NCBI RefSeq assembly: GCF_018860545.1
Contig: NZ_JAHKPN010000011.1
Span: 496,001 to 560,000, forward strand
DNA from: Winogradskyella psychrotolerans
GTDB taxonomy: Bacteria; Bacteroidota; Bacteroidia; Flavobacteriales; Flavobacteriaceae
DNA length: 64,000 nt
Reading direction: 5' to 3'
Positions 1-64,000 of the stretch are shown in pieces. The position numbers and the translations under genes are program-made. The notes beneath the pieces are model-generated. The model saw only the letters and a program-made list of their open reading frames with translations, was not told the origin of the DNA and did not search any database. How positions within the stretch are numbered: position 1 is the stretch's first letter; every line of letters starts with the position of its first letter.

Positions 1-267
1 AATAGCCCATGCTGCGTGTTCTCTACTAGAGCCGCACCCAAAGTTATCTCCAGCAACTAAAATAGTTCCTGAATATGTTAAATCATTTAGTACAAAATCC
101 GTATTTATTGTGCCATCTTTATGATATCTCCAATCTCTAAAGACATTGTCACCAAATCCTTTTCTATCCGTTGCTTTTAAAAAACGCGCAGGAATAATCT
201 GATCTGTATCGACATTCTCTATATGTAATGGAATGGCTCTTGATTGTAATGTTGTGAATTTTTCCAT
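1..267 (-). CDS. leuD: 3-isopropylmalate dehydratase small subunit (partial, 3' end outside window)
   Basis: Swivel (small) subunit of isopropylmalate isomerase, which interconverts 2- and 3-isopropylmalate in leucine biosynthesis. Only the first 89 codons are inside the window. The ATG lies at 267-265 and overlaps the leuC stop codon by one base (TAATG arrangement), which fixes the start. The visible part has the family motifs [10 protein letters not shown] and [13 protein letters not shown], the latter being the conserved substrate-side loop of LeuD. It forms a leftward operon with leuC and leuA; leuB is not in the window and would be expected beyond the left edge. Confidence 0.95.
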
Positions 268-1649
268 TAATTTAATTGCTTTGAAATATCTATAATTTTA
301 CCTTCTACAGCAGTTGCTGCAGCCACTAATGGACTCGCTAAAATGGTGCGGGAACCTTGTCCTTGTCGACCTTCAAAATTTCTGTTTGACGTAGATACAC
401 AATATTCACCTTGAGGAATCTTATCATCATTCATAGCTAAACACGCTGAACATCCTGGCTGACGCAATTCAAATCCGGCTTCATCAAAAATAGTTTTTAA
501 ACCCTCTTCTATGATTTGAGCTTCAACTTGTTTACTTCCTGGCACTAGCCAAGCAGTAACATTTTCAGCTTTTTTCTTACCTTTTATATAATCTGCCGCC
601 ACTCTAAAATCTTCAATTCTAGAATTGGTACAACTCCCGATAAACACAAAATTAATAGGTTTATCAATTAAACTTTCACCTGCTTCAAAATTCATATACG
701 CCAATGATTTTTTAAATGACAGGTTTTCATCCATAGGAATAGATTCAGAAATTTTAATTCCCATTCCTGGATTCGTTCCGTATGTAATCATTGGTTCTAT
801 ATCCTCTGCATCGAAGCTATATTCTTTATCAAATGTAGCATCGTCATCCGTAGGTAACGTTTTCCAGTAGGCGACTTTCTTTTCAAAATCATCACCTTTA
901 GGCGCAAATTCTTTGCCTTTTACATAATTAAAAGTCGTTTCATCTGGCGCTATCATACCACCACGTGCACCCATTTCAATACTCATATTACAAACGGTCA
1001 TTCTCCCCTCCATACTCATATCTTCAAAAACATTACCAGCGTATTCACAGAAATAACCTGTACCAGAATTAGTACCTAGTTTTGAAATAATATAAAGAAT
1101 AACATCTTTTGGTAAGACACCATTCTTCAATTTACCATTTACGGTCACTCTTAAACTTTTTGGCTTGGTAAGCAACAAGCACTGACTCGCAAAAACCTGA
1201 GCCACCTGACTTGTTCCAATACCAAAAGCAATGGCTCCGAAAGCACCATGTGTAGACGTATGACTATCTCCACAGACCATGGTTAAGCCTGGTTGCGTCA
1301 CTCCTAATTCAGGAGCCATTACATGCACAATACCGTTGTACTTATGACCTAATTCGTATAATGTTATATTATTTTTCTTACAATTTTCTGATAATTGCTC
1401 TAATTGGTTTCTAGACAAATCATCTTTAATCGGTTGATCCTGATTTAAAGTTGGAGTGTTGTGATCTGCCGTCGCCACAATCTGATTCGGTCTAAAAACA
1501 GGAATTCCACGTTCTTCTAATTCATTAAAAGCTTGTGGACTTGTTACCTCATGTATTAAATGTTTATCAATGTATAGTATCTGTGGTCCATTTTCTATAC
1601 TACTGACCACATGCGAATCCCAGACTTTATCGAATAATGTTTTACCCAT
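267..1649 (-). CDS. leuC: 3-isopropylmalate dehydratase large subunit
   Basis: Aconitase-family large subunit that carries the 4Fe-4S cluster and pairs with LeuD for the second step of leucine synthesis. At 460 residues it is full length. The three expected cluster cysteines are present at about Cys340 (in GSCTNSR), Cys400 and Cys403 (in PGCSACL), and the N-terminal substrate loop [13 protein letters not shown] is intact. It starts at ATG 1649, three bases after the leuA stop, and ends by overlapping leuD by one base, so translational coupling within a leuACD operon is likely. Nothing odd was seen. Confidence 0.97.
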
Positions 1650-1652
1650 CTA

Positions 1653-2828
1653 TTATGCTGAAATTATTTGTTGATACACATTACTCGTCTCAATAATTTG
1701 ATGAATATCACTATCATTGATTTCTTTTTTTCTATCTGCAAAACTTAAGAAGTTAGCGTACACATCATCTAACTGCAATTTAGTAAGTTCATAACCTACA
1801 TTTTTTGCTCTATAAGCCAAAGCTGCTCGTCCACTTCGTGCCGTAAGCACAATAGCCGATTCCGTAACTCCAACATCTTTTGGATCAATTATTTCGTAAG
1901 TTGCTCTATTCTTTATGACACCATCTTGATGAATCCCAGAACTATGCGCAAAAGCATTAGCTCCAACAATCGCTTTATTGGGCTGTGTATAAATACCCAT
2001 GCTATCACTCACCAATTGGCTCATTCCGTATAACATCGATGTATTAATATTTGTATCTAAATTTAGGTAAGGATGTTGTTTTAATACCATCACTACTTCT
2101 TCTAAAGCTGTGTTTCCGGCACGCTCACCAATACCATTGATGGTACATTCTATTTGACGCGCTCCACTTATAACTCCTTCAATAGAATTTGCTGTTGCTA
2201 ATCCTAAATCATTATGGCAATGGCAAGACAAAATAGCCTTCTCAATACCTTTTACATTTTCTTTTAAATATTTGATTTTTGCACCATACTCACTTGGCAA
2301 ACAATAGCCCGTTGTATCTGGAATATTCAACACGGTTGCTCCTGCTCTAATCGCAGCTTCACAAACTCTTGCTAAATATTCGTTATCTGTTCTTCCTGCA
2401 TCTTCTGCATAAAACTCAACATCCTCTACAAAAGATTTAGCATATTTAACAGCTTCAAAAGCACGTTCAATAATCGCTTCTCTGTTAGACTTAAATTTAT
2501 GAAGGATATGAGAATCTGAAGTACCAATTCCGGTATGAATTCTACCTTTCTTTGCGTATTGTAACGATTCTGCTGCTACTTTTATATCATTTTCTACAGC
2601 TCTCGTTAAACCGCAAACCGTTGCATTTTTTACAATTTTTGAAATTGCTTCTACCGACTTAAAATCACCAGGACTAGACACTGGAAATCCGGCTTCAATC
2701 ACATCGACACCTAGTAAATCTAGCTGTTCTGCGATGACGACTTTCTGTTCGGAATTTAATTTACAACCAGGAACTTGCTCTCCATCGCGAAGTGTTGTAT
2801 CGAAGATTTGTATGTTGTTATTTGACAT
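1653..2828 (-). CDS. leuA: 2-isopropylmalate synthase, short form without C-terminal regulatory domain
   Basis: Condenses acetyl-CoA with 2-ketoisovalerate, the committed step of leucine biosynthesis. The DRE-TIM catalytic barrel is complete, with [13 protein letters not shown] at residues 10-22 and the metal-binding HCHNDLGLA at about residue 203. The protein stops at 391 residues, whereas leucine-feedback-regulated LeuA enzymes are usually about 500 or more and end in an allosteric LeuA-dimer domain. That domain is absent here, so feedback inhibition, if any, must work differently. It is the first gene of the leftward leuA-leuC-leuD set. Homocitrate or citramalate synthase is an alternative by domain structure, but the leuCD neighbours favour LeuA. 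Confidence 0.93.
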
Positions 2829-2973
2829 ATATCAAAATATATTTATAGTATTGTCTAACGAATATATGTTTTTGAAATCGCGATAAACTTTATTAATAGT
2901 GTAACTTTACGATGTTCAGTCGCCAAAATGTATTTTAAATTCTTGATTAACAGGTTTATAAATCTATTTTACA

Positions 2974-4524
2974 TTGATAACTAAAGACCAAAAAGATAAT
3001 TTATTTTCACTCATAAAGTCATTAACAAAGTCTGAAAAACGACAATTTAAACTTTATGTAGGGAGACTTGGTGTGAATTCAGATTCAAAATTCTTAAATC
3101 TTTTCAATCTTTTAGATAAATCAAAATCCTATAATGAGGCCAATATCATAAAAAGTGGCATTGTAAAAAAACAGCAACTTGCTAATGTAAAAGCACATTT
3201 GTACAAACAGATTTTAATAAGCTTAAAACTGAATCCTTCGCATCAAAATGTACGATTACAAATTAGAGAACAACAAGATTTTGCGTCTATTTTGTATCAT
3301 AAAGGCCTTTACAAACAAAGTTTAAAAATTTTAGATAAAGCCAAAGAATTAGCCATTGCAAATGAAGAAAAAAATTCTGCTTTTGAAATTGTTGAGCTTG
3401 AAAAAGTAATTGAATCTCAATACATCACACGAAGCATTAGTACACGTGCCGACGAATTAGCTGTGCAAGCCAAAGAATTAAGTTATCTAAATGTCATCGC
3501 TAGTAAACTCTCTAATTTATCACTTCAACTTTATAGTACCATTCTAAAAACAGGCTACATTAGAAATGAAGAGGAAGCCCATATGGTGACTGATTATTTT
3601 AACCAACGTCTTCCCAAAGTGAAGATTGAAAAATTAGGATTTCGAGAAAAACTATGGCTATATAAAGCAAACTTGTGGCAAAGTTTTTTACTTCAGGATT
3701 TTTTGAGTTGCTACAAATATGCTTCAAAATGGGTCGATTTATTTTACCAAAATCCAAGTATGATTAACTTGAATCCGGTCTTCTTTTTAAAAGGGAACAA
3801 CTATCTTTTAGAAGCCTTATTCTTTATTGGAAACAAACCTAAATTCTTAGAAAAATTTTCAGAATTTGAAGCGACCGTTAACAATACAAGTTTCCCTAAA
3901 GATGAAAATGTAGCCTCTTTAGTTTTCCTTTACACCAACTTTCATAGCATTAACCAGCATTTTATAGATGGAAGTTTTGAAGAAGGCCTAGACTTAATTC
4001 CTAAAATTGAAAAAGCTTTAATTCCGTTTAATGACAGAATTGATCCGCACCATAAAATGATATTTTATTACAAATTTGCCAGTTTACAATTTGGCGCTGG
4101 CAACAATAAAGCGTGTATAAAATATTTAGATAAAATTATCTCAAACAAAACGCTTTCTATGCGCGAAGATTTACTTTGTTTCTCAAGAGTTTTAAATCTT
4201 GTTGCCCATTATGAAGCCGGTTTAGATTATCATTTAGAAACCCTTTTGCGTAGCACATATAAGTTTTTAATTAAGATGAATGATCTGCATGAAGTGCAAA
4301 AGGAGATGATAAAATTTATTAGAGGCCTTCAAGATATTTACCCGCACGATCTTAAAAATGCATTCAAGGAATTACACAAAACCCTAAAGACTTTTGAAGA
4401 TCATCCTTACGAGCGACGCGCCTTTTTATATCTCGATATTATTTCTTGGCTAGAAAGTAAAATTGAAAACAAACCGGTAAGCGAGATTATTCAAACTAAG
4501 TATTTACTAAAGAAAACTTCATAA
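2974..4524 (+). CDS. conserved protein of unknown function, helical-repeat-like
   Basis: Unrecognised function. The 516-residue product is lysine- and leucine-rich, has no signal peptide or membrane helix, and reads as long amphipathic helices resembling TPR-like repeats (for example around residues 95-135). The start is a TTG at 2974; an in-frame TAA lies at 2959-2961 and no ATG or GTG falls between, so the N-terminus starting MITKDQKDNLFSLIKSLTK is well bounded. It is divergent from leuA with a 145-bp gap and precedes the methionine riboswitch region. I believe similar proteins are widespread in Flavobacteriaceae, but I cannot search to confirm. Confidence 0.8.
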   Translation: MITKDQKDNLFSLIKSLTKSEKRQFKLYVGRLGVNSDSKFLNLFNLLDKSKSYNEANIIKSGIVKKQQLANVKAHLYKQILISLKLNPSHQNVRLQIREQQDFASILYHKGLYKQSLKILDKAKELAIANEEKNSAFEIVELEKVIESQYITRSISTRADELAVQAKELSYLNVIASKLSNLSLQLYSTILKTGYIRNEEEAHMVTDYFNQRLPKVKIEKLGFREKLWLYKANLWQSFLLQDFLSCYKYASKWVDLFYQNPSMINLNPVFFLKGNNYLLEALFFIGNKPKFLEKFSEFEATVNNTSFPKDENVASLVFLYTNFHSINQHFIDGSFEEGLDLIPKIEKALIPFNDRIDPHHKMIFYYKFASLQFGAGNNKACIKYLDKIISNKTLSMREDLLCFSRVLNLVAHYEAGLDYHLETLLRSTYKFLIKMNDLHEVQKEMIKFIRGLQDIYPHDLKNAFKELHKTLKTFEDHPYERRAFLYLDIISWLESKIENKPVSEIIQTKYLLKKTS

Positions 4525-4628
4525 TTCTAAGAATTTCATAAAAAAGTCATAAAATCGTAAAATTATTTGGATTTGTAGATTTTGTATTGCAATATTTGTG
4601 CTCACAAAGTTCAAACACTTACTGAAAT

Positions 4629-4748
4629 GTTATCAAGAAAGGCGGAGGGAATGACCCAATGAAGCCTTAGCAACCCTTAGATTTACTAAGAAGGTGCTAA
4701 ATTCTACTTAATTATTTGATTCATTAATCGAAAAATTGGATAGATAAC
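4629..4748 (+). ncRNA. SAM-I (S-box) riboswitch
   Basis: The conserved S-box core is recognisable: GAGGGAATGACCC, ATGAAGCCTTAGCAACC and the later AAGGTGCTAAATTC. The P1 helix pairs GTTATC at 4629-4634 with GATAAC at 4743-4748. It sits upstream of metY, osmC-like and metX genes, the expected regulon for S-adenosylmethionine feedback. A terminator-type hairpin follows directly, so control by premature termination when SAM is bound is the likely mechanism. Confidence 0.94.
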
Positions 4749-4754
4749 TCAAGA

Positions 4755-4788
4755 CTAATTACCCATCTGTAATTAGCATTTTCTTTTT
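4755..4788 (+). terminator. riboswitch expression-platform terminator
   Basis: A perfect 8-bp inverted repeat (CTAATTAC at 4755-4762, GTAATTAG at 4769-4776) with a 6-nt loop is followed by a T-rich stretch (4779-4788). It begins seven bases after the riboswitch P1 helix. The placement suggests that SAM binding lets this hairpin form and stop transcription. An antiterminator pairing partner was not worked out. Confidence 0.75.
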
Positions 4789-4857
4789 AATATTTTTCTA
4801 TTAAGTACGCTTCACGTTCAAAGAACATAAGAGGCTTATTTGGCTTTTGGTTTAATC

Positions 4858-5019
4858 GTGCTATTTGTTGTGCAAGATTGATGAAGAGGAAACAGATAGA
4901 TTTTTTGATTAGACGAGAAAGAAACATTTAGCATAGCTGTAGCTACGGTAAATTTTTATTTTGAAGTATAAGCGAAAAAGATGCTTTTTACTCCATTAAA
5001 CTTGTTTAACAAATAGCAC
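4858..5019. repeat. 162-nt imperfect palindrome in the metY leader
   Basis: The ends are a perfect 12-bp inverted repeat (GTGCTATTTGTT at 4858-4869, AACAAATAGCAC at 5008-5019). The centre is a 12-bp inverted repeat with two mismatches (4927-4938 and 4941-4952, two-base loop). Both share a symmetry axis near 4939, and the sequence in between also pairs partially, so the whole block can fold into one long hairpin. It fills most of the otherwise geneless 4789-5047 stretch between the riboswitch terminator and metY. It carries no transposase and no convincing ORF, so a MITE-like or other palindromic repeat is the best description. Confidence 0.7.
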
Positions 5020-5047
5020 TCATTTATTAACTCAAAAACTTAGAAAA

Positions 5048-6346
5048 ATGAGTACACAAAAATTCGCAACACAAGCGTTGCACGCAGGTCACGACACCAA
5101 TCAAACAGCAGGAACAAGAGCTGTTCCTATTTACCAAACATCATCATACGTTTTTGATGACTCTGATGATGCCGCAGGACGATTCAACTTATCAGTTCCT
5201 GGATTTATTTACACACGTTTAAACAATCCAACAAACGACATTTTAGAACAACGTTTAGCCGCATTAGAAGGAGGGATTGCTGCAGTAGCAACCGCTTCTG
5301 GAACCGCTGCGATTTCAACAACATTACTAACGCTTTTAAGAGCTGGTGATCACATTGTTGCATCGAGTAGTTTGTATGGCGGAACTTACAATTTATTGAG
5401 CGTTACACTACCAAGACATGGTATTACCACAACGTTTGTTGACGCTTCCGATCCTGAAGCATTCGCAAAAGCAGCACAAGAAAATACGAGAGCCTTTTTT
5501 GTAGAATCTTTAGGGAATCCGAAGTTAGACGTTTTAGATCTTAAAGCGATTTCAGCAGGAGCTAAAGCTCATAAAGTGCCATTAATAGTCGATAATACCG
5601 TTGCCACTCCATACTTATTAAACCCAATAGAATATGGCGCAAACATCGTTATCCATTCCTTAACCAAATACATCACCGGAAACGGCACATCGCTTGGCGG
5701 TATCATTATTGATGCTGGAACATTTGATTGGACTAATGGTAAATTCCCTGAGTTCACCGAACCATCTGCAGGTTATCATGGTTTAGTGTATAGTGAAGTT
5801 ATTGGAGCTGCTGCATTTATAGCAAAAATCAGAATTGAAGGTTTACGAGATTATGGTGGAGCGCTGAGTCCATTTAATGCGTTTCAGATTATTCAAGGTT
5901 TAGAAACTTTAGAATTACGTATTCAAAAGCATAGTCAAAATGCACTAGAATTAGCAACATGGCTACAGGCACAACCCGAAGTCAAATGGGTGAATTACCC
6001 AGGATTAGAATCTAGCCCATACCATAGTTTGGCTAAAAAATATTTACCAAAAGGTCAAAGTGGTGTGGTGACATTTGGAGTTGATGGTGGCTACGAAGCG
6101 GCTAAAACTATTGCAGACACTACCAAATTATTCTCATTGTTAGCTAATATTGGAGACACAAAATCTCTTATCATACATCCTGCAAGTACTACGCATCAAC
6201 AATTAAGTGATGACGCGCAAGAAACCACAGGTGTTACTAAAGATTTAATTCGTTTATCTGTAGGTATTGAAAATATTGAAGATTTAAAAGATGATTTAAA
6301 AGAAGCTTTTGCTGTTGTAAAACAGAAGAAAGCCCTTCAAAATTAA
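5048..6346 (+). CDS. metY: O-acetylhomoserine sulfhydrylase (O-acetylhomoserine aminocarboxypropyltransferase)
   Basis: PLP-dependent enzyme of the Cys/Met metabolism family that makes homocysteine from O-acetylhomoserine and sulfide. The 432-residue length suits MetY, which is longer than the roughly 380-400-residue cystathionine synthases and lyases. The PLP lysine is Lys207 in HSLTKYITG; the phosphate-binding ATASGTAAI segment lies at about residues 81-89. The C-terminal SLIIHPASTTHQQL motif is present. It is the first gene after the SAM riboswitch, with an OsmC-like gene and metX following, so it is presumably shut down when SAM is abundant. Confidence 0.93.
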   Translation: MSTQKFATQALHAGHDTNQTAGTRAVPIYQTSSYVFDDSDDAAGRFNLSVPGFIYTRLNNPTNDILEQRLAALEGGIAAVATASGTAAISTTLLTLLRAGDHIVASSSLYGGTYNLLSVTLPRHGITTTFVDASDPEAFAKAAQENTRAFFVESLGNPKLDVLDLKAISAGAKAHKVPLIVDNTVATPYLLNPIEYGANIVIHSLTKYITGNGTSLGGIIIDAGTFDWTNGKFPEFTEPSAGYHGLVYSEVIGAAAFIAKIRIEGLRDYGGALSPFNAFQIIQGLETLELRIQKHSQNALELATWLQAQPEVKWVNYPGLESSPYHSLAKKYLPKGQSGVVTFGVDGGYEAAKTIADTTKLFSLLANIGDTKSLIIHPASTTHQQLSDDAQETTGVTKDLIRLSVGIENIEDLKDDLKEAFAVVKQKKALQN

Positions 6347-6426
6347 ATTTAGATTAATAGCGAAGTAGATGCCTTTGTAACGAAGGTGTCTACTTTAAAT
6401 TTTCAAAAACTAAAACAGACGAAACA

Positions 6427-6879
6427 ATGAGTGATTTAAAATTCTCTGTTGTAGGAGACAGTGCTTCTGCAACTCAATTTATAGGAAAAACAAGGCAATT
6501 TACTTTAGTCGTAGACGAACCTGAAGCTTTAGGAGGCACAGATACAGATGCCAACCCTGTGGAATATATTTTAGCAGGTTTTGCCGGTTGCGCTAATGTT
6601 GTCGGGCATTTGGTAGCTAAAGAATTAGGCTTCACAATTAAAAATTTAAAAATCGAGGTGACGGGTGAATTAAATCCGGATCGGTTCTTAGGCACCTCTA
6701 ACAAAGAACGTGCAGGTTTTAAAACAATTAACCTCAACCTCGTTCCAGAGACCGATGCCAGTATTGAAGTCTTAACAAAATGGCTTCAAATTGTAGAAGA
6801 ACGCTGTCCTGTAAAAGATAATTTACAGAATATAACCCCTTTAAAAATTTCCGTAGAAAAAGAATATACGGCTATATAA
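6427..6879 (+). CDS. OsmC/Ohr-family protein
   Basis: Small cytoplasmic OsmC-fold protein of 150 residues. The two conserved cysteines of the family are visible, Cys55 in GFAGCANVVGH and Cys127 in EERCPVKDNL; in characterised members they form the peroxidatic pair that reduces organic hydroperoxides. It lies between metY and metX (81 bp after metY, 9 bp before metX) and should be transcribed from the same SAM-controlled leader. Its role in methionine synthesis is not established; thiol or sulfide-linked redox protection is an inference from location only. Confidence 0.88.
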   Translation: MSDLKFSVVGDSASATQFIGKTRQFTLVVDEPEALGGTDTDANPVEYILAGFAGCANVVGHLVAKELGFTIKNLKIEVTGELNPDRFLGTSNKERAGFKTINLNLVPETDASIEVLTKWLQIVEERCPVKDNLQNITPLKISVEKEYTAI

Positions 6880-6888
6880 AAATTTGTA

Positions 6889-7896
6889 ATGGCACACTTA
6901 CACTACATAACCCTACGTAATTATGTTACTGAAAGCGGTAAGACAATACTCCCTAAATTGTCTTACCAAACTTTTGGTAAAGCACTACATTCTGCTCCCA
7001 TAATTTTAGTCAACCACGCCCTTACAGGAAATTCCAACGTGATTGGAGACAACGGCTGGTGGAATGATATTATAGGTGAAGACAAATGCATAAACACAAA
7101 TGAATACACTATTTTAGCATTCAATATCCTTGGTAATGGCTACGATAATGTTGCGGATAATATCATTGATAATTATAAAGATTTTACGGCAAGAGACATA
7201 GCACAATTATTTGCTTTAGCCATAGACCAATTAGAAATTAAAAATTTATTTGCCGTCATAGGAGGTTCTGTTGGTGGTGGTATTGCATGGGAATTAGCAG
7301 CTTTAAAGCCTAAGTTAATTCAACATTTAATTCCTATTGCGACCGACTGGAAATCAACAGATTGGGTGATTGCAAATTGCCATATCCAAGATGCTATTTT
7401 AAACAATTCCTCACAACCATTAAAAGATGCGAGGATGCATGCTATGACCTTGTATCGCACACCTGAATCCTTAACTCAGAAGTTTGAACGCACCAAGAAA
7501 AACGAATCACTTTTTAATATAGAGTCTTGGTTGAATTATCACGGCACGGCACTCGAAAATCGTTTTCAAGTGGCCGCTTACAAACTGATGAATCAGATTT
7601 TGCGAACTATAGATATTACAAAAGATAGAACTGAATTTTTAGAAGTGGCTTCAAAAATTGAAAGCGATATCCACATCATCACGATTAATTCGGACTTGTT
7701 TTTTAAAGCTGATGAAAATTGGAATACTTATGTGGACCTAAAAAGTGTTAAAGATAACGTGCATATTCACGAAATTAAATCCGTTCACGGGCACGATGCT
7801 TTCTTAATAGAATTTGATCAATTGGCACGTTTCTTAAAACCTATTTTTTCAACGCAATTAAAAGAAAAAGAAAAGCTAGAACAGCAAGTTGCCTAA
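6889..7896 (+). CDS. metX: homoserine O-acetyltransferase-like alpha/beta hydrolase
   Basis: Alpha/beta-hydrolase-fold acyltransferase predicted to acetylate homoserine, supplying the substrate of the upstream MetY. The catalytic triad is readable: nucleophile Ser127 in IGGSVGGGIAW, Asp269 in INSDLFF and His302 in HGHDAFLIEF. The oxyanion-side motif NHALTGNSNV and the WWNDIIGEDKCINT segment are typical of MetX. The length of 335 residues is near the family norm. It ends the riboswitch-controlled operon, just ahead of a strong terminator. A homoserine succinyltransferase activity cannot be excluded from sequence reading alone. Confidence 0.88.
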   Translation: MAHLHYITLRNYVTESGKTILPKLSYQTFGKALHSAPIILVNHALTGNSNVIGDNGWWNDIIGEDKCINTNEYTILAFNILGNGYDNVADNIIDNYKDFTARDIAQLFALAIDQLEIKNLFAVIGGSVGGGIAWELAALKPKLIQHLIPIATDWKSTDWVIANCHIQDAILNNSSQPLKDARMHAMTLYRTPESLTQKFERTKKNESLFNIESWLNYHGTALENRFQVAAYKLMNQILRTIDITKDRTEFLEVASKIESDIHIITINSDLFFKADENWNTYVDLKSVKDNVHIHEIKSVHGHDAFLIEFDQLARFLKPIFSTQLKEKEKLEQQVA

Positions 7897-7919
7897 ACCA
7901 ACTCTACTGTTTTTTAATA

Positions 7920-7951
7920 AAAAGCCGAACGACACGTTTGGCTTTTTTAAT
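7920..7951 (+). terminator. intrinsic terminator of the metY-osmC-metX operon
   Basis: An 11-bp stem (AAAAGCCGAAC at 7920-7930, GTTTGGCTTTT at 7936-7946, one G-U pair) with a 5-nt loop is followed by a T-rich tail. It lies 24 bp after the metX stop and 40 bp before the next gene. Confidence 0.85.
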
Positions 7952-7990
7952 TTTTAGACCATGTATTTTTAGTATATTTAAAACAAAAAC

Positions 7991-9337
7991 ATGGCTTCAG
8001 AGACTTTAAGTTATAAATACAATTCCCAATCGAGCATAACATCTACAAAAGGAAAAGAAAATTTATTACTCTCAAAGTTTAACGAAGTAGAAAAAGGCAA
8101 TTCACCTTGTTTTTTCTGGGGAAAACTGAATAACCCTTACGAATTATCGCGCTGTTTAATCACGCTTTCCAATACCGTACAATCCAGTTTTAATCTGTCT
8201 CCATTTCAATTGGCATTATTGAAAGATCCAATTGTCACAGCAGGAAACAATCAAATTCGGTTCGAAGGTTTTTCGCATTGTGCTGGTGTCTATGCTAGAG
8301 TTGATGTTTTAGAAAACGGACAAGATGGTGAGTTTATAGAAAACGGAACTACCAACGTAGATTTCAATACTCCATTAATTTCCGAATTAGGAAAAATAAA
8401 AAAGAACGACGACCTCGTTTTATCTGTTGGAGAAAAAGAAGTCGGTTTTCATAAAGAAGGAGACAGTTTTATAGAGCGCAAAGTACCTTTACCAAGCAAA
8501 TGGATTAAAGGATTAACAACCGTTCAACATTATTTTTCAGAATCAGATTATGCGCTCACCTTAAATAGAATTCAGGCACTTCAATTATTTAAAACCATTC
8601 CTAACGGCAAAGTTAAAACCGATTATTTTTTAATCAAACGCGGCAACAAATACTTGTTCAGCCCTTTAAAATCGAATTCTGCCGTTTGCATTGGAGGTAT
8701 TCATCGTTTAAAATTATTACAGCCTTTAATTCCTTTAATTAATGAGATGAGAATCTATCCTCAAAAGGATATGCAATCGGTAACTTTCATATTGTGTTTT
8801 AACGACTTAAATTTTGTGTTTTCAATTTCAAGAGATTTTTGGCGTGGTTTTTCTGGAGAAGGTGCTGCTTTAGAATCTTTAATAGAAGATCTTCCTGAAA
8901 ATTTAATTAAAGCTTTCGACAATTATTCTTATACAAATCAAACCTTCAATCCTACCTTGATGTCTTTTGAAGAACATATTGATGTGTCTAAAATCGATAA
9001 GCTAGCAACCAAACTATCAGCCATGGGATTACTAGGTTACGATTTAGAAAATAACGGTTTCTTTTACCGACGACTACCTTTTAAATTAGATAGAATTATG
9101 TCTTTAAACCCACGACTTAAAGGTGCTGAAAAATTACTTTTAGAGGGCAAAGTTGAAATTATCTTAAAAAAAGACAATGAAATTGAAGCCAAAGTTGAAG
9201 GTTCTGGGGTTCAACATTATGTTATCATAAAAGGAGATACACAAAAATGTACGTGTACATGGTTTAGTAAAAATCAAGGCGAGCGTGGAGCTTGCAAACA
9301 TATTTTAGCCGTAAAGAAAAAAGCAAAAGACAACTAG
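7991..9337 (+). CDS. SWIM zinc-finger protein
   Basis: A 448-residue protein ending in a SWIM zinc finger with ligands Cys420, Cys422, Cys435 and His437 (CTCTWF, then GACKHI), a fold used for binding nucleic acid or protein partners. The rest has no motif I recognise and no signal peptide or membrane helix. It is followed after one base by a large helical protein. In other bacteria SWIM proteins of this type sit in clusters with a MoxR-type AAA ATPase and VWA proteins; none is visible here. Function unknown. Confidence 0.85.
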   Translation: MASETLSYKYNSQSSITSTKGKENLLLSKFNEVEKGNSPCFFWGKLNNPYELSRCLITLSNTVQSSFNLSPFQLALLKDPIVTAGNNQIRFEGFSHCAGVYARVDVLENGQDGEFIENGTTNVDFNTPLISELGKIKKNDDLVLSVGEKEVGFHKEGDSFIERKVPLPSKWIKGLTTVQHYFSESDYALTLNRIQALQLFKTIPNGKVKTDYFLIKRGNKYLFSPLKSNSAVCIGGIHRLKLLQPLIPLINEMRIYPQKDMQSVTFILCFNDLNFVFSISRDFWRGFSGEGAALESLIEDLPENLIKAFDNYSYTNQTFNPTLMSFEEHIDVSKIDKLATKLSAMGLLGYDLENNGFFYRRLPFKLDRIMSLNPRLKGAEKLLLEGKVEIILKKDNEIEAKVEGSGVQHYVIIKGDTQKCTCTWFSKNQGERGACKHILAVKKKAKDN

Positions 9338-9338
9338 T

Positions 9339-12296
9339 ATGCTAAGCCAACAAATTGAAGCTATTGTAAAAAAAGAAGGAGATATAATTCCGCTTTTAAA
9401 AACCTTAACACCAACTCAAAAACGAGAACTTGTCCCCTTTCTCAAAACATTGAGAACGAAAATATTTGAGCGTTATGATATTCATGATAAGACAAAATGG
9501 GGAGTATCTTATTCATCAAAGCCCGTGCATTCACAAGCTAAAATGGATATTGTAGATAAAGCTTGCTATGTGTGTTTCAACAAAACAGACACTAAAAAAG
9601 CATTTTTTCAGGTGAGTAGACTTTCTATAAGTAACGATTATCTCGAGAATATCATTCCTTGGTATAAACCCAAATGGTTTGGTGATTTAATAAATGAAGA
9701 AATGCCTTGGGATTTAACTTATGAAAAACTCATGGATTTAGCCCAAAAGGAATTATTTGAACCTTCACAAGCTCTGATATTAGCCAGATTGCCTAATGCC
9801 ATCGTTGAAAGCTCATGGAAAAACAACGTTAACAAAAGTATTTACAAACCTGAAGTTTTACTAAAACACAAAACAACTTTAGACCAACATATCTGGTTTT
9901 TATTTGAAGAAGCATCTGGAATCAATAACTATTACAATTATTTACACTTAGATAATTACAAAGGAGGCAATGACATTTGGATTGACACGTTTGTAAATTT
10001 AACAGCAACCGAAAAGCTTGATAGAAGCAAAGTCTTAACAGCCACACTACACACCTCAACAAAAGGATTTAATAAAACATTAAGCGGCTGGTTTGCGGAA
10101 TTATTATTAAAACTAAATCCAACTTTAGAGGAAATTCTAAGTTTACAACATGCCTTTTTTGCGGCACTGAACTCGCCACATTCTAAAGTGGCTAATTCCG
10201 TTTTAAAATATTTTAAAGTTGCCGCAACTCACAAAAATTTTAAGCATACCGTTTTCATAGAAAATGCATCAATACTTTTAAATTCTGAAACAAAATCAGT
10301 GGTAACTTCCACATTAATGATTTTAGATAAAATTGCAAAAACTCATAAAACGTTGCAAAATCCAGTGTGCTTAAAAGCCACAGAAGCTTTAATAAATGTC
10401 GATGAAAAAATACAGATAAGAGCAGCTAAAATTATTGAAAAATATGGCAAGCCTAAGAATGACGAATTAGTAGATGAAATTAGCATGTATGCAGATAATT
10501 TATTGCATAATTCTAAAGACTTACTAAAAGATTACCTCGTTGCTGAAACAGAACAAAACGGCTATATAGAGGAACCTGAAACCATAGAACTCACTAACGT
10601 TTTAGCTGACAACAACAAAATTGAAACCTATAACACGCTAGACGAGCTCATCTTTTTTGTGAGTCAGGCCATTGATAATAACGAGGTCTATCACATCGAC
10701 TTATTACTAAGTTATTTACCAAAACTCAATGTACTTTTAAACAAAACTAATATTGAAAAACTAGAACCGATTTTTAAACGCGCTTTAGATTTGTCTTTAA
10801 GTTATGATTGGAATAGCCAAATAGGAAATCTAGAACATGAGGCTGCCTATTATATCAATGATTTTTCTGAAATTCTGATAAAACGATTCCCCATTGAACT
10901 TGCCAGTTTTAAAAAGAAAAAGCAATCTAAAATTCAAAAACTTAAGGATGATAAATTCTACTCTAGTCACCATAAGGAAAATTTAAAACCTATAGAACAG
11001 CAAAGCATTCCGGATTACATTTATCAAATTCACCATGCGTTGTTTATACAATCTAAATCGTTTATTCAAAAAAATGCAACTTTAGATTTACTTTCTAAAC
11101 CCACACATGCACCTTGTTGGATAGACCCAACAACATTAATTCAACGAATAGTAGCTTACGAAAAACAGAGCGAAACCATTATCCTTTATGATTTTCAAAT
11201 AGCCATAAGTAGATTACCATTTAATTATAATCCTGAAAATATTTCAAATCAGATTGAACTCATCACAGATTTTGAACTTAGACAAGTACTCAAATACCAT
11301 TTTAATTTCATTAAACTTGAAGATGTTAAACTCACTCAACCTGAATTATGGTTACAATCTGTACTCATAAAAAACAATAAACATGAACTCGATTATTTTC
11401 AGAATAAGCTTTCAACCAATCTAAGAAAAGAGATAGGGAATTACACTTGGGATTGTAAACTAAGAGATCATTATTACTTGGAATACGATTACCCTTCGCA
11501 AAAACAAATCCGAAAGAAAACCATAAAGAAAGAGTTAAAACTTCATGATTTTCATGTTCATAAAAAAGGACCTGAATCACTGTTAGATAATCTAAAGGGC
11601 ATATTTAAGTTCAATAAAAACACCGTCAAAATAAAAAGCATTTACGGTTTTATGTATTTCAAAAAACAGAAATATTATACGACCATTCAGCCTCATGACG
11701 ATATCAAATTCTTGTATTTATCACCAAATAACCCAAGTATGTTATTAAGTCAGGTGGTGCATTACAACTTAAAAGAATCAACGTTTTGGGATGAATCGAG
11801 CAAAAAAAACATGATTAATCTGCTCAAAGGCCTATATAACATTTGGAATCGGCCGGATTATAATGAAGGTGCCTATTTATTTTTAGCTACAGGTCTTTTA
11901 TATAGTGATAAAATATCGCGAGAATTGGCGGCCGAAATTTGGATTAAAGCCAATTACGAAACCACATTAGATAATAATTTATTAGGAAGTTTTATCGGAC
12001 GATTAGAAGCTGGCGAATACGCTCCATTAAAAAGATTCACGGATTTATTAACTAATAATTTATTTAATATTTCTAAAACACATAATGACTTTTTGTTTCA
12101 ACTTTTAAGTTCTGCTGTTAAAGAAATGAATGACATTCCTATTCGTGGCAGTAAAAAATTATTAGAGATTTTACTAGAACTTAAGCACAGCTCTAATGCA
12201 GCTAAACTTGAAGATTCAACTAAAGAAAAATTACTTAAATGGCAAAACGTAGCTTCCGTAAAGCCAGTGATTAAAAAAATATTAGATATTAAATAA
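9339..12296 (+). CDS. large helical protein, DUF6493-like, partner of the SWIM protein
   Basis: A 985-residue, lysine- and asparagine-rich cytoplasmic protein predicted to be almost entirely alpha-helical, with stretches around residues 230-370 that look like HEAT or ARM-type repeats. From size and the SWIM neighbour I assign it tentatively to the DUF6493 group described in Bacteroidota; I could not run a profile search. The ATG lies two bases after the SWIM stop, so the two are co-translated. No enzymatic motif such as a P-loop, metal triad or nuclease motif was seen. Confidence 0.72.
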   Translation: MLSQQIEAIVKKEGDIIPLLKTLTPTQKRELVPFLKTLRTKIFERYDIHDKTKWGVSYSSKPVHSQAKMDIVDKACYVCFNKTDTKKAFFQVSRLSISNDYLENIIPWYKPKWFGDLINEEMPWDLTYEKLMDLAQKELFEPSQALILARLPNAIVESSWKNNVNKSIYKPEVLLKHKTTLDQHIWFLFEEASGINNYYNYLHLDNYKGGNDIWIDTFVNLTATEKLDRSKVLTATLHTSTKGFNKTLSGWFAELLLKLNPTLEEILSLQHAFFAALNSPHSKVANSVLKYFKVAATHKNFKHTVFIENASILLNSETKSVVTSTLMILDKIAKTHKTLQNPVCLKATEALINVDEKIQIRAAKIIEKYGKPKNDELVDEISMYADNLLHNSKDLLKDYLVAETEQNGYIEEPETIELTNVLADNNKIETYNTLDELIFFVSQAIDNNEVYHIDLLLSYLPKLNVLLNKTNIEKLEPIFKRALDLSLSYDWNSQIGNLEHEAAYYINDFSEILIKRFPIELASFKKKKQSKIQKLKDDKFYSSHHKENLKPIEQQSIPDYIYQIHHALFIQSKSFIQKNATLDLLSKPTHAPCWIDPTTLIQRIVAYEKQSETIILYDFQIAISRLPFNYNPENISNQIELITDFELRQVLKYHFNFIKLEDVKLTQPELWLQSVLIKNNKHELDYFQNKLSTNLRKEIGNYTWDCKLRDHYYLEYDYPSQKQIRKKTIKKELKLHDFHVHKKGPESLLDNLKGIFKFNKNTVKIKSIYGFMYFKKQKYYTTIQPHDDIKFLYLSPNNPSMLLSQVVHYNLKESTFWDESSKKNMINLLKGLYNIWNRPDYNEGAYLFLATGLLYSDKISRELAAEIWIKANYETTLDNNLLGSFIGRLEAGEYAPLKRFTDLLTNNLFNISKTHNDFLFQLLSSAVKEMNDIPIRGSKKLLEILLELKHSSNAAKLEDSTKEKLLKWQNVASVKPVIKKILDIK

Positions 12297-12485
12297 GTGG
12301 GGTAAAACACACCAAATATTTACACAAACCTAATTACACCAATGACAATCAGCTAATTAACACAATTACATAAATATACATTAGCTTTATTAAACCTTCA
12401 ATTTTAGTTAAAAATAAACGTGTGAGCGTTAATATTCTTAGCAATAACGACAATTGTAATACTTTTACTCGTATATTTTTACGTA

Positions 12486-15400
12486 TTGAATAAGACAGAA
12501 GACACAGCACCCCAAATACCAGGAAAACGAAAGTTTCGTTGGCTTCGCAGAACATTACGCGTTCTGTTAGGCATTCTTGTGTTTTTATTTTTGGTGATTC
12601 TTTTTGTTCGCAGTCCTTGGGGACAATCTATTATCGTTGATAAAGCCGTCAGTTTCGTCGCTGATAAAACAGGAACTAAAGTTGCCATAGAAAAACTTTT
12701 TATCACATTTGATGGTGATGTGCAACTCGATGGCCTGTATCTCGAAGACATTAAAGGTGACACTTTAGTCTATTCTAAATCACTCGAGGCCAACATTCCA
12801 TTATGGAAAATGATACGCGGAGAAGGTGTCGGTGTAGACGCTTTAGATTGGGATGGTTTACGTGCCAATATTATTAGAAAAGATAGTATTACAGGTTATA
12901 ATTTTCAGTTCTTAATTGATGCTTTTGCCTCAACTGACACGACAACCGTAAAAACAGACACCACCTCTACTCCATTAAACCTCGTTATTGGCAACTTAAA
13001 TTTCAATAATTTCGATATTGTTTTTGATGATGCTGTAGCCGGAATCGATTCTAGATTTAAAATTGGCGAACTGAAAGCCGATATGGAAACCACCAATATT
13101 GAGGACATGATTTTTGAGGCTTCAGATATTGAGTTGAATAATGCTAACATTAAATTCATACAAAAGCCTGCTGCCATTGACACCACATCCTCTGACGCTC
13201 CATTACCAAAATTAGTTTTCGAAAACATAGCGCTCAATAATGTGGTTGCTTATTATGAATCGCAACCCGATCGCCTGATTGCAGATGTCGATATTTCAGA
13301 ATTTGAAACACAATCCCCAAATATAAATTTAGCAGATAGTGATTTCAGTCTTAAGAAAATTACGCTTAAAAACTCAAGAATTAGCTTAACAACCGAAGCT
13401 GAAATGAATGGTTTAGCTCCAAAAATTAAAGACGTTACTGAAGATTCAAAAACAAATAACAATAGTTTTGAATGGCCTCAACTAAATGTTAATGTTGCGG
13501 CAATTGATTTTGAAAACAACACTATCGATTATCGTGTAGGCAATGCAAAACCGACAAAGGACGTATTCAATCCTGATGCGATTGCACTGTCAAATTTCAC
13601 ACTTCAAGCGAAGGACATTTTATTAAAAGATAAAAACGCAAGCCTAAATTTAGAGCAGCTTAATTTTAATGAAGCTTCAGGATTAAACCTAAATCAATTG
13701 GCTGTCAATTTCAACGCAACAGACCAAAACATGCGTTTAGACGATTTGAAATTTAAATTAAATAATAATTCAATTTCAGGTTATGCACACTTAGAGTATC
13801 AATCACTTTCAAAATTAATAGACGCGCCTGAAACCACTAAAGTCAACTTAAATTTACCGTCGTTTCAGCTTTCACTAACAGAGATATTCAAATTTCAACC
13901 CGATTTAAAAAATAACGAATACCTCAATAAATTAAGCAAAAAATTAGTTTTAGGAAGTCTGAATGCTTCAGGAACTTTAGCTTCAATAAAATTAAATAAA
14001 GCCGAACTTAATTGGGGAAATTCAACACAAATTTCCACCAACGGAACACTTCAAAATATAACAGACACCGAAACACTTGTCTTTGATATTCCGCAATTTA
14101 CCGCAGTTACAAAACGATCCGATTTAATTCAATTTGTCAGTGAAAAGGATTTGGGAGTTAGCTTACCGAAGGATGTAAAGTTTGTTGCACAATTTAAAGG
14201 GAACCTTGAAGACATTTCAACTAAAGCTAAATTAACCACAACACAAGGAATCGCGACTGTTGATGGAAATTATAAAAACGCAGAATCAATTGCTTTTAAC
14301 GCTGATATAAGTATTGACGATTACAAGCTAAATGAATTACTAAACAACCCACAATTGGGAGCATTAAGTCTTTCTATTACATCGCAAGGCAATGGTAATA
14401 CCATCAACACACTTAATGCTAATTTAGACGGGAAAATTTCTGAATTTCAACTGAATAACTATGACATTAAAGATCTTAATATTAGCGGAGATATTGTCAA
14501 TGGTGCAGGAAACATTAACTCAACATATAAAGACGATAACCTCAACGCAACTTTAGAAGCTTATGTCGTTTTAGATTCTATAAATCCTGAAATCAAAGTA
14601 GATCTCAATGTTATTGGTGCCAATTTAGAAGCACTCGGTTTAATGCAGCGTAATGTTAAAACAGCAATGCATATTAACGCCAGTTTTAAAGGTAATGGAG
14701 ACAGCTATGACGCCAGTGCAAAAATGAACGATGGTGTTGTTGTGTATGACAATAGAACTTATTTAATTGGTGATTTAGATGCCGTTGCCCATGTAGATAA
14801 CGACACCACATCTGTATCGCTTCAAAATAAAATTATAGATTTAAATTTACAGTCTAACGCCAATCCTCAAACATTTAGCAAAGCGATACAAAGGCATGTA
14901 TTAAGCTATTTTTATAGAGATGAAACTGTATCAGATACCATTTCAGATTTTGTAAACTTAAAACTTGAAGGCAAAATTGCTGAATCGTCTTTACTTAACG
15001 ACGTGTTTTTGGTCAATGTAAAAGATTTGGATACGATTGACTTTGCCGTAGATTTTAATGAAAAGGCACGAATTTTCAAAGCAAATATCACAGCACCACA
15101 TCTTAATTATAGTGGAAACACCTTAGATAGTCTCGCCTTTTCAATGGATACAGACCCAGAAAATTTCAATTTTAATTTTGGTTTTAATAATGTGAATGTT
15201 GGTCCTTTAGACGTTCCGAAAACGGTGATCACAGGTAAACAAACGGATCATGAATTAGCCCTCAATTTCTCAGGTTATCACGAGGAAGAAACCTTAATGA
15301 ATGTCAATACTAAAATCACAGGCAGTCGAGATCAATTACGATTTACAGTGAATCCTGACAGCTTAATTCTCAACAAAAAAAAATGGATCATCCCATCTGG

Positions 15401-17567
15401 CAATGAAGTGATTCTAACAGAGAAAAATTTGGAATTTAATGACTTCAAGATTACAAAGAACAATCAATCTATAGAACTCACTGATACATTAGAAAACATC
15501 GCTAAGAAGCATATTGCTATTATATTTGAAAATTATGACATCAATGAATTTTTCAACTATTTAAGTCCAAAAGCCGAATTAGCCACTGGAAAATTAAATG
15601 GTGATTTTGTTCTTGAAGATCCTTTTGAAAACGCAGGAATCATTGCCGACTTAAGCATTAAAGATTTTTACGCACTTCAAACGGATTTAGGTACTTTGAG
15701 CATTAACGGGAATTCTCTTGGCACAAATAGTTACGCTTTTAATGCCGGCTTAAAAGGAGGTGATATTGATTTTGATCTCACCGGCGACTATACAGTGACG
15801 AACAACATTGCGAATCTCGATCTTGATTTTGACATCAATGAATTCAAAATAAAAGCGCTAAACACCTTATCTCAAGGTGAAGTTAAAAATTCTGAAGGTA
15901 GTTTCTCTGGTGCTTTTAGAGTAACAGGCACCACTGCAGATCCACAATACGATGGGTATCTCACATTTAATAATGCAAGTTTCAACATCGCTAAACTCAA
16001 CTCAAAGTTTAGTATGGCCAATGAAAAACTGAACATTAACAACAGTGGGCTTTCTATGAAAGATTTTACCATTCGTGATGAAAACGATAATGCCTTGGTG
16101 CTTTCAGGTAACGTTGGCACCGAAAGTTTTATCAATCCAACATTCGATTTAACAGTAAAAACTAAAAATTTTCAAGTCTTAAATGCCACTAAAGAAGACA
16201 ACGAAGAATTTTACGGCAAAGTAACTTTTGATGCTAATGCAAAACTTACTGGCGATTTACAAATCCCAAAATTAGACACTAAACTCACATTAGGTTCAGA
16301 TACAGACTTCACCTACGTGTTACCATCTTCTGTTGCTAGTGTTGAAGAACGTGATGGCGTGGTTGTATTTGTAAATCGAGAAAATAGAGATGCTATTCTC
16401 ACCCAAACAGAAGAACAAACGGCAACAATAAAAGGCTTTGATATTTCAGCCTTATTTAACGTCGGTAAAAATGCTGCAGTGACTATAATTATTGATGAAG
16501 AAACTGGAGATAATTTTAAAATTTCGGGTGAAGGCGATTTTGTTTTCACCATGAAACCGAACGGCAGAATTACATTAACTGGTGCTTATGAAATTTCAGA
16601 AGGGCATTACGAACTCAATCTTTACAATTTAGTTAATCGAAAATTTTTAATTGCGCAAGGTAGTCGTGTTACTTGGTCTGGTGACCCTTTTGATGCTAAA
16701 CTTGATGTACGCGCTATTTACAACTTAGAAACCTCAGCATATGGACTGATGGCCTCTCAAATTTCTGGTGCAGATTCTTCTGTAAAAAGCAAATACCAAG
16801 AAGTTTTACCCTTTAATGTGTATCTTAATATTGACGGTGAACTTTTGCAGCCTAAAATTTCATTCGGCTTAGATATGCCAGAAGAAGAACAAGGCGCAGT
16901 AAGCGGACAAGTGTATAGTAGAGTGCAACAAGTGAACCAACAAGAAGGCGAACTGAATCGACAAGTCTTTTCATTATTAGTCCTTAATCGGTTCTACCCA
17001 GATTCTGGCAGCGATGGTAGTGATGGTGGTTTTGCGACGATAGCAAGAGACAATTTAAATGATGCGGTTTCTGATCAACTTAATGCCTTTTCAGACAAAC
17101 TTTTAGGCCGTTCTGGTATTGAACTCGATTTTGGATTGAATAGCTACACAGATTATCAAGGCGACTCACCAACAGACCGTACAGAATTAGAAATTGCGGC
17201 AAAGAAAAAATTGTTTAACGACAGATTAACCGTGAGTGTTGGTAGTGATGTGGATATACAAGGTAGCAGCAGCACTGATGAAGAAACACCTATCATTGGT
17301 AATGTAAGTCTTGAATACGCCTTAACCGAAGATGGGAGATACCGACTCAAAGGCTTTAGAAAAAGTGAATTTGAAAATGTTATTGATGGCCAAACCATAG
17401 TCAGTGGTATTAGCTTAATATTTACTAAAGAATTCAACCAATTTAACGAACTTTGGGATGCTATTTTGCGTTCTAAGAAAGAGAAAGAAGCAGCATCCGA
17501 AGCTGAGGACGTTACTCAAGAAAAACAAGAAGCTACAGACGAAAGTATGGAACAGAAAACAAATTAA
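12486..17567 (+). CDS. TamB-like translocation/assembly (AsmA-related) protein
   Basis: Inner-membrane-anchored periplasm-spanning protein of the TamB/DUF490 type, thought to help lipids or outer-membrane proteins cross the periplasm. At 1693 residues it has one N-terminal transmembrane helix (about residues 24-41, after a basic KRKFRWLRR segment), a very long beta-rich body, and a C-terminal TamB domain containing GRITLTGAYEISEGHYELNL. It is followed after two bases by an Omp85 protein, the classic TamB-TamA pairing. The start is a TTG at 12486; the frame remains open upstream to a TGA at 12423 but holds no ATG or GTG. The extreme C-terminus is a charged low-complexity tail. Confidence 0.9.
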   Translation: MNKTEDTAPQIPGKRKFRWLRRTLRVLLGILVFLFLVILFVRSPWGQSIIVDKAVSFVADKTGTKVAIEKLFITFDGDVQLDGLYLEDIKGDTLVYSKSLEANIPLWKMIRGEGVGVDALDWDGLRANIIRKDSITGYNFQFLIDAFASTDTTTVKTDTTSTPLNLVIGNLNFNNFDIVFDDAVAGIDSRFKIGELKADMETTNIEDMIFEASDIELNNANIKFIQKPAAIDTTSSDAPLPKLVFENIALNNVVAYYESQPDRLIADVDISEFETQSPNINLADSDFSLKKITLKNSRISLTTEAEMNGLAPKIKDVTEDSKTNNNSFEWPQLNVNVAAIDFENNTIDYRVGNAKPTKDVFNPDAIALSNFTLQAKDILLKDKNASLNLEQLNFNEASGLNLNQLAVNFNATDQNMRLDDLKFKLNNNSISGYAHLEYQSLSKLIDAPETTKVNLNLPSFQLSLTEIFKFQPDLKNNEYLNKLSKKLVLGSLNASGTLASIKLNKAELNWGNSTQISTNGTLQNITDTETLVFDIPQFTAVTKRSDLIQFVSEKDLGVSLPKDVKFVAQFKGNLEDISTKAKLTTTQGIATVDGNYKNAESIAFNADISIDDYKLNELLNNPQLGALSLSITSQGNGNTINTLNANLDGKISEFQLNNYDIKDLNISGDIVNGAGNINSTYKDDNLNATLEAYVVLDSINPEIKVDLNVIGANLEALGLMQRNVKTAMHINASFKGNGDSYDASAKMNDGVVVYDNRTYLIGDLDAVAHVDNDTTSVSLQNKIIDLNLQSNANPQTFSKAIQRHVLSYFYRDETVSDTISDFVNLKLEGKIAESSLLNDVFLVNVKDLDTIDFAVDFNEKARIFKANITAPHLNYSGNTLDSLAFSMDTDPENFNFNFGFNNVNVGPLDVPKTVITGKQTDHELALNFSGYHEEETLMNVNTKITGSRDQLRFTVNPDSLILNKKKWIIPSGNEVILTEKNLEFNDFKITKNNQSIELTDTLENIAKKHIAIIFENYDINEFFNYLSPKAELATGKLNGDFVLEDPFENAGIIADLSIKDFYALQTDLGTLSINGNSLGTNSYAFNAGLKGGDIDFDLTGDYTVTNNIANLDLDFDINEFKIKALNTLSQGEVKNSEGSFSGAFRVTGTTADPQYDGYLTFNNASFNIAKLNSKFSMANEKLNINNSGLSMKDFTIRDENDNALVLSGNVGTESFINPTFDLTVKTKNFQVLNATKEDNEEFYGKVTFDANAKLTGDLQIPKLDTKLTLGSDTDFTYVLPSSVASVEERDGVVVFVNRENRDAILTQTEEQTATIKGFDISALFNVGKNAAVTIIIDEETGDNFKISGEGDFVFTMKPNGRITLTGAYEISEGHYELNLYNLVNRKFLIAQGSRVTWSGDPFDAKLDVRAIYNLETSAYGLMASQISGADSSVKSKYQEVLPFNVYLNIDGELLQPKISFGLDMPEEEQGAVSGQVYSRVQQVNQQEGELNRQVFSLLVLNRFYPDSGSDGSDGGFATIARDNLNDAVSDQLNAFSDKLLGRSGIELDFGLNSYTDYQGDSPTDRTELEIAAKKKLFNDRLTVSVGSDVDIQGSSSTDEETPIIGNVSLEYALTEDGRYRLKGFRKSEFENVIDGQTIVSGISLIFTKEFNQFNELWDAILRSKKEKEAASEAEDVTQEKQEATDESMEQKTN

Positions 17568-17569
17568 AT

Positions 17570-19855
17570 TTGAAAAGAACTTTAAGACATAGCGTTGCCT
17601 TTATCATATTCGGAATGGTGCTATACTCGTGCAGTATCACAAAACATATTCCTGAAGGTGAACGCTTATATACAGGTGCTACCATTGAAATTGCAGCTGA
17701 TTCTATCATAAAAAATGAAAAAGAACTAAAAACAGAATTAGAAACCATTTTGAGACCAGAACCCAATTCTAAGTTTTTAGGAATGTATGTGGGTTTATAT
17801 TATTACTACAAAAACCAAAAAGAGAACCCAGGATTTCTCAATAGATGGCTCTATAAACAACTTGGAGAAAAACCCGTTTATCAATCTAGCGTAGAACCGT
17901 TTGAAGTTGAAGCTGTTTTAAGAAACCGATTAGAAAACAAAGGATTTTTCTACAGTACTGCAACATCTTCTTTTGAAGAGAAAGAGATTGAAGCCTCTAT
18001 AAATTACAAACTAAATGTCACGGAACCTTATAAAATGAAGCGTTTTGAAATTGACTCCATGCCTTCACCACTTTATGAAGCGGTCAAAAAAGAAACTGAC
18101 AAATCCCCTTTTCAAAATGATATGCGTTTCGATTTGTCTAATATGAAATTAGAACGTCAACGTATTGATACAGAGCTAAAACAACAAGGCTATTATAATC
18201 TGAATTCAGATTTTTTCATTTTTGAAGCCGACACGACGCAATATGATAAAAAGCGTTTCGATTTATTTTTAAAATTAAAAGCTGAAGTTCCTAAAAAGGC
18301 AACCATTCCTTACCAAATTTCTTCAATAAACGTCTTTTCAAATTACGATTTACAAGATTCAACGCACGTAGCGCCCGAACGATTCAACAACAAGAATTAT
18401 ATCCAAGATACACTTTTTATGAAACTAAAATATCTTGATGAATTTGTTACACTAAAGGAAGGCGATTTATATAGTCCTGACGAATCTAAAAATACAGCAA
18501 GACGACTTTCAAAAATCGGAGCCTATAAATATGTGAACATTCAATATAAAGAAATTGATTCATTAGAAACCGATAGTTTAGGACTACTAGAAGCCAATAT
18601 ATTCTTATCACCATTAACTAAACGTGCTGTTCGTGCAGAATTACAGGGCGTTACCAAATCTAATAATTATACAGGACCACATTTAGCATTAACTTATAGT
18701 AATCGTAATGTTTTTAATGGTGGAGAAACCTTAAATATTAGCACAAATGTGGGTTATGAATCTCAGTTTTCAAGTGGTGATGATGCAGGAAATACGAGTT
18801 TAGAATTAGGCTTAACGACAGAACTTATTTTTCCACGCGTTTTATTTCCTGTCAAAATTAATACAGATTTCTTTAAATATTCAATCCCAAAAACAATAAC
18901 AAGTGTTGGTCTTAACTATTTAAGTCGAAGTGACTTGTACACCTTACTCTCTGCAAATGGCCAATTCGGCTATTCTTGGAATGCCAATAGATTTATTACA
19001 TATGCATTTAACCCTATTGCTGTAAGCTATACGAGACTTTCAAATACAACAGCAGAATTTGACGCTATTTTGGAAGAAAATTCATATTTGGAGCAAAGTT
19101 TCGACCAGCAATTTATTTCAGGAATGACCTTTTCATTCACCTACAACGAAATGGTGGATGCTAACGACCCAAATCAATTTTACCTAAATACTACCTTAGA
19201 TGTTGCAGGTAATTCAATTAGCTTATTAGGACAAGAAACCACATCTGGTGAACCTAAAGAGTTTTTAGGCTTAGAATATGCGCAATATGCAAAAGCTGAT
19301 CTCGATTTAAGATTCCATCTTAATTTCGGTAAAGATCGAGCGCAAACTCTAGCAACGCGTTTATTTGCTGGTTATGGTTTACCTTATGGAAATTCGGATG
19401 TCATTCCGTATGTAAAACAATATTTTTCAGGAGGACCTTACAGTGTCAGAGCCTTTAAAACACGCTCTTTAGGACCAGGCACCTATGACGATGAGAGCGA
19501 TGACGATAGTGATGTGACCTACTTTGATCAAACCGGAAACATTAGACTCGAAGCCAATGTAGAATATCGTTTTCCGTTATTTTCATTTTTCAAAGGTGCG
19601 GTATTCGCTGATGCTGGAAATGTATGGAACTCCAAAACGAATTCAGTGTTTGATGGCGAAGATAAATTCACCTCTAACTTTATCAATGAATTAGGCATGG
19701 GAGCAGGATTTGGATTGCATATAGATGTGCAAGGCTTCGTAATTCGCTTTGATTTGGCAGCACCATTTCACGATCCTTCACTAGCAAAAGGTGAACGCTG
19801 GGATTTTAAATATGATGAACCTGTACTTAATTTTGCTATTGGGTATTCGTTCTAA
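17570..19855 (+). CDS. BamA/TamA-family (Omp85) outer-membrane protein, predicted lipoprotein
   Basis: Omp85-superfamily beta-barrel, predicted partner of the TamB-like protein. The 761-residue product starts with a signal sequence and a lipobox-like end at Cys21 (VLYSCSITKH). Residues about 30-340 read as POTRA-type repeats and the C-terminal half as a 16-strand barrel, with GGPYSVRAFKTRSLGPG near residue 625 and a terminal aromatic (GYSF). The TTG start at 17570 lies two bases after the upstream stop, so the two genes are coupled. A lipidated N-terminus on a barrel protein is unusual outside Bacteroidota but common within it. Confidence 0.88.
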   Translation: MKRTLRHSVAFIIFGMVLYSCSITKHIPEGERLYTGATIEIAADSIIKNEKELKTELETILRPEPNSKFLGMYVGLYYYYKNQKENPGFLNRWLYKQLGEKPVYQSSVEPFEVEAVLRNRLENKGFFYSTATSSFEEKEIEASINYKLNVTEPYKMKRFEIDSMPSPLYEAVKKETDKSPFQNDMRFDLSNMKLERQRIDTELKQQGYYNLNSDFFIFEADTTQYDKKRFDLFLKLKAEVPKKATIPYQISSINVFSNYDLQDSTHVAPERFNNKNYIQDTLFMKLKYLDEFVTLKEGDLYSPDESKNTARRLSKIGAYKYVNIQYKEIDSLETDSLGLLEANIFLSPLTKRAVRAELQGVTKSNNYTGPHLALTYSNRNVFNGGETLNISTNVGYESQFSSGDDAGNTSLELGLTTELIFPRVLFPVKINTDFFKYSIPKTITSVGLNYLSRSDLYTLLSANGQFGYSWNANRFITYAFNPIAVSYTRLSNTTAEFDAILEENSYLEQSFDQQFISGMTFSFTYNEMVDANDPNQFYLNTTLDVAGNSISLLGQETTSGEPKEFLGLEYAQYAKADLDLRFHLNFGKDRAQTLATRLFAGYGLPYGNSDVIPYVKQYFSGGPYSVRAFKTRSLGPGTYDDESDDDSDVTYFDQTGNIRLEANVEYRFPLFSFFKGAVFADAGNVWNSKTNSVFDGEDKFTSNFINELGMGAGFGLHIDVQGFVIRFDLAAPFHDPSLAKGERWDFKYDEPVLNFAIGYSF

Positions 19856-20012
19856 ATAGAGACAAGCCCACGTAAGCTGACACCATAAATCTTCTTTTTT
19901 TTATCATTTATCTCAAACTTCAAGCTAAAAGCTTAATAAGGTCGCACCTAATTCCTAAAATTATTATATATTTATTGATTCACATATTTTAAAAACACAG
20001 ATTCACATTTAG

Positions 20013-20486
20013 ATGACAGATAAAGAAAAATTCATGAAAGAAGCGGTTAACGCTGCCCTTAAAGGAATGAACAATAATGAAGGAGGCCCCTTTGGTTGCG
20101 TCGTTGTTAAAGACGGAAAAATTGTAGGTCGCGGCAATAACAAGGTCACCTCAACCAACGATCCAACAGCACATGCCGAAGTTACAGCCATCAGAGATGC
20201 TTGTAAAAATTTAGATTCTTTTCAATTAGACGGTTGCGAAATTTATACTTCTTGCGAACCGTGCCCAATGTGCTTAGGTGCTATTTATTGGGCACGACCA
20301 GACAAAGTGTATTACGGTAGTAATCAGGTAGATGCTGCAAATATTGGCTTTGATGACGAATTTATTTATAAAGAAATTCCATTACCATACTCAGAACGTA
20401 GTATTCCTTTTGAGCAATTAGCGAGAGAAGTGGCTTTAGAACCTTTTCAGGAATGGACTAAGAAACTAGATAAAACAGAATATTAA
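20013..20486 (+). CDS. guaD: guanine deaminase
   Basis: Zinc-dependent cytidine-deaminase-fold enzyme converting guanine to xanthine, the feed-in step for the xanthine dehydrogenase encoded next. The 157-residue length and the sequence match the small bacterial GuaD type: zinc ligand His54 and proton-shuttling Glu56 in TAHAEVTAI, zinc ligands Cys84 and Cys87 in CEPCPMCLGAIYWARP, and the downstream FDDEFIYKEI segment. A tRNA adenosine deaminase (TadA) shares the motifs, but this C-terminal region and the purine-catabolic neighbours favour guanine deaminase. It is separated from xdhA by 162 bp that hold a palindromic repeat. Confidence 0.9.
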   Translation: MTDKEKFMKEAVNAALKGMNNNEGGPFGCVVVKDGKIVGRGNNKVTSTNDPTAHAEVTAIRDACKNLDSFQLDGCEIYTSCEPCPMCLGAIYWARPDKVYYGSNQVDAANIGFDDEFIYKEIPLPYSERSIPFEQLAREVALEPFQEWTKKLDKTEY

Positions 20487-20497
20487 ATAACCTATTA

Positions 20498-20605
20498 CGT
20501 CAGTTCGAGTATTTCGACTTTTGGGTCGAAATGTATCGAGAACCTTAAGTATTTCATAGCTTCTCGATAAAAAATTCCAAAAAAAGAATTTCACTCGAAG
20601 TGACG
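20498..20605. repeat. palindromic repeat element, intergenic copy (copy A)
   Basis: A 108-nt element with outer arms CGTCAGTTCGAGT (20498-20510) and ACTCGAAGTGACG (20593-20605; 12 of 13 positions pair). Inside are two perfect hairpins: 8 bp at 20511-20518/20525-20532 and 9 bp at 20534-20542/20561-20569. It lies between guaD and xdhA. Its right half (20561-20604) matches 49397-49440 inside a glycosyltransferase gene at 40 of 44 positions without gaps. Confidence 0.85.
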
Positions 20606-20648
20606 CTATCGTTTCATTTTTAATTTATTTATAATTGAAATCATTAAC

Positions 20649-22058
20649 ATGATCACCTTCATCCTAAATAACAAAACCATTAAAACGTCAGATCATTCAG
20701 GTATGACGCTATTGGATTTTGTACGTTACCAACAACGTCTTACAGGCACAAAAATTGGATGCCGTGAAGGTGATTGTGGTGCTTGCACATTATTAGTTGG
20801 CACACTAAAACACAACACCGTAGAATATAAAAGCATCACCTCATGTATTTCACCATTAGGAAATGCACACGGCAAACATATTGTAACGGTTGAAGGCACA
20901 AATCTAAAAGGCAAGCTAACCTCTGCTCAAGAAGCCATGAAAGCAAATTACGCGACGCAATGCGGATTTTGCACACCAGGTTTCGTCGTCGCTTTAACAG
21001 GTTTTGCATTATCGAATTCAGAAAATAATTACGAGAATGCACTAAATGCCATTAGCGGCAATATTTGCAGATGCACAGGTTATAAAGCGATCGAAAAAGC
21101 GGCACATCAAGTGGTTGAAAAACTAGAGAATCAAGAAGAAAAGTCTTCCAAATGGTTAATTGACAATGACTTTATCCCTGAGTATTTCGAAAGCATTCCA
21201 GAACGTTTAAAAGACATCGAAGGAAAATATCTAAATCAATCTAAAGGAAAATTTGTTTCTGGAGGTACGGATTTATACGTCCAAAAAGCAGATCATTTAG
21301 CGGATAATGACGTGCATCTAATTGCTGAAAAAGAGTATCTAAAAGGCATTAGCATTGAAAACGGCATTTGTACCATCGGAACCAACTCAACCGTTTCCGA
21401 TTTATGGAATCACAAGGCACTGAACACTTATTTCCCAAATTTAAAGAAGCAGCTCAAACTAGTCTCTTCTGAGCAAATTAGAAATATGGCTTCCTTTGGT
21501 GGTAATTTGGTTAACGCCTCACCAATTGGTGATATGACGATTTTCTTTTTAGCTTTAAATAGTGAGATAACCATTTCAAATGAAAATCAAAAAGAACGAA
21601 CTCGCGAGCTTAAAAATTTCTACCAAGGATACAAAACCTTCGATTTAAATGAGGGTGAACTACTAAAAGACATCACCTTTAAATTACCAACAAAACAGTC
21701 ATTTTTCAATTTTGAAAAAGTGTGTAAACGTACCCATTTAGATATTGCAAGTGTCAATTCTGCCATTCAGTTGTCTGTTGAAAACGACACCATTACAGAA
21801 GCTCACGTTTCAATTGGTGGTGTTGCTGCTATTCCAAAGTATTTACATGAGACTTCCGCTTTTTTAACAGGGCAACCACTGACTACAGAAACGATATTGA
21901 AAGCTAACGAGATACTTCAAAAAGAAATCAGTCCAATTAGCGATGTTAGAGGCACAACAGATTACAAACGATTGCTTGCTAGACAATTATTTTTCGCGCA
22001 TTTCACGGAGTTGTTTCCAAAGCATTTCACCCTAAACGATTTTATTCAACATGCATAA
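20649..22058 (+). CDS. xdhA: xanthine dehydrogenase small subunit (2Fe-2S and FAD)
   Basis: Electron-transfer subunit of the molybdenum hydroxylase that oxidises hypoxanthine and xanthine to urate. The N-terminal plant-type 2Fe-2S domain has Cys38, Cys43, Cys46 and Cys66; the helical second cluster domain has Cys105, Cys108, Cys140 and Cys142. An FAD domain follows, with SGGTDLYVQK near residue 215 and NMASFGGNLVNASPIGD near residue 282. All eight iron-sulfur ligands are intact in its 469 residues. It overlaps xdhB by 8 bp. Cofactor maturation is presumably served by xdhC on the opposite strand about 12 kb downstream. Confidence 0.95.
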   Translation: MITFILNNKTIKTSDHSGMTLLDFVRYQQRLTGTKIGCREGDCGACTLLVGTLKHNTVEYKSITSCISPLGNAHGKHIVTVEGTNLKGKLTSAQEAMKANYATQCGFCTPGFVVALTGFALSNSENNYENALNAISGNICRCTGYKAIEKAAHQVVEKLENQEEKSSKWLIDNDFIPEYFESIPERLKDIEGKYLNQSKGKFVSGGTDLYVQKADHLADNDVHLIAEKEYLKGISIENGICTIGTNSTVSDLWNHKALNTYFPNLKKQLKLVSSEQIRNMASFGGNLVNASPIGDMTIFFLALNSEITISNENQKERTRELKNFYQGYKTFDLNEGELLKDITFKLPTKQSFFNFEKVCKRTHLDIASVNSAIQLSVENDTITEAHVSIGGVAAIPKYLHETSAFLTGQPLTTETILKANEILQKEISPISDVRGTTDYKRLLARQLFFAHFTELFPKHFTLNDFIQHA

Positions 22059-24372
22059 GAACAAAGAAAATAAAGTCTTAGACACGAAGTTAGATGCGGT
22101 TTCAAAATCATTAAAACAGAGCATTAAAAACTTAGATTCTTACACACATGTTAGAGGTGAATCTTTGTATGTAGATGATGTTAATATTAGGCAAGGCACC
22201 TTTCACGCGGTGGTTTTCGATTCACCAAAAGCACATGGAAAGATTAAAAGTATCGATTACTCAAAAGCGGAAGCATTAGATGGTGTGGAACGCATCTTCA
22301 CGTACAAAGATGTTCCTGGTAAAAACGAAATTGGCGGCATTATTCCAGACGAACCTTTATTTGCAGAACACGAGGTCCATTTTTGGGGCATGCCAATTGC
22401 GCTAATTATTGCAGAATCAGAATTTATTGCCAGAAAAGCTCGAGATTTAATCGAAATAGACATTGAAGAACTGCCAGTAATAACCACAGCAAAAGAAGCG
22501 AAAGCAAAAGGTAGTTTTATTAATGCACCACGTTCTTTTAGTTTAGGAGATACAGAAAAAGCATTTACAGATTGTGAGTACGTTTTTGAAGGCGACACCT
22601 TTTCCAACGGTCAAGAACATTTATACATCGAAGCACAAGGTGCTTACGCAGAACCTTTAGAAAATGGCAATATAAAAGTGACGTCTTCTACACAAGGACC
22701 AACTTCTGTACAGAAAACAATTGCACAAGTTTTAGGTATTGCTATGCATAAAATTGAAGTCGATGTCACACGACTTGGTGGCGGATTTGGAGGAAAAGAA
22801 GACCAAGCAACTCCTTGGGCAGTTATGGCTGCTTTGGCGACGTATCATTTAAACCAATCGGTAAAATTGATACTGAATCGGCATGATGATTTACGCATGA
22901 CAGGTAAACGTCATCCATATGAAAGCACTTATAAAATTGGACTTTCTAAAGAATTAAAAATCCTAGCCTACCAAACTGAATTTTTACAAAACTCTGGAGC
23001 AGCAGCCGATTTATCGCCAGCCATTGCTGAGCGTACGTTGTTTCATGCCACCAACAGTTATTATGTGCCAAACGTAACAACCAAAGTATTGAGTTGTAAA
23101 ACCAATTTACCACCAAATACAGCCTTTAGAGGTTTTGGTGGACCACAAGGTATGTTTGTTATTGAGTCTGCGATTGCAAAAGCTGCTTCTGAAATTGGTG
23201 TTTCTGCAAGACAAATTCAAGAAGCCAATTTGTTAGATGAAAATGACACGTTTTCCTATGGACAAATAGCAAAAAAAGTAGAAGCTAAAAACACATGGCA
23301 TTCTGCTAAAAACATATTTAATAGTGACGCTTTAGAACAAGAGGTTTCAGACTTCAACAAAAACAATACAGCGTTTAAAAAAGGGGTATCGTTTATGCCC
23401 ATTACTTTTGGTATTTCGTTTACCAATACACCAATGAATCATGCACGTGCTTTGGTTCATATTTATTTAGATGGAAGTATTGGTATTAGTACTGCTGCTG
23501 TAGAAATGGGACAAGGAGTAAACACAAAAATGATGCAAATTGCAGCTGATATTTTCTCGGTTTCTATAGAACACATTAAGATTGAAACTACCAACACCAC
23601 AAGAGTGGCCAACACCTCACCTTCTGCTGCGAGTTCTACAGCCGATTTAAACGGAAAGGCCACTCTAATGGCATGTAATGCTTTATTGGAACGTCTCAAA
23701 AACGTGGCAGCTGCCTACTTGAAAGTGACACCTGAAGCCATTGTATTAAAAGACGAATTCGTTTACATGAATAACGAAAAAACAGATGTAGAATGGAAGC
23801 ATCTGATAAGCATGGCTATGTTAGAGCGTGTCGCTTTAACTGAAAATGCACATTACGCCACACCAGAAATTCACTTTGATAAAACGAAGGAAAAAGGGCA
23901 TCCTTTTGCTTATCATGTTTATGGTACAGCGATTACAACGACAACTATAGATTGCACGCGTGGGACTTACGAATTTGATTCTGTAAAAATCGTTCATGAT
24001 TATGGCAAAAGCATGAGTGAAGGGATTGATTTAGGTCAGGTTGAAGGTGCATTAATTCAAGGTATGGGTTGGATGACTATGGAAGAAATTGCTTATAATG
24101 ATGAAGGTAAATTACTCTCGAACGCGCTTTCCACTTACAAAATACCAGATATTTTTTCTGTACCAAAAAGCGTGGAAGTGATTCCTGTGGAAACCAAAGG
24201 ACATGAATTAGCTATTTTAAAATCAAAAGCCGTTGGCGAACCGCCTTTAATGTATGGCATTGGTGCTTATTTTGCACTTCAAAATGCCATAAAAGCCTTT
24301 AATCCCAACTATGATTTAAAGTTTCACGCTCCAATGACTCCTGAAAAAGTCTTAATGAGTTTATACAGTTAA
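22051..24372 (+). CDS. xdhB: xanthine dehydrogenase large subunit (molybdopterin-binding)
   Basis: Catalytic molybdenum-cofactor subunit of xanthine dehydrogenase, 773 residues. Recognisable features are the cofactor-contacting GGGFGGKEDQATPWA segment near residue 245, the NTAFRGFGGPQG motif with its substrate-binding arginine near residue 355, the VEMGQGVNTKM segment, and the catalytic base Glu730 in AVGEPPLMYG. Translation starts within the end of xdhA (8-bp overlap), so the subunits are made together. Six bases separate it from the allantoinase gene. Confidence 0.95.
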   Translation: MHKNKENKVLDTKLDAVSKSLKQSIKNLDSYTHVRGESLYVDDVNIRQGTFHAVVFDSPKAHGKIKSIDYSKAEALDGVERIFTYKDVPGKNEIGGIIPDEPLFAEHEVHFWGMPIALIIAESEFIARKARDLIEIDIEELPVITTAKEAKAKGSFINAPRSFSLGDTEKAFTDCEYVFEGDTFSNGQEHLYIEAQGAYAEPLENGNIKVTSSTQGPTSVQKTIAQVLGIAMHKIEVDVTRLGGGFGGKEDQATPWAVMAALATYHLNQSVKLILNRHDDLRMTGKRHPYESTYKIGLSKELKILAYQTEFLQNSGAAADLSPAIAERTLFHATNSYYVPNVTTKVLSCKTNLPPNTAFRGFGGPQGMFVIESAIAKAASEIGVSARQIQEANLLDENDTFSYGQIAKKVEAKNTWHSAKNIFNSDALEQEVSDFNKNNTAFKKGVSFMPITFGISFTNTPMNHARALVHIYLDGSIGISTAAVEMGQGVNTKMMQIAADIFSVSIEHIKIETTNTTRVANTSPSAASSTADLNGKATLMACNALLERLKNVAAAYLKVTPEAIVLKDEFVYMNNEKTDVEWKHLISMAMLERVALTENAHYATPEIHFDKTKEKGHPFAYHVYGTAITTTTIDCTRGTYEFDSVKIVHDYGKSMSEGIDLGQVEGALIQGMGWMTMEEIAYNDEGKLLSNALSTYKIPDIFSVPKSVEVIPVETKGHELAILKSKAVGEPPLMYGIGAYFALQNAIKAFNPNYDLKFHAPMTPEKVLMSLYS

Positions 24373-24378
24373 AAAGCC

Positions 24379-25725
24379 ATGGAAGAATGTCTTATATATA
24401 GTAAGCGATGCTTTTTAGATGATGTATTTAAAGAAGCTACAATTCATGTAAAACATGGGAAAATTAATCGTATAAATGGAGGATATCATCAAGTTGAAAA
24501 CATTCCGTTTTTAGACTATCAGAATCTCATCGTCATGCCTGGTATTATTGATACGCACGTGCATATTAATGAACCTGGTCGCGAAGATTGGGAAGGTTTT
24601 GATACAGCTACAAAAGCGGCAGCTGTTGGAGGTGTGACTACGCTAATTGAAATGCCATTAAATGCAAGTCCAGTTACTACAAACATCAAATCATTTAAAT
24701 TAAAACAAGACGCTTCTAAAGGTAAGCTTCATGTGAATTGCGGATTTTATGGTGGTGTTATTCCAACAAACAAAAAGGATATTGAAGATTTAATAAAAGC
24801 GGGTGTTTTTGGAATTAAAGGTTTTCTATCCCATTCGGGAATTGATGAATTTCCTAATGTTTCAAAACTAGATTTGGAAGCTATTGCGCCTATTCTAAAA
24901 CAATATGATATCCCTTTATTGCTTCATTGTGAATTAACTGACGATGATGTTCCTGAAGTGACAAATCCTAAAAATTATCAAGAGTATTTAGAATCAAGAC
25001 CTCAACATTGGGAAACTAATGCTATTGATTTAGCTTTAGAGCTTCAAAAAGCCTTTGATATTAAAGTGCATATTGTTCATCTTTCGGCTTCAGAAGGTAT
25101 TGAGCGCATTAAACTGCGTAAAAAAGAAACCAATAAACTGACTGTAGAAACCTGTCCGCATTATTTATATTTTAATGCAGAAACCATTCCGGATGAGTCA
25201 CCCATTTTCAAATGTGCTCCACCCATTAGAGAAAAAGCTAACAATGACCAACTTTGGGACTTTTTATTAGACGATGGTTTTAACTTTTTAGCCTCAGACC
25301 ACTCACCTGCTCCACCTGAACGTAAACAATTAGAAAGTGGAGATTTCTTTAAAGCTTGGGGAGGCATATCAGGATTGCAGTTTACACTTCCTATATTGTT
25401 TTCTGAAGGTAAAAAAAGAGGATTACCAACAGAAAAACTCATTTCATTGCTAACAAAGCAACCAGCAGAATTTTTAGGAATTAATGATAAAAAAGGTGCT
25501 TTAATCGCAGGCTTTGATGCTGATATTACAGTTTGGGATGACACTTTAGAAATTCCTATTTTAGAAGGCACTATACAACACAAGCATAAAGCAACACCAT
25601 ATATGAATGAAAAGCTCATTGGAAAAGTAATGCATACATTTGTGAATGGTGTTCAAGTAGTTGAAGACTCAAAATTAAAGACGCTTCAACAAGGACAATT
25701 ACTACTTAAGAGGATATATGATTAA
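24379..25725 (+). CDS. allB: allantoinase
   Basis: Cyclic amidohydrolase opening the allantoin ring to allantoate. The binuclear-metal site of the dihydroorotase/allantoinase family is complete: His60 and His62 in DTHVHINEPGREDWEGF, the carbamylated lysine Lys147 in FGIKGFLSHSG, His183 in LLHCEL, the VHLSASEG histidine, and the aspartate in SDHSPAPPERK. The length of 448 residues matches AllB. It lies between xdhB and puuD (8-bp overlap with puuD), which argues against dihydroorotase or hydantoinase. Confidence 0.94.
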   Translation: MEECLIYSKRCFLDDVFKEATIHVKHGKINRINGGYHQVENIPFLDYQNLIVMPGIIDTHVHINEPGREDWEGFDTATKAAAVGGVTTLIEMPLNASPVTTNIKSFKLKQDASKGKLHVNCGFYGGVIPTNKKDIEDLIKAGVFGIKGFLSHSGIDEFPNVSKLDLEAIAPILKQYDIPLLLHCELTDDDVPEVTNPKNYQEYLESRPQHWETNAIDLALELQKAFDIKVHIVHLSASEGIERIKLRKKETNKLTVETCPHYLYFNAETIPDESPIFKCAPPIREKANNDQLWDFLLDDGFNFLASDHSPAPPERKQLESGDFFKAWGGISGLQFTLPILFSEGKKRGLPTEKLISLLTKQPAEFLGINDKKGALIAGFDADITVWDDTLEIPILEGTIQHKHKATPYMNEKLIGKVMHTFVNGVQVVEDSKLKTLQQGQLLLKRIYD

Positions 25726-27121
25726 AATATTAATATTATTAACTTGGCTTACTATTTTTATAATTATAGTTGCTGGCACCTACAAAATTCAGAATCTCAT
25801 CAGTGATTTTAAAGCTAAAGGCAAGGATGAAAAAGCAGAAGTCTTACAAACATCTCAAAATTGGTTTTACGCTTTAATTGTTATCGCTTCTATATGTGGT
25901 ATTGGTGTTTTATATCTTTTTTTGAAAGGCACTATTTACGAAAGTCATTTTTTTGAATGGCTAAATTTAACGGTTCGCTTAATTCACATCACTTTCGGAA
26001 TTGCTTGGATTGGAGCTTCATTCTATTTTGTGTTTTTAGAGAATGCCTTAAACAGAACTGAAAATGTAAGAGATGAATTAGCAGGTAACCTTTGGGCCGT
26101 TCATGGTGGTGGATTTTACTATGTAGAAAAATACAAATTAGCACCAAAAAAAATCCCGAAGCATCTGCATTGGTTTAAATATGAAGCTTATTTTACTTGG
26201 CTTTCTGGGTTTTGTCTGCTTTCAATCGTCTATTATTTTAATGCCAGCTCGTATTTAATAGATCCTGAAGTTTTAGATATTTTGCCTGTAACAGCTATTA
26301 CTATTAGCGTAGCTTCATTAATAATTGGCTGGATATTATATGACCAAATTTGCAAACGTTTAAGCAATAATAAAGTCGTTTTTACCATGGCAATAACAGT
26401 TTTGGTATTTTTATTTGCTTGGTTTTATGCTCAAGTTTTTAGTGGGAGAGCGGCTTATATTCACTTTGGTGCTTTTCTAGGAACTTTAATGGCTGCCAAT
26501 GTTTTTTTCATTATAATTCCTGGGCAAAAACGTATGGTCGCTGCAGCAAAGAAAGGCTTGCTTCCAGATCCTGCAGATGGAAAAGCAGCTGGATTACGAT
26601 CGTACACTAATAATTATTTTACACTTCCTGTGTTGTTTGTGATGATTAGCAATCATTTTCCGAGTACGTTTGGAAATACCTACCAATGGATTGTTCTTAT
26701 TGGTATTACTTTGGGAACAGCAGGAGTTAAACACTATCTCAATTTACGCGAAAAAGGACAGCTTTCTATTTGGGTAATGCCAATTTCTGTATTACTTTTA
26801 TTTGGGATGGCGTTTATGACGGCACCTACACCTCCAAAATATGAAAACTGCCAAGAAATGGTTTCGTTTATAGACGTTCAAACCATTATTAATAATAGAT
26901 GTACAGTTTGCCATTCTTCAAATCCAATAGATGCGATATGGAAAGTTGCACCAAATGGCGTGAAATATGATACGGCTGAACAGATTTATAATTTAAAAGA
27001 TAAAATTTTTCAACGCGTCGTAGTAAGTAAAAACATGCCTTTTAATAATAATCAAACAGGAATGACCCAAGAAGAACGCGATATGATTAATTGTTGGATC
27101 AATCAAGGAGCACCAAAATAA
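25718..27121 (+). CDS. puuD: membrane urate hydroxylase with C-terminal cytochrome c domain
   Basis: PuuD-type urate oxidase: an integral membrane protein that hydroxylates urate to 5-hydroxyisourate and passes electrons to a fused cytochrome c. About eight or nine hydrophobic helices span residues 5-370, with HITFGIAWIGASFYFVFLE near residue 90. The c-type haem site follows at Cys395-x-x-Cys398-His399 with probable axial Met440. The 467-residue length fits the family. It replaces the soluble cofactor-free uricase and ties urate oxidation to the respiratory chain. It overlaps allB by 8 bp and is followed after 5 bp by the next two pathway activities. Confidence 0.93.
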   Translation: MIKILILLTWLTIFIIIVAGTYKIQNLISDFKAKGKDEKAEVLQTSQNWFYALIVIASICGIGVLYLFLKGTIYESHFFEWLNLTVRLIHITFGIAWIGASFYFVFLENALNRTENVRDELAGNLWAVHGGGFYYVEKYKLAPKKIPKHLHWFKYEAYFTWLSGFCLLSIVYYFNASSYLIDPEVLDILPVTAITISVASLIIGWILYDQICKRLSNNKVVFTMAITVLVFLFAWFYAQVFSGRAAYIHFGAFLGTLMAANVFFIIIPGQKRMVAAAKKGLLPDPADGKAAGLRSYTNNYFTLPVLFVMISNHFPSTFGNTYQWIVLIGITLGTAGVKHYLNLREKGQLSIWVMPISVLLLFGMAFMTAPTPPKYENCQEMVSFIDVQTIINNRCTVCHSSNPIDAIWKVAPNGVKYDTAEQIYNLKDKIFQRVVVSKNMPFNNNQTGMTQEERDMINCWINQGAPK

Positions 27122-27126
27122 AGCAT

Positions 27127-27996
27127 ATGATAACAATAGACCAACTTAATTCACTTTCTAATGAGGAAGCATTTTCTAAATTAGAGCAATGCTGTGTTTC
27201 CAAAACTTGGGTGAATGGTATGCTTGCAAGTAGACCTTTTGCGACGGAAAGTGAATTGATCACAAAAGCCGCATCAATATGGTATAACGATTGTGCATTA
27301 GACGATTTTAAAGAAGCCTTTACTGGCCATCCGAAAATTGGAAATATAGAAAGTTTAAAAGCCAAATTCGCTCATACCGCAAATTGGGCAGGAAACGAAC
27401 AAGCTAAAGTTGCAGAAGCTAATACAGATACTATTGAAGCTTTAGCCAAAGCCAATGATGCATACGAAGCTAAATTCGGTTATATTTTTATAGTGAGCGC
27501 TAGTGGAAAATCGGCAGAAGAAATGTTAGCGATTATCAATTGTAGGTTGAATCATGACGAAGCCGATGAAATTTATGTCGCTATGAATGAGCAGCATAAA
27601 ATTACCGTAATTCGATTAGTAAAACTCATTGAAAATCTTGCTGAAAACGCAGATTTAAGTAGTCATTTAACCACGCATGCTTTAGATACCTCTTTAGGAA
27701 TTCCTGCAAAACATATGCTGATAACTCTAAAAGGTTTACGTAACAATCAATGGAAACCAATGAGTGTTGGCATTACGAATAACGATGGTAGGATTTCAGA
27801 TGTGTTGCCTCCTGGTCAACTTTTAACACCTGGACATTACACGATGCTCTTTGACACAGCAAACTATTTTAAAAACAGTAATCAAAAAGGGTTTTATCCT
27901 GAAGTTTCAATTCAATTTGAAGTGACAGATACAAACCATTATCACGTACCATTATTAATTAACCCTTATGGTTATTCAACATATAAAGGAAGTTAA
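27127..27996 (+). CDS. bifunctional OHCU decarboxylase / 5-hydroxyisourate hydrolase (UraD-UraH fusion)
   Basis: One polypeptide carries both steps after urate oxidation. Residues 1-165 are an OHCU decarboxylase with the GHPKIG motif (His68) and WAGNEQAKV. Residues about 180-289 are a transthyretin-like HIU hydrolase with His184 (TTHALD), Arg222, His273 and a C-terminal YKGS. The last motif is normally YRGS, so arginine is replaced by lysine. The order matches the plant allantoin synthase fusion, and the product would be S-allantoin. I start it at ATG 27127, five bases after puuD; a longer reading from 27091 runs inside puuD and adds non-homologous residues. Confidence 0.92.
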   Translation: MITIDQLNSLSNEEAFSKLEQCCVSKTWVNGMLASRPFATESELITKAASIWYNDCALDDFKEAFTGHPKIGNIESLKAKFAHTANWAGNEQAKVAEANTDTIEALAKANDAYEAKFGYIFIVSASGKSAEEMLAIINCRLNHDEADEIYVAMNEQHKITVIRLVKLIENLAENADLSSHLTTHALDTSLGIPAKHMLITLKGLRNNQWKPMSVGITNNDGRISDVLPPGQLLTPGHYTMLFDTANYFKNSNQKGFYPEVSIQFEVTDTNHYHVPLLINPYGYSTYKGS

Positions 27997-28039
27997 TTAA
28001 TCACACTAGATAAAAACATTAATTTAAAAATACAATATT

Positions 28040-29152
28040 ATGGCATATACATTTAATCCACCAAAGCGTTACTTAATGGGTCCTGGACCATCCGATGCAC
28101 ATCCTAGAGTTTTAAAAGCTATGGCATCTCCTTTAATTGGTCATTTAGATCCACATTTTGTAACCATGATGGATCAAGTTAAGGATATGGTTCAAAAAAC
28201 CTTTTTAACGCAAAACAATCTAACATTTGTAGTTTCAGCTCCTGGAAGTGCAGGCATGGAAACCTGTTTAGCCAATTTATTAGAACCTGGTGACGAATGT
28301 ATTATTTGCATCAACGGTGTGTTTGGTGGACGTATGGCAGAAATTGCAGAACGTTGTGGAGCCACTGTACATAAAGTAATCACTCCTTGGGGAAAAGTCA
28401 CTTCTGAGCAACAAATAAAAGACGCTTTAAAAGACTGCCCGAAACCAAAATTGGTAGCTTTAGTACATGCTGAAACCTCAACTGGTGCTTTACAACCGTT
28501 AGAAGAGATTAGTAAACTTGTGCATGCTGTTGATTCGCTATTAGTCGTTGATGCTGTAACCTCTTATTGTGGTGTGCCCTTAAAAGTTGATGAATGGGGA
28601 ATTGATGCCATTTACACAGGCTCACAAAAAAACTTAAGTGCGCCTCCTGGATTATCTCCTGTTAGCTTTTCTCCAAGAGCAGTTGAAGTTCTTGAAAATA
28701 GAAAGACCAAAGTTCAAAGTTGGTTTTTAGACTTAAATCTCGTTAAAAATTATTGGGCTGGAGCTAAAAGAGCCTATCATCATACAGCTCCTGTTTCTGC
28801 CGTTTTTGCTTTACATGAAGCGTTAAATTTAGTAATGGAAGAAGGCTTAGAAAACCGATGGAAAAGACATTATGAGGTGCATGATTATTTACAACAAGAA
28901 TTAGAAGCTCTAGGCTTTAAATATTTAGTGGACAAAGCACATCGTTTACCTAACTTAAATTCTGTTTATTTACCAGAAAGCGTAACAGATGAAGCTGCTT
29001 TGAGAACCAAACTATTAAACGACTTTAATATTGAAGTTGGTGGTGGACTTGGTGATTTTGCAGGTAAAATTTGGCGTATTGGAATTATGGGTGAAAGTTG
29101 TACGCATAACCATGTAAATATGCTAATTGGTGCTTTAAAAGAAATACTTTAG
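28040..29152 (+). CDS. pucG: PucG-type (S)-ureidoglycine-glyoxylate aminotransferase
   Basis: Class V PLP aminotransferase of the alanine-glyoxylate/serine-pyruvate type, 370 residues, with the PLP lysine at Lys197 (YTGSQKNLSAPPG) and N-terminal YLMGPGPSDAHPRVL. In a purine-degradation cluster this family usually transfers the amino group of ureidoglycine to glyoxylate, giving oxalurate and glycine. Alanine-glyoxylate or serine-glyoxylate activity, disposing of pathway glyoxylate, is a real alternative. It is the last plus-strand gene of the purine block and converges on the ureidoglycolate hydrolase gene across a hairpin. Confidence 0.85.
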   Translation: MAYTFNPPKRYLMGPGPSDAHPRVLKAMASPLIGHLDPHFVTMMDQVKDMVQKTFLTQNNLTFVVSAPGSAGMETCLANLLEPGDECIICINGVFGGRMAEIAERCGATVHKVITPWGKVTSEQQIKDALKDCPKPKLVALVHAETSTGALQPLEEISKLVHAVDSLLVVDAVTSYCGVPLKVDEWGIDAIYTGSQKNLSAPPGLSPVSFSPRAVEVLENRKTKVQSWFLDLNLVKNYWAGAKRAYHHTAPVSAVFALHEALNLVMEEGLENRWKRHYEVHDYLQQELEALGFKYLVDKAHRLPNLNSVYLPESVTDEAALRTKLLNDFNIEVGGGLGDFAGKIWRIGIMGESCTHNHVNMLIGALKEIL

Positions 29153-29162
29153 TAACATATTT

Positions 29163-29221
29163 TGTCATAATGAGCGCAATTGAAAATGAATTCTAGATTT
29201 TTAATTGCGCTCAAACTGACA
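29163..29221. terminator. inverted repeat between convergent genes, probable bidirectional terminator
   Basis: A perfect 10-bp stem (GAGCGCAATT at 29172-29181, AATTGCGCTC at 29203-29212) with flanking TGTCA/TGACA ends (29163-29167, 29217-29221) lies between the convergent pucG and ureidoglycolate hydrolase genes. The position suits a two-way terminator. The sequence also resembles the palindromic GTCA...TGAGCGCAATTG family of intergenic repeats. Confidence 0.6.
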
Positions 29222-29235
29222 TTATAAATTGTTTT

Positions 29236-30456
29236 TTAGCTAGCAACGTTTTTTAACGTTAAAGCTAAAGTTTGCACTCCTTTATCTATTTCTTGAGGTG
29301 AACTGTATTCATCTGGACGATGACTTACTCCATCTTTACTAGGAATAAAAATCATGGTTGTTGGAAACAATTGTGCCATAAACAAAGAATCATGATAAGC
29401 ATGACTCGTCATCACTTTCGTTGAATACCCTAAACCTTTGGCTGCTTTTTCCGCTGTATGCACTAAATTCTCATCACAAGTGGCAGGTGGATCGCAATTC
29501 AATAATTCTATTGAATATTTAATATGTCGCTTCTCGCAAATTTCAGCGATTTCTTGTTTTAAATCTGCAAGAGTTTTGTCTCTAGTTTTAATATTTGTAT
29601 CCCGTAAATCTATTTCTAAGTATGCTTCTTTGGGAATACTATTGACTGCACGTGGAAGAATATCAAAAATTCCAGTCGTTGCCACAGTATCTTCACTTTC
29701 CGAATCTTTTGCAATGCGTTCAACAGCCATCATAATTTCAGCTCCTGCGACACCAGCATCTTTTCTAATCGGCATTAGCACAGCTCCTGCATGACCACCT
29801 TCGCCTATCAATTTTACAATCAATGTACTTGGTGCTGCAATCTTATCTACTATACCAATATCTAAGTTATCTTTTTCTAAACGTGGGCCCTGTTCAATAT
29901 GTAATTCTATAAAGGCGTGATAGTAATCTTCAGACAGTTTCACCTCATTTAAATCGCCTTTAAATCCTGCTGCTTCTCTTATGTCATTAAAAAACCCACC
30001 TTCTTTATCTTTAAGCTTTAAGGCTTGTTCGGGTGTTAATTGTCCAGACATCATTCTGCTTCCCAAACAACCAATGGCAAAACGTGTTGGTTCTTCTGCA
30101 GTAAACAACACCAATTCTATAGAGCGTTTTGGTTTATAATCTAAACTTTTTAAATACCTAATAGCTTCCAAACCACCAAAAACACCAACGGTTCCATCAT
30201 ATTGTCCAGATAATGGAATGGCATCGATATGAGAACCTGTTCCTACAGGTGCTAATTCTGGTGCTGTGCCTTCCCAACGTGCATATGTATTTCCTATGGC
30301 ATCAACTCTAACCTTTAAACCAATCTCTTCACACAAGCCTATAAAATAATCACGCGCGTCTAAATCTTCTTGCGTATATAAAACTCTGGTCACCGATGGA
30401 AATTCGCTTGATGAAAAGCGTGCTAAAGTATTGAGCTCTTGGTGTATTCTATTCAT
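29236..30456 (-). CDS. ureidoglycolate amidohydrolase-like M20 metallohydrolase
   Basis: M20-family amidohydrolase of 406 residues with metal ligands His76 and Asp87 (GSHIDAIPLSGQYDG) and the acidic pair Glu121-Glu122 (FTAEEPTRF). Segments such as GHAGAVLMPIRKDAG, AYHDSLFMAQ and RPDEYSSPQ closely resemble plant ureidoglycolate amidohydrolase as I recall it, and differ from the second M20 gene nearby. The predicted reaction is ureidoglycolate to glyoxylate, CO2 and two ammonia. Allantoate amidohydrolase is the alternative, but the adjacent paralogue fits that role better. It is the last gene of a leftward run with 6-7-bp gaps. Confidence 0.82.
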   Translation of the reverse strand: MNRIHQELNTLARFSSSEFPSVTRVLYTQEDLDARDYFIGLCEEIGLKVRVDAIGNTYARWEGTAPELAPVGTGSHIDAIPLSGQYDGTVGVFGGLEAIRYLKSLDYKPKRSIELVLFTAEEPTRFAIGCLGSRMMSGQLTPEQALKLKDKEGGFFNDIREAAGFKGDLNEVKLSEDYYHAFIELHIEQGPRLEKDNLDIGIVDKIAAPSTLIVKLIGEGGHAGAVLMPIRKDAGVAGAEIMMAVERIAKDSESEDTVATTGIFDILPRAVNSIPKEAYLEIDLRDTNIKTRDKTLADLKQEIAEICEKRHIKYSIELLNCDPPATCDENLVHTAEKAAKGLGYSTKVMTSHAYHDSLFMAQLFPTTMIFIPSKDGVSHRPDEYSSPQEIDKGVQTLALTLKNVAS

Positions 30457-30462
30457 AGTTAT

Positions 30463-31224
30463 TTATATTGTTGTTGGAAATCGGTTCACATTTTTATAAT
30501 AAATATAGACGGCTGGTTCTGTTCCTAAAGCACCAAACCATTGTGGACAATAGGGTGCCATCCAAATGCTATCTCCTTTTTTAATAGGATACCATTTATC
30601 TGCTAATCGGTAAATCCCTTGACCTTCTAAATAAATTAAGCCATGCTCCATAATGTGCGTTTCAACAAATGGAAGATTGGCTCCAGGATTATAGGTAAAA
30701 ATATTCACCGCCATATCCCAAGACAAATTATCTTGTTCTGGCAATAAATTTTGCATCAACAAATTAGGATCATCACAATAGATGTTTTGTTCAATTTTTG
30801 AATCGGAATTAATTATAATTTCCGGAACAGGAAAGCCTTCTAACGGTTCATAAACTTTATGAAAAGTTAATAGTTTCGTACCTGCTTCAGCTTTAGAAAA
30901 CAGATAATCTTTTCCTATTGGTACATAAACATAAGATCCTTTTTTGAGATTTTCGTTTTGATTTTCAACCGTTACGTCACATGAACCTTCTAAAACATAG
31001 AAGAAAATTTGTGAGTCTTTAGTGCTGCCTTTCAATTGTCCTGAGGCTTCCATGGTTATTAAAAGCTGACAAAAATTGGCTCCCATGGCTTCGTTAATTA
31101 CCACATTAACTTCACAATTATCCCAACCAGGAACTTTACTATTTACAAATCCATCGCCTGTTATCACAGCATGATCAGATTCTACAACTGACCTTGATAA
31201 GGCTGTTAGTTTTATTTTACTCAT
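30463..31224 (-). CDS. allE: (S)-ureidoglycine aminohydrolase
   Basis: Bicupin enzyme that hydrolyses ureidoglycine, the unstable product of allantoate amidohydrolase, to S-ureidoglycolate and ammonia. The 253-residue protein reads as two cupin domains: the first around residues 60-125 (FYVLEGSCDVTVEN) and the second around 180-245, with the metal-site pattern FVETHIMEHGLIYLEGQGIY and the closing DSIWMAPYCPQWFGALG. Gaps to both M20 neighbours are 6-7 bp, so the three form one transcriptional unit covering allantoate to glyoxylate. Confidence 0.9.
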   Translation of the reverse strand: MSKIKLTALSRSVVESDHAVITGDGFVNSKVPGWDNCEVNVVINEAMGANFCQLLITMEASGQLKGSTKDSQIFFYVLEGSCDVTVENQNENLKKGSYVYVPIGKDYLFSKAEAGTKLLTFHKVYEPLEGFPVPEIIINSDSKIEQNIYCDDPNLLMQNLLPEQDNLSWDMAVNIFTYNPGANLPFVETHIMEHGLIYLEGQGIYRLADKWYPIKKGDSIWMAPYCPQWFGALGTEPAVYIYYKNVNRFPTTI

Positions 31225-31231
31225 AACTATT

Positions 31232-32470
31232 TTAATTAAATTCTTTAATTAGTTCGTCCAAAAATTGATCTGAAACTTTTAGAGCGACTTCTATATCTTC
31301 TGGGCTCGCATATTCTTCTGGATTATGGCTAATTCCATCTGTACAACGCACAAATAACATAGAAACTGGTGCAACTTTGGATATCATAACCGCATCATGA
31401 CCTGCTCCACTTGTGATTTCTATGGGTTTATCAATGCCCACTTTTTTAATACTTTTTCTAAGCAAGTCTTTTAAATGATTATCACAAATCACAGCCGGAT
31501 TCATTTGCATGACTTTCCAACTCAGTTTGATATTTCTTTTTTTAGAAATCTCTATAGCTTTATGTTGAAGTTGGTCTTGTATTTCGATTAAAAAGTCGGA
31601 ATCCGCACTTCTGATATCCAGACTATGACACACAAAAGCAGGAATGACATTAGATGTATTAGACAACATATTCATTTTCCCGACAGTACCTACCAATTTC
31701 TCTTGATGCTTTTTCCCGGTTTTTTCTACTTCTAAAATAAATTCTGAAGCTGCACAAAGCGCGTCATCTCTTAAATACATTGGTGAGGTGCCAGCATGTG
31801 CACTTATGCCTTCCCAAGTTACCTCTACTCTAATTTGACTCGCAATATTGCTAACCAAACAGATTGGTAAATTTTCTTTACACAAAACAGGTCCTTGTTC
31901 AATATGAATTTCATAATAACCTAACCAGTCTCCTTCAGGAATTTTATCATTAGAAATGGCTTCTACATTTCCGTAATATGTTTCTATGGCTTCAGATAAC
32001 GTCACGTTGCAATCATCTGTTCTTAGCAACCAATCCGTATCAAAATTACCAGCCAAAACACTACTTCCTAGATAAGCCGTATTAAATCGTGAACCTTCTT
32101 CATCCGAAAAACAAACAATATTTAAATGAAAAGGTAATTCTGTGTTGTTTTCTTTTAATCGTTGTGCTATTTCAATTCCGAGTATAATCCCTAACGGGCC
32201 ATCAAAATTACCTGCGTTATAAACCGTATCGTAATGCGAACCAATAACAAAGTGTTTTGCATTTTGTTGGTTGCTTTTTAACACCCCTCTTACATTGCCT
32301 AAACTATCGCAAAACACATGTAAACCTGCTGCTTTCATCCAAGACATTAATAGGTTCTTGGCTTCATTATGTGCAGGTGTTCCAAAAAAGCGAGATAAAC
32401 ACTTATCGTCATCGCTGATTAAGGACAATTGCTCTAATCGTTTTGTAATTCGTTCTGTTCTAATATTCAT
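31232..32470 (-). CDS. allC: allantoate amidohydrolase
   Basis: M20-family binuclear metal amidohydrolase that converts allantoate to ureidoglycine, CO2 and ammonia. The 412-residue protein has His79 and Asp90 in GSHYDTVYNAGNFDG, the acidic pair in SDEEGSRFNTAYLGS, YEIHIEQGPVL and GAGHDAVMISKVAP. Its fingerprint differs from the ureidoglycolate hydrolase-like paralogue two genes downstream, which is why the two are given different substrates; assignment is by similarity and pathway logic, not proof. N-carbamoyl-L-amino acid hydrolase is a related alternative. Confidence 0.85.
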   Translation of the reverse strand: MNIRTERITKRLEQLSLISDDDKCLSRFFGTPAHNEAKNLLMSWMKAAGLHVFCDSLGNVRGVLKSNQQNAKHFVIGSHYDTVYNAGNFDGPLGIILGIEIAQRLKENNTELPFHLNIVCFSDEEGSRFNTAYLGSSVLAGNFDTDWLLRTDDCNVTLSEAIETYYGNVEAISNDKIPEGDWLGYYEIHIEQGPVLCKENLPICLVSNIASQIRVEVTWEGISAHAGTSPMYLRDDALCAASEFILEVEKTGKKHQEKLVGTVGKMNMLSNTSNVIPAFVCHSLDIRSADSDFLIEIQDQLQHKAIEISKKRNIKLSWKVMQMNPAVICDNHLKDLLRKSIKKVGIDKPIEITSGAGHDAVMISKVAPVSMLFVRCTDGISHNPEEYASPEDIEVALKVSDQFLDELIKEFN

Positions 32471-32701
32471 TTAGGTCTGAGAGATTCAATTTATAAAAAT
32501 ACTGTTATTCAAAATAGATACAAACTAAAATGTAGATTTCTTGGAAGGGCTTTTTTATGCTTCAATGACAATTAATTTTGGTAAACGTTAACCTCATCAT
32601 AGCGTAACTAATGAGATGGTAAGATGTAGAAAGGTTTAATTATAACCTTGTAGGTATAAATCGACTTTTCACATCTACAAGGTTTTGGAGATCTTACAAG
32701 A
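32471..32701. repeat. intergenic region with a CCTTGTAGG-type hairpin
   Basis: This 231-bp gap between two minus-strand genes contains a perfect 10-bp inverted repeat, AACCTTGTAG at 32644-32653 and CTACAAGGTT at 32675-32684. The same CCTTGTAGG unit recurs three times at 49987-50090. The gene-proximal part (32471-32560) should hold the allC promoter, but no clean promoter motif was recognised. Confidence 0.55.
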
Positions 32702-33187
32702 CTAATTCAGGTTTTCTAGATTTACTTTTGTGAGAATCCGATATTCTGTGATTGAATAGTGTTTCACAATGGCTTCAACCAAATAATTTCTAACTACAAG
32801 AATGAGATGCTTGTTTTTATCATTTAAACAATTAGGAATCAATCTCTCTGCTGACCAATGCAAACCTTCATTCCTTAATTCAAGCTTTCCAAGTTCATCT
32901 ATAATGAGATATGTCGTCTTAGTTTCGGAATCCGCAGAAATTAAAAATTCATTCGCTTTATCAAAAGCAGATTTCAAAAATTTAAAGTTTCCTATTTTAA
33001 TAATATCTTCAGTGTCGAGTTCCGTTTCAAGTTCAAATTCATTCTTAGATTTTACCTCTAGAAAATAACGTTTTCCTTCGGCATTATCTGGACATAACAA
33101 ACCATCAACATCATTTCGGTTCTTACACCACTTCGATAAAGTTGTTGTTTTACCTGATCGAATCTCTCCTGTAAGAATATAAATCAT
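32702..33187 (-). CDS. P-loop NTPase, THEP1-like, function unknown
   Basis: A 161-residue soluble protein with a Walker A motif GEIRSGKTT at residues 7-15 and a Walker B-like YLIIDELGKLEL starting at residue 93. The layout recalls the small NTPase_1/THEP1 nucleoside-triphosphatase group. Its start overlaps the end of the upstream membrane-protein gene by 4 bp (ATGA), so the two are probably made together. It lies between the ureide genes and xdhC. A role in molybdoenzyme maturation or in driving the membrane partner is inferred from context only. Confidence 0.72.
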   Translation of the reverse strand: MIYILTGEIRSGKTTTLSKWCKNRNDVDGLLCPDNAEGKRYFLEVKSKNEFELETELDTEDIIKIGNFKFLKSAFDKANEFLISADSETKTTYLIIDELGKLELRNEGLHWSAERLIPNCLNDKNKHLILVVRNYLVEAIVKHYSITEYRILTKVNLENLN

Positions 33188-34191
33188 TCCGAAGGCACTT
33201 TAAAATGAATACAATTAGAAATGCCATTGGCCATAAAATATTTGAACCGCGTATACCCTTTGAGGTGTTTGGTATCTTTCCAAGTATATGAAATTATCTG
33301 TCGGAAATAAGGAAACAAATCCATCGCATTGCTAATATCTTCTTGATATTTAGACTCCTTTTTTCGAAGAAACTTCTGAACTACTTTCAATAAGAAAGGG
33401 CCAATCACGACATACCAAAGCATTAAAATTAAGAAACTTCTCAAGACAATATAAATGGCTTTTTCCCATCCAAAAAGTGGACCTCCAAATATTGAAAAAG
33501 CTAAAACTATAATCGCAATCGTAACCAGCCAAACCCAAATGACTTTAGTTTTAAAGGCTACTTTTTTCTTGTGATTCTCAGAGGTTGCAGAATCTAATTC
33601 TAGGTAAAAGTCCGCTTCGGTTTTATTGGCAATAATTCCAATAACATTTTTAATAAAGACTCCTGCCAAAACACCACAAACCCCATAGACTAATAAATAT
33701 AATGTCACTAAAAATGATGTTGTTGATGTGCTAAACATAAAATTAAGTTTACTCTGCACCCAAGCACCATAAATATTAACGGCCTCCCATAATTCTGTGC
33801 CATATACAATGGTCAGTATTATTAATTTTTGAAGCGCAGACTCTAGAAATGTCACCATTCCTAAGACCATCAAAGTGATACCTTTCCATGAAAAGTTAGA
33901 AAACAAAACGGCTCCGAGAATAGCTTGAAAACTAACAGCTACATAAGCTCCGAAAGGTGAATATGGACTCACGGCCATTTTTATAATCAATACAATCACC
34001 AAGGCTTTTAAGATGGCTTGCCATTTATTTTCGGCATAATAGGCTATTAAACTAATCAGTAAAATAGAGACACCTCCAACAATTAATCCTGTAAATGGAG
34101 AATTAAATACGTGTAAAAAACCACCTAAACCCGACTCGTTTAAAGCCCAAAGTGCTGTTAGTTTTTCTATGATGGATTTGTTGTTTTTCAT
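33184..34191 (-). CDS. polytopic membrane protein of unknown function
   Basis: A 335-residue inner-membrane protein with about seven hydrophobic helices (near residues 32-52, 57-75, 84-103, 105-138, 156-182, 213-240 and 248-275), a charged cytoplasmic insert around residues 190-212 and a basic soluble C-terminus. No transporter signature was recognised with confidence; the first half, with SPYSPFGAYVAVSFQAILGA, vaguely recalls small substrate-binding membrane components. It is coupled to the P-loop NTPase by a 4-bp overlap and lies 30 bp after xdhC. Transport of a purine or of molybdenum is possible but unproven. Confidence 0.7.
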   Translation of the reverse strand: MKNNKSIIEKLTALWALNESGLGGFLHVFNSPFTGLIVGGVSILLISLIAYYAENKWQAILKALVIVLIIKMAVSPYSPFGAYVAVSFQAILGAVLFSNFSWKGITLMVLGMVTFLESALQKLIILTIVYGTELWEAVNIYGAWVQSKLNFMFSTSTTSFLVTLYLLVYGVCGVLAGVFIKNVIGIIANKTEADFYLELDSATSENHKKKVAFKTKVIWVWLVTIAIIVLAFSIFGGPLFGWEKAIYIVLRSFLILMLWYVVIGPFLLKVVQKFLRKKESKYQEDISNAMDLFPYFRQIISYTWKDTKHLKGYTRFKYFMANGISNCIHFKVPSE

Positions 34192-34221
34192 GCATACTCC
34201 CCGTAAAAACGGGAATCTTTT

Positions 34222-35004
34222 TTAATTCTCAACGGTGTCTTTATAATGCACTTGAAGCAATTGAGCCACCACGCTAATCGCAATTTCCTTTGGTGTATCT
34301 CCTCCAATGTCTAAACCTATTGGACACACCACATTTGTCATTCCTTCAGGAATATGCATCTCATTAATCAACATATTATTGAATCGCACTTTTTTTGTTT
34401 TGCTTCCTATTAGTCCTAAAAATTTAGTTTCGTTTTGTAATGCCATAGTTATCAAATCAAAATCGATGGCATGATTATGTGTCAATACTAAAACATAACA
34501 ATTAGGTCCCCATTTTACAGCATCTTTAAAAGTTTTAAAATTGGTTTCATTGGTTTGATGCGTTGTAATACTTTCGTCTAATTCTAAGTTAGAAAACCAA
34601 TCTTGTCGTGAATCTATAAGGTTTACTTTAAAAGGTGTATCGACTAATAATTTTGTGATTTCAACACCGATATGTCCTGCTCCAAATAAAAATAATTCTG
34701 GTGATTGATTCATAGGTTCTATAATAAATTCCACTTTTCCGCCACAACACTGTTCAAATTCGGGTCCTAAGGTATACGTAGATTCAATAATTCTATTTTC
34801 TTTTAAAGCAACGATAGCTTCGTCTATGGCTTTAAATTCAAGTTTCCCTCCTCCTACCGTCCCATGGATATCTTTACCCTCAGTCACGAGCATACGCGAA
34901 CCCACCACACAAGGAGTTGATCCTAAACACTTGGTCACCGTTATAAAGGCAACAGGTATTTGCTTTTGTTTAAATTCAGAAAGTAATTCAATCCAGTTTT
35001 GCAT
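34222..35004 (-). CDS. xdhC: xanthine dehydrogenase accessory protein XdhC
   Basis: XdhC/CoxI-family protein that binds and sulfurates the molybdenum cofactor before insertion into xanthine dehydrogenase. The N-terminal XdhC domain has CLGSTPCVVGSRMLV followed by HGTVGGGKLEFKAIDEAI; a Rossmann-type C-terminal domain has LFLFGAGHIGVEITKLL near residue 105 and GLIGSKTKKVRF near residue 196. The 260-residue length is typical. It starts the leftward group that continues into the membrane protein and NTPase, which is the main reason to suspect a link between that pair and the molybdoenzyme. Confidence 0.92.
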   Translation of the reverse strand: MQNWIELLSEFKQKQIPVAFITVTKCLGSTPCVVGSRMLVTEGKDIHGTVGGGKLEFKAIDEAIVALKENRIIESTYTLGPEFEQCCGGKVEFIIEPMNQSPELFLFGAGHIGVEITKLLVDTPFKVNLIDSRQDWFSNLELDESITTHQTNETNFKTFKDAVKWGPNCYVLVLTHNHAIDFDLITMALQNETKFLGLIGSKTKKVRFNNMLINEMHIPEGMTNVVCPIGLDIGGDTPKEIAISVVAQLLQVHYKDTVEN

Positions 35005-35178
35005 TTCTAATAAAAAAGAGAATTTAAAAGTAAGGTTTTTTTGATATAAATGGTATTATCCTCTAAAACTAGAGTCAAACCTTTTAATAGCAATCAAACT
35101 TTTAAAATTTTCTGTAATCTTTACAATTTAACTTCGACTTAATCATTATATTGATTTTTCAAAATCAAATGAAATATT

Positions 35179-35514
35179 ATGTCAAAACCATATTACGACG
35201 CTGCGGATTTACGCAAATTTGGAAAAATAACCGAATGGAGTGAAGAATTAGGAACAAAATTCTTCGATTATTACGGAAAAGTTTTTGAAGAAGGCGCCCT
35301 TACTGCTCGTGAAAAATCACTCATAGCTTTAGCAGTAGCGCATACAGAACAGTGTCCATATTGTATCGACGCTTATACAAAAGATACGCTTCAACGTGGG
35401 ATTACTAAAGAACAAATGATGGAAGCCATACATGTTGGTGCAGCTATAAAAAGCGGAGCCACTTTAGTACATGGTGTACAAATGATGAATAAAGTGAACA
35501 AATTAGATGGGTAA
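35179..35514 (+). CDS. AhpD-like (carboxymuconolactone decarboxylase family) protein of the arsenosugar cluster
   Basis: A small all-helical AhpD-fold protein of 111 residues with a redox-active CxxC motif at Cys59-Cys62 (EQCPYCIDAYTKD). Proteins of this type immediately precede arsS in many arsenosugar loci and are annotated as arsenosugar biosynthesis-associated peroxidase-like proteins. A thiol-disulfide or peroxidase role keeping arsenic trivalent is plausible but inferred. It is the first gene of the plus-strand cluster and is divergent from xdhC with a 174-bp gap in which no clear promoter was recognised. Confidence 0.85.
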   Translation: MSKPYYDAADLRKFGKITEWSEELGTKFFDYYGKVFEEGALTAREKSLIALAVAHTEQCPYCIDAYTKDTLQRGITKEQMMEAIHVGAAIKSGATLVHGVQMMNKVNKLDG

Positions 35515-35595
35515 AAGAAGCCCCTTTTAATTTCCCCAAAGGGGAAAAATCAGCACTCAATTAATGAGCAAGCATTCAAAACCCGAAATAGATTA

Positions 35596-36657
35596 ATGGC
35601 GACAGCAACAAAATCACTAAAAAAACAAGGCAGCGACTTAGCGCAAAGTAATAGACAACTCGAAATACTTTCAAACGGTATCTTTAAAAGTGGTGAATTA
35701 CCAACTTTCAAGGATAAAATTTCTGAAACAAGTCAATTTCCACTTAAGGCTAAAAAACTAGAAATTTTACAAATTAACGTTGGTTATATGTGTAACCAAG
35801 TTTGCGACCATTGCCATGTAGATGCTGGTCCGGACCGAAAAGAAATAATGACTAGAGATACCATGAGACAATGTCTTGAAGTCATAAAAAATTCAGGTGC
35901 GCACACGCTAGATTTAACTGGTGGGGCACCAGAAATGAATCCTGATTTTAGATGGTTTGTAGAAGAAGCTGCCAAAGCGGGAATTAAAGATTTCATCGTG
36001 CGTTCTAACTTGACCATTATTAGAGCCAACAAAAAATATTATGACTTGCCAGAATTCTTTAAAAAACACAATGTACATGTGGTAAGTTCTATGCCACACT
36101 GGACGCGTGGAAAAACAGATAAACAACGTGGTGATGGTGTTTTTGATAAATCTATTAAAGCGTTGCAAGAATTAAATGCTGTTGGTTACGGCATGCCAGG
36201 AAGCGATTTAAAACTAGATTTAGTTTACAATCCGTCAGGCGCTTTTTTACCAGGTGACCAAGCTGCTATGGAAAAGGATTTTAAAAAGGCCTTAATGGAA
36301 GATTTTGGAATTGAATTTCATAATCTATTTGCCATTACTAATTTACCAATTGCTAGATTCTTAGATTATTTAATCGCTTCAGAAAACTATGAAGATTATA
36401 TGTATTCTTTGGTCGAAGCTTATAATCCGGCTGCTGTAGAAAATGTGATGTGTACCAATACTATTTCTATTAGTTGGGATGGTTATTTATTTGATTGTGA
36501 TTTTAATCAGATGTTAGAGTTACCCGTAAATAGTAAATCAAGACACATATCTGAATTTAACGAAGAATTATTAGAAGGACGAAACATCGTTATTTCCCAA
36601 CATTGCTATGGCTGTACTGCTGGTGCAGGAAGTAGCTGTCAAGGGGTTGTAGCTTAA
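35596..36657 (+). CDS. arsS: arsenosugar biosynthesis radical SAM protein ArsS
   Basis: Radical SAM enzyme expected to transfer the 5'-deoxyadenosyl group of SAM to dimethylarsenite, giving the arsenic-carbon bond of arsenosugars. The 4Fe-4S ligands are Cys66, Cys70 and Cys73 in YMCNQVCDHCHVDAG. The C-terminal part has further cysteines in VMCTNTIS, FDCDFNQ and QHCYGCTAGAGSSCQG, as is usual for ArsS. The 353-residue length is normal. It follows the AhpD-like gene by 81 bp and precedes a glycosyltransferase-like gene. Another arsenic step, ArsM, is encoded about 10 kb downstream. Confidence 0.93.
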   Translation: MATATKSLKKQGSDLAQSNRQLEILSNGIFKSGELPTFKDKISETSQFPLKAKKLEILQINVGYMCNQVCDHCHVDAGPDRKEIMTRDTMRQCLEVIKNSGAHTLDLTGGAPEMNPDFRWFVEEAAKAGIKDFIVRSNLTIIRANKKYYDLPEFFKKHNVHVVSSMPHWTRGKTDKQRGDGVFDKSIKALQELNAVGYGMPGSDLKLDLVYNPSGAFLPGDQAAMEKDFKKALMEDFGIEFHNLFAITNLPIARFLDYLIASENYEDYMYSLVEAYNPAAVENVMCTNTISISWDGYLFDCDFNQMLELPVNSKSRHISEFNEELLEGRNIVISQHCYGCTAGAGSSCQGVVA

Positions 36658-36661
36658 ACCA

Positions 36662-36720
36662 ATTCCTGCGAAAGCAGGAATCTCAGATTAAAATAAATTA
36701 AAATTTCTGCTTTAGCAGGA
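36662..36720. repeat. two short palindromes of an ATTCCTGC-type repeat
   Basis: First hairpin: ATTCCTGC (36662-36669), GAAA loop, GCAGGAAT (36674-36681). Second: TTCTGC (36705-36710), TTTA loop, GCAGGA (36715-36720). They fill the gap after arsS. A related copy lies at 47426-47448 in the opposite orientation (21 of 23 positions identical). They may act as terminators or simply be mobile short repeats. Confidence 0.7.
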
Positions 36721-36727
36721 ATAACCA

Positions 36728-37408
36728 ATGAATAACAAAACCGCCATATTAATCTTTGCAAATTCAGCAGAAAAACAATTGACGTCAAAATCAGTTGCTT
36801 CTTCTGACTTCTTTAATTTGCTTGATTCTGATACTGTAAAAACAGTAAAAAAAGCGGGTTTACCCTATTTTCATATTTCTGAAAAAGAACAAATAGGACA
36901 TTCATTTGGCGAGCGTTTTACCAACGCTATTGAAACCGTTTTTAATAAAGGGTTTCAAAATGTGATTACACTTGGTAATGACATTCCCAACCTTACCGCT
37001 AATCTTATTTTAAAAGCTAAAGATAAATTAGAGAATTCAGATTATGTTTTAGGACCTTCAAGCGATGGAGGATTCTATTTAATGGGTTTCAAAAAAGCAC
37101 ATTTTAGTAAAACAGACATCCAAAATTTACCTTGGCAAACGTCTAAATTAAGACGTTGTTTACATCAAGAATTACAACAACAAAACGAAAGTGTTTCTTA
37201 TTTAGAAACGCTAACAGATATTGATGACACTTCAGATATAGAATTGGTCTTAAAAAGTTTTAAATCTTTAGATTTCAATATTAGAAAACTGCTTTTAAAA
37301 ATTCTAAAAAAATTAAAAACAATTGCAATAGTCGCCTCTGTTTTTCATGGTAGAACCGTTTTCAACAAACACTACAATAAAGGCTCACCTGCCTTACTTC
37401 ATATTTAA
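36728..37408 (+). CDS. DUF2064/TIGR04282-like arsenosugar-cluster protein, divergent
   Basis: A 226-residue GT-A-like protein related to the TIGR04282 arsenosugar-biosynthesis glycosyltransferases. Shared features are TLGNDIPNLTANLI near residue 85 and VLGPSSDGGFYLMGFK near residue 107, which parallel GSDLPD and GPAEDGGYYLVG in the second copy at 44859. The N-terminal FVKNxxxGxVKTRLA nucleotide-binding signature of the family is absent; the equivalent region reads IFANSAEKQLTSKSV. It may therefore be a non-catalytic or differently acting paralogue. It carries a basic C-terminal tail of about 45 residues. Confidence 0.78.
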   Translation: MNNKTAILIFANSAEKQLTSKSVASSDFFNLLDSDTVKTVKKAGLPYFHISEKEQIGHSFGERFTNAIETVFNKGFQNVITLGNDIPNLTANLILKAKDKLENSDYVLGPSSDGGFYLMGFKKAHFSKTDIQNLPWQTSKLRRCLHQELQQQNESVSYLETLTDIDDTSDIELVLKSFKSLDFNIRKLLLKILKKLKTIAIVASVFHGRTVFNKHYNKGSPALLHI

Positions 37409-37496
37409 AATTGGGTTTTAATGTCATTAAGACCTAAAGATTTTTTCAGCTAAATAATCTCACATTTTAAAAAATAGCCATGCTTGTGGTCTACAT

Positions 37497-40400
37497 ATGA
37501 AGCACATTTACTTATGCTTACTGTTATGCTTTTGCTTTTTCAGTAATGCCCAAATTACAATTACCGGAACAGTTACCGAAGCCAGTTCAAAAACACCTTT
37601 GCCCTTTGTTAATATCACATCTAATTCAGGACAAGGAACGACCTCAAGCGATGATGGCACCTACACAATACTAGTTGACTCAACTACAAACAAACTCACC
37701 TACTCATTTTTGGGCTATAAATCACAAACTATTGAAGTTGGAAATCAAACTATTATCAATATTCAATTGCAGGAAGATTCTGCTGCTTTAGATGAAGTCG
37801 TAATTACCGCATTAGGTTTAGAACGCGATACCAAAGAATTGGGTTATGCTGTGCAAGCCATTTCTTCTAAAAAACTAACGGAAGTAAAAACAGTCAATTT
37901 TTTAGACAATTTACAGGGTAAATTAGCTGGAGTTACGGTAACCCAGGGTGCCACAGGTGTTGGTTCGTCTTCCAAAATTACGATTCGAGGCGAAGCGTCC
38001 TTTTCTAACAACAATCCTTTATTTGTAGTTGATGGTGTGCCCATAAATAATGAAACGGTTTTTAATTTTACAAATGAAGCTGCTGCCGGATTTCAAGAAA
38101 TTGATTTCGGAAATGGTGGTATGGAAGTGAATGCTGATGATATTGGTTCTGTTACCGTTTTAAAAGGGCCAAGTGCTGCAGCATTATATGGCACAAGAGC
38201 ATCTAATGGTGTTATTGTTATTGAAACCAAAAACGGAAAAAACAAAAGAGGTTTAGGTATTAGTTTTAATTCCTCACTTTTTGTAGACAGTGCTTTTAGA
38301 TTGCCCGATTTTCAAAATTCGTATGGTCAAGGTAATTCTGGTCAGTTTGAATATGGTGACGGTCTTGGTGGTGGTATCAATGATAATATCACCTATTCTT
38401 GGGGACCACGTTTAGATGCTGGACTTTTAATTCCACAATTTGACAGTCCTGTGCAATTATCAAATAGCACTTTTGTAAGAGGTGGAGATACTGCACTTTA
38501 CGATGGTTTAGACATCACAGCAACACCTTTTAAATCGAATCCTGATAACTTGAAGGATTTTTATAAAACTGGTGTTACCACTATTAATAATATTTCAGTT
38601 TCTAATGGGTTCGATTCAGGTAATTATAGATTATCTTTTACCGATTTGAGAAGTGAATCTATTATTCCTGGCGTGAATTTAGACCGACAAACCATTGCTG
38701 CTAAATTAAACTTTCAACCAAGTGACAATACCGAAATTAATTCATCTTTCAGTTATATAAATTCTAATAGTGACAATAGACCTTCTAATGGTTACGGCAG
38801 TGAAAATGCCAATTATTCGCTTGTAGCTTGGGGACCACGTTCTTTAAATATTCAAAATTTAAAGGATTATTGGCAACCTGGATTAGAAGGCACACAGCAA
38901 TACTCATTTAACTATACTTTTTTTGATAATCCGTATTTCATATTAAATGAAAACACAAATTCCTTTAATCGTGACCGTATTTTCGGTAATATTTCCATTA
39001 CCCAAGACCTAACTAAAAATTTAAGTGTTTCTCTTAGAACAGGAATGGATTACAGTACCGAAACTAGACAATTACGAAGAGCATATAGCAGTAATCGTTT
39101 TAGTAATGGTGCATATGCCGAGCACGATGTCATGTTTAGAGAAGTGAATACCGATTTTTTAATCAACTATAAAAATCAGTTTAATAATATTTCTGTAGAT
39201 GTGTTTTTAGGTGGAAATAGATTGAACCAAATCGCAACTACCAAACAATCACAAACGGTTAGTTTGGCACAACCCGGAATTTACAATTTAAACAATGCAG
39301 CTTCACCTATTGAAGTCTTTCAATTTGAAAGTGAAAAGCGTATCAATTCATTTTATGGTATTACAAAACTGGGCTATAAAGACTTTTTATTCTTAGATAT
39401 TACAGGACGGAATGATTGGTCTAGTGCTTTAGCCACACCTTTTTCGGTAGATGGCACTTCGTTTTTCTACCCTTCTATCTCTTCGAGTTTTATACTATCT
39501 AATGTTCTGAAATTACCAACTGTCATATCTTTTGCAAAACTGAGAGCGAGTGTGGCACAAGTTGGAAACGACACAAGTGCTTACCAAACTTCTGGTGCTT
39601 TTGTATCACAAACACCATACAATAGCGAACCTACGTTTAGCGACCAAGATTTTATTCCTAACTCTAATTTAAAACCAGAACGTACCACCTCTTATGAGTT
39701 TGGTACAGATTTACGTTTTTTAGATAACAAATTACGATTAGATTTTTCGTATTACAATGCCAACACTGAAGACCAAATCATTTCGTTACCTGTGGCTATT
39801 TCTTCTGGTTACAGTCAGCAAGTGGTAAATGGCGGAAAAGTAAACACGCAAGGTATAGAAATTATTTTAGGCATTACACCAATACAAACGGATAATTTTA
39901 ACTGGAATACCACGTTTAATTTCGCTACAAACCGTTCAGTGATTAAAGATTTACCACAATCTGATGGACGCCTAACACTCGCTTACAGTAGAATTTATGA
40001 TAGTTCTAACCAAACCGTTTGGTTTCAAGTTGAAGAAGGTGGACGCGTTGGCGATTTTTACGGAACAGGCTATCAGAAAAATGAAAACGGACAATTTTTA
40101 ATTGATGATAACGGGAATTACATTGCTGATGACAACTTAAAAAAGCTAGGAAATTACAATCCAGATTTCACATTGGGATGGAGTAACAATTTCAATTATA
40201 AAAATTGGAATATGAGTTTTTTATTCGATTGGAGACAAGGAGGCGAAGTCGTTTCTAGAACACGTGCTTTAGGAAATGTTGGTGGTCAATTAGCAGAAAC
40301 TAGTTACCGACCAGATGCCGGAATTGTTGCACATGGTGTCAATGTAAATACTGGACAAGCAAATACCGTTGCGATTACTTCAGAAAGTTATTACCGACAA

Positions 40401-40691
40401 TTTTACGATAGAAATCACGAAGAGAATAACGTTTATGACGCTTCCTTTTTGAAGTTACGCCAATTCGCTATTGGTTATACTTTTGACTTAAAAGATGGAT
40501 TTTTAGGTTTAAAAGAAGGTGCTGACATTAGTCTTTCATTAGTTGGAAACAACTTATTTGCTTTCACTGAAAATCCGCATTTTGACCCAGAACAATTAGC
40601 CGTTCAAGGCAATGGATTTGTAAGTGGTGTTGAAGACATGAGTTATGCTACAGCACGAAGTATTGGTTTTAAAGCCGTATTTAATTTTTAA
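37497..40691 (+). CDS. SusC/RagA-type TonB-linked outer-membrane transporter
   Basis: TonB-dependent outer-membrane channel of 1064 residues. It has a signal peptide ending near residue 22 (FFSNAQ), a CarboxypepD_reg-like N-terminal domain (about residues 22-95), a plug with FLDNLQGKLAGVTVTQGA and NPLFVVDGVPINNE, and a long barrel ending in an aromatic (KAVFNF). SusC proteins work with SusD lipoproteins to take up oligomers, and the SusD gene follows after 9 bp. Its place inside the arsenosugar cluster, followed by a sodium symporter, suggests that it carries a substrate or product of that pathway; the cargo cannot be read from sequence. Confidence 0.93.
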   Translation: MKHIYLCLLLCFCFFSNAQITITGTVTEASSKTPLPFVNITSNSGQGTTSSDDGTYTILVDSTTNKLTYSFLGYKSQTIEVGNQTIINIQLQEDSAALDEVVITALGLERDTKELGYAVQAISSKKLTEVKTVNFLDNLQGKLAGVTVTQGATGVGSSSKITIRGEASFSNNNPLFVVDGVPINNETVFNFTNEAAAGFQEIDFGNGGMEVNADDIGSVTVLKGPSAAALYGTRASNGVIVIETKNGKNKRGLGISFNSSLFVDSAFRLPDFQNSYGQGNSGQFEYGDGLGGGINDNITYSWGPRLDAGLLIPQFDSPVQLSNSTFVRGGDTALYDGLDITATPFKSNPDNLKDFYKTGVTTINNISVSNGFDSGNYRLSFTDLRSESIIPGVNLDRQTIAAKLNFQPSDNTEINSSFSYINSNSDNRPSNGYGSENANYSLVAWGPRSLNIQNLKDYWQPGLEGTQQYSFNYTFFDNPYFILNENTNSFNRDRIFGNISITQDLTKNLSVSLRTGMDYSTETRQLRRAYSSNRFSNGAYAEHDVMFREVNTDFLINYKNQFNNISVDVFLGGNRLNQIATTKQSQTVSLAQPGIYNLNNAASPIEVFQFESEKRINSFYGITKLGYKDFLFLDITGRNDWSSALATPFSVDGTSFFYPSISSSFILSNVLKLPTVISFAKLRASVAQVGNDTSAYQTSGAFVSQTPYNSEPTFSDQDFIPNSNLKPERTTSYEFGTDLRFLDNKLRLDFSYYNANTEDQIISLPVAISSGYSQQVVNGGKVNTQGIEIILGITPIQTDNFNWNTTFNFATNRSVIKDLPQSDGRLTLAYSRIYDSSNQTVWFQVEEGGRVGDFYGTGYQKNENGQFLIDDNGNYIADDNLKKLGNYNPDFTLGWSNNFNYKNWNMSFLFDWRQGGEVVSRTRALGNVGGQLAETSYRPDAGIVAHGVNVNTGQANTVAITSESYYRQFYDRNHEENNVYDASFLKLRQFAIGYTFDLKDGFLGLKEGADISLSLVGNNLFAFTENPHFDPEQLAVQGNGFVSGVEDMSYATARSIGFKAVFNF

Positions 40692-40700
40692 AAAAGTAAC

Positions 40701-42143
40701 ATGAAAAATTTCACATATATACTTTCGGTTTTATTTATTGCAACAACAATGAGTTGTACCAAAGATTTTGAAGACATCAATACCAATCCAAACCAACCAA
40801 GTTCAGTCCAACCGAGTTTGTTGCTAAGACAGGTTATTTACGATTTTGGAGAAAACATGAGTTACGAAGGCTTTGTTGCTGGTGATTTATTAGCACAACA
40901 TAGAACCGCTTTAGATTTCAATTTATTTGATAGACATGCTTTAAAATCACCACAATTAGGAGGTAATCCTTGGCCTATTTTTTATACCAATTTGAGAGAT
41001 AATGAAATTATCCTAAATCAAGCTAGAACAACAGAAACCTTTGCTGTTTACGAAGGTCCTGCATTAATTTTAAAAGCCTATATGGCTGCTGGTTTAACTG
41101 ATTTATTTGGAGACGTTCCCTATTTTGAAGCGTTCAATGGTGTTGAAGGTACCGTAACACCAGCATACGATTCTCAAGAAGACATCTATCTTAATGAAAA
41201 CGGTATATTAGATAATTTAGATAAAGGTATTGCTGCCATTGAAGCCTATACTGATGTGATTCCATTGGAAGGCGATATTTTATTTGATGGCAATTTAACC
41301 GCTTGGATAAAATTTGCGAATGCCTTAAAAATTAAACATTTGGTTCGTATTTCGGATAAAATAGATGTTTCTAGTGATTTACAACCCCTTTTTGATGAAG
41401 GCAACTATATCACTTCCAACAGTGAGAATGCCATTTTCAATTTTACAAATACAGACCCAAACAGTTTTAGATTGGCACAATTACGCATTGGTGATTTCAA
41501 CAATTTTGTCTTATCCGAAACAATGGAAGATATTTTGATTGGCTTGAATGACACGAGACTTTCAAGTTTATTTCGTCCGTTTTCAAATTCAAATACTAAT
41601 GAATTTAATGGTTTGCTAAATGGAATCGATGCTTCCACTACCTCTATTGCTTTAGCAGATTATTCTTTAGCAAGTGCGGCTTTCAGAGAAGATACTTCAA
41701 CTTTAGATGCTAATTTTATCACAGCTTGGGAAGTACAATTCGCCTTAGCAGAAGCGGCTGCCAAAGGTATTATTTCCGCAGATGCACAGATGTTATACAA
41801 CGCTGGAGTTACGTTAGCGTTTGAGTATTGGAACACGGAACTACCTACAGATTACCTTTCTGGTCCTGCAGCTTATAATGCTTTTGGGTCAAACCCAATA
41901 AAACAAATCTTAACACAGAAATGGATAGCCAATGTGATTAATGGCTATGAAAGTTGGATAGAGTACCGAAGAACAGGTTTCCCTGAATTACAAACAATTT
42001 CGGCTAGTTTAAACGACGATTTAATTCCGATAAGAATGCCTTATCCTGCAGAAGAAGCAGCTTTAAATTTTGAAAATTACAGTGTTGCTGCAACCGCAAC
42101 AGACAACAATAGTATAAACGTGCCGGTTTGGTGGAACGAATAA
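40701..42143 (+). CDS. SusD/RagB-family substrate-binding outer-membrane lipoprotein
   Basis: Surface lipoprotein partner of the preceding SusC. The 480-residue protein has a lipoprotein signal ending at about Cys19 (ATTMSCTKDFEDINTNPNQP), the typical SusD start after the lipidated cysteine, then TPR-type helices with KAYMAAGLTDLFGDVPYFEA near residue 117 and a C-terminal LTQKWIANVINGYESWIEYR motif found in the SusD-like_2 subgroup. The ligand is unknown. No polysaccharide-degrading enzyme lies next to the pair, so this is not a standard polysaccharide utilisation locus. Confidence 0.92.
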   Translation: MKNFTYILSVLFIATTMSCTKDFEDINTNPNQPSSVQPSLLLRQVIYDFGENMSYEGFVAGDLLAQHRTALDFNLFDRHALKSPQLGGNPWPIFYTNLRDNEIILNQARTTETFAVYEGPALILKAYMAAGLTDLFGDVPYFEAFNGVEGTVTPAYDSQEDIYLNENGILDNLDKGIAAIEAYTDVIPLEGDILFDGNLTAWIKFANALKIKHLVRISDKIDVSSDLQPLFDEGNYITSNSENAIFNFTNTDPNSFRLAQLRIGDFNNFVLSETMEDILIGLNDTRLSSLFRPFSNSNTNEFNGLLNGIDASTTSIALADYSLASAAFREDTSTLDANFITAWEVQFALAEAAAKGIISADAQMLYNAGVTLAFEYWNTELPTDYLSGPAAYNAFGSNPIKQILTQKWIANVINGYESWIEYRRTGFPELQTISASLNDDLIPIRMPYPAEEAALNFENYSVAATATDNNSINVPVWWNE

Positions 42144-42149
42144 ACATAG

Positions 42150-43505
42150 ATGGATATAATTAACTGGCAATGGACATTGATAATTGCATCGAGTGTACTA
42201 CTCTTTCTATTATCACCATTAGCGAAAACTACAGACGAATTTTTTAAGGCGGTTCATAAGAAGAAAGCACCAAACGCTTTAGTGCTTACCGGAAGCCTTA
42301 TTATTTCTTGGATTTTTGCCAAGAGCATTACCAATGCCGCAAATCTAGGCTTAAGCTTTGGTATTGTTGGTGGTGTTGCGTATGCTGGTTATTACCTATC
42401 CTTTGCTGTCGCTGGTTTATTGATTTACAAAATGCGCGTTATTGGCGGATTTAAAAGTATTCATCAATTTTTAACTACCAAATTTGGAAAAGGAGCTATG
42501 GCTTTGTTTTCAATTTTAATTGCTATTCGTTTATTTAATGAAGTCTGGAGTAATACCATGGTTATTGGTAGTTATTTTGGTGAAACAGGAAGTTCTAACT
42601 ACTACAAAGCCATAATCGTTTTCACCTTATTGACATTAGCTTATGCGATAAAAGGCGGTTTGAGTAGTTCTATTTTTACTGATGTGATTCAGATGGTATT
42701 ATTTAGTATTCTACTTATGGTAATTCTATGGAATATCTTTTCAATAGACACTTTTAGCGTCAATGATGTCGTCACTTCTGGGACTTGGAGTTTTGAGTTG
42801 GGTTTAAACTTATTTTTCGCAGCCATTATTCAATCCTTTAGTTATCCGTTTCACGACCCAGTTTTAACAGATAGAGCCTTTATTAGTTCACCCAAAGTAA
42901 CTCGTAAAAGTTTTTTATGGGCGAGTTTATTAGGTGCCATTTGTATTATATTATTTAGTGTTATTGGAGTCTATGCACAAACACAAGGTTTTAAAGGTCA
43001 AGCAGCTGTAGAAGTTGGTAAAGCCTTTGGAGTGGTTATTTTATTAGTCATTAATTTTATAATGATAACCTCAGCCGCTTCCACTCTAGACTCAACATTT
43101 TCGTCCTTTTCAAAATTATTAGCGATTGATTTAGGTATGGTTAACGATTTAACCTTTGGAAGAGCATCCATGGCTGCCATAGCGATTTTAGGCACACTAC
43201 CTGTTTTTCTTGAAGCAGAAATTTTATCCGCAACCACCATATCTGGAACTATGGTTATTGGGTTAACACCTGTATTTTTATTCTGGAATATTAAAGTTCC
43301 AAAACTGAGTTTTTATCTCAGTGTTATTACAGGACTAGTATTTGGATTTTTACTCGTTTTTGAGGTATTCCCAGAAGCCTTAATTTTTACAGAAGGCAAG
43401 TATGCCGATTTACTTTGGGTTAATATTTGGGGAATTTTAAGTTGTAATATTTTATATTTCATACCGAAATGGTTATCTAAAAAAATGAGCGATTCACTTG
43501 TGTAA
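42150..43505 (+). CDS. sodium:solute symporter family protein
   Basis: Inner-membrane secondary transporter of the SSS/LeuT-fold family, 451 residues with about twelve hydrophobic helices. Family-like segments include AFISSPKVTRKSFLWASL near residue 243 and MITSAASTLDSTFSSFSKLLAIDL near residue 304, the latter matching the sodium-coupling helix region. It starts 6 bp after the SusD gene and ends 8 bp before the phosphoesterase-like gene, so it is probably the inner-membrane continuation of the SusCD route. The substrate is unknown; an organoarsenical or a precursor is a context-based guess. Confidence 0.85.
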   Translation: MDIINWQWTLIIASSVLLFLLSPLAKTTDEFFKAVHKKKAPNALVLTGSLIISWIFAKSITNAANLGLSFGIVGGVAYAGYYLSFAVAGLLIYKMRVIGGFKSIHQFLTTKFGKGAMALFSILIAIRLFNEVWSNTMVIGSYFGETGSSNYYKAIIVFTLLTLAYAIKGGLSSSIFTDVIQMVLFSILLMVILWNIFSIDTFSVNDVVTSGTWSFELGLNLFFAAIIQSFSYPFHDPVLTDRAFISSPKVTRKSFLWASLLGAICIILFSVIGVYAQTQGFKGQAAVEVGKAFGVVILLVINFIMITSAASTLDSTFSSFSKLLAIDLGMVNDLTFGRASMAAIAILGTLPVFLEAEILSATTISGTMVIGLTPVFLFWNIKVPKLSFYLSVITGLVFGFLLVFEVFPEALIFTEGKYADLLWVNIWGILSCNILYFIPKWLSKKMSDSLV

Positions 43506-43513
43506 AAATTGTT

Positions 43514-44341
43514 ATGAATAAAAACGTCGTTGACATAGGAAAACTTACAGGTAAAGTACTACTCTTTGGTGGTGTGTACAGCAACCTTCAAGCCCTTGAA
43601 GCACTAATTGCCGTGGCAGAATCTGAAGGTATTCCGCCTGAAAATTGTATTTGCACTGGCGATATTGTTGGCTATTGCGCCCAACCCGAAGAAACCATGC
43701 AAACCTTTAAAAATTGGAATGCCCGAAGCATTGTTGGTAATGTAGAAATACAATTACGTGATGATGAAGACGATTGTGGCTGCGATTTTAGAGAAGGGTC
43801 GCGATGCGATGGTTTTTCGCAACAATGGTATCCGTATGCCAAGAGTAAATTATCTAAAGATTCTCTTAACTATCTTGAAACGATTCCAGACCATATAAAA
43901 TTCACCATTGGGAATCAGAAGGTGACTGTCGTTCATGGTTCGTATTTTAATGTTTCAGAATTTATTTTTAAGTCAACACCTTGGGCTACTAAACAATCTA
44001 ATTTTGAAGCTACCGAAAGTGATATCATTATTGCTGGGCATTGTGGTTTACCATTTTCACATGAACAAAACGATAAAATTTGGATAAATCCTGGTGTCAT
44101 TGGTATGCCTGCCAATGATGGAAAACCCAATGTTTGGTTTGCAATTTTGGATGATTCTGTAAAACCCTTACAGGTGAATTTTCGTAAGTTAGAGTACAAT
44201 CATACACTAGCAAATCAACTCATGTTAAATGGATTACTTCCAGAATCTTATGCCAAAACAATCGTTTCTGGTCTTTGGGACAATATGGAAATTTTACCTG
44301 AGACTGAAAAAAAACAGCAAGGACAACCTATAGAATTGTAA
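43514..44341 (+). CDS. calcineurin-like phosphoesterase-fold protein with altered metal-binding motifs
   Basis: A 275-residue protein of the calcineurin-like fold. The usual DxHGN start motif reads FGGVYSNLQAL, the GNHD/E motif reads GNVEIQL, and the closing GHTH reads GHCGLPF. GDIVGYC and VVHGSY are retained. Several metal-ligand positions are thus replaced, so ordinary two-metal phosphoesterase activity is doubtful. A cysteine-rich segment DDCGCDFREGSRC (about residues 91-103) is added, which could bind a soft metal or arsenite. Its place between the symporter and rhodanese genes ties it to the arsenosugar cluster. Function is unknown beyond the fold. Confidence 0.82.
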   Translation: MNKNVVDIGKLTGKVLLFGGVYSNLQALEALIAVAESEGIPPENCICTGDIVGYCAQPEETMQTFKNWNARSIVGNVEIQLRDDEDDCGCDFREGSRCDGFSQQWYPYAKSKLSKDSLNYLETIPDHIKFTIGNQKVTVVHGSYFNVSEFIFKSTPWATKQSNFEATESDIIIAGHCGLPFSHEQNDKIWINPGVIGMPANDGKPNVWFAILDDSVKPLQVNFRKLEYNHTLANQLMLNGLLPESYAKTIVSGLWDNMEILPETEKKQQGQPIEL

Positions 44342-44371
44342 GGTTACCTTAATTAATAGCACTAAAAAGGC

Positions 44372-44866
44372 ATGCATAAAATCTTTACATTATCATTTTT
44401 ACTCTTAAGCTTTTTGGTAAATGGCCAAGAATCAATTGAAAAGTTGCTAAAGACACATAATAAAGAAAGCATTCCGTATATCTCTGTACAAGAATTGGCC
44501 ATGCCAAAAACAGACGCTATTTTATTAGATTCAAGAGAACTAACTGAATATGAAACGAGTCATCTCAAAGACGCTATTCATGTTGGTTATGATAAGTTTA
44601 ATATTGAAAACATTACCACGAGCATAACTGATAAATCGACCACAATTGTGGTGTATTGTTCCTTAGGAATTCGCTCTGAAGATATCGCAGAACAACTCGA
44701 AAAAGTAGGCTACACCAATGTCTATAATTTATTTGGTGGTATTTTTGAATGGAAGAACAAAGATTTCACGGTTTACGATATTGAAAATAAACCCACTGAA
44801 AATGTACATGCATTTTCAAAAGAATGGAGCCAATGGCTTATAAAAGGAAAGAAAATATATGACTGA
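44372..44866 (+). CDS. exported rhodanese-like protein
   Basis: Single-domain rhodanese of 164 residues with an N-terminal signal peptide (about residues 1-18, ending LVNGQ), so it acts in the periplasm. The active-site loop VVYCSLGIRSEDIA carries the catalytic cysteine near residue 92, and DSRELTEYETSHLKDAIHVG is the usual opening of the fold. Sulfur transfer or, given the neighbours, thiol chemistry on arsenic species is possible; arsenate reductases can share this fold, but no reductase-specific motif was seen. It overlaps the next gene by 8 bp. Confidence 0.85.
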   Translation: MHKIFTLSFLLLSFLVNGQESIEKLLKTHNKESIPYISVQELAMPKTDAILLDSRELTEYETSHLKDAIHVGYDKFNIENITTSITDKSTTIVVYCSLGIRSEDIAEQLEKVGYTNVYNLFGGIFEWKNKDFTVYDIENKPTENVHAFSKEWSQWLIKGKKIYD

Positions 44867-45488
44867 TACACTTGTAATTGTATTTGTAAAAAATATAAAA
44901 TTAGGAACCGTAAAAACCAGACTCGCTAAAACTATTGGCGATTTTGGTGCCTTTGAAGTATATACCGAATTGGTTAAGATTACCGAAAAAGCAACTGAAG
45001 CTTTAAACATGGACAAACGCATTTATTTTTCTAATACTATAGTGGATTCACAATGGGAACATGATTTTAAAGCAGTGCAAAAAGGAGTTGATTTAGGTGA
45101 GCGTATGATGAACGCTTTTAAAGACGGTTTTGAATCTGGCTATAAAAAGATTGTCCTTATTGGTTCTGACTTACCAGATATAAATTCCACACAAATTAAA
45201 AATGGATTAGAGGCGTTAACTACCAATGAAGTCGTTTTTGGACCTGCCGAAGATGGTGGCTATTATTTGGTTGGCATGTCTAAATTGATTCCCGAAATTT
45301 TCATCAATAAACCATGGAGTCAACCCCATTTATTGCAGCTAACGTTACAAGAGTTACAGAGTAATACAATTTCAGTTAATACCTTAGACACGTTAAACGA
45401 TATTGATACGTATGAAGATTTAATTGCTTCAGACTTTTATAAATCGAATTTAAAATTACAAGAAAAAATACAGCAACTCAATGATTAA
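44859..45488 (+). CDS. TIGR04282-type arsenosugar biosynthesis glycosyltransferase
   Basis: A 209-residue GT-A-like enzyme of the DUF2064/TIGR04282 group. The full set of family motifs is present: FVKNIKLGTVKTRLAKTIG at residues 9-27, VLIGSDLPDINS near residue 98, VVFGPAEDGGYYLVGMSK near residue 125 and TLNDIDTYEDL near the C-terminus. It is predicted to attach a group to, or activate, the sugar moiety of the arsenosugar. It overlaps the rhodanese and the purine nucleoside phosphorylase genes by 8 bp on each side, so the three are tightly coupled. Confidence 0.88.
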   Translation: MTDTLVIVFVKNIKLGTVKTRLAKTIGDFGAFEVYTELVKITEKATEALNMDKRIYFSNTIVDSQWEHDFKAVQKGVDLGERMMNAFKDGFESGYKKIVLIGSDLPDINSTQIKNGLEALTTNEVVFGPAEDGGYYLVGMSKLIPEIFINKPWSQPHLLQLTLQELQSNTISVNTLDTLNDIDTYEDLIASDFYKSNLKLQEKIQQLND

Positions 45489-46293
45489 ACAGATAACAGA
45501 AAGCACCGAATATTTACAAAGTAAAGGTTTTGAAACCCCTGAAATCGGCATCATTTTAGGAACAGGATTAGGCCAGTTGATTGACGAATTAGACATCATT
45601 GCAGAAGCCAGTTACAATCACATTCCTAACTTCCCAACGGCTACTGTAGAATTTCATAAGGGCAAACTGATTTATGGAATGCTTGAAGGTAAAAAAGTTG
45701 TGGTAATGCAAGGTCGTTTTCATGTTTATGAGGGTTATACACTTCAAGACGTCACATTTCCTGTGCGGATTATGGAGAAGTTAGGCATCAAAACTTTATT
45801 GGTTTCTAATGCTTCTGGAGCTATTAATCTCGATTATAAAAAAGGCGAATTAATGCTTATAGACGACCATATTAATCTTCAAGGTGGTTCGCCATTAGCA
45901 TTTAAAGGCGTTTCAGAATTAGGCGAGCGCTTTGCAGATATGAGTGCACCTTATGATGCAGACATCAACTCGAAATTTGAAAATATTGCTAAAGACCATA
46001 ACATCACATTACATAAAGGTGTTTATGCGTCTGTTGTTGGTCCTCAGCTTGAAACACGAGCAGAATACCGCATGCTAAAAACGATTGGTGCAGATGCCGT
46101 TGGTATGAGTACAGTACCCGAAATTATTGTGGCTAATCATTTAAATTTAAAAGCAGCAGCGGTTTCTGTTTTAACGGATGAATGTAATCCAGACGACTTA
46201 AAACCTGTTGACATTTCTGAAATTATTGCTATGGCAGGAAAAGCGGAGCCGAATATGATTACACTTTTTAAGGAATTGATAAAAACACTTTAA
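45481..46293 (+). CDS. purine-nucleoside phosphorylase (trimeric PNP type)
   Basis: Phosphorolytic cleavage of purine nucleosides to the base and ribose-1-phosphate. The 270-residue protein shows GIILGTGLGQL near residue 23, the phosphate-site segment VVMQGRFHVYEGYTLQDVTFPVR, NASGAINLDYKKGELMLIDDHIN and VGPQLETRAEYRMLKTIGADAVGMSTVPE. In this cluster it is well placed to strip adenine from the dimethylarsenosyl-deoxyadenosine made by ArsS, giving the arsenic-bearing sugar phosphate; this is inference. General purine salvage, feeding the guanine/xanthine pathway upstream, is the alternative. Confidence 0.9.
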   Translation: MIKQITESTEYLQSKGFETPEIGIILGTGLGQLIDELDIIAEASYNHIPNFPTATVEFHKGKLIYGMLEGKKVVVMQGRFHVYEGYTLQDVTFPVRIMEKLGIKTLLVSNASGAINLDYKKGELMLIDDHINLQGGSPLAFKGVSELGERFADMSAPYDADINSKFENIAKDHNITLHKGVYASVVGPQLETRAEYRMLKTIGADAVGMSTVPEIIVANHLNLKAAAVSVLTDECNPDDLKPVDISEIIAMAGKAEPNMITLFKELIKTL

Positions 46294-46384
46294 AAGTTGT
46301 CAGTTCTCAGTTTGCAGTATTCAGTCTCACTGATACGCAACTTTAGACTGAAGACTTAAGATTAAAACATTGAAGACTGAAACA
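46293..46384. repeat. CAGTCT/AGACTG-rich repeat region
   Basis: The gap after the phosphorylase gene is built of short CAGT-containing repeats. AAAGTTG at 46293-46299 pairs with CAACTTT at 46338-46344, and TTCAGTCT at 46320-46327 pairs with AGACTGAA at 46345-46352 or the second copy at 46374-46381. It overlaps the position where a TTG could extend the next gene by five codons, which argues for starting that gene at its ATG. Confidence 0.55.
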
Positions 46385-47353
46385 ATGAGTTACCTAGAAG
46401 CAACAAACAATTTATACAAAGAAGCCGCATTGACACCTGATGTAGGCTTATGTTGTACTACAAATCCGATTTGGGAATTACCAGGTTTAAAAATTCCTAA
46501 AATCATGCAGGAAATGAATTACGGTTGTGGTTCTACAGTCCATGCACGCGATTTAACGAACAACCCAAAAATGCTTTATGTTGGTGTTGGAGGTGGCATG
46601 GAGTTATTACAATTCTCATATTTCAACAGACAAAAAGGTGGTGTAATTGGAATTGATGTAGTTGATGAAATGTTGGAAGCCTCTCGTAAAAATTTTAAAG
46701 AAGCTGAAGCACAAAACGATTGGTTTCATTCTGAATTTGTAGATCTTAAAAAAGGAGATGCTATGCATCTTCCGGTCGAAGATAATAGTATCGACGTGGC
46801 TGCGCAAAATTGTTTATTCAACATTTTTAAAGCGGATGATTTAAAAAAAGCGATTGCAGAAATGTATCGTGTTTTAAAACCTCATGGTCGTTTAGTAATG
46901 AGCGATCCTACTTGTGAGCAACCCATGAATGACGAATTAAGAAACGACGATCGTCTGAGAGCCCTTTGTTTAAGTGGAAGTTTACCAATTGCAGACTACG
47001 TAAAAGCATTAACGGATGCTGGTTTTGGTACTATTGAAATTAGAGCCCGAAAACCATATAGAATTCTTGATCCTAAAAATTACCCAACAGATCAATTGAT
47101 CTATATCGAATCCATAGAAGTCGCAGCTATTAAAGATCCAATGCCAGAAGATGGACCATGTGTTTTTACAGGAAAAGCCGCCATTTATTATGGAGACGAC
47201 GACTATTTTGATGATAACGCAGGACATATTTTATTAAAAAATCAGCCCTTAGCAATTTGCGATAAAACAGCTGGAGCATTACAAGCTATAGGTAGAGATG
47301 ATATTTATTTCTCTGAATCTACGTTCCATTACGATGATGGAGGTTGTTGTTAG
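46385..47353 (+). CDS. arsM: arsenosugar biosynthesis arsenite methyltransferase ArsM
   Basis: SAM-dependent methyltransferase that methylates arsenite to the mono- and dimethyl forms used by ArsS. The 322-residue protein has the SAM-binding YVGVGGGMELLQF near residue 65, IGIDVVDEM, and a series of thiols suited to As(III): the pair Cys23-Cys24 (GLCCTTNPIWELPG), Cys48 and a C-terminal GGCC. I choose the ATG at 46385; an upstream TTG at 46370 lies in a repeat. It comes after the phosphorylase gene and before a fatty-acid-hydroxylase-type gene, in the same orientation as arsS. Confidence 0.92.
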   Translation: MSYLEATNNLYKEAALTPDVGLCCTTNPIWELPGLKIPKIMQEMNYGCGSTVHARDLTNNPKMLYVGVGGGMELLQFSYFNRQKGGVIGIDVVDEMLEASRKNFKEAEAQNDWFHSEFVDLKKGDAMHLPVEDNSIDVAAQNCLFNIFKADDLKKAIAEMYRVLKPHGRLVMSDPTCEQPMNDELRNDDRLRALCLSGSLPIADYVKALTDAGFGTIEIRARKPYRILDPKNYPTDQLIYIESIEVAAIKDPMPEDGPCVFTGKAAIYYGDDDYFDDNAGHILLKNQPLAICDKTAGALQAIGRDDIYFSESTFHYDDGGCC

Positions 47354-47453
47354 GCGATAATCGCCATTTAATTATTTAAGGACTTAGCAGGTTTTAAAAA
47401 TCTAGCAAGTCTAAATGCATAAAAAGAGATTGCTGCCTTCGCAGGAATGAGAA
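47354..47453. repeat. repeat-filled gap with three small hairpins
   Basis: A GGCGA/TCGCC hairpin overlaps the arsM stop (47353-47365), an imperfect inverted repeat follows (47381-47412), and a copy of the ATTCCTGC-type palindrome lies at 47426-47448 in inverted orientation to the copies at 36662-36720. No promoter was recognised. Confidence 0.6.
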
Positions 47454-48353
47454 ATGGAAAAATACCTAGACATATTCACAAAATCATATTCCAATTACTG
47501 GAACTACCTGAAATATGAACTCATTGATCTTAACCATTGGGACAATTTTTTCTATGGCCTTATTATAATTTCAATTGCCGTATGGCTCTTAGAAATAGCG
47601 TTTCCATGGCGAAAAGAGCAAGCGCTTTTTAGAAAAGATTTCTGGTTAGACACCTTTTATATGTTCTTCAATTTCTTTCTTTTAAATCTCATTATACTCA
47701 TTGCTTTGTCGAATACGGTTTCGGAAGTATTCAATGATATTTTAGGAGTTGTTGGCTTGTCACTTTCAAGTTTTCAACTTTTTGATGTGAAAACATTACC
47801 TAAATGGTTAGGCTTATTTATCCTTTTTATCGTGTCGGATTTTGTGCAGTGGAATACGCATCGGCTTTTACACCGTTTTGAATGGCTTTGGAATTTCCAC
47901 AAAGTACACCACAGCATAAAAGAAATGGGATTTGCAGGGCATTTACGATATCACTGGATGGAACCTATTGTTTATAAAACCATATTATACGTTCCGCTTG
48001 CTATAATTGGCGGATTTGACGCGCAAGATGTGGCCATCGTCTATTTCTTTAATATTGCTATTGGCCATTTAAACCATGCGAATTTGGGCTGGGATTATGG
48101 AATTTTAAAATACATTTTCAACAATCCAAAGATGCACATTTGGCATCACGTTAAAGAATTACCGAAAGGAGAACGGTTTGGTGTGAATTTTGGAATCACC
48201 TTAAGCCTTTGGGATTATTTATTTAAAACCGATTACATTCCACATGATGGCAGAGATATTGAAATCGGTTTTGAGGATGATGAAAACTTCCCCAAAGATT
48301 TTATGAGTCAATCTGCATATCCTGCATTTCAACGCAAGCGGAAAACGAAATAA
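47454..48353 (+). CDS. sterol desaturase / fatty-acid hydroxylase superfamily membrane protein
   Basis: Integral membrane di-iron enzyme of the fatty acid hydroxylase superfamily, 299 residues with four or five hydrophobic helices. The histidine boxes are readable: His136 and His140 (NTHRLLH), His149-x-x-His152-His153 (FHKVHHS), and a later HIWHHVKEL near residue 227. Such enzymes hydroxylate or desaturate lipids or cleave ether bonds. It lies between arsM and the DUF547 gene, so a lipid-linked step such as handling an arsenolipid is conceivable, but this is inference; ordinary membrane-lipid modification is equally possible. Confidence 0.87.
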   Translation: MEKYLDIFTKSYSNYWNYLKYELIDLNHWDNFFYGLIIISIAVWLLEIAFPWRKEQALFRKDFWLDTFYMFFNFFLLNLIILIALSNTVSEVFNDILGVVGLSLSSFQLFDVKTLPKWLGLFILFIVSDFVQWNTHRLLHRFEWLWNFHKVHHSIKEMGFAGHLRYHWMEPIVYKTILYVPLAIIGGFDAQDVAIVYFFNIAIGHLNHANLGWDYGILKYIFNNPKMHIWHHVKELPKGERFGVNFGITLSLWDYLFKTDYIPHDGRDIEIGFEDDENFPKDFMSQSAYPAFQRKRKTK

Positions 48354-48363
48354 TAAAAAATAT

Positions 48364-49149
48364 ATGACATATTTATCAGTATTAATTATCACTTTAATAT
48401 TCACTTTGCCGTGTTGTGGATTGCAACAAGTAACTCAAAATCCAATTCATAAAACCGAAGTCGCAGATTCATTAGAATTTCGTCAACATCTTACAAAGAA
48501 AGAAGGTGATCTGCATACATTATTTGATGAATTATTACAAAAATATGTTTCTAAAAACGGTAATGTAGATTATGTTGGTTTCAAAATGTCTCATGGTCAG
48601 TTACTTGGATATATCAGCATCTTGAGTCAATTATACCCAAGGTTAGACGAAATTTCTAGAGAAGAAAAACTCGCCTATTGGATTAACGCTTACAATGCTT
48701 TAACCATAGATTTAATTCTAAGAAACTACCCAACAAAAAGCATTAAAGACATTAAAGATCCTTGGGATCAACGCTTATGGAAATTTGGTGATAACTGGCA
48801 AAATCTAAATGATATTGAGCATAAGATTCTTAGACACATGGATGAACCTAGAATACATTTCGCTATTGTTTGTGCGTCTATATCGTGTCCGAAATTGCAA
48901 AATGAAGCTTTTACTGCTTCAAACTTGGACGCACAATTAACCAAAGCCACAAAAGAATTTTTAGCGGATTCAACTAAAAACAAACTTTCAAAAGACGACA
49001 TAAAAATCTCAAAAATATTTAAGTGGTTTAAAAAAGATTTTGAGCAAAATGGAAGTTTAATTGATTTTCTAAATCAATATTCAGACGTTACAATTTCAGA
49101 TTCGGCTAAGAAAAGTTACACGGATTATAATTGGGGTTTGAATGATTAA
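48364..49149 (+). CDS. DUF547-domain exported protein
   Basis: A 261-residue protein with an N-terminal signal peptide (residues 1 to about 17, ending in LPCCG, possibly a lipobox). The body carries the DUF547 hallmark YWINAYNALTIDLILRNYP near residue 100 and FAIVCASISCPKLQNEAF near residue 162. The biochemical role of DUF547 in bacteria is unknown to me. It follows the fatty-acid-hydroxylase-type gene by 10 bp and precedes the last glycosyltransferase of the cluster by 33 bp, so it is probably part of the same unit. Confidence 0.87.
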   Translation: MTYLSVLIITLIFTLPCCGLQQVTQNPIHKTEVADSLEFRQHLTKKEGDLHTLFDELLQKYVSKNGNVDYVGFKMSHGQLLGYISILSQLYPRLDEISREEKLAYWINAYNALTIDLILRNYPTKSIKDIKDPWDQRLWKFGDNWQNLNDIEHKILRHMDEPRIHFAIVCASISCPKLQNEAFTASNLDAQLTKATKEFLADSTKNKLSKDDIKISKIFKWFKKDFEQNGSLIDFLNQYSDVTISDSAKKSYTDYNWGLND

Positions 49150-49182
49150 AACTAAGACTTCAAGTTTTTCGTAGATACCAAT

Positions 49183-49965
49183 ATGATAAGTATTATTATT
49201 CCTGTTTTAAACGAAGCTGAACGTATTGGTGATGTATTGACGCATCTTTTTGAGAATTCTGATGCTGCTCATATTTCTGAAATTATTGTAGTGGATGGTG
49301 GAAGTACGGATGGGACTCAGGATATGGTTAAAAACTTTGTTACTTCAAGCGATTCTAAACAACGTGAAGAATTGTATCGAGAAGCTAATGGGAATGTTCT
49401 CGATACAAAATTTCAAAAAAATAATTTCACTCGAACTGACATACAACTCATTCATTCAGAAAAAGGCAGAGCAAAACAAATGAACCTTGGCGCAAAGCTT
49501 GCAACTGGAAATATTTTATATTTTCTTCATGCTGATTCTTTTCCTCCAAAACATTTTGATCAACTCATTATAGATGAAATAAATAAAGGGAATAAAGCAG
49601 GTTGCTTTAGAATGCAGTTTGACAGCAATCATTGGTGGCTGCGTTTAGCGAGTTGGTTCACTCAATTTTCTTGGCGTGCTTGCAGAGGTGGAGACCAAAG
49701 TCAGTTTATAACCAAAACACTGTTTAACGACATTGGTGGTTATGACGAAAATTATATCATTTATGAAGACAACATATTAATTAACGAGCTCTATGCGCGA
49801 AAAGAATATGTGGTTATCAATAAAAAAATTATTACCTCAGCACGACTCTATCGTAAACAAGGAGTTTGGACATTGCAGTATCACTTCTGGATGATATATG
49901 TAAAGAAATGGTTTGGTGCTTCGGCTGATGATTTGCTGGCTTATTATAAGAAGTATGTGTGTTAA
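49183..49965 (+). CDS. TIGR04283-type arsenosugar biosynthesis glycosyltransferase with in-frame repeat insertion
   Basis: GT2-family glycosyltransferase of 260 residues, about 30 longer than I expect for the family. The N-terminal MISIIIPVLNEAERIGDVL and VVDGGSTDGTQDMV (residues 37-50) and the later LIHSEKGRAKQMNLGAKLATG (from residue 89) are standard GT2 motifs, followed by FRACRGGDQ-like and EDN segments. Between them, residues 53-86 are encoded by a 102-nt palindromic repeat that does not resemble the family. The reading frame is uninterrupted. It ends the arsenosugar cluster. Whether the insert is tolerated as a surface loop is unknown. Confidence 0.88.
   Translation: MISIIIPVLNEAERIGDVLTHLFENSDAAHISEIIVVDGGSTDGTQDMVKNFVTSSDSKQREELYREANGNVLDTKFQKNNFTRTDIQLIHSEKGRAKQMNLGAKLATGNILYFLHADSFPPKHFDQLIIDEINKGNKAGCFRMQFDSNHWWLRLASWFTQFSWRACRGGDQSQFITKTLFNDIGGYDENYIIYEDNILINELYARKEYVVINKKIITSARLYRKQGVWTLQYHFWMIYVKKWFGASADDLLAYYKKYVC
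49339..49440. repeat. palindromic repeat element inside a coding sequence (copy B)
   Basis: A 102-nt element, exactly 34 codons, occupying codons 53-86 of the glycosyltransferase gene. It has a perfect 12-bp hairpin (49372-49383 with 49397-49408), a 3' arm ACTCGAACTGAC (49429-49440) and a decayed 5' arm beginning GTTACTTCAAGC (49339-49350). Positions 49397-49440 match the intergenic copy at 20561-20604 in 40 of 44 bases with no gap. Confidence 0.85.
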
Positions 49966-50092
49966 ATTGTTCTGCAAAGTTTTAAAAACCTTGTAGGATA
50001 AAGGCACTTATTAAGAGGTTTATTTATGTCTCAGCAAACTCAATGAAACCTACAAGGAGTCCTCGTACCTCGGAAACACCTTGCAGGTTTGA
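49966..50092. repeat. CCTTGTAGG-type repeat cluster between convergent genes
   Basis: Three copies of the unit occur: CCTTGTAGG (49989-49997), its complement CCTACAAGG (50049-50057) and a variant CCTTGCAGG (50079-50087). The first two form a 9-bp inverted repeat and the second and third an imperfect one. The convergent position suggests terminator function; the same unit occurs at 32644-32684. Confidence 0.6.
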
Positions 50093-50824
50093 CTATTTTT
50101 TGTTCCGGCCCAACTCATCAGGATACAAATCCATAAGCTTATCGCTTTGAAAAACTTCTTTTGTATCAATATCAATAGCCGATAATTTTCCTGTAAACGT
50201 TGCGCCTGTATCTACATCCCAGACGTTAGCAGCATGCATAGGCTTATCTTTACCAAAATTAATGGTAGGTGTATGACCAATATAAATTTCGGAATAATGC
50301 TTCAACCGGTTGGGATAAAGTTTAGAGTTTTTCTCTATTCGTTGATCCATCGTTAATGCCATTTCCCAGAGCGTCCTATCAAAATAGAAGTTTTCTTTGT
50401 GCAATTCGCGTTCCACACCATGCATAGACGTAAATCCGGCATGCACAAATAATCGATTTTCTGAATCCATATGATATAAAGGCATGCTTTCAAAAAAATC
50501 GAGATGCTCTAATTTCTCTTCCTTAGAAAATCCATCATAACTTTCTATGGTTTCTTTACCTCCATTTTTAAACCAAACATCATTCACGGTACCATAAGCC
50601 AACCACTGTTCGCACCAAATATCATGATTACCTTTAATGAAAATACATGTGTTTGTTTTAGATAAATCAATGAGATACTGAATGACTTGTGCCGCTTCAC
50701 TCCAACCATCCACATAATCCCCTAAGAAGATTAATGCATCATCAGAACTCACATTTGCGCGTTCTACGACCTGAATTAAACCTCTTAACCCACCGTGAAT
50801 ATCTCCTATTGCTAACGTTCGCAT
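50093..50824 (-). CDS. metallophosphoesterase, serine/threonine phosphatase-like
   Basis: Calcineurin-like phosphoesterase of 243 residues with a full two-metal site: GDIHGGLRGL at residues 7-16, GDYVDGW near residue 37, GNHDIW near residue 65, and later FVHAGF and YIGHTPT. This pattern is typical of the PrpA/ApaH-like protein phosphatase group. It contrasts with the altered calcineurin-like protein in the arsenosugar cluster. It stands alone on the minus strand, with a possible CAAAGCTA (TAGCTTTG on the minus strand) promoter element upstream. Its substrate is unknown. Confidence 0.88.
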   Translation of the reverse strand: MRTLAIGDIHGGLRGLIQVVERANVSSDDALIFLGDYVDGWSEAAQVIQYLIDLSKTNTCIFIKGNHDIWCEQWLAYGTVNDVWFKNGGKETIESYDGFSKEEKLEHLDFFESMPLYHMDSENRLFVHAGFTSMHGVERELHKENFYFDRTLWEMALTMDQRIEKNSKLYPNRLKHYSEIYIGHTPTINFGKDKPMHAANVWDVDTGATFTGKLSAIDIDTKEVFQSDKLMDLYPDELGRNKK

Positions 50825-50841
50825 ATAATTTCGATTTTCAT

Positions 50842-50849
50842 CAAAGCTA
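50842..50849 (-). promoter_or_regulatory. possible Bacteroidota -7 promoter element
   Basis: TAGCTTTG on the minus strand fits the TAnnTTTG consensus of Bacteroidota promoters and lies about 18 bp upstream of the phosphoesterase ATG. A matching -33 TTG was not clear, so this is a weak call. Confidence 0.35.
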
Positions 50850-51008
50850 AAATTTAATTTTTAATTAAGACAGACTTAATTTGAATTCTTAATTTTTCTT
50901 AAAGTTGTTAAACTTTAGATAAAACTAACTTAATAAAACATTAAATCGGGTTTCTAAACTCTACAAATCTAATACTTTGGCTGTCAATCAACCAACCCAT
51001 ACATCATC

Positions 51009-52541
51009 ATGCAAATCAATCAAATCATCATTGCACTTGCGCTAATATTAGCGTCGCAATCTTACGGACAGCAAACCTTTTCTTCAACTTTACTAGATGC
51101 AAAAACAGAGTTACCCATCCCTTTTGCAACCATTCAGTTTAATTCTAAAACTGGAGTCATAAGTAATGATAATGGAGAGTTTAACATCAGTATTAATCGT
51201 GCTGTAAAAGCAACCGACTCATTAATGATAAGTTGTTTGGGATATGAAGAAAAACGCGTGCCCCTTTTAAATTTTAACTATTCCACGATTTATTTAACCT
51301 CAAAAACCTTCGATCTATCTGAAGTATTAGTGACTAATAAAACCTACACGATAGACGAAATCCTAGATAAAATAAAAGCAGGATTGGCCGTTAATTACAA
51401 TTACAGTTACAATAAACGAAAACTGTTTTACCGGACATCTTACTACACAGCTATGGATAAATATGATGTTAATATAGAAACATCAACAATTCCCGAATTT
51501 AATCAGCAATTTATAGATAGCTTACTTCAGATTATGCCTAAAGAGAACAGTAATCATACTGAAATATTAGGTGAACTCTATGGTGAAATAGAAGCTGAAT
51601 CGTTTCAAAAAATGGACATCCTTAAGGCCTGTCGTTTATATGATAAATCAAAGGATATTAACTTAGATAACTACGAAAAACGGTTCAACGAAATTTTCAG
51701 AAAGTATGTAAAACGCGATTCGTATTTTAAAATTAAATCGGGTTGGTTTAGTGTAAAAGAAGAGATGGATTCTTCGCTATTTGGAGATGACAATGAGAAA
51801 GAAGCAGCCGCAACTGATGCTATATTGGCGGAACAAAAGAAAAAAGATTCCATTCGGAAAATCGGTTTTTTACATTGGAAAAAGATGATGATTCATAATT
51901 TTGAAAACAATAATTTTATAGATGAGGACAATGACCTCAACTTTATACATAAATCACGACGCTATGACTTTGAAATAGCAGATTATGCGTATATCAATGA
52001 TATGTTTGTGTATGTGATTCCTTTTAAACCAAAACGAAATGAGGATTTTGCTGGTACTATGTATGTCAACACAGAAGATTTCGCCGTGATACGAGTTGAT
52101 TATAAAAATGTAAATCCACTTAGTAAGTTTTCTTTACTTGGCATTTCGATGCGGAAATACTTAAAAGAAGGCACTATAATCTTTCAGAAAAATGACAATG
52201 ACAAATACACTTTAAAATACAGAGATGAAACTTTAGGGCAACAAGTAGGAATAAAGCGTCCTTTTAAAATTGTTGAAAAGAATAAAAATGTAAAAGGCCG
52301 ACGTAAACAAAATGAACTCAAAGGTGATATTCATTTTATCGTTAAAAACATTGAAAAAACGGAACTCATCGTTTTTGAAACTAATGCTATTTCTGAATCT
52401 GATTTTAATACCTTTAAAGAAAAAGCATATGTTACACCAACCCAACTCAATCAATACGATCCTGAGTTTTGGAAAGGTTATAATATTATAGAACCTAATA
52501 AAGCGATTAAGGATTTTAAGGTGCTAGAAAGTGAGGACTAA
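51009..52541 (+). CDS. CarboxypepD_reg-like domain exported protein
   Basis: A 510-residue exported protein with a signal peptide ending near residue 21 (SQSYGQQ), then a carboxypeptidase regulatory-like beta-sandwich at about residues 24-105 (AKTELPIPFATIQFNSKTG). The larger C-terminal part, rich in lysine and aspartate, matches nothing I recognise beyond the general Bacteroidota group annotated as carboxypeptidase-like regulatory domain-containing proteins. There is no plug or barrel, so it is not a TonB receptor. It stands alone between two minus-strand genes; function unknown. Confidence 0.82.
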   Translation: MQINQIIIALALILASQSYGQQTFSSTLLDAKTELPIPFATIQFNSKTGVISNDNGEFNISINRAVKATDSLMISCLGYEEKRVPLLNFNYSTIYLTSKTFDLSEVLVTNKTYTIDEILDKIKAGLAVNYNYSYNKRKLFYRTSYYTAMDKYDVNIETSTIPEFNQQFIDSLLQIMPKENSNHTEILGELYGEIEAESFQKMDILKACRLYDKSKDINLDNYEKRFNEIFRKYVKRDSYFKIKSGWFSVKEEMDSSLFGDDNEKEAAATDAILAEQKKKDSIRKIGFLHWKKMMIHNFENNNFIDEDNDLNFIHKSRRYDFEIADYAYINDMFVYVIPFKPKRNEDFAGTMYVNTEDFAVIRVDYKNVNPLSKFSLLGISMRKYLKEGTIIFQKNDNDKYTLKYRDETLGQQVGIKRPFKIVEKNKNVKGRRKQNELKGDIHFIVKNIEKTELIVFETNAISESDFNTFKEKAYVTPTQLNQYDPEFWKGYNIIEPNKAIKDFKVLESED

Positions 52542-52613
52542 ATCAATATGCATGTAACCATTTTTCTAAAAAAGCATCCTTGTAGTCGCTTCAAAAGGAC
52601 AGTTTGAATCACA

Positions 52614-53618
52614 CTATTCTTGATAACGTACTTTAATAATTTGCTCCACAGGTTTATTTTGTGGAGTAAATTGATTGTCTTTCATACCACCAGCGTCATG
52701 GTGTTTTATAAACCATTTCCATAAGTAACCACCTGCAAACCACTCTTCATCCCAAACAGCCTCAAACAAAGCCTGCGTAGCATTACTTTGAGCTTCTAGA
52801 TTTACAGACGTCATAGAACGATCGTATCGCCAAGGTTCTTTTCCTGAATAATCAACACTGCGGTAGCCAAATTCTGTGAATACAATTGGTCGGTTTAATT
52901 TTTCTGAAAATTCCTTTAAGCCCATTTTATGTTTTTCCCATCCTTTTAAACAATCTTCTATCGAAGGGGTTTGCATATCGCTCACCGGGAAATAAGCATC
53001 GATACCTATATAATCTAATTCAGCCCAAAAAGGTGTTCTCCAAAATTCGTCCCAATTGGCTGCGTAAGTTAATTTCCCAGTATAAACCGATCTGATACTT
53101 TTAATAAGTTGATGCCAATACTCTGGCCTGTTTTTAACGAATGTTTCAAGTTCGGTACCAATGCAGAATACTTCCACGTTTAATTCTTCAGCTAATTCGG
53201 CATATTCCAATATAAAATTAGAGTACGAGGTCTCAAAAACCTTCCAATCGGCTTCCGAATTCATTTCTAATAAGCCCGTAAACACACCATGACTAACCCA
53301 TATTTGCGGTTTTATCATCACTTCAATATGCTCTTTGTGTAACGCTTCTATGTACTGTTTGGCACCAGCTCTAGTTTCCCCAAACCACTGACGATCGGTG
53401 TTATGTATAATTTCAGGATGATTTATATCTCTTATAAATCCAAAAGGCATTATGGCAGCAGCATTGGCATTTACATTCACCACAGGTTTGGTATGTGTAC
53501 TATCAATAGCGTGTCTAGACGCCACAAAACTGACACCATTTATTTTTAAAGGCTTGTATTTTGCCGCTGAACAACTTATAAAAAAGACGCTAAAAAGGAT
53601 GTAAAAAAGAGTTCGCAT
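52614..53618 (-). CDS. GH113-like glycoside hydrolase lipoprotein
   Basis: A 334-residue TIM-barrel protein with a lipoprotein signal (FFISCSAAKYKP, Cys16). CIGTELETFVKNRPEYW near residue 150 and FTEFGYRSVDYSG near residue 250 supply two glutamates in the arrangement of clan GH-A acid/base and nucleophile; IGIDAYFPV lies between. I recognise the layout as GH113 (beta-mannanase-like) and related Bacteroidota proteins, but the substrate is uncertain. It is a single gene, divergent from the FAD oxidoreductase gene with a 95-bp gap, and is not part of a polysaccharide utilisation locus. Confidence 0.78.
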   Translation of the reverse strand: MRTLFYILFSVFFISCSAAKYKPLKINGVSFVASRHAIDSTHTKPVVNVNANAAAIMPFGFIRDINHPEIIHNTDRQWFGETRAGAKQYIEALHKEHIEVMIKPQIWVSHGVFTGLLEMNSEADWKVFETSYSNFILEYAELAEELNVEVFCIGTELETFVKNRPEYWHQLIKSIRSVYTGKLTYAANWDEFWRTPFWAELDYIGIDAYFPVSDMQTPSIEDCLKGWEKHKMGLKEFSEKLNRPIVFTEFGYRSVDYSGKEPWRYDRSMTSVNLEAQSNATQALFEAVWDEEWFAGGYLWKWFIKHHDAGGMKDNQFTPQNKPVEQIIKVRYQE

Positions 53619-53713
53619 ACTGTAAAATTATGCCTAAATTTAAAGAAATTCGGCTTTTTGAATAAGGTTTTAACAAAAGCTTCGACCTATAGCCTATTAA
53701 TAACAACTTTTTA

Positions 53714-55018
53714 ATGGAACATATTGTAATTATTGGCAACGGCATTTCTGGTGTTACGCTCGCAAGACATATCAGAAAATTATCAGACAAAAAAATAACG
53801 ATCGTCTCTGCCGAAACCGATTATTTCTTCTCACGTACCGCCTTAATGTATGTGTATATGGGTCATATGAAGTTTGAACACACACAACCTTACGAAAACT
53901 GGTTCTGGAAAAAGAATAGAATAGAACTCAAAAAAGGGTATGTAAAACAAGTTGAAACCGCTAGCAAAACACTTCATTTTGCTGAAGGAGATACGCTTCA
54001 ATTCGATAAATTAATTATTGCCACCGGAAGTAAACCGAATAAATTTGGTTGGCCAGGGCAAGATTTAAATGGAGTTATGGGTATGTATCATAAACAAGAT
54101 TTAGAGGCTCTTGAAACCTATGCACCTAACAAAGACGTGTGTAAACGCGCTGTAATTGTTGGTGGTGGATTAATCGGCATTGAATTAGCAGAAATGTTGA
54201 ATTCTAGAAGTATTCCTGTAACGTTTTTGGTTCGTGAATCTAGTTTTTGGAATGGTGTTTTACCACAAGGTGAAAGTGAAATGATTAATAGACATATCAA
54301 AAATCATCATATCGATTTACGATTATCTACCAACTTAAAAGAAATAAAGTCGGATGACAACGGAAACGTCAAATCTGTAATCATTGAAGAAACAGGTGAA
54401 GAACTCGACTGCAATGTGGTTGGATTAACCGCAGGAGTGACTCCGAATATAGATTTTTTAAAAAATTCTGAAATTGAATTAGGACGTGGAGTGAAAGTGA
54501 ATCGGTATTTAGAAACGAACATCCCAGATATTTATGCTATTGGTGATTGTGCCGAGCAGCATGAAGCCATTGGCAACCGACGCCCTATTGAAGCCGTTTG
54601 GTACACAGGTCGTATGATGGGTGAAACTTTAGCACAAACCATTTGCGGAAATAAAATGGCATACAACCCAGGCCATTGGTTTAATTCTGCTAAATTTTTA
54701 GATATCGAATATCAAACTTATGGTTGGGTATTTGGCGAACGCGGACGACCAGAATACGAAAAACATTTCCATTGGAAACATGAAGACGACACCAAGTGTA
54801 TTACCGTTGCGTTTCATAAAGACACCAATGAGTTTTTAGGAATAAATACTTTCGGAATTAGAATGCGCCATGAAGTTTTTGACCGATGGCTCACCGAAAA
54901 ACGGGACATAGATTATGTAATGCATCATCTAAGCGAAGCTAATTTTGATCCTGAGTTTTATTCAAGATTTGAAAACGAAATTTTAAAAGCCTACACTAAC
55001 CAATTACAAACTGCATAA
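53714..55018 (+). CDS. FAD/NAD(P)-dependent oxidoreductase
   Basis: Pyridine nucleotide-disulfide oxidoreductase-fold flavoprotein of 434 residues. The N-terminal FAD motif GNGISGVTLARHIRK starts at residue 7, the NAD(P) motif VIVGGGLIGIELAEML is near residue 149, and the closing DIYAIGDCAEQHE is near residue 272. There is no redox-active CxxxxC pair, so it resembles ferredoxin or rubredoxin reductases. Two bases separate its stop from the membrane polyferredoxin gene, which it probably serves as electron partner. The overall reaction of the pair is unknown. Confidence 0.85.
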   Translation: MEHIVIIGNGISGVTLARHIRKLSDKKITIVSAETDYFFSRTALMYVYMGHMKFEHTQPYENWFWKKNRIELKKGYVKQVETASKTLHFAEGDTLQFDKLIIATGSKPNKFGWPGQDLNGVMGMYHKQDLEALETYAPNKDVCKRAVIVGGGLIGIELAEMLNSRSIPVTFLVRESSFWNGVLPQGESEMINRHIKNHHIDLRLSTNLKEIKSDDNGNVKSVIIEETGEELDCNVVGLTAGVTPNIDFLKNSEIELGRGVKVNRYLETNIPDIYAIGDCAEQHEAIGNRRPIEAVWYTGRMMGETLAQTICGNKMAYNPGHWFNSAKFLDIEYQTYGWVFGERGRPEYEKHFHWKHEDDTKCITVAFHKDTNEFLGINTFGIRMRHEVFDRWLTEKRDIDYVMHHLSEANFDPEFYSRFENEILKAYTNQLQTA

Positions 55019-55020
55019 TA

Positions 55021-56610
55021 ATGAGCAATAAATTAAATCACAGTATGTCATTGGCTAAACCTGATGCTTTAGACATTTCAGCGAAACAAAAAGTAGCACT
55101 TGCTATTGGAGTTATCGGATTATTCATCCTCGCATTAGCCCTTTTTAATACTAATTTCCCAAATAAAGCTGTCTTTTTAACCTTGTCTTTAGGATTAATA
55201 ATTGGTGGTGTAATCGTCTATTCTAGAGAAGCCTACTTAACCAAATTAGAGGGTATAAAAAACGATGGAGTTTGGTTTAAATCCATTTCATCTCGTGGTG
55301 TATGGGGTTGGATCGTTGGAGTGATTTTAACAACATTCTATATCGTACTTTACTTCTTTCCAAAATACTTAGGTTTAGGGTCCGACGGAGAAGCCAACAC
55401 CGGATTAATAGGTCTTTTTGACCCATTAAGTCAGCTATTAAGTGGCAGAAATGCGAGTCAATGGTTTGTATATGGCACACTTTACACCGTTGCAATTTTA
55501 GCTTTCGGCTATAAGTTTATATTGAAGTACAGACATAATCGCTATCAACAATTACGTACAATTTCAGTCATGTTTTTTCAATTAGGTTTTGCCTTTTTGA
55601 TTCCTGAATTTATGTACGTTATGAATAATGACTTACCATACTACGACCTTAAAAGTATTTGGCCTCTTAATTATTACATTTTTGATGAATGGTCTGTTAA
55701 TGGCTTTCTATCTAATGGAAATATTGGTTTAGCTTTACTTCTATTTGGAATCTTATCTATTTTTGTTTTTACACCCATACTAACCTACAAATATGGTAAA
55801 CGCTGGTACTGTTCATGGGTATGTGGCTGTGGAGGCTTAGCTGAAACGGCTGGTGATTCTTTTAGACAATTATCGTCTAAAAAAATGTACGCATGGAAAA
55901 TAGAACGCTGGTTAATTCATGTGGTATTAGTATTTTCTATTGTGATGACAACCGCTGTGGTTTACACGTATTTAGGCTATGACAAGAATGACTTTTGGTT
56001 AACTCGAGGTGTTTTTATCAGTTTAGTTATTGGATTTTTAACGCTAGTTTTTACGGCTGTTATGGTTTTTAAACGTAATGAATTAGGCAAAGACGCTAAA
56101 TATGGAGCCATTGGCTTCTTTATTGTGATCGCACTTTTACTTATTATGCACTTTACAGGTACAACAGACCACCTATTTTATGTTAAAGCCGGAGCCTTGC
56201 GTTCTGCCTATGGTATTTACATTGGCTCTATCTTTTCGGGTGTAATCGGTACAGGTTTTTACCCTATTTTAGGAAATAGATCGTGGTGTCGTTTTGGTTG
56301 TCCGATGGCTGCCATTCTTGGATTCCAACAACGTTTATTTTCTAAATTTAGAATTACCACTAATGGCGGGCAATGTATTTCTTGTGGTAATTGTTCCAAC
56401 AGTTGCGAAATGGGAATTGATGTCAGACATTATGCTCAAAAGGGTGAAAATATAGTGCGTTCTAGTTGTGTTGGCTGTGGTATTTGTTCTGCGGTTTGCC
56501 CAAGAGGGGTTTTAAAATTGGAAAATGATAGTATGAAAGGGCGTATCAATCCGACTGAAATTCTTTTAGGAAATGATGTAGATTTGATGGATTTGGTGAA
56601 TGACAAGTAG
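55021..56610 (+). CDS. membrane 4Fe-4S polyferredoxin (NapH/CcoG-like)
   Basis: A 529-residue inner-membrane protein with about nine hydrophobic helices and several cysteine motifs: YCSWVCGCGG near residue 263, WCRFGCPMAA near residue 424, then two ferredoxin-like 4Fe-4S sites CISCGNCSNSCEMG and CVGCGICSAVCPRG (about residues 454-500). This is the NapH/NosR/CcoG general layout for electron transfer through the membrane. It is translationally linked to the preceding flavoprotein. The terminal acceptor is not encoded nearby, so the role remains open. Confidence 0.83.
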   Translation: MSNKLNHSMSLAKPDALDISAKQKVALAIGVIGLFILALALFNTNFPNKAVFLTLSLGLIIGGVIVYSREAYLTKLEGIKNDGVWFKSISSRGVWGWIVGVILTTFYIVLYFFPKYLGLGSDGEANTGLIGLFDPLSQLLSGRNASQWFVYGTLYTVAILAFGYKFILKYRHNRYQQLRTISVMFFQLGFAFLIPEFMYVMNNDLPYYDLKSIWPLNYYIFDEWSVNGFLSNGNIGLALLLFGILSIFVFTPILTYKYGKRWYCSWVCGCGGLAETAGDSFRQLSSKKMYAWKIERWLIHVVLVFSIVMTTAVVYTYLGYDKNDFWLTRGVFISLVIGFLTLVFTAVMVFKRNELGKDAKYGAIGFFIVIALLLIMHFTGTTDHLFYVKAGALRSAYGIYIGSIFSGVIGTGFYPILGNRSWCRFGCPMAAILGFQQRLFSKFRITTNGGQCISCGNCSNSCEMGIDVRHYAQKGENIVRSSCVGCGICSAVCPRGVLKLENDSMKGRINPTEILLGNDVDLMDLVNDK

Positions 56611-56899
56611 GATTTAGTCTCAGTTGCTATCGCTGTAAAAAGACATAAAATCTGGCATAAATTTCAAGGCATCTAATGAATGCTTTGTATTTATTAAGCG
56701 TTACGACTACTCCATTTTACGTGAAATATTATAACACAGCGACTCACTGAGTTTAAACAGAGAGTGTGGAGTAAATGCTAAGCCTAAATTTAGAATCCAT
56801 TTTATTATAGTACATATACTTAAAATTGTTCAGTATCACTTTATGACTCTGTGACATTACACACATTAATTCTTACTTTTGCACCTTCAAACGCACTAA
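56611..56899. other. intergenic region without recognised gene
   Basis: This 289-bp gap shows no convincing ORF, tRNA or repeat copy. It contains only short self-complementary pieces and, at its right end, a promoter-like element for the glycosyltransferase operon. Confidence 0.5.
56874..56881 (+). promoter_or_regulatory. Bacteroidota -7 promoter element of the glycosyltransferase operon
   Basis: TACTTTTG is an exact fit to the TAnnTTTG consensus and lies 18 bp upstream of the ATG at 56900. A TGTGAC at 56850-56855 is a poor match to the -33 TTG region. A very short leader is implied. Confidence 0.5.
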
Positions 56900-57592
56900 A
56901 TGCCCAACATAAAAGTTATTATTCCCGCTTATAACGAAGAAGAATCAATTCCTCTGGTTATAAAAGATATTCCTACAATAGTTGATGAAGTCATTGTAGT
57001 TAGCAACAATTCTACAGATAACACAGAAATCAATGCTAAAAATGCTGGTGCTACAGTGTTAATCGAAAATCGAAAAGGTTATGGTTATGCCTGTTTAAAA
57101 GGCATGGATTACATTTCTAAACTAAAAAATAAACCAGATGTTATTGTTTTTTTAGATGGAGATTACAGTGATTACCCTGAAGAATTAGTAAAATTAGTGC
57201 AACCTATTATAGAAGATCATGTTGATTTTGTAGTCGGATCTCGTGTTGAAACATTACGAGAAGAAGGCTCAATGACTACTCCTCAGATTTTTGGTAATTG
57301 GTTAGCAACAAGCTTAATGCGACTATTCTTTAAATCAACCTTTACAGATTTAGGCCCTTTTAGGGCTATTAAATATGATAAGCTTTTGGGACTTAACATG
57401 GAAGACAAAACTTACGGCTGGACCGTAGAAATGCAACTTAAAGCCTTAAAGCAAAAATTAAGCTATAGGGAAATTCCTGTTAATTATAGAAACAGAATAG
57501 GTGTCTCAAAAGTTTCAGGTACGATAAAAGGTGCTATCTTTGCAGGTATAAAAATCTTAGGTTGGATTTTTAAATACAGTTTTAAAAAATGA
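56900..57592 (+). CDS. GT2 glycosyltransferase, polyprenyl-phosphate sugar synthase-like
   Basis: GT-A fold enzyme of 230 residues similar to dolichyl/polyprenyl-phosphate hexose synthases: KVIIPAYNEEESIPLVI at residues 5-21, SNNSTDNTE, VIVFLDGDYSDYPEEL near residue 84 with the metal-binding DGD, and GWTVEMQLKAL near residue 173. It lacks C-terminal membrane helices. It probably makes a lipid-linked sugar donor for the integral-membrane transferase two genes downstream. It overlaps the next gene by 4 bp (ATGA). Confidence 0.87.
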   Translation: MPNIKVIIPAYNEEESIPLVIKDIPTIVDEVIVVSNNSTDNTEINAKNAGATVLIENRKGYGYACLKGMDYISKLKNKPDVIVFLDGDYSDYPEELVKLVQPIIEDHVDFVVGSRVETLREEGSMTTPQIFGNWLATSLMRLFFKSTFTDLGPFRAIKYDKLLGLNMEDKTYGWTVEMQLKALKQKLSYREIPVNYRNRIGVSKVSGTIKGAIFAGIKILGWIFKYSFKK

Positions 57593-59079
57593 TTCTCGAA
57601 TCAATCGTTATTGTTATTTACACCATTGCCATTGTACTTATATTCATGTATGCTCTGGCACAATTAAATCTCCTGTACAACTACTTATCTTCGAAAAAGA
57701 AAAGACAAGATTGCGACACTTTTGATTTTTCAAATTCGGATGAAATTCCCCTTGTTACCATTCAACTTCCTGTTTACAATGAAATGTATGTTATGGAACG
57801 GTTGTTAGATAATATTGCGCTTTTAGAATATCCTAAAGACAAGTTGGAGATTCAGGTTTTGGATGATTCTACAGATGAAACAGTTAAAACTACGAAAGCA
57901 CACATAGACGCATTAGCAAAAACAGGTTTAAATATTACGCATATCACCAGAACCGATAGAAGTGGTTTTAAGGCTGGAGCACTTAAAGAAGGTTTAAAAA
58001 TTGCCAAAGGTGAATTTATTGCCATTTTTGATGCTGATTTTTTACCACAACCTAATTGGTTAAAACGCACCATTCCTTATTTTAAGAATGAAAAAATCGG
58101 TGTTGTCCAAACACGTTGGGGACATATTAACCGCGATTATTCTTTATTGACCAAAATTCAAGCATTTGCCTTAGATGCTCATTTTACCTTAGAACAAGTA
58201 GGTAGAAATAGTAAAGGGCACTTTATCAATTTTAATGGTACTGCTGGTGTATGGAGAAAAGCCTGTATTATTGATGCCGGAAACTGGGAAGGAGATACAC
58301 TTACCGAAGATTTAGATTTAAGTTACCGAGCACAATTAAAAAATTGGGAGTTCAAATATTTAGAAGATGTTGAAACTCCTGCAGAATTACCTGTAGTGAT
58401 TAGTGCCGCGCGTTCTCAACAATTCCGTTGGAATAAAGGTGGTGCAGAAAACTTTAGAAAAATGTTATGGCGTGTTATAAAATCGGACAACATATCAACT
58501 AAAACAAAAGTACACGGTTTACTACATTTATTAAATAGCACCATGTTTTTGAGCATATTTACTGTGGCTATTTTAAGTATCCCTATGTTGTATATTAAAA
58601 ATGAATATGCGCATTTAAGAAACTACTTTTACGTAATGAGTTTCTTTGTTATGAGTACTATTATTTTCTTTGTTTGTTATTGGTTTATGTACCGCAGTAT
58701 TTATGGCAGTGGATTTAAAAAATTCTTCAACTATATCGGGATGTTTTTCACATTCTTCTCCATAGCTATGGGCTTTTCACTACATAATTCTATTGCCGTT
58801 ATTGAAGGCCATATTGGAAAACGTAGTGAGTTTGTGCGTACTCCAAAATTTAATATTAGCACGATTAGAGATTCTTGGAAAGGCAATAAATACATCATGA
58901 AAAAGATGTCACCTCACGTTATTATTGAAGGTATTTTAATGCTTTATTTTGCTTTTGGCATGTATAGCGCTTTTGTAGTTGGTGACCAAGGTGGTGATTT
59001 CGGTTTATTTCCATTTCACTTAATGCTTTTTATTGGCTTTGGCTATGTATTTTTTAAGTCCTTAAGTTCGAAAGTGTGA
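57589..59079 (+). CDS. processive-type GT2 glycosyltransferase (cellulose synthase/CslA-like)
   Basis: Membrane GT2 enzyme of 496 residues with one N-terminal and about four C-terminal helices. The catalytic signature is complete: VLDDSTDET near residue 89, AIFDADFLPQPNWL near residue 144, TEDLDLSYRAQ near residue 238 and the QQFRWNKG (QxxRW) motif near residue 275. This pattern is shared with cellulose, mannan and glucan synthases, so it may polymerise or transfer a beta-linked hexose. The product cannot be read from sequence. It overlaps both neighbours by 4 bp. Confidence 0.87.
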   Translation: MILESIVIVIYTIAIVLIFMYALAQLNLLYNYLSSKKKRQDCDTFDFSNSDEIPLVTIQLPVYNEMYVMERLLDNIALLEYPKDKLEIQVLDDSTDETVKTTKAHIDALAKTGLNITHITRTDRSGFKAGALKEGLKIAKGEFIAIFDADFLPQPNWLKRTIPYFKNEKIGVVQTRWGHINRDYSLLTKIQAFALDAHFTLEQVGRNSKGHFINFNGTAGVWRKACIIDAGNWEGDTLTEDLDLSYRAQLKNWEFKYLEDVETPAELPVVISAARSQQFRWNKGGAENFRKMLWRVIKSDNISTKTKVHGLLHLLNSTMFLSIFTVAILSIPMLYIKNEYAHLRNYFYVMSFFVMSTIIFFVCYWFMYRSIYGSGFKKFFNYIGMFFTFFSIAMGFSLHNSIAVIEGHIGKRSEFVRTPKFNISTIRDSWKGNKYIMKKMSPHVIIEGILMLYFAFGMYSAFVVGDQGGDFGLFPFHLMLFIGFGYVFFKSLSSKV

Positions 59080-60491
59080 TTTCGCTTTGGAAATATCACA
59101 AAATTCCATTTCTATTTTTCATTGTTAGTTGCATCTTATATGTATGGTTTGCTTACAATATAACCCGCGTTGAAACTATCCAACTGCTACTTTTATATAT
59201 TGCATTATTTATATTTGCTTTTCAAATTATTCAGAAAACAGGCTTTAACTTCAAGCTATTAGTCATTTTTTCTATTGTATTTCGGTTGTTATTTTTATTT
59301 GCAATCCCGAATTTATCACAAGATTTCTATCGGTTTATTTGGGATGGACGTATGATTTTTGAAGGGTTAAATCCTTATTTATTTACACCTGATTCCTTTA
59401 TTCAAAACGGAAAGTTTCCTATTCTACAAGCGCAAGAGTTATATGATGGTATGGGAAGTTTAAGTGCATCGCATTTTACAAACTATCCACCGATTAATCA
59501 ACTTTGTTTCGCTATTGCTGCGCTATTCTCTAGTAATAGTATTTTGGGTTCTGTAGTCGTAATGCGCCTTATCATTATTGCAGCAGACATAGGAACCTTA
59601 TACTTTGGAAAGAAACTTTTAGAACGTTTAAAATTACCACCTAATAGAATTTTTTGGTATATCCTAAACCCTTTTATTATTATTGAATTAACAGGAAATC
59701 TTCATTTTGAAGGAGTCATGATTTTCTTCCTAATATGGTCTTTGTATTTATTACATTCCGGAAAATGGAAATGGGCAGCTGTAGTTCTGGCGTGTTCTAT
59801 TTCTGTAAAGTTGATTCCACTAATGCTATTGCCTTTGTTTTTTGGATGGTTTAAGAAGACTTCTGTAAATTTGAGTACCCTCGAGAAATCTAAAAATCCT
59901 TTCAAAATTGCTCTAGGTGACCAGCGTACACATTTAAATTATAAGAAGTTAATCATCTTTTATATCATAATTGGAATCACAATACTTCTACTCTTCCTCC
60001 CCTTCTTTTCAATGGAATTTATCACTAATTACTCTAAAACTGTTGGACTTTGGTTTGGAAATTTTGAATTTAATGCAAGTATTTATTATCTCGCTAGAGC
60101 TATTGGTTACGCCATAACAGGTTATAACGAAATTGCAATTATTGGAAAAATATTACCCACCATTTCGGTGCTTATTATATTAGGATTTTCATTCTTTAAA
60201 CCCAATAACAGTTTACCAAAACTAATAACCTCAATGCTATTAGTCTTTACGTTATATCTCTTTTTAAGCACAACTATTCATCCATGGTATATTGCAACAC
60301 TAGTCATTTTTTGTGTGTTTACAAATTACAAATTTCCCTTGGTTTGGTCCTTGGTGGTTATACTGAGCTATTTGGCCTATGCCAATGCTGATAATTCTGA
60401 AAACCTTTGGATTATCGCTTTAGAATATATTCTTGTGTTTTCCGTGTTTATTTGGGAAGTATTTATAAAAAAAAGACTGCCAGTTTCCTAG
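59076..60491 (+). CDS. integral-membrane GT-C-type mannosyltransferase-like protein
   Basis: A 471-residue membrane protein with about eleven helices, of the GT87/polyprenol-phosphate-mannose-dependent type. PNLSQDFYRFIWDGRMIFEGLNPY near residue 75 is the typical first extracytoplasmic loop, with its catalytic aspartate. The start is a GTG at 59076 overlapping the upstream stop (GTGA). The cytoplasmic loop at residues about 252-283 looks longer than needed and contains a palindrome-like sequence (59875-59921). The stop codon lies within a hairpin that ends the opposing gene. Confidence 0.83.
   Translation: MISLWKYHKIPFLFFIVSCILYVWFAYNITRVETIQLLLLYIALFIFAFQIIQKTGFNFKLLVIFSIVFRLLFLFAIPNLSQDFYRFIWDGRMIFEGLNPYLFTPDSFIQNGKFPILQAQELYDGMGSLSASHFTNYPPINQLCFAIAALFSSNSILGSVVVMRLIIIAADIGTLYFGKKLLERLKLPPNRIFWYILNPFIIIELTGNLHFEGVMIFFLIWSLYLLHSGKWKWAAVVLACSISVKLIPLMLLPLFFGWFKKTSVNLSTLEKSKNPFKIALGDQRTHLNYKKLIIFYIIIGITILLLFLPFFSMEFITNYSKTVGLWFGNFEFNASIYYLARAIGYAITGYNEIAIIGKILPTISVLIILGFSFFKPNNSLPKLITSMLLVFTLYLFLSTTIHPWYIATLVIFCVFTNYKFPLVWSLVVILSYLAYANADNSENLWIIALEYILVFSVFIWEVFIKKRLPVS
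59875..59921. repeat. possible degraded palindromic repeat inside the GT-C gene
   Basis: GTACCCTCGAGAAATCT (59875-59891) pairs imperfectly (12 of 17) with AAAATTGCTCTAGGTGAC (59904-59921), and the right arm resembles the TTGCGCTC...GAC repeat type seen at 29203-29221. It is translated within a hydrophilic loop between two membrane helices. The evidence is modest. Confidence 0.35.
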
Positions 60492-60497
60492 CAGTCT
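60466..60497 (-). terminator. intrinsic terminator of the minus-strand gene at 60520, overlapping an opposing CDS
   Basis: A perfect 7-bp stem (AGACTGC at 60474-60480, GCAGTCT at 60491-60497, 10-nt loop) is followed on the minus strand by eight T residues (60473-60466). It lies 23 bp after the minus-strand stop and covers the last codons and TAG stop of the plus-strand glycosyltransferase. Confidence 0.72.
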
Positions 60498-60519
60498 AAC
60501 TTTAAGAATCGAAGTTTAA

Positions 60520-60891
60520 CTATAACTTCTTTAAAGAAATAATCTTATACGTTTCGTAAACTTCAACAAAACCATTTTCATCTTCTTCTTCATGCTCAGT
60601 AATTTCATAAGTAATTTTAAAGCGCTTACCAATCATATCTTTAGATTTTAGATTGGCAGCTTTAAGAGCTTCCTCTATAATTTCAATAAAATATACTGTT
60701 TCCTCACTGTCTTCGTCATCTTCATCCGCATTAATTAGAAAAGCATAACCATCATCTACATCGTAACCATCAAAAATTGCATTCGTGGTTATTTTTTCCT
60801 TGTCTTGACTATTCTTATGAGATTTAGAATATGCATTTGCGCTTAAAACCATGACCATAAGCACAAATACGGTATAAATTTTTGTATTCAT
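60520..60891 (-). CDS. small exported acidic protein of unknown function
   Basis: A 123-residue protein with a signal peptide (residues 1-20, VLSANAYSKS), then an acidic beta-rich domain with two Asp/Glu clusters (INADEDDEDSEET and EHEEEDENGFVEV). No domain was recognised. It has its own terminator on the left, and a 7-bp hairpin (60906-60912/60918-60924) lies upstream of its start. Function unknown; periplasmic location is predicted. Confidence 0.75.
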   Translation of the reverse strand: MNTKIYTVFVLMVMVLSANAYSKSHKNSQDKEKITTNAIFDGYDVDDGYAFLINADEDDEDSEETVYFIEIIEEALKAANLKSKDMIGKRFKITYEITEHEEEDENGFVEVYETYKIISLKKL

Positions 60892-60905
60892 CGCGTTTAA
60901 TTTTT

Positions 60906-60924
60906 ATGCTGAATTTGTCAGCAT
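60906..60924. promoter_or_regulatory. small hairpin upstream of the acidic exported protein gene
   Basis: ATGCTGA and TCAGCAT form a perfect 7-bp stem around a 5-nt loop, 15 bp upstream of the ATG at 60891. It lacks a T-run on the minus strand, so it could be an operator or leader hairpin; nothing decides between these. Confidence 0.35.
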
Positions 60925-61048
60925 GTATTAATTTTAGATTGTGGTTTTGGGAGTTTGCCACCTCAAGCCCAAATGCTTTTAGATTACAACCTCTTGGTCA
61001 TAATTACTGTGGTCCGTTGTGAAGAATTTATTTTTGTGCTAATCTGAA

Positions 61049-61462
61049 TTACGCTTTAAACATCTCCTTAGAATCTTTAAAACTTTTAAATTCTAACATA
61101 TAATCGTTAGGATCTTTTATAAAAAATGATAAATGCTCTCCTGATTTATCCTTTAAAAATGTCGCTTGAGTCACCACTTTAAGCTTCAAATTATTCAGCT
61201 TTGTATAGAGCTCTTGCCATTGTTTCTCATTAACAATAACACCAAAATGGAAGGATGGTAATAACTTACCTTCAAATACATAATTGGGGCTATTGAAATT
61301 AAATTTTTCGACTTGAATAAATGTTAGTTGATGACCAAATAAATCTATATCCAACCAATAATCTCCAGTTCTACCTAGAGAAGCACCAATGTTTTTAACG
61401 TAGAAATCACTAGTATCATCTACATCCAAACATGGTAAAGACATGTGAAATGCTGTTTCCAT
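61049..61462 (-). CDS. VOC-superfamily (glyoxalase/bleomycin resistance-like) protein
   Basis: A 137-residue vicinal-oxygen-chelate protein with paired beta-alpha-beta modules: HMSLPCLDVDDTSDFYVKN at the start and SFFIKDPNDYMLEFKSF at the end, including metal-ligand-type His and Glu positions (H6 and E129 regions) and FHFGVIV near residue 72. VOC proteins range from glyoxalases to dioxygenases; the substrate is unknown. It is a stand-alone gene on the minus strand with 75 bp to the next upstream gene. Confidence 0.85.
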   Translation of the reverse strand: METAFHMSLPCLDVDDTSDFYVKNIGASLGRTGDYWLDIDLFGHQLTFIQVEKFNFNSPNYVFEGKLLPSFHFGVIVNEKQWQELYTKLNNLKLKVVTQATFLKDKSGEHLSFFIKDPNDYMLEFKSFKDSKEMFKA

Positions 61463-61537
61463 AATTCAACCATTTAAAATTTATAAAAAATTAATACACA
61501 GTAAATTACAAAATAGTCTTAAGCGAGCAACTTAAGT

Positions 61538-61864
61538 TTAGTCAAAATCTTCGTCCTCAGCACCAGGTTCTAATTCTGGATCTACGACTGCATCCGGATC
61601 ATCATCTTCAAAGTCTTCATAATCCTCTTCGTCATAATTTTCCATGGTTTGTTCTAGCTTCGTACTTACCTTAACCAAATATTTGGTATCTTCAGTAGTC
61701 ACTTCTACAGCTTCAACTATTTCATTTTTTGCATTTTTAAACGAGATAACATTATCATCATCATACCCATCAGGATATTTGTCTACCAGAAGTGCTAAAA
61801 TTTCTGGTGTCAATTTTTTAAAATCAACTATAACTCGTTTTAAATGTGCGTCTTTTGGTTTCAT
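61538..61864 (-). CDS. small conserved acidic protein of unknown function
   Basis: A 108-residue cytoplasmic protein with a folded N-terminal part (about residues 1-75, FKKLTPEILALLVDKYPDGY) and a highly acidic C-terminal tail of about 30 residues made mostly of Asp and Glu (EDYEDFEDDDPDA). I believe close relatives are common in Flavobacteriaceae and are sometimes labelled DNA primase without support; no primase motif is visible. The acidic tail may bind a basic partner. It ends 76 bp upstream of the VOC gene and begins 45 bp after the GNAT-nitrilase gene. Confidence 0.72.
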   Translation of the reverse strand: MKPKDAHLKRVIVDFKKLTPEILALLVDKYPDGYDDDNVISFKNAKNEIVEAVEVTTEDTKYLVKVSTKLEQTMENYDEEDYEDFEDDDPDAVVDPELEPGAEDEDFD

Positions 61865-61908
61865 TCCTTAATAATATTTCTAAAGCTAATTTTTTTTAAA
61901 TATAATAC

Positions 61909-63441
61909 TTATTTATTTACTCGAATAACATCATAAACATCTTTTCTACGATCTTTTAAATTTTTTACAGCACCAAAGGAATGCAATTCTCGCAATAAGC
62001 CTAAGTCTACATCTGCTACCAAAATCATCTCTGTGTTAGGCGTGGTTTCGGCCTTAATACCATTACTAGGAAATGAAAAGTCGCATGGAGTAAATACGGC
62101 TGATTGCGCATATTGGATGTCCATATTATTCACATTCGGTAAATTCCCAACACTACCTGCTATGGCCACATAACATTCATTTTCTATAGCGCGCGCCTGT
62201 GCACAAAGCCTTACACGTGAATACCCGTTTTGTGTATCGGTTAAAAAAGGCACAAATAAAATATCCATACCCTCATCAGCTAACAAGCGTGATAACTCAG
62301 GAAATTCGGAATCATAACAAATTAAAATTCCAATTTTCCCTGCATCCGTTTCAAAAGTTTTTAATTGATGACCACGTTGCATTCCCCAAACTTTAGCTTC
62401 ATCTGGAGTCACATGAATTTTCTCATAACGCTCTAAACTTCCATCTCTTCGGCATAAATAGCCCACGTTATACAACACATCATCAACCACCTCTGGCATA
62501 CTACCTGTAATAATATTAATGTTGTACGAAATAGACAGCTGCTGCATTTTTTCAACAATGGTTTGTGTATAACCTGCCAATTCTCTAATCGCTTGCGGCT
62601 CGTGCAAATGGTTATACTTTGCCATCAATGGCGCATTAAAAAACTCTGGAAATACAGCAAAATCAGAGCGGTAAGCAGACACACTATCTACAAAATACTC
62701 CACCTGTTGCATTAAATCGTCTAAACCATTATACGGACGCATTTGCCACTGAATCAAGCCTAAGCGCACCACGGTTTTTACACTACTCGCTTTTTTATTG
62801 GGTTTGGTATAATAAATATTATCCCATTCCATTAAAACGGCATATTCGCTAGATGCGGTATCTCCTTCTAAATAGCCTTTTATAATTCTTATCGGATGAA
62901 AATCATTAGAGGTTTGAAAATTTAAAACCGGATCATGAATCTCCTTATGCTTTACTTTCTGAATGTATTCTTTTGGTGAATACTGATCCTTATACTTATG
63001 ATAATTTGGCATTCTACCTCCAAAAACAATTCCTTTTAAGTTTAGGTTTTCGCATAATTCCTTTCGGTAATCATATAAACGACGCCCCAAACGTAAGCCT
63101 CTAAATTCTGGTTTTATAAAAACATCAATACCATATAGCACATCACCATCAGGATCGTGATTTTTAAATTTATCACCTTCAATAATGTCAGCGTACGTAT
63201 GGTTATCATCAATCTTATCGTAATCCACAATTAAAGATAACGCACAACCTGCCAATTGACCGTCGATACGAATGACCACTTGACCTTCCGAAAAAATAGT
63301 AGTCAAACGTGCAATGTGATCTTTTTTCCAATAAGAATTTAAAACACCACCATAGGCTTCTAGGGTTGCCGATTTTAATTCCTCAAAATCGCCAACCGTT
63401 AGATAGCTTAATTCTATATTTTCAATTTTTTGTTCGTCCAT
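61909..63441 (-). CDS. fused GNAT acetyltransferase - nitrilase-family carbon-nitrogen hydrolase
   Basis: A two-domain protein of 510 residues. Residues 1-205 are a GNAT acyltransferase with the acetyl-CoA-binding RGLRLGRRLYDYR near residue 114. Residues 222-505 are a nitrilase-superfamily amidase with the full catalytic triad Glu266 (FPEFFNAP), Lys341 (YEKIHVTP) and Cys375 (LICYDSEFPE). The substrate is unknown. It starts two bases after a deoxyhypusine-synthase-like gene, suggesting a link with polyamine metabolism, for which nitrilase-type N-carbamoylputrescine amidases are a precedent. Confidence 0.88.
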   Translation of the reverse strand: MDEQKIENIELSYLTVGDFEELKSATLEAYGGVLNSYWKKDHIARLTTIFSEGQVVIRIDGQLAGCALSLIVDYDKIDDNHTYADIIEGDKFKNHDPDGDVLYGIDVFIKPEFRGLRLGRRLYDYRKELCENLNLKGIVFGGRMPNYHKYKDQYSPKEYIQKVKHKEIHDPVLNFQTSNDFHPIRIIKGYLEGDTASSEYAVLMEWDNIYYTKPNKKASSVKTVVRLGLIQWQMRPYNGLDDLMQQVEYFVDSVSAYRSDFAVFPEFFNAPLMAKYNHLHEPQAIRELAGYTQTIVEKMQQLSISYNINIITGSMPEVVDDVLYNVGYLCRRDGSLERYEKIHVTPDEAKVWGMQRGHQLKTFETDAGKIGILICYDSEFPELSRLLADEGMDILFVPFLTDTQNGYSRVRLCAQARAIENECYVAIAGSVGNLPNVNNMDIQYAQSAVFTPCDFSFPSNGIKAETTPNTEMILVADVDLGLLRELHSFGAVKNLKDRRKDVYDVIRVNK

Positions 63442-63443
63442 GG

Positions 63444-64000
63444 TTACATATCTAAAAGATAAGCAAAAATTAAAGGCGCCACAATGGTCGCATCACTTTC
63501 AATGATGAATTTTGGTGTATTAATATCTAGTTTCCCCCACGTTATTTTTTCGTTTGGCACTGCACCTGAGTACGATCCGTAACTCGTTGTACTATCACTA
63601 ATTTGACAGAAATAGCTCCAAAATGGTGTTTCTGGTCGTTCCATATCTTGATATAACATGGGCACTACACAAATAGGAAAATCTCCTGCAATACCTCCAC
63701 CAATTTGAAAGAACCCGATACCATTTTCAGAATTATCAGTGTACCAATCTGCTAAAAATGTCATGTACTCAATCCCAGATTTCATGGTACTTGCTTTCAA
63801 TTCGCCTTTAAGCACGTAGCTGGCAAAGATATTTCCCATGGTACTATCTTCCCAACCTGGGCAAACAATAGGTAGGTTTTTTTCTGCCGCCGCATACATC
63901 CAAGAATCTTTCAAATCTATTTCGTAATGCTCTTCTAAAACACCTGAGAGTAATAATTTATACATGTATTCATGTGGTAAATAGCGTTCTCCGTTTGCTT
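63444..64000 (-). CDS. deoxyhypusine synthase-like protein (partial, 5' end outside window)
   Basis: Member of the deoxyhypusine/homospermidine synthase family, which transfers an aminobutyl group from spermidine using NAD. Only the C-terminal 184 residues or so are inside the window; the frame runs through the right edge, so an ATG at 63965 is internal. Visible features are NGERYLPHEYMYKLL, GFFQIGGGIAGDFPICVVP, and EKITWGKLD, where the lysine matches the catalytic lysine of deoxyhypusine synthase. Bacteria lack eIF5A, so a polyamine product such as homospermidine is more likely. It is coupled to the GNAT-nitrilase gene. Confidence 0.85.
   Translation of the reverse strand, partial: ANGERYLPHEYMYKLLLSGVLEEHYEIDLKDSWMYAAAEKNLPIVCPGWEDSTMGNIFASYVLKGELKASTMKSGIEYMTFLADWYTDNSENGIGFFQIGGGIAGDFPICVVPMLYQDMERPETPFWSYFCQISDSTTSYGSYSGAVPNEKITWGKLDINTPKFIIESDATIVAPLIFAYLLDM

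Follow-up and report, generated by a model that had tools for sequence, protein, structure and literature searches.

A CGTC-tagged, REP-like palindrome pair in frame within a glycosyltransferase of Winogradskyella psychrotolerans, at a loop that holds unlike repeats in relatives

A glycosyltransferase gene of Winogradskyella psychrotolerans contains an in-frame palindromic element of 102 bp that belongs to a family of dispersed repeats, here called R1. We put at roughly 78% the probability that this element is an inverted pair of REP-like units carrying a CGTC tag, in frame and likely translated, and that its site has likely been recolonised by, or had its content replaced with, unlike repeats. 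Behind this estimate stand a repeat family, its covarying structure and its spread, an open frame, and unlike repeats at the same site, all of which were observed directly.

The element and its host enzyme

The host gene occupies positions 49183–49965 on the forward strand of the window (i.e., the whole 64-kb stretch of DNA that was analysed) and encodes 260 amino acids, the coordinates including the stop codon. Its assignment to the TIGR04283 family of glycosyltransferases, with a GT-A fold, comes from the open reading frame, a profile search, an AlphaFold model and Foldseek: the product scored 228.7 bits against the TIGR04283 profile, exceeding the curated cut-off of 182, and the top Foldseek match was the fucosyltransferase WrtF (E = 4.3e-12). 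In the profile alignment, residues 2–255 of the protein fall on 221 profile positions, leaving about 33 extra residues. The AlphaFold model, built from 64 sequences, has a mean pLDDT of 79.1 and a pTM of 0.77, and residues 56–83, between a helix at 45–50 and a strand at 86–91, form its sole run in which pLDDT stays under 50 for at least three residues. Because such low confidence is confined to this run, residues 53–86 likely form a flexible linker that lies apart from the confidently modelled core, and the predicted product of the in-gene element is likely a disordered surface loop of 34 residues.

As originally predicted, codons 53–86 (49339–49440, forward strand), which cover the low-confidence loop, are a palindromic element lying in frame inside this gene, with no stop codon across its whole length. 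The perfect 12-bp hairpin is present, its left arm (TTGTATCGAGAA) at 49372–49383 and its right arm (TTCTCGATACAA) at 49397–49408, both as read on the forward strand, and the right half of the element, 49397–49440, matches the intergenic stretch 20561–20604 at 91% over 44 nt. The palindrome itself called for refinement: what had been described as one element resolves into two inverted units of about 50 nt, a left unit on the forward strand (49336–49386; 36.8 bits against the R1 covariance model), which is the more decayed of the two, and a right unit on the reverse strand (49394–49443; 66.6 bits). By the same model the intergenic match is part of a full inverted pair (20496–20607), with its first unit at 20496–20545 on the forward strand (61.1 bits) and its second, which contains the 44-nt match, at 20558–20607 on the reverse strand (66.2 bits). 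None of 200 shuffled sequences folded as well as the 102 nt within the gene (z = -3.36).

Models from Rfam 15 gave no match to 49250–49550 up to an E-value of 1, and across the window the sole gathering match is a SAM riboswitch (RF00162, 4627–4750, forward strand, 81.7 bits). Other palindromes occur in the window: a repeat of the form CCTTGTAGG...CCTACAAGG stands at 49989–50057 and 50079–50087, about 25 bp past the glycosyltransferase stop codon, and is seen again at 32646–32682; and a palindrome of about 60 bp at 29163–29221 (TGTCA..ATGAGCGCAATT..AATTGCGCTCAAACTGACA) resembles another pair with TGTC tags.

A dispersed repeat family with covarying structure

The search for further copies that had been suggested as a check returned 57 BLAST matches in the genome at E ≤ 10, with E below 0.01 for about 20, and 60 units by covariance model at E ≤ 0.01. 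Since the genome holds so many further matches, the element cannot be put down to chance; the genome-wide family and its covariation together rule out both a chance palindrome and a native loop of the enzyme. From the 60 units, 14 inverted pairs with the tags facing outward were picked, the glycosyltransferase pair included. R1 extends well beyond this strain: under stricter filters, with no more than 88 candidates scored in each genome, matches were found in 63 of 68 genomes of the genus, and at E ≤ 0.001, with no more than 20 candidates scored in each genome, in 160 of 299 genomes of the family, representing 136 of 236 genera. Some R1 units elsewhere stand about 160–195 bp apart, like tandem arrays of a longer unit (G003:C1:413735-414816, G003:C1:768511-769443 and G012:C11:2492-4524).

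To describe the unit, 23 of 34 own-genome sequences were aligned, leaving aside the two glycosyltransferase units and nine others that were of odd length, truncated or near-duplicates; one of the 23 sits in a doubtful open reading frame (L152, below). The consensus reads CGTCA[G/C]TTCGAGTG, a variable inner hairpin, and TGTATCGAGAA[C/G], i.e., an outer stem of 6 bp that opens with a G-C or C-G pair (G-C in 13 of the 23, C-G in nine, U-A in one), enclosing a variable inner helix. The unit starts with CGTC in 18 cases, TGTC in three and another sequence in two, and the ends beyond the stem vary.

The pairing of the unit is supported by covariation. Among the 23 aligned units, all outside the glycosyltransferase gene, pairing is kept in 95.0% of cells, as against 76.7% in shuffles, and cells with a double change number 55 as against 20.0, a value reached in none of 500 shuffles. 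The covariation score was 0.473 against 0.155 in shuffles (again 0 of 500), the best slid control attaining 0.171. Less telling is the number of base pairs with a double change (7 vs. 5.8 in shuffles, 71 of 500). For the right units inside the gene and its homologues (n = 18) the test is a weak one, with 94.8% of cells paired vs. 91.8% in shuffles and a covariation score of 0.133, which one slid control exceeded (0.158).

Rare genic copies and an open frame

Copies of R1 inside genes are rare in this genome. Judged by overlap with open reading frames of at least 90 codons, only the two units of the glycosyltransferase pair lie clearly inside a gene; two more fall in a 97-aa ORF (L152) that we retain as doubtful, and the remaining 56 of the 60 lie in no ORF of at least 90 aa. 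Most other R1 pairs would break a reading frame: among the 13 other own-genome pairs, one of them the L152 pair, length is divisible by three in 3, and stops are absent from 8 of 78 frame readings, whereas the glycosyltransferase pair, at 102 nt, is open in the frame of the gene. In the genus, the enzyme was found in 66 of 68 genomes, and none of the 73 matches listed contains a stop; inserts in relatives differ in length yet stay in frame. From this pattern we infer that the element is probably translated as part of the protein.

A search for other in-frame R1 candidates, run only in the frame used in the glycosyltransferase, gave a match at E ≤ 1 in 42 of 68 genomes, most of the matches listed being short or stopped frames. 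L215, an apparent N-terminal extension of a DinB protein, was set aside as probably lying upstream of the true start, L218 and L220 for having no 90-aa ORF across the unit, and L216 and L217 for a TGA inside the frame. The last two (in G064 and G022, respectively) are R1 pairs in frames of about 300 codons with one TGA, which may represent the end of a gene or an interrupted gene. A homologue search with residues 49–92 returned nine homologues among ten candidates; because all were the same enzyme, this search is uninformative about other proteins.

The same loop in relatives

We compared 92 genes: the window gene, 80 further loci, and 11 from genomes of the genus. The best named homologues come from Winogradskyella. 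The same loop holds unlike palindromic repeats in relatives, or none. R1 units were found in 18 homologues; L043, at first unclassified, proved to carry a weak unit (24.5 bits), making it the 19th carrier. In nine others, the loop holds a different palindrome, judged from sequence and folding. Near-empty length, i.e., 21–25 residues between the anchors, was seen in 23, and 42 loops, later 41, were left unclassified, ten of them only 26–28 residues long and thus perhaps empty. The expectation that residues 53–86 would be a gap in all other homologues therefore failed: 23 of 92 are near empty length, and the rest are longer, with several kinds of insert. Three homologues (L038, L077 and L081) carry similar residues and no R1 match. 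Similar residues without the palindrome had been named beforehand as evidence against an inserted element, and such homologues do exist; their sequences allow the reading, short of proof, that they are decayed R1 copies.

The other palindromes are of several types. In L072 and L079 a ACCTGTCAGG hairpin is linked to one half of a short pair of CGTC type, which L102 has in full; L118, L123 and L127 have a AAACCTCACAGGTTT hairpin, L118 and L123 being nearly identical. Repeat status was checked genome-wide for two of these inserts. For that of L072 the matches number 26 in the genome of origin, and 14, 3 and 28 in three further genomes; for that of L118 they number 20 in the genome of origin, with 21 and 15 in two further genomes. 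These counts include the gene itself, and both strands of one palindrome may count twice in them. To the eye, inserts begin at about the same codon position. In the pair L067/L058 the right half of R1 is kept and another hairpin replaces the left. No target-site duplication was identified at the insert, and by eye the empty site seems 2–3 codons short, with no clean junction.

Repeated changes and low synonymous divergence

On a tree of the 92 homologues built from the flanks only, the distribution of R1 requires at least 10 changes, five of them forced by starred branches; other palindromes need 7 and the empty state 11. Adding L043 raises the number for R1 to 11, or 8 when set against the empty rows only. 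Homologues of empty length are placed among the carriers, and an AU test rejects a single clade of all 19 carriers (p-AU = 2.6e-6), with the provisos that the tree is a quick one, in which 33 of 89 inner branches are open forks, and that the group was named after the tree had been seen. Horizontal gene transfer or repeated loss could mimic some of the repeated gains.

Divergence was measured in eight carriers with the full 102-nt pair, all Winogradskyella and drawn from 13 with full or near-full pairs. Synonymous divergence (pS) is 0.169 in the element (bootstrap 0.085–0.270) vs. 0.567 in the 222 flank codons, and of 189 equally sized windows in the flanks the lowest reaches 0.463. At non-synonymous sites the two differ little (0.124 in the element, 0.112 in the flanks), giving a pN/pS near 0.7 in the element vs. 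0.2 in the flanks. We read the low pS as the mark of an element that is young or homogenised, or else constrained as DNA or RNA; selection on the hairpin, at either level, or gene conversion could be its source. An old, vertically inherited and relaxed insert is unlikely because the pS of the element is low, unless the element is constrained as DNA or RNA or has been replaced from a shared pool.

The most direct pointer to replacement of the element may be a comparison of three sequences. Against its nearest relative, L032, the window gene is 97% identical in the flanks and 82% in the element, the difference being mainly a patch in the left unit and the spacer; between L032 and L061, by comparison, the elements are 93% identical and the flanks 83%.

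Other proteins with repeats at fixed places

Sequence comparison suggests the same pattern, i.e., unlike CGTC- or TGTC-tagged repeats in frame at one spot, in a second GT2 enzyme and in two groups of HsdM proteins. In the second GT2 enzyme, which was matched at E ≤ 1e-60 in 67 of 68 genomes of the genus, the corresponding loop carries R1 half units directly after a VDDDSEDDS motif: among the 30 loci examined, four score 43–68 bits and four 22–32 bits, and another locus (L239) has a different repeat at the same loop. HsdM, found at E ≤ 1e-60 in 16 of 68 genus genomes, has in G032 an R1 unit (52.2 bits) in a linker that in G025, G048 and G061 holds TGTCACCCTGAGCGCAGTCGAAGGG, CGTCATTGCGAGCGACGAAGGAGCGAAGCAATCT and CGTCATTGCGAGCGAAGTGAAGCAATCT, respectively, the three proteins sharing 86–92% identity with the G032 protein. 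The linker of two more distant homologues has 11 residues and no repeat, and in the solved structure 3khk five residues separate the two matched parts.

In the second HsdM group (L268–L272) repeats occupy one spot upstream of a WLxxHF motif, and by eye L272 is without one, and L268 and L270 look like a repeat nested within a repeat. Across L257–L260 and L268–L272, close HsdM relatives have what look like different CGTC- or TGTC-tagged repeats in one shared linker, and two of these seem to be nested. An intact tag reads GTC, i.e., valine, in left R1 units as well as in HsdM; the opposite orientation gives GAC. The scan for short repeats was run on loci chosen around these genes, and its 10 places are therefore no sample of any genome.

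Discussion

The account that we propose for these observations is as follows. A non-autonomous repeat would enter a gene; copies that break the protein would be lost, and the survivors would be those in tolerant loops and stop-free frames. A loop once occupied seems to receive further repeats, which replace the old one, settle next to it or enter it, and copies left untouched would decay. On the simplest reading, the element would be DNA that is tolerated and slightly selfish and that gives proteins variable loops, and we claim no benefit to the enzyme.

A single old insertion, inherited vertically, might instead have had its contents exchanged by homologous recombination or gene conversion with other alleles or with intergenic copies, and no repeated insertion would then be needed. 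The roughly common starting codon of the inserts (by eye), half-exchanges such as that in L067/L058, and the restriction of the difference between the window gene and L032 mainly to one patch all speak for such exchange. Nevertheless, we consider it unlikely: empty-length homologues stand among the carriers, unlike repeats with little sequence in common (e.g., the CCTCACAGG hairpin and the short CGTC pair) are poorly explained by homology, and the same pattern recurs in other genes. Alternatively, the hairpin might be kept for a role as nucleic acid, such as mRNA stability, translation pausing or the binding of gyrase or another protein, with the peptide as a by-product. The low synonymous divergence, the elevated pN/pS and the pairing retained in the 18 in-gene right units fit such a role, which we nonetheless regard as distinctly improbable: in many homologues the gene stays open either without any insert or with one that forms no strong hairpin, and one site holds unlike repeats, which seem to decay in several lineages. 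That a strong hairpin lies inside a conserved enzyme might also suggest that the element is skipped during expression, through ribosome bypass or removal from the RNA, yielding a protein without the loop; we find this barely credible, in that both the frame and a stop-free reading are kept, although skipping requires neither.

As to the agent of movement, REP-associated Y1 tyrosine transposases (RAYTs), which have been proposed to move GTAG REPs, might also move R1. Genomes with a match to Y1_Tnp hold more R1 units (median 38, n = 31) than do those without (median 12, n = 37; Mann-Whitney p = 0.014), a raw association, uncorrected for kinship and genome size and based on no more than 88 R1 candidates per genome. 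However, the genome with the window gene, with its 60 units, has no Y1_Tnp match, nor do 14 of the 32 genus genomes with at least 30 units, and many of the matches are weak and lie in frames of about 500 aa; we therefore consider RAYTs quite unlikely movers of R1. Our preferred reading remains that of an inserted REP-like pair at a site visited more than once.

The nearest relatives of R1 among published repeats are the CGTC-tagged REPs. As described by Di Nocera, De Gregorio and Rocco (2013; PMC3733652), in the portions of that account drawn on here, these carry a CGTC or TGTC tag at one end, form inverted pairs and are biased toward intergenic DNA; they have been reported in Bacteroidetes, with intragenic copies in several species and no dedicated transposase known. 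R1 resembles them in all of tag, inverted pairs, intergenic bias, occurrence in Bacteroidetes and intragenic copies. Inverted dimers predominate among the published repeats, and our 14 tag-outward pairs among 60 units may correspond to these, the orientation terms being matched without certainty. The published unit, according to the same portions, has a stem of 8–9 bp with complementary A-T in the first and second positions, a loop of 4–5 nt and a CCA tail, whereas R1 is about 50 nt long, its outer stem has 6 bp, a variable inner hairpin takes the place of the loop, and there is no CCA tail. Because it lacks the short stem, short loop and CCA tail, we do not assign R1 to the published CGTC families, whose way of working it shares. 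The closest precedent for shared sites in that source is recB, in which two Xanthomonas species have different REPs at about the same place; recurrent replacement at fixed loops, as proposed here, is absent from its description of CGTC REPs as far as we draw on it.

The likeness to the protein-coding palindromes of Rickettsia that had been proposed for the element finds support, in that a conserved enzyme here contains, in frame, a palindromic repeat that is dispersed in the genome. The Rickettsia palindromic elements (RPEs; Ogata et al. 2000 and 2002, as summarised in parts of PMC10969869 and PMC3733652) are dispersed palindromes, both in genes and between them, that occur in unrelated genes and encode a conserved peptide. 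R1 shares with them an in-frame position in unrelated genes (the TIGR04283 glycosyltransferase, the second GT2 enzyme and HsdM), but it differs in its phylum, in having only two of 60 own-genome units clearly in a gene, and in the unlike kinds of repeat at one site. The parallel is one of description, with the qualification that R. conorii RPE-6 and RPE-4 have been equated with CGTC-1 and CGTC-4 repeats (PMC3733652), so that those RPEs are themselves CGTC repeats. The palindromic amphipathic repeat coding elements (PARCELs), as outlined in the part of PMC2996958 used here, are likewise coding sequences with dyad symmetry that are spread across taxa; they form repeated domains, often in membrane or surface proteins, whereas here there are single insertions in enzyme loops and most repeat copies lie outside genes. 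We found no report of coding palindromes in Flavobacteriaceae in our searches of the open-licence literature. Within these comparisons, what would be new is that unlike repeats turn over in frame, again and again, at fixed loops of several Flavobacteriaceae proteins, as their sequences suggest.

Rickettsia has been the best-known source of protein-coding palindromes; these findings add marine Flavobacteriaceae, and they turn single insertions into replicated natural experiments, in which one loop is empty, occupied, apparently decayed or differently filled in close relatives. This makes several questions testable, among them the means by which REPs that have no known transposase move, whether one REP targets another, and what translated copies cost or bring. 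More tentatively, and at somewhat less than even odds, certain loops of Flavobacteriaceae proteins may act as nests, in which a CGTC palindrome, once tolerated, is joined or replaced by others, and in which the codon read from the tag would set a stop-free frame. If so, the movement of REPs would be a standing source of new protein loops in at least four groups of proteins, i.e., the TIGR04283 glycosyltransferase, the second GT2 enzyme and the two HsdM groups.
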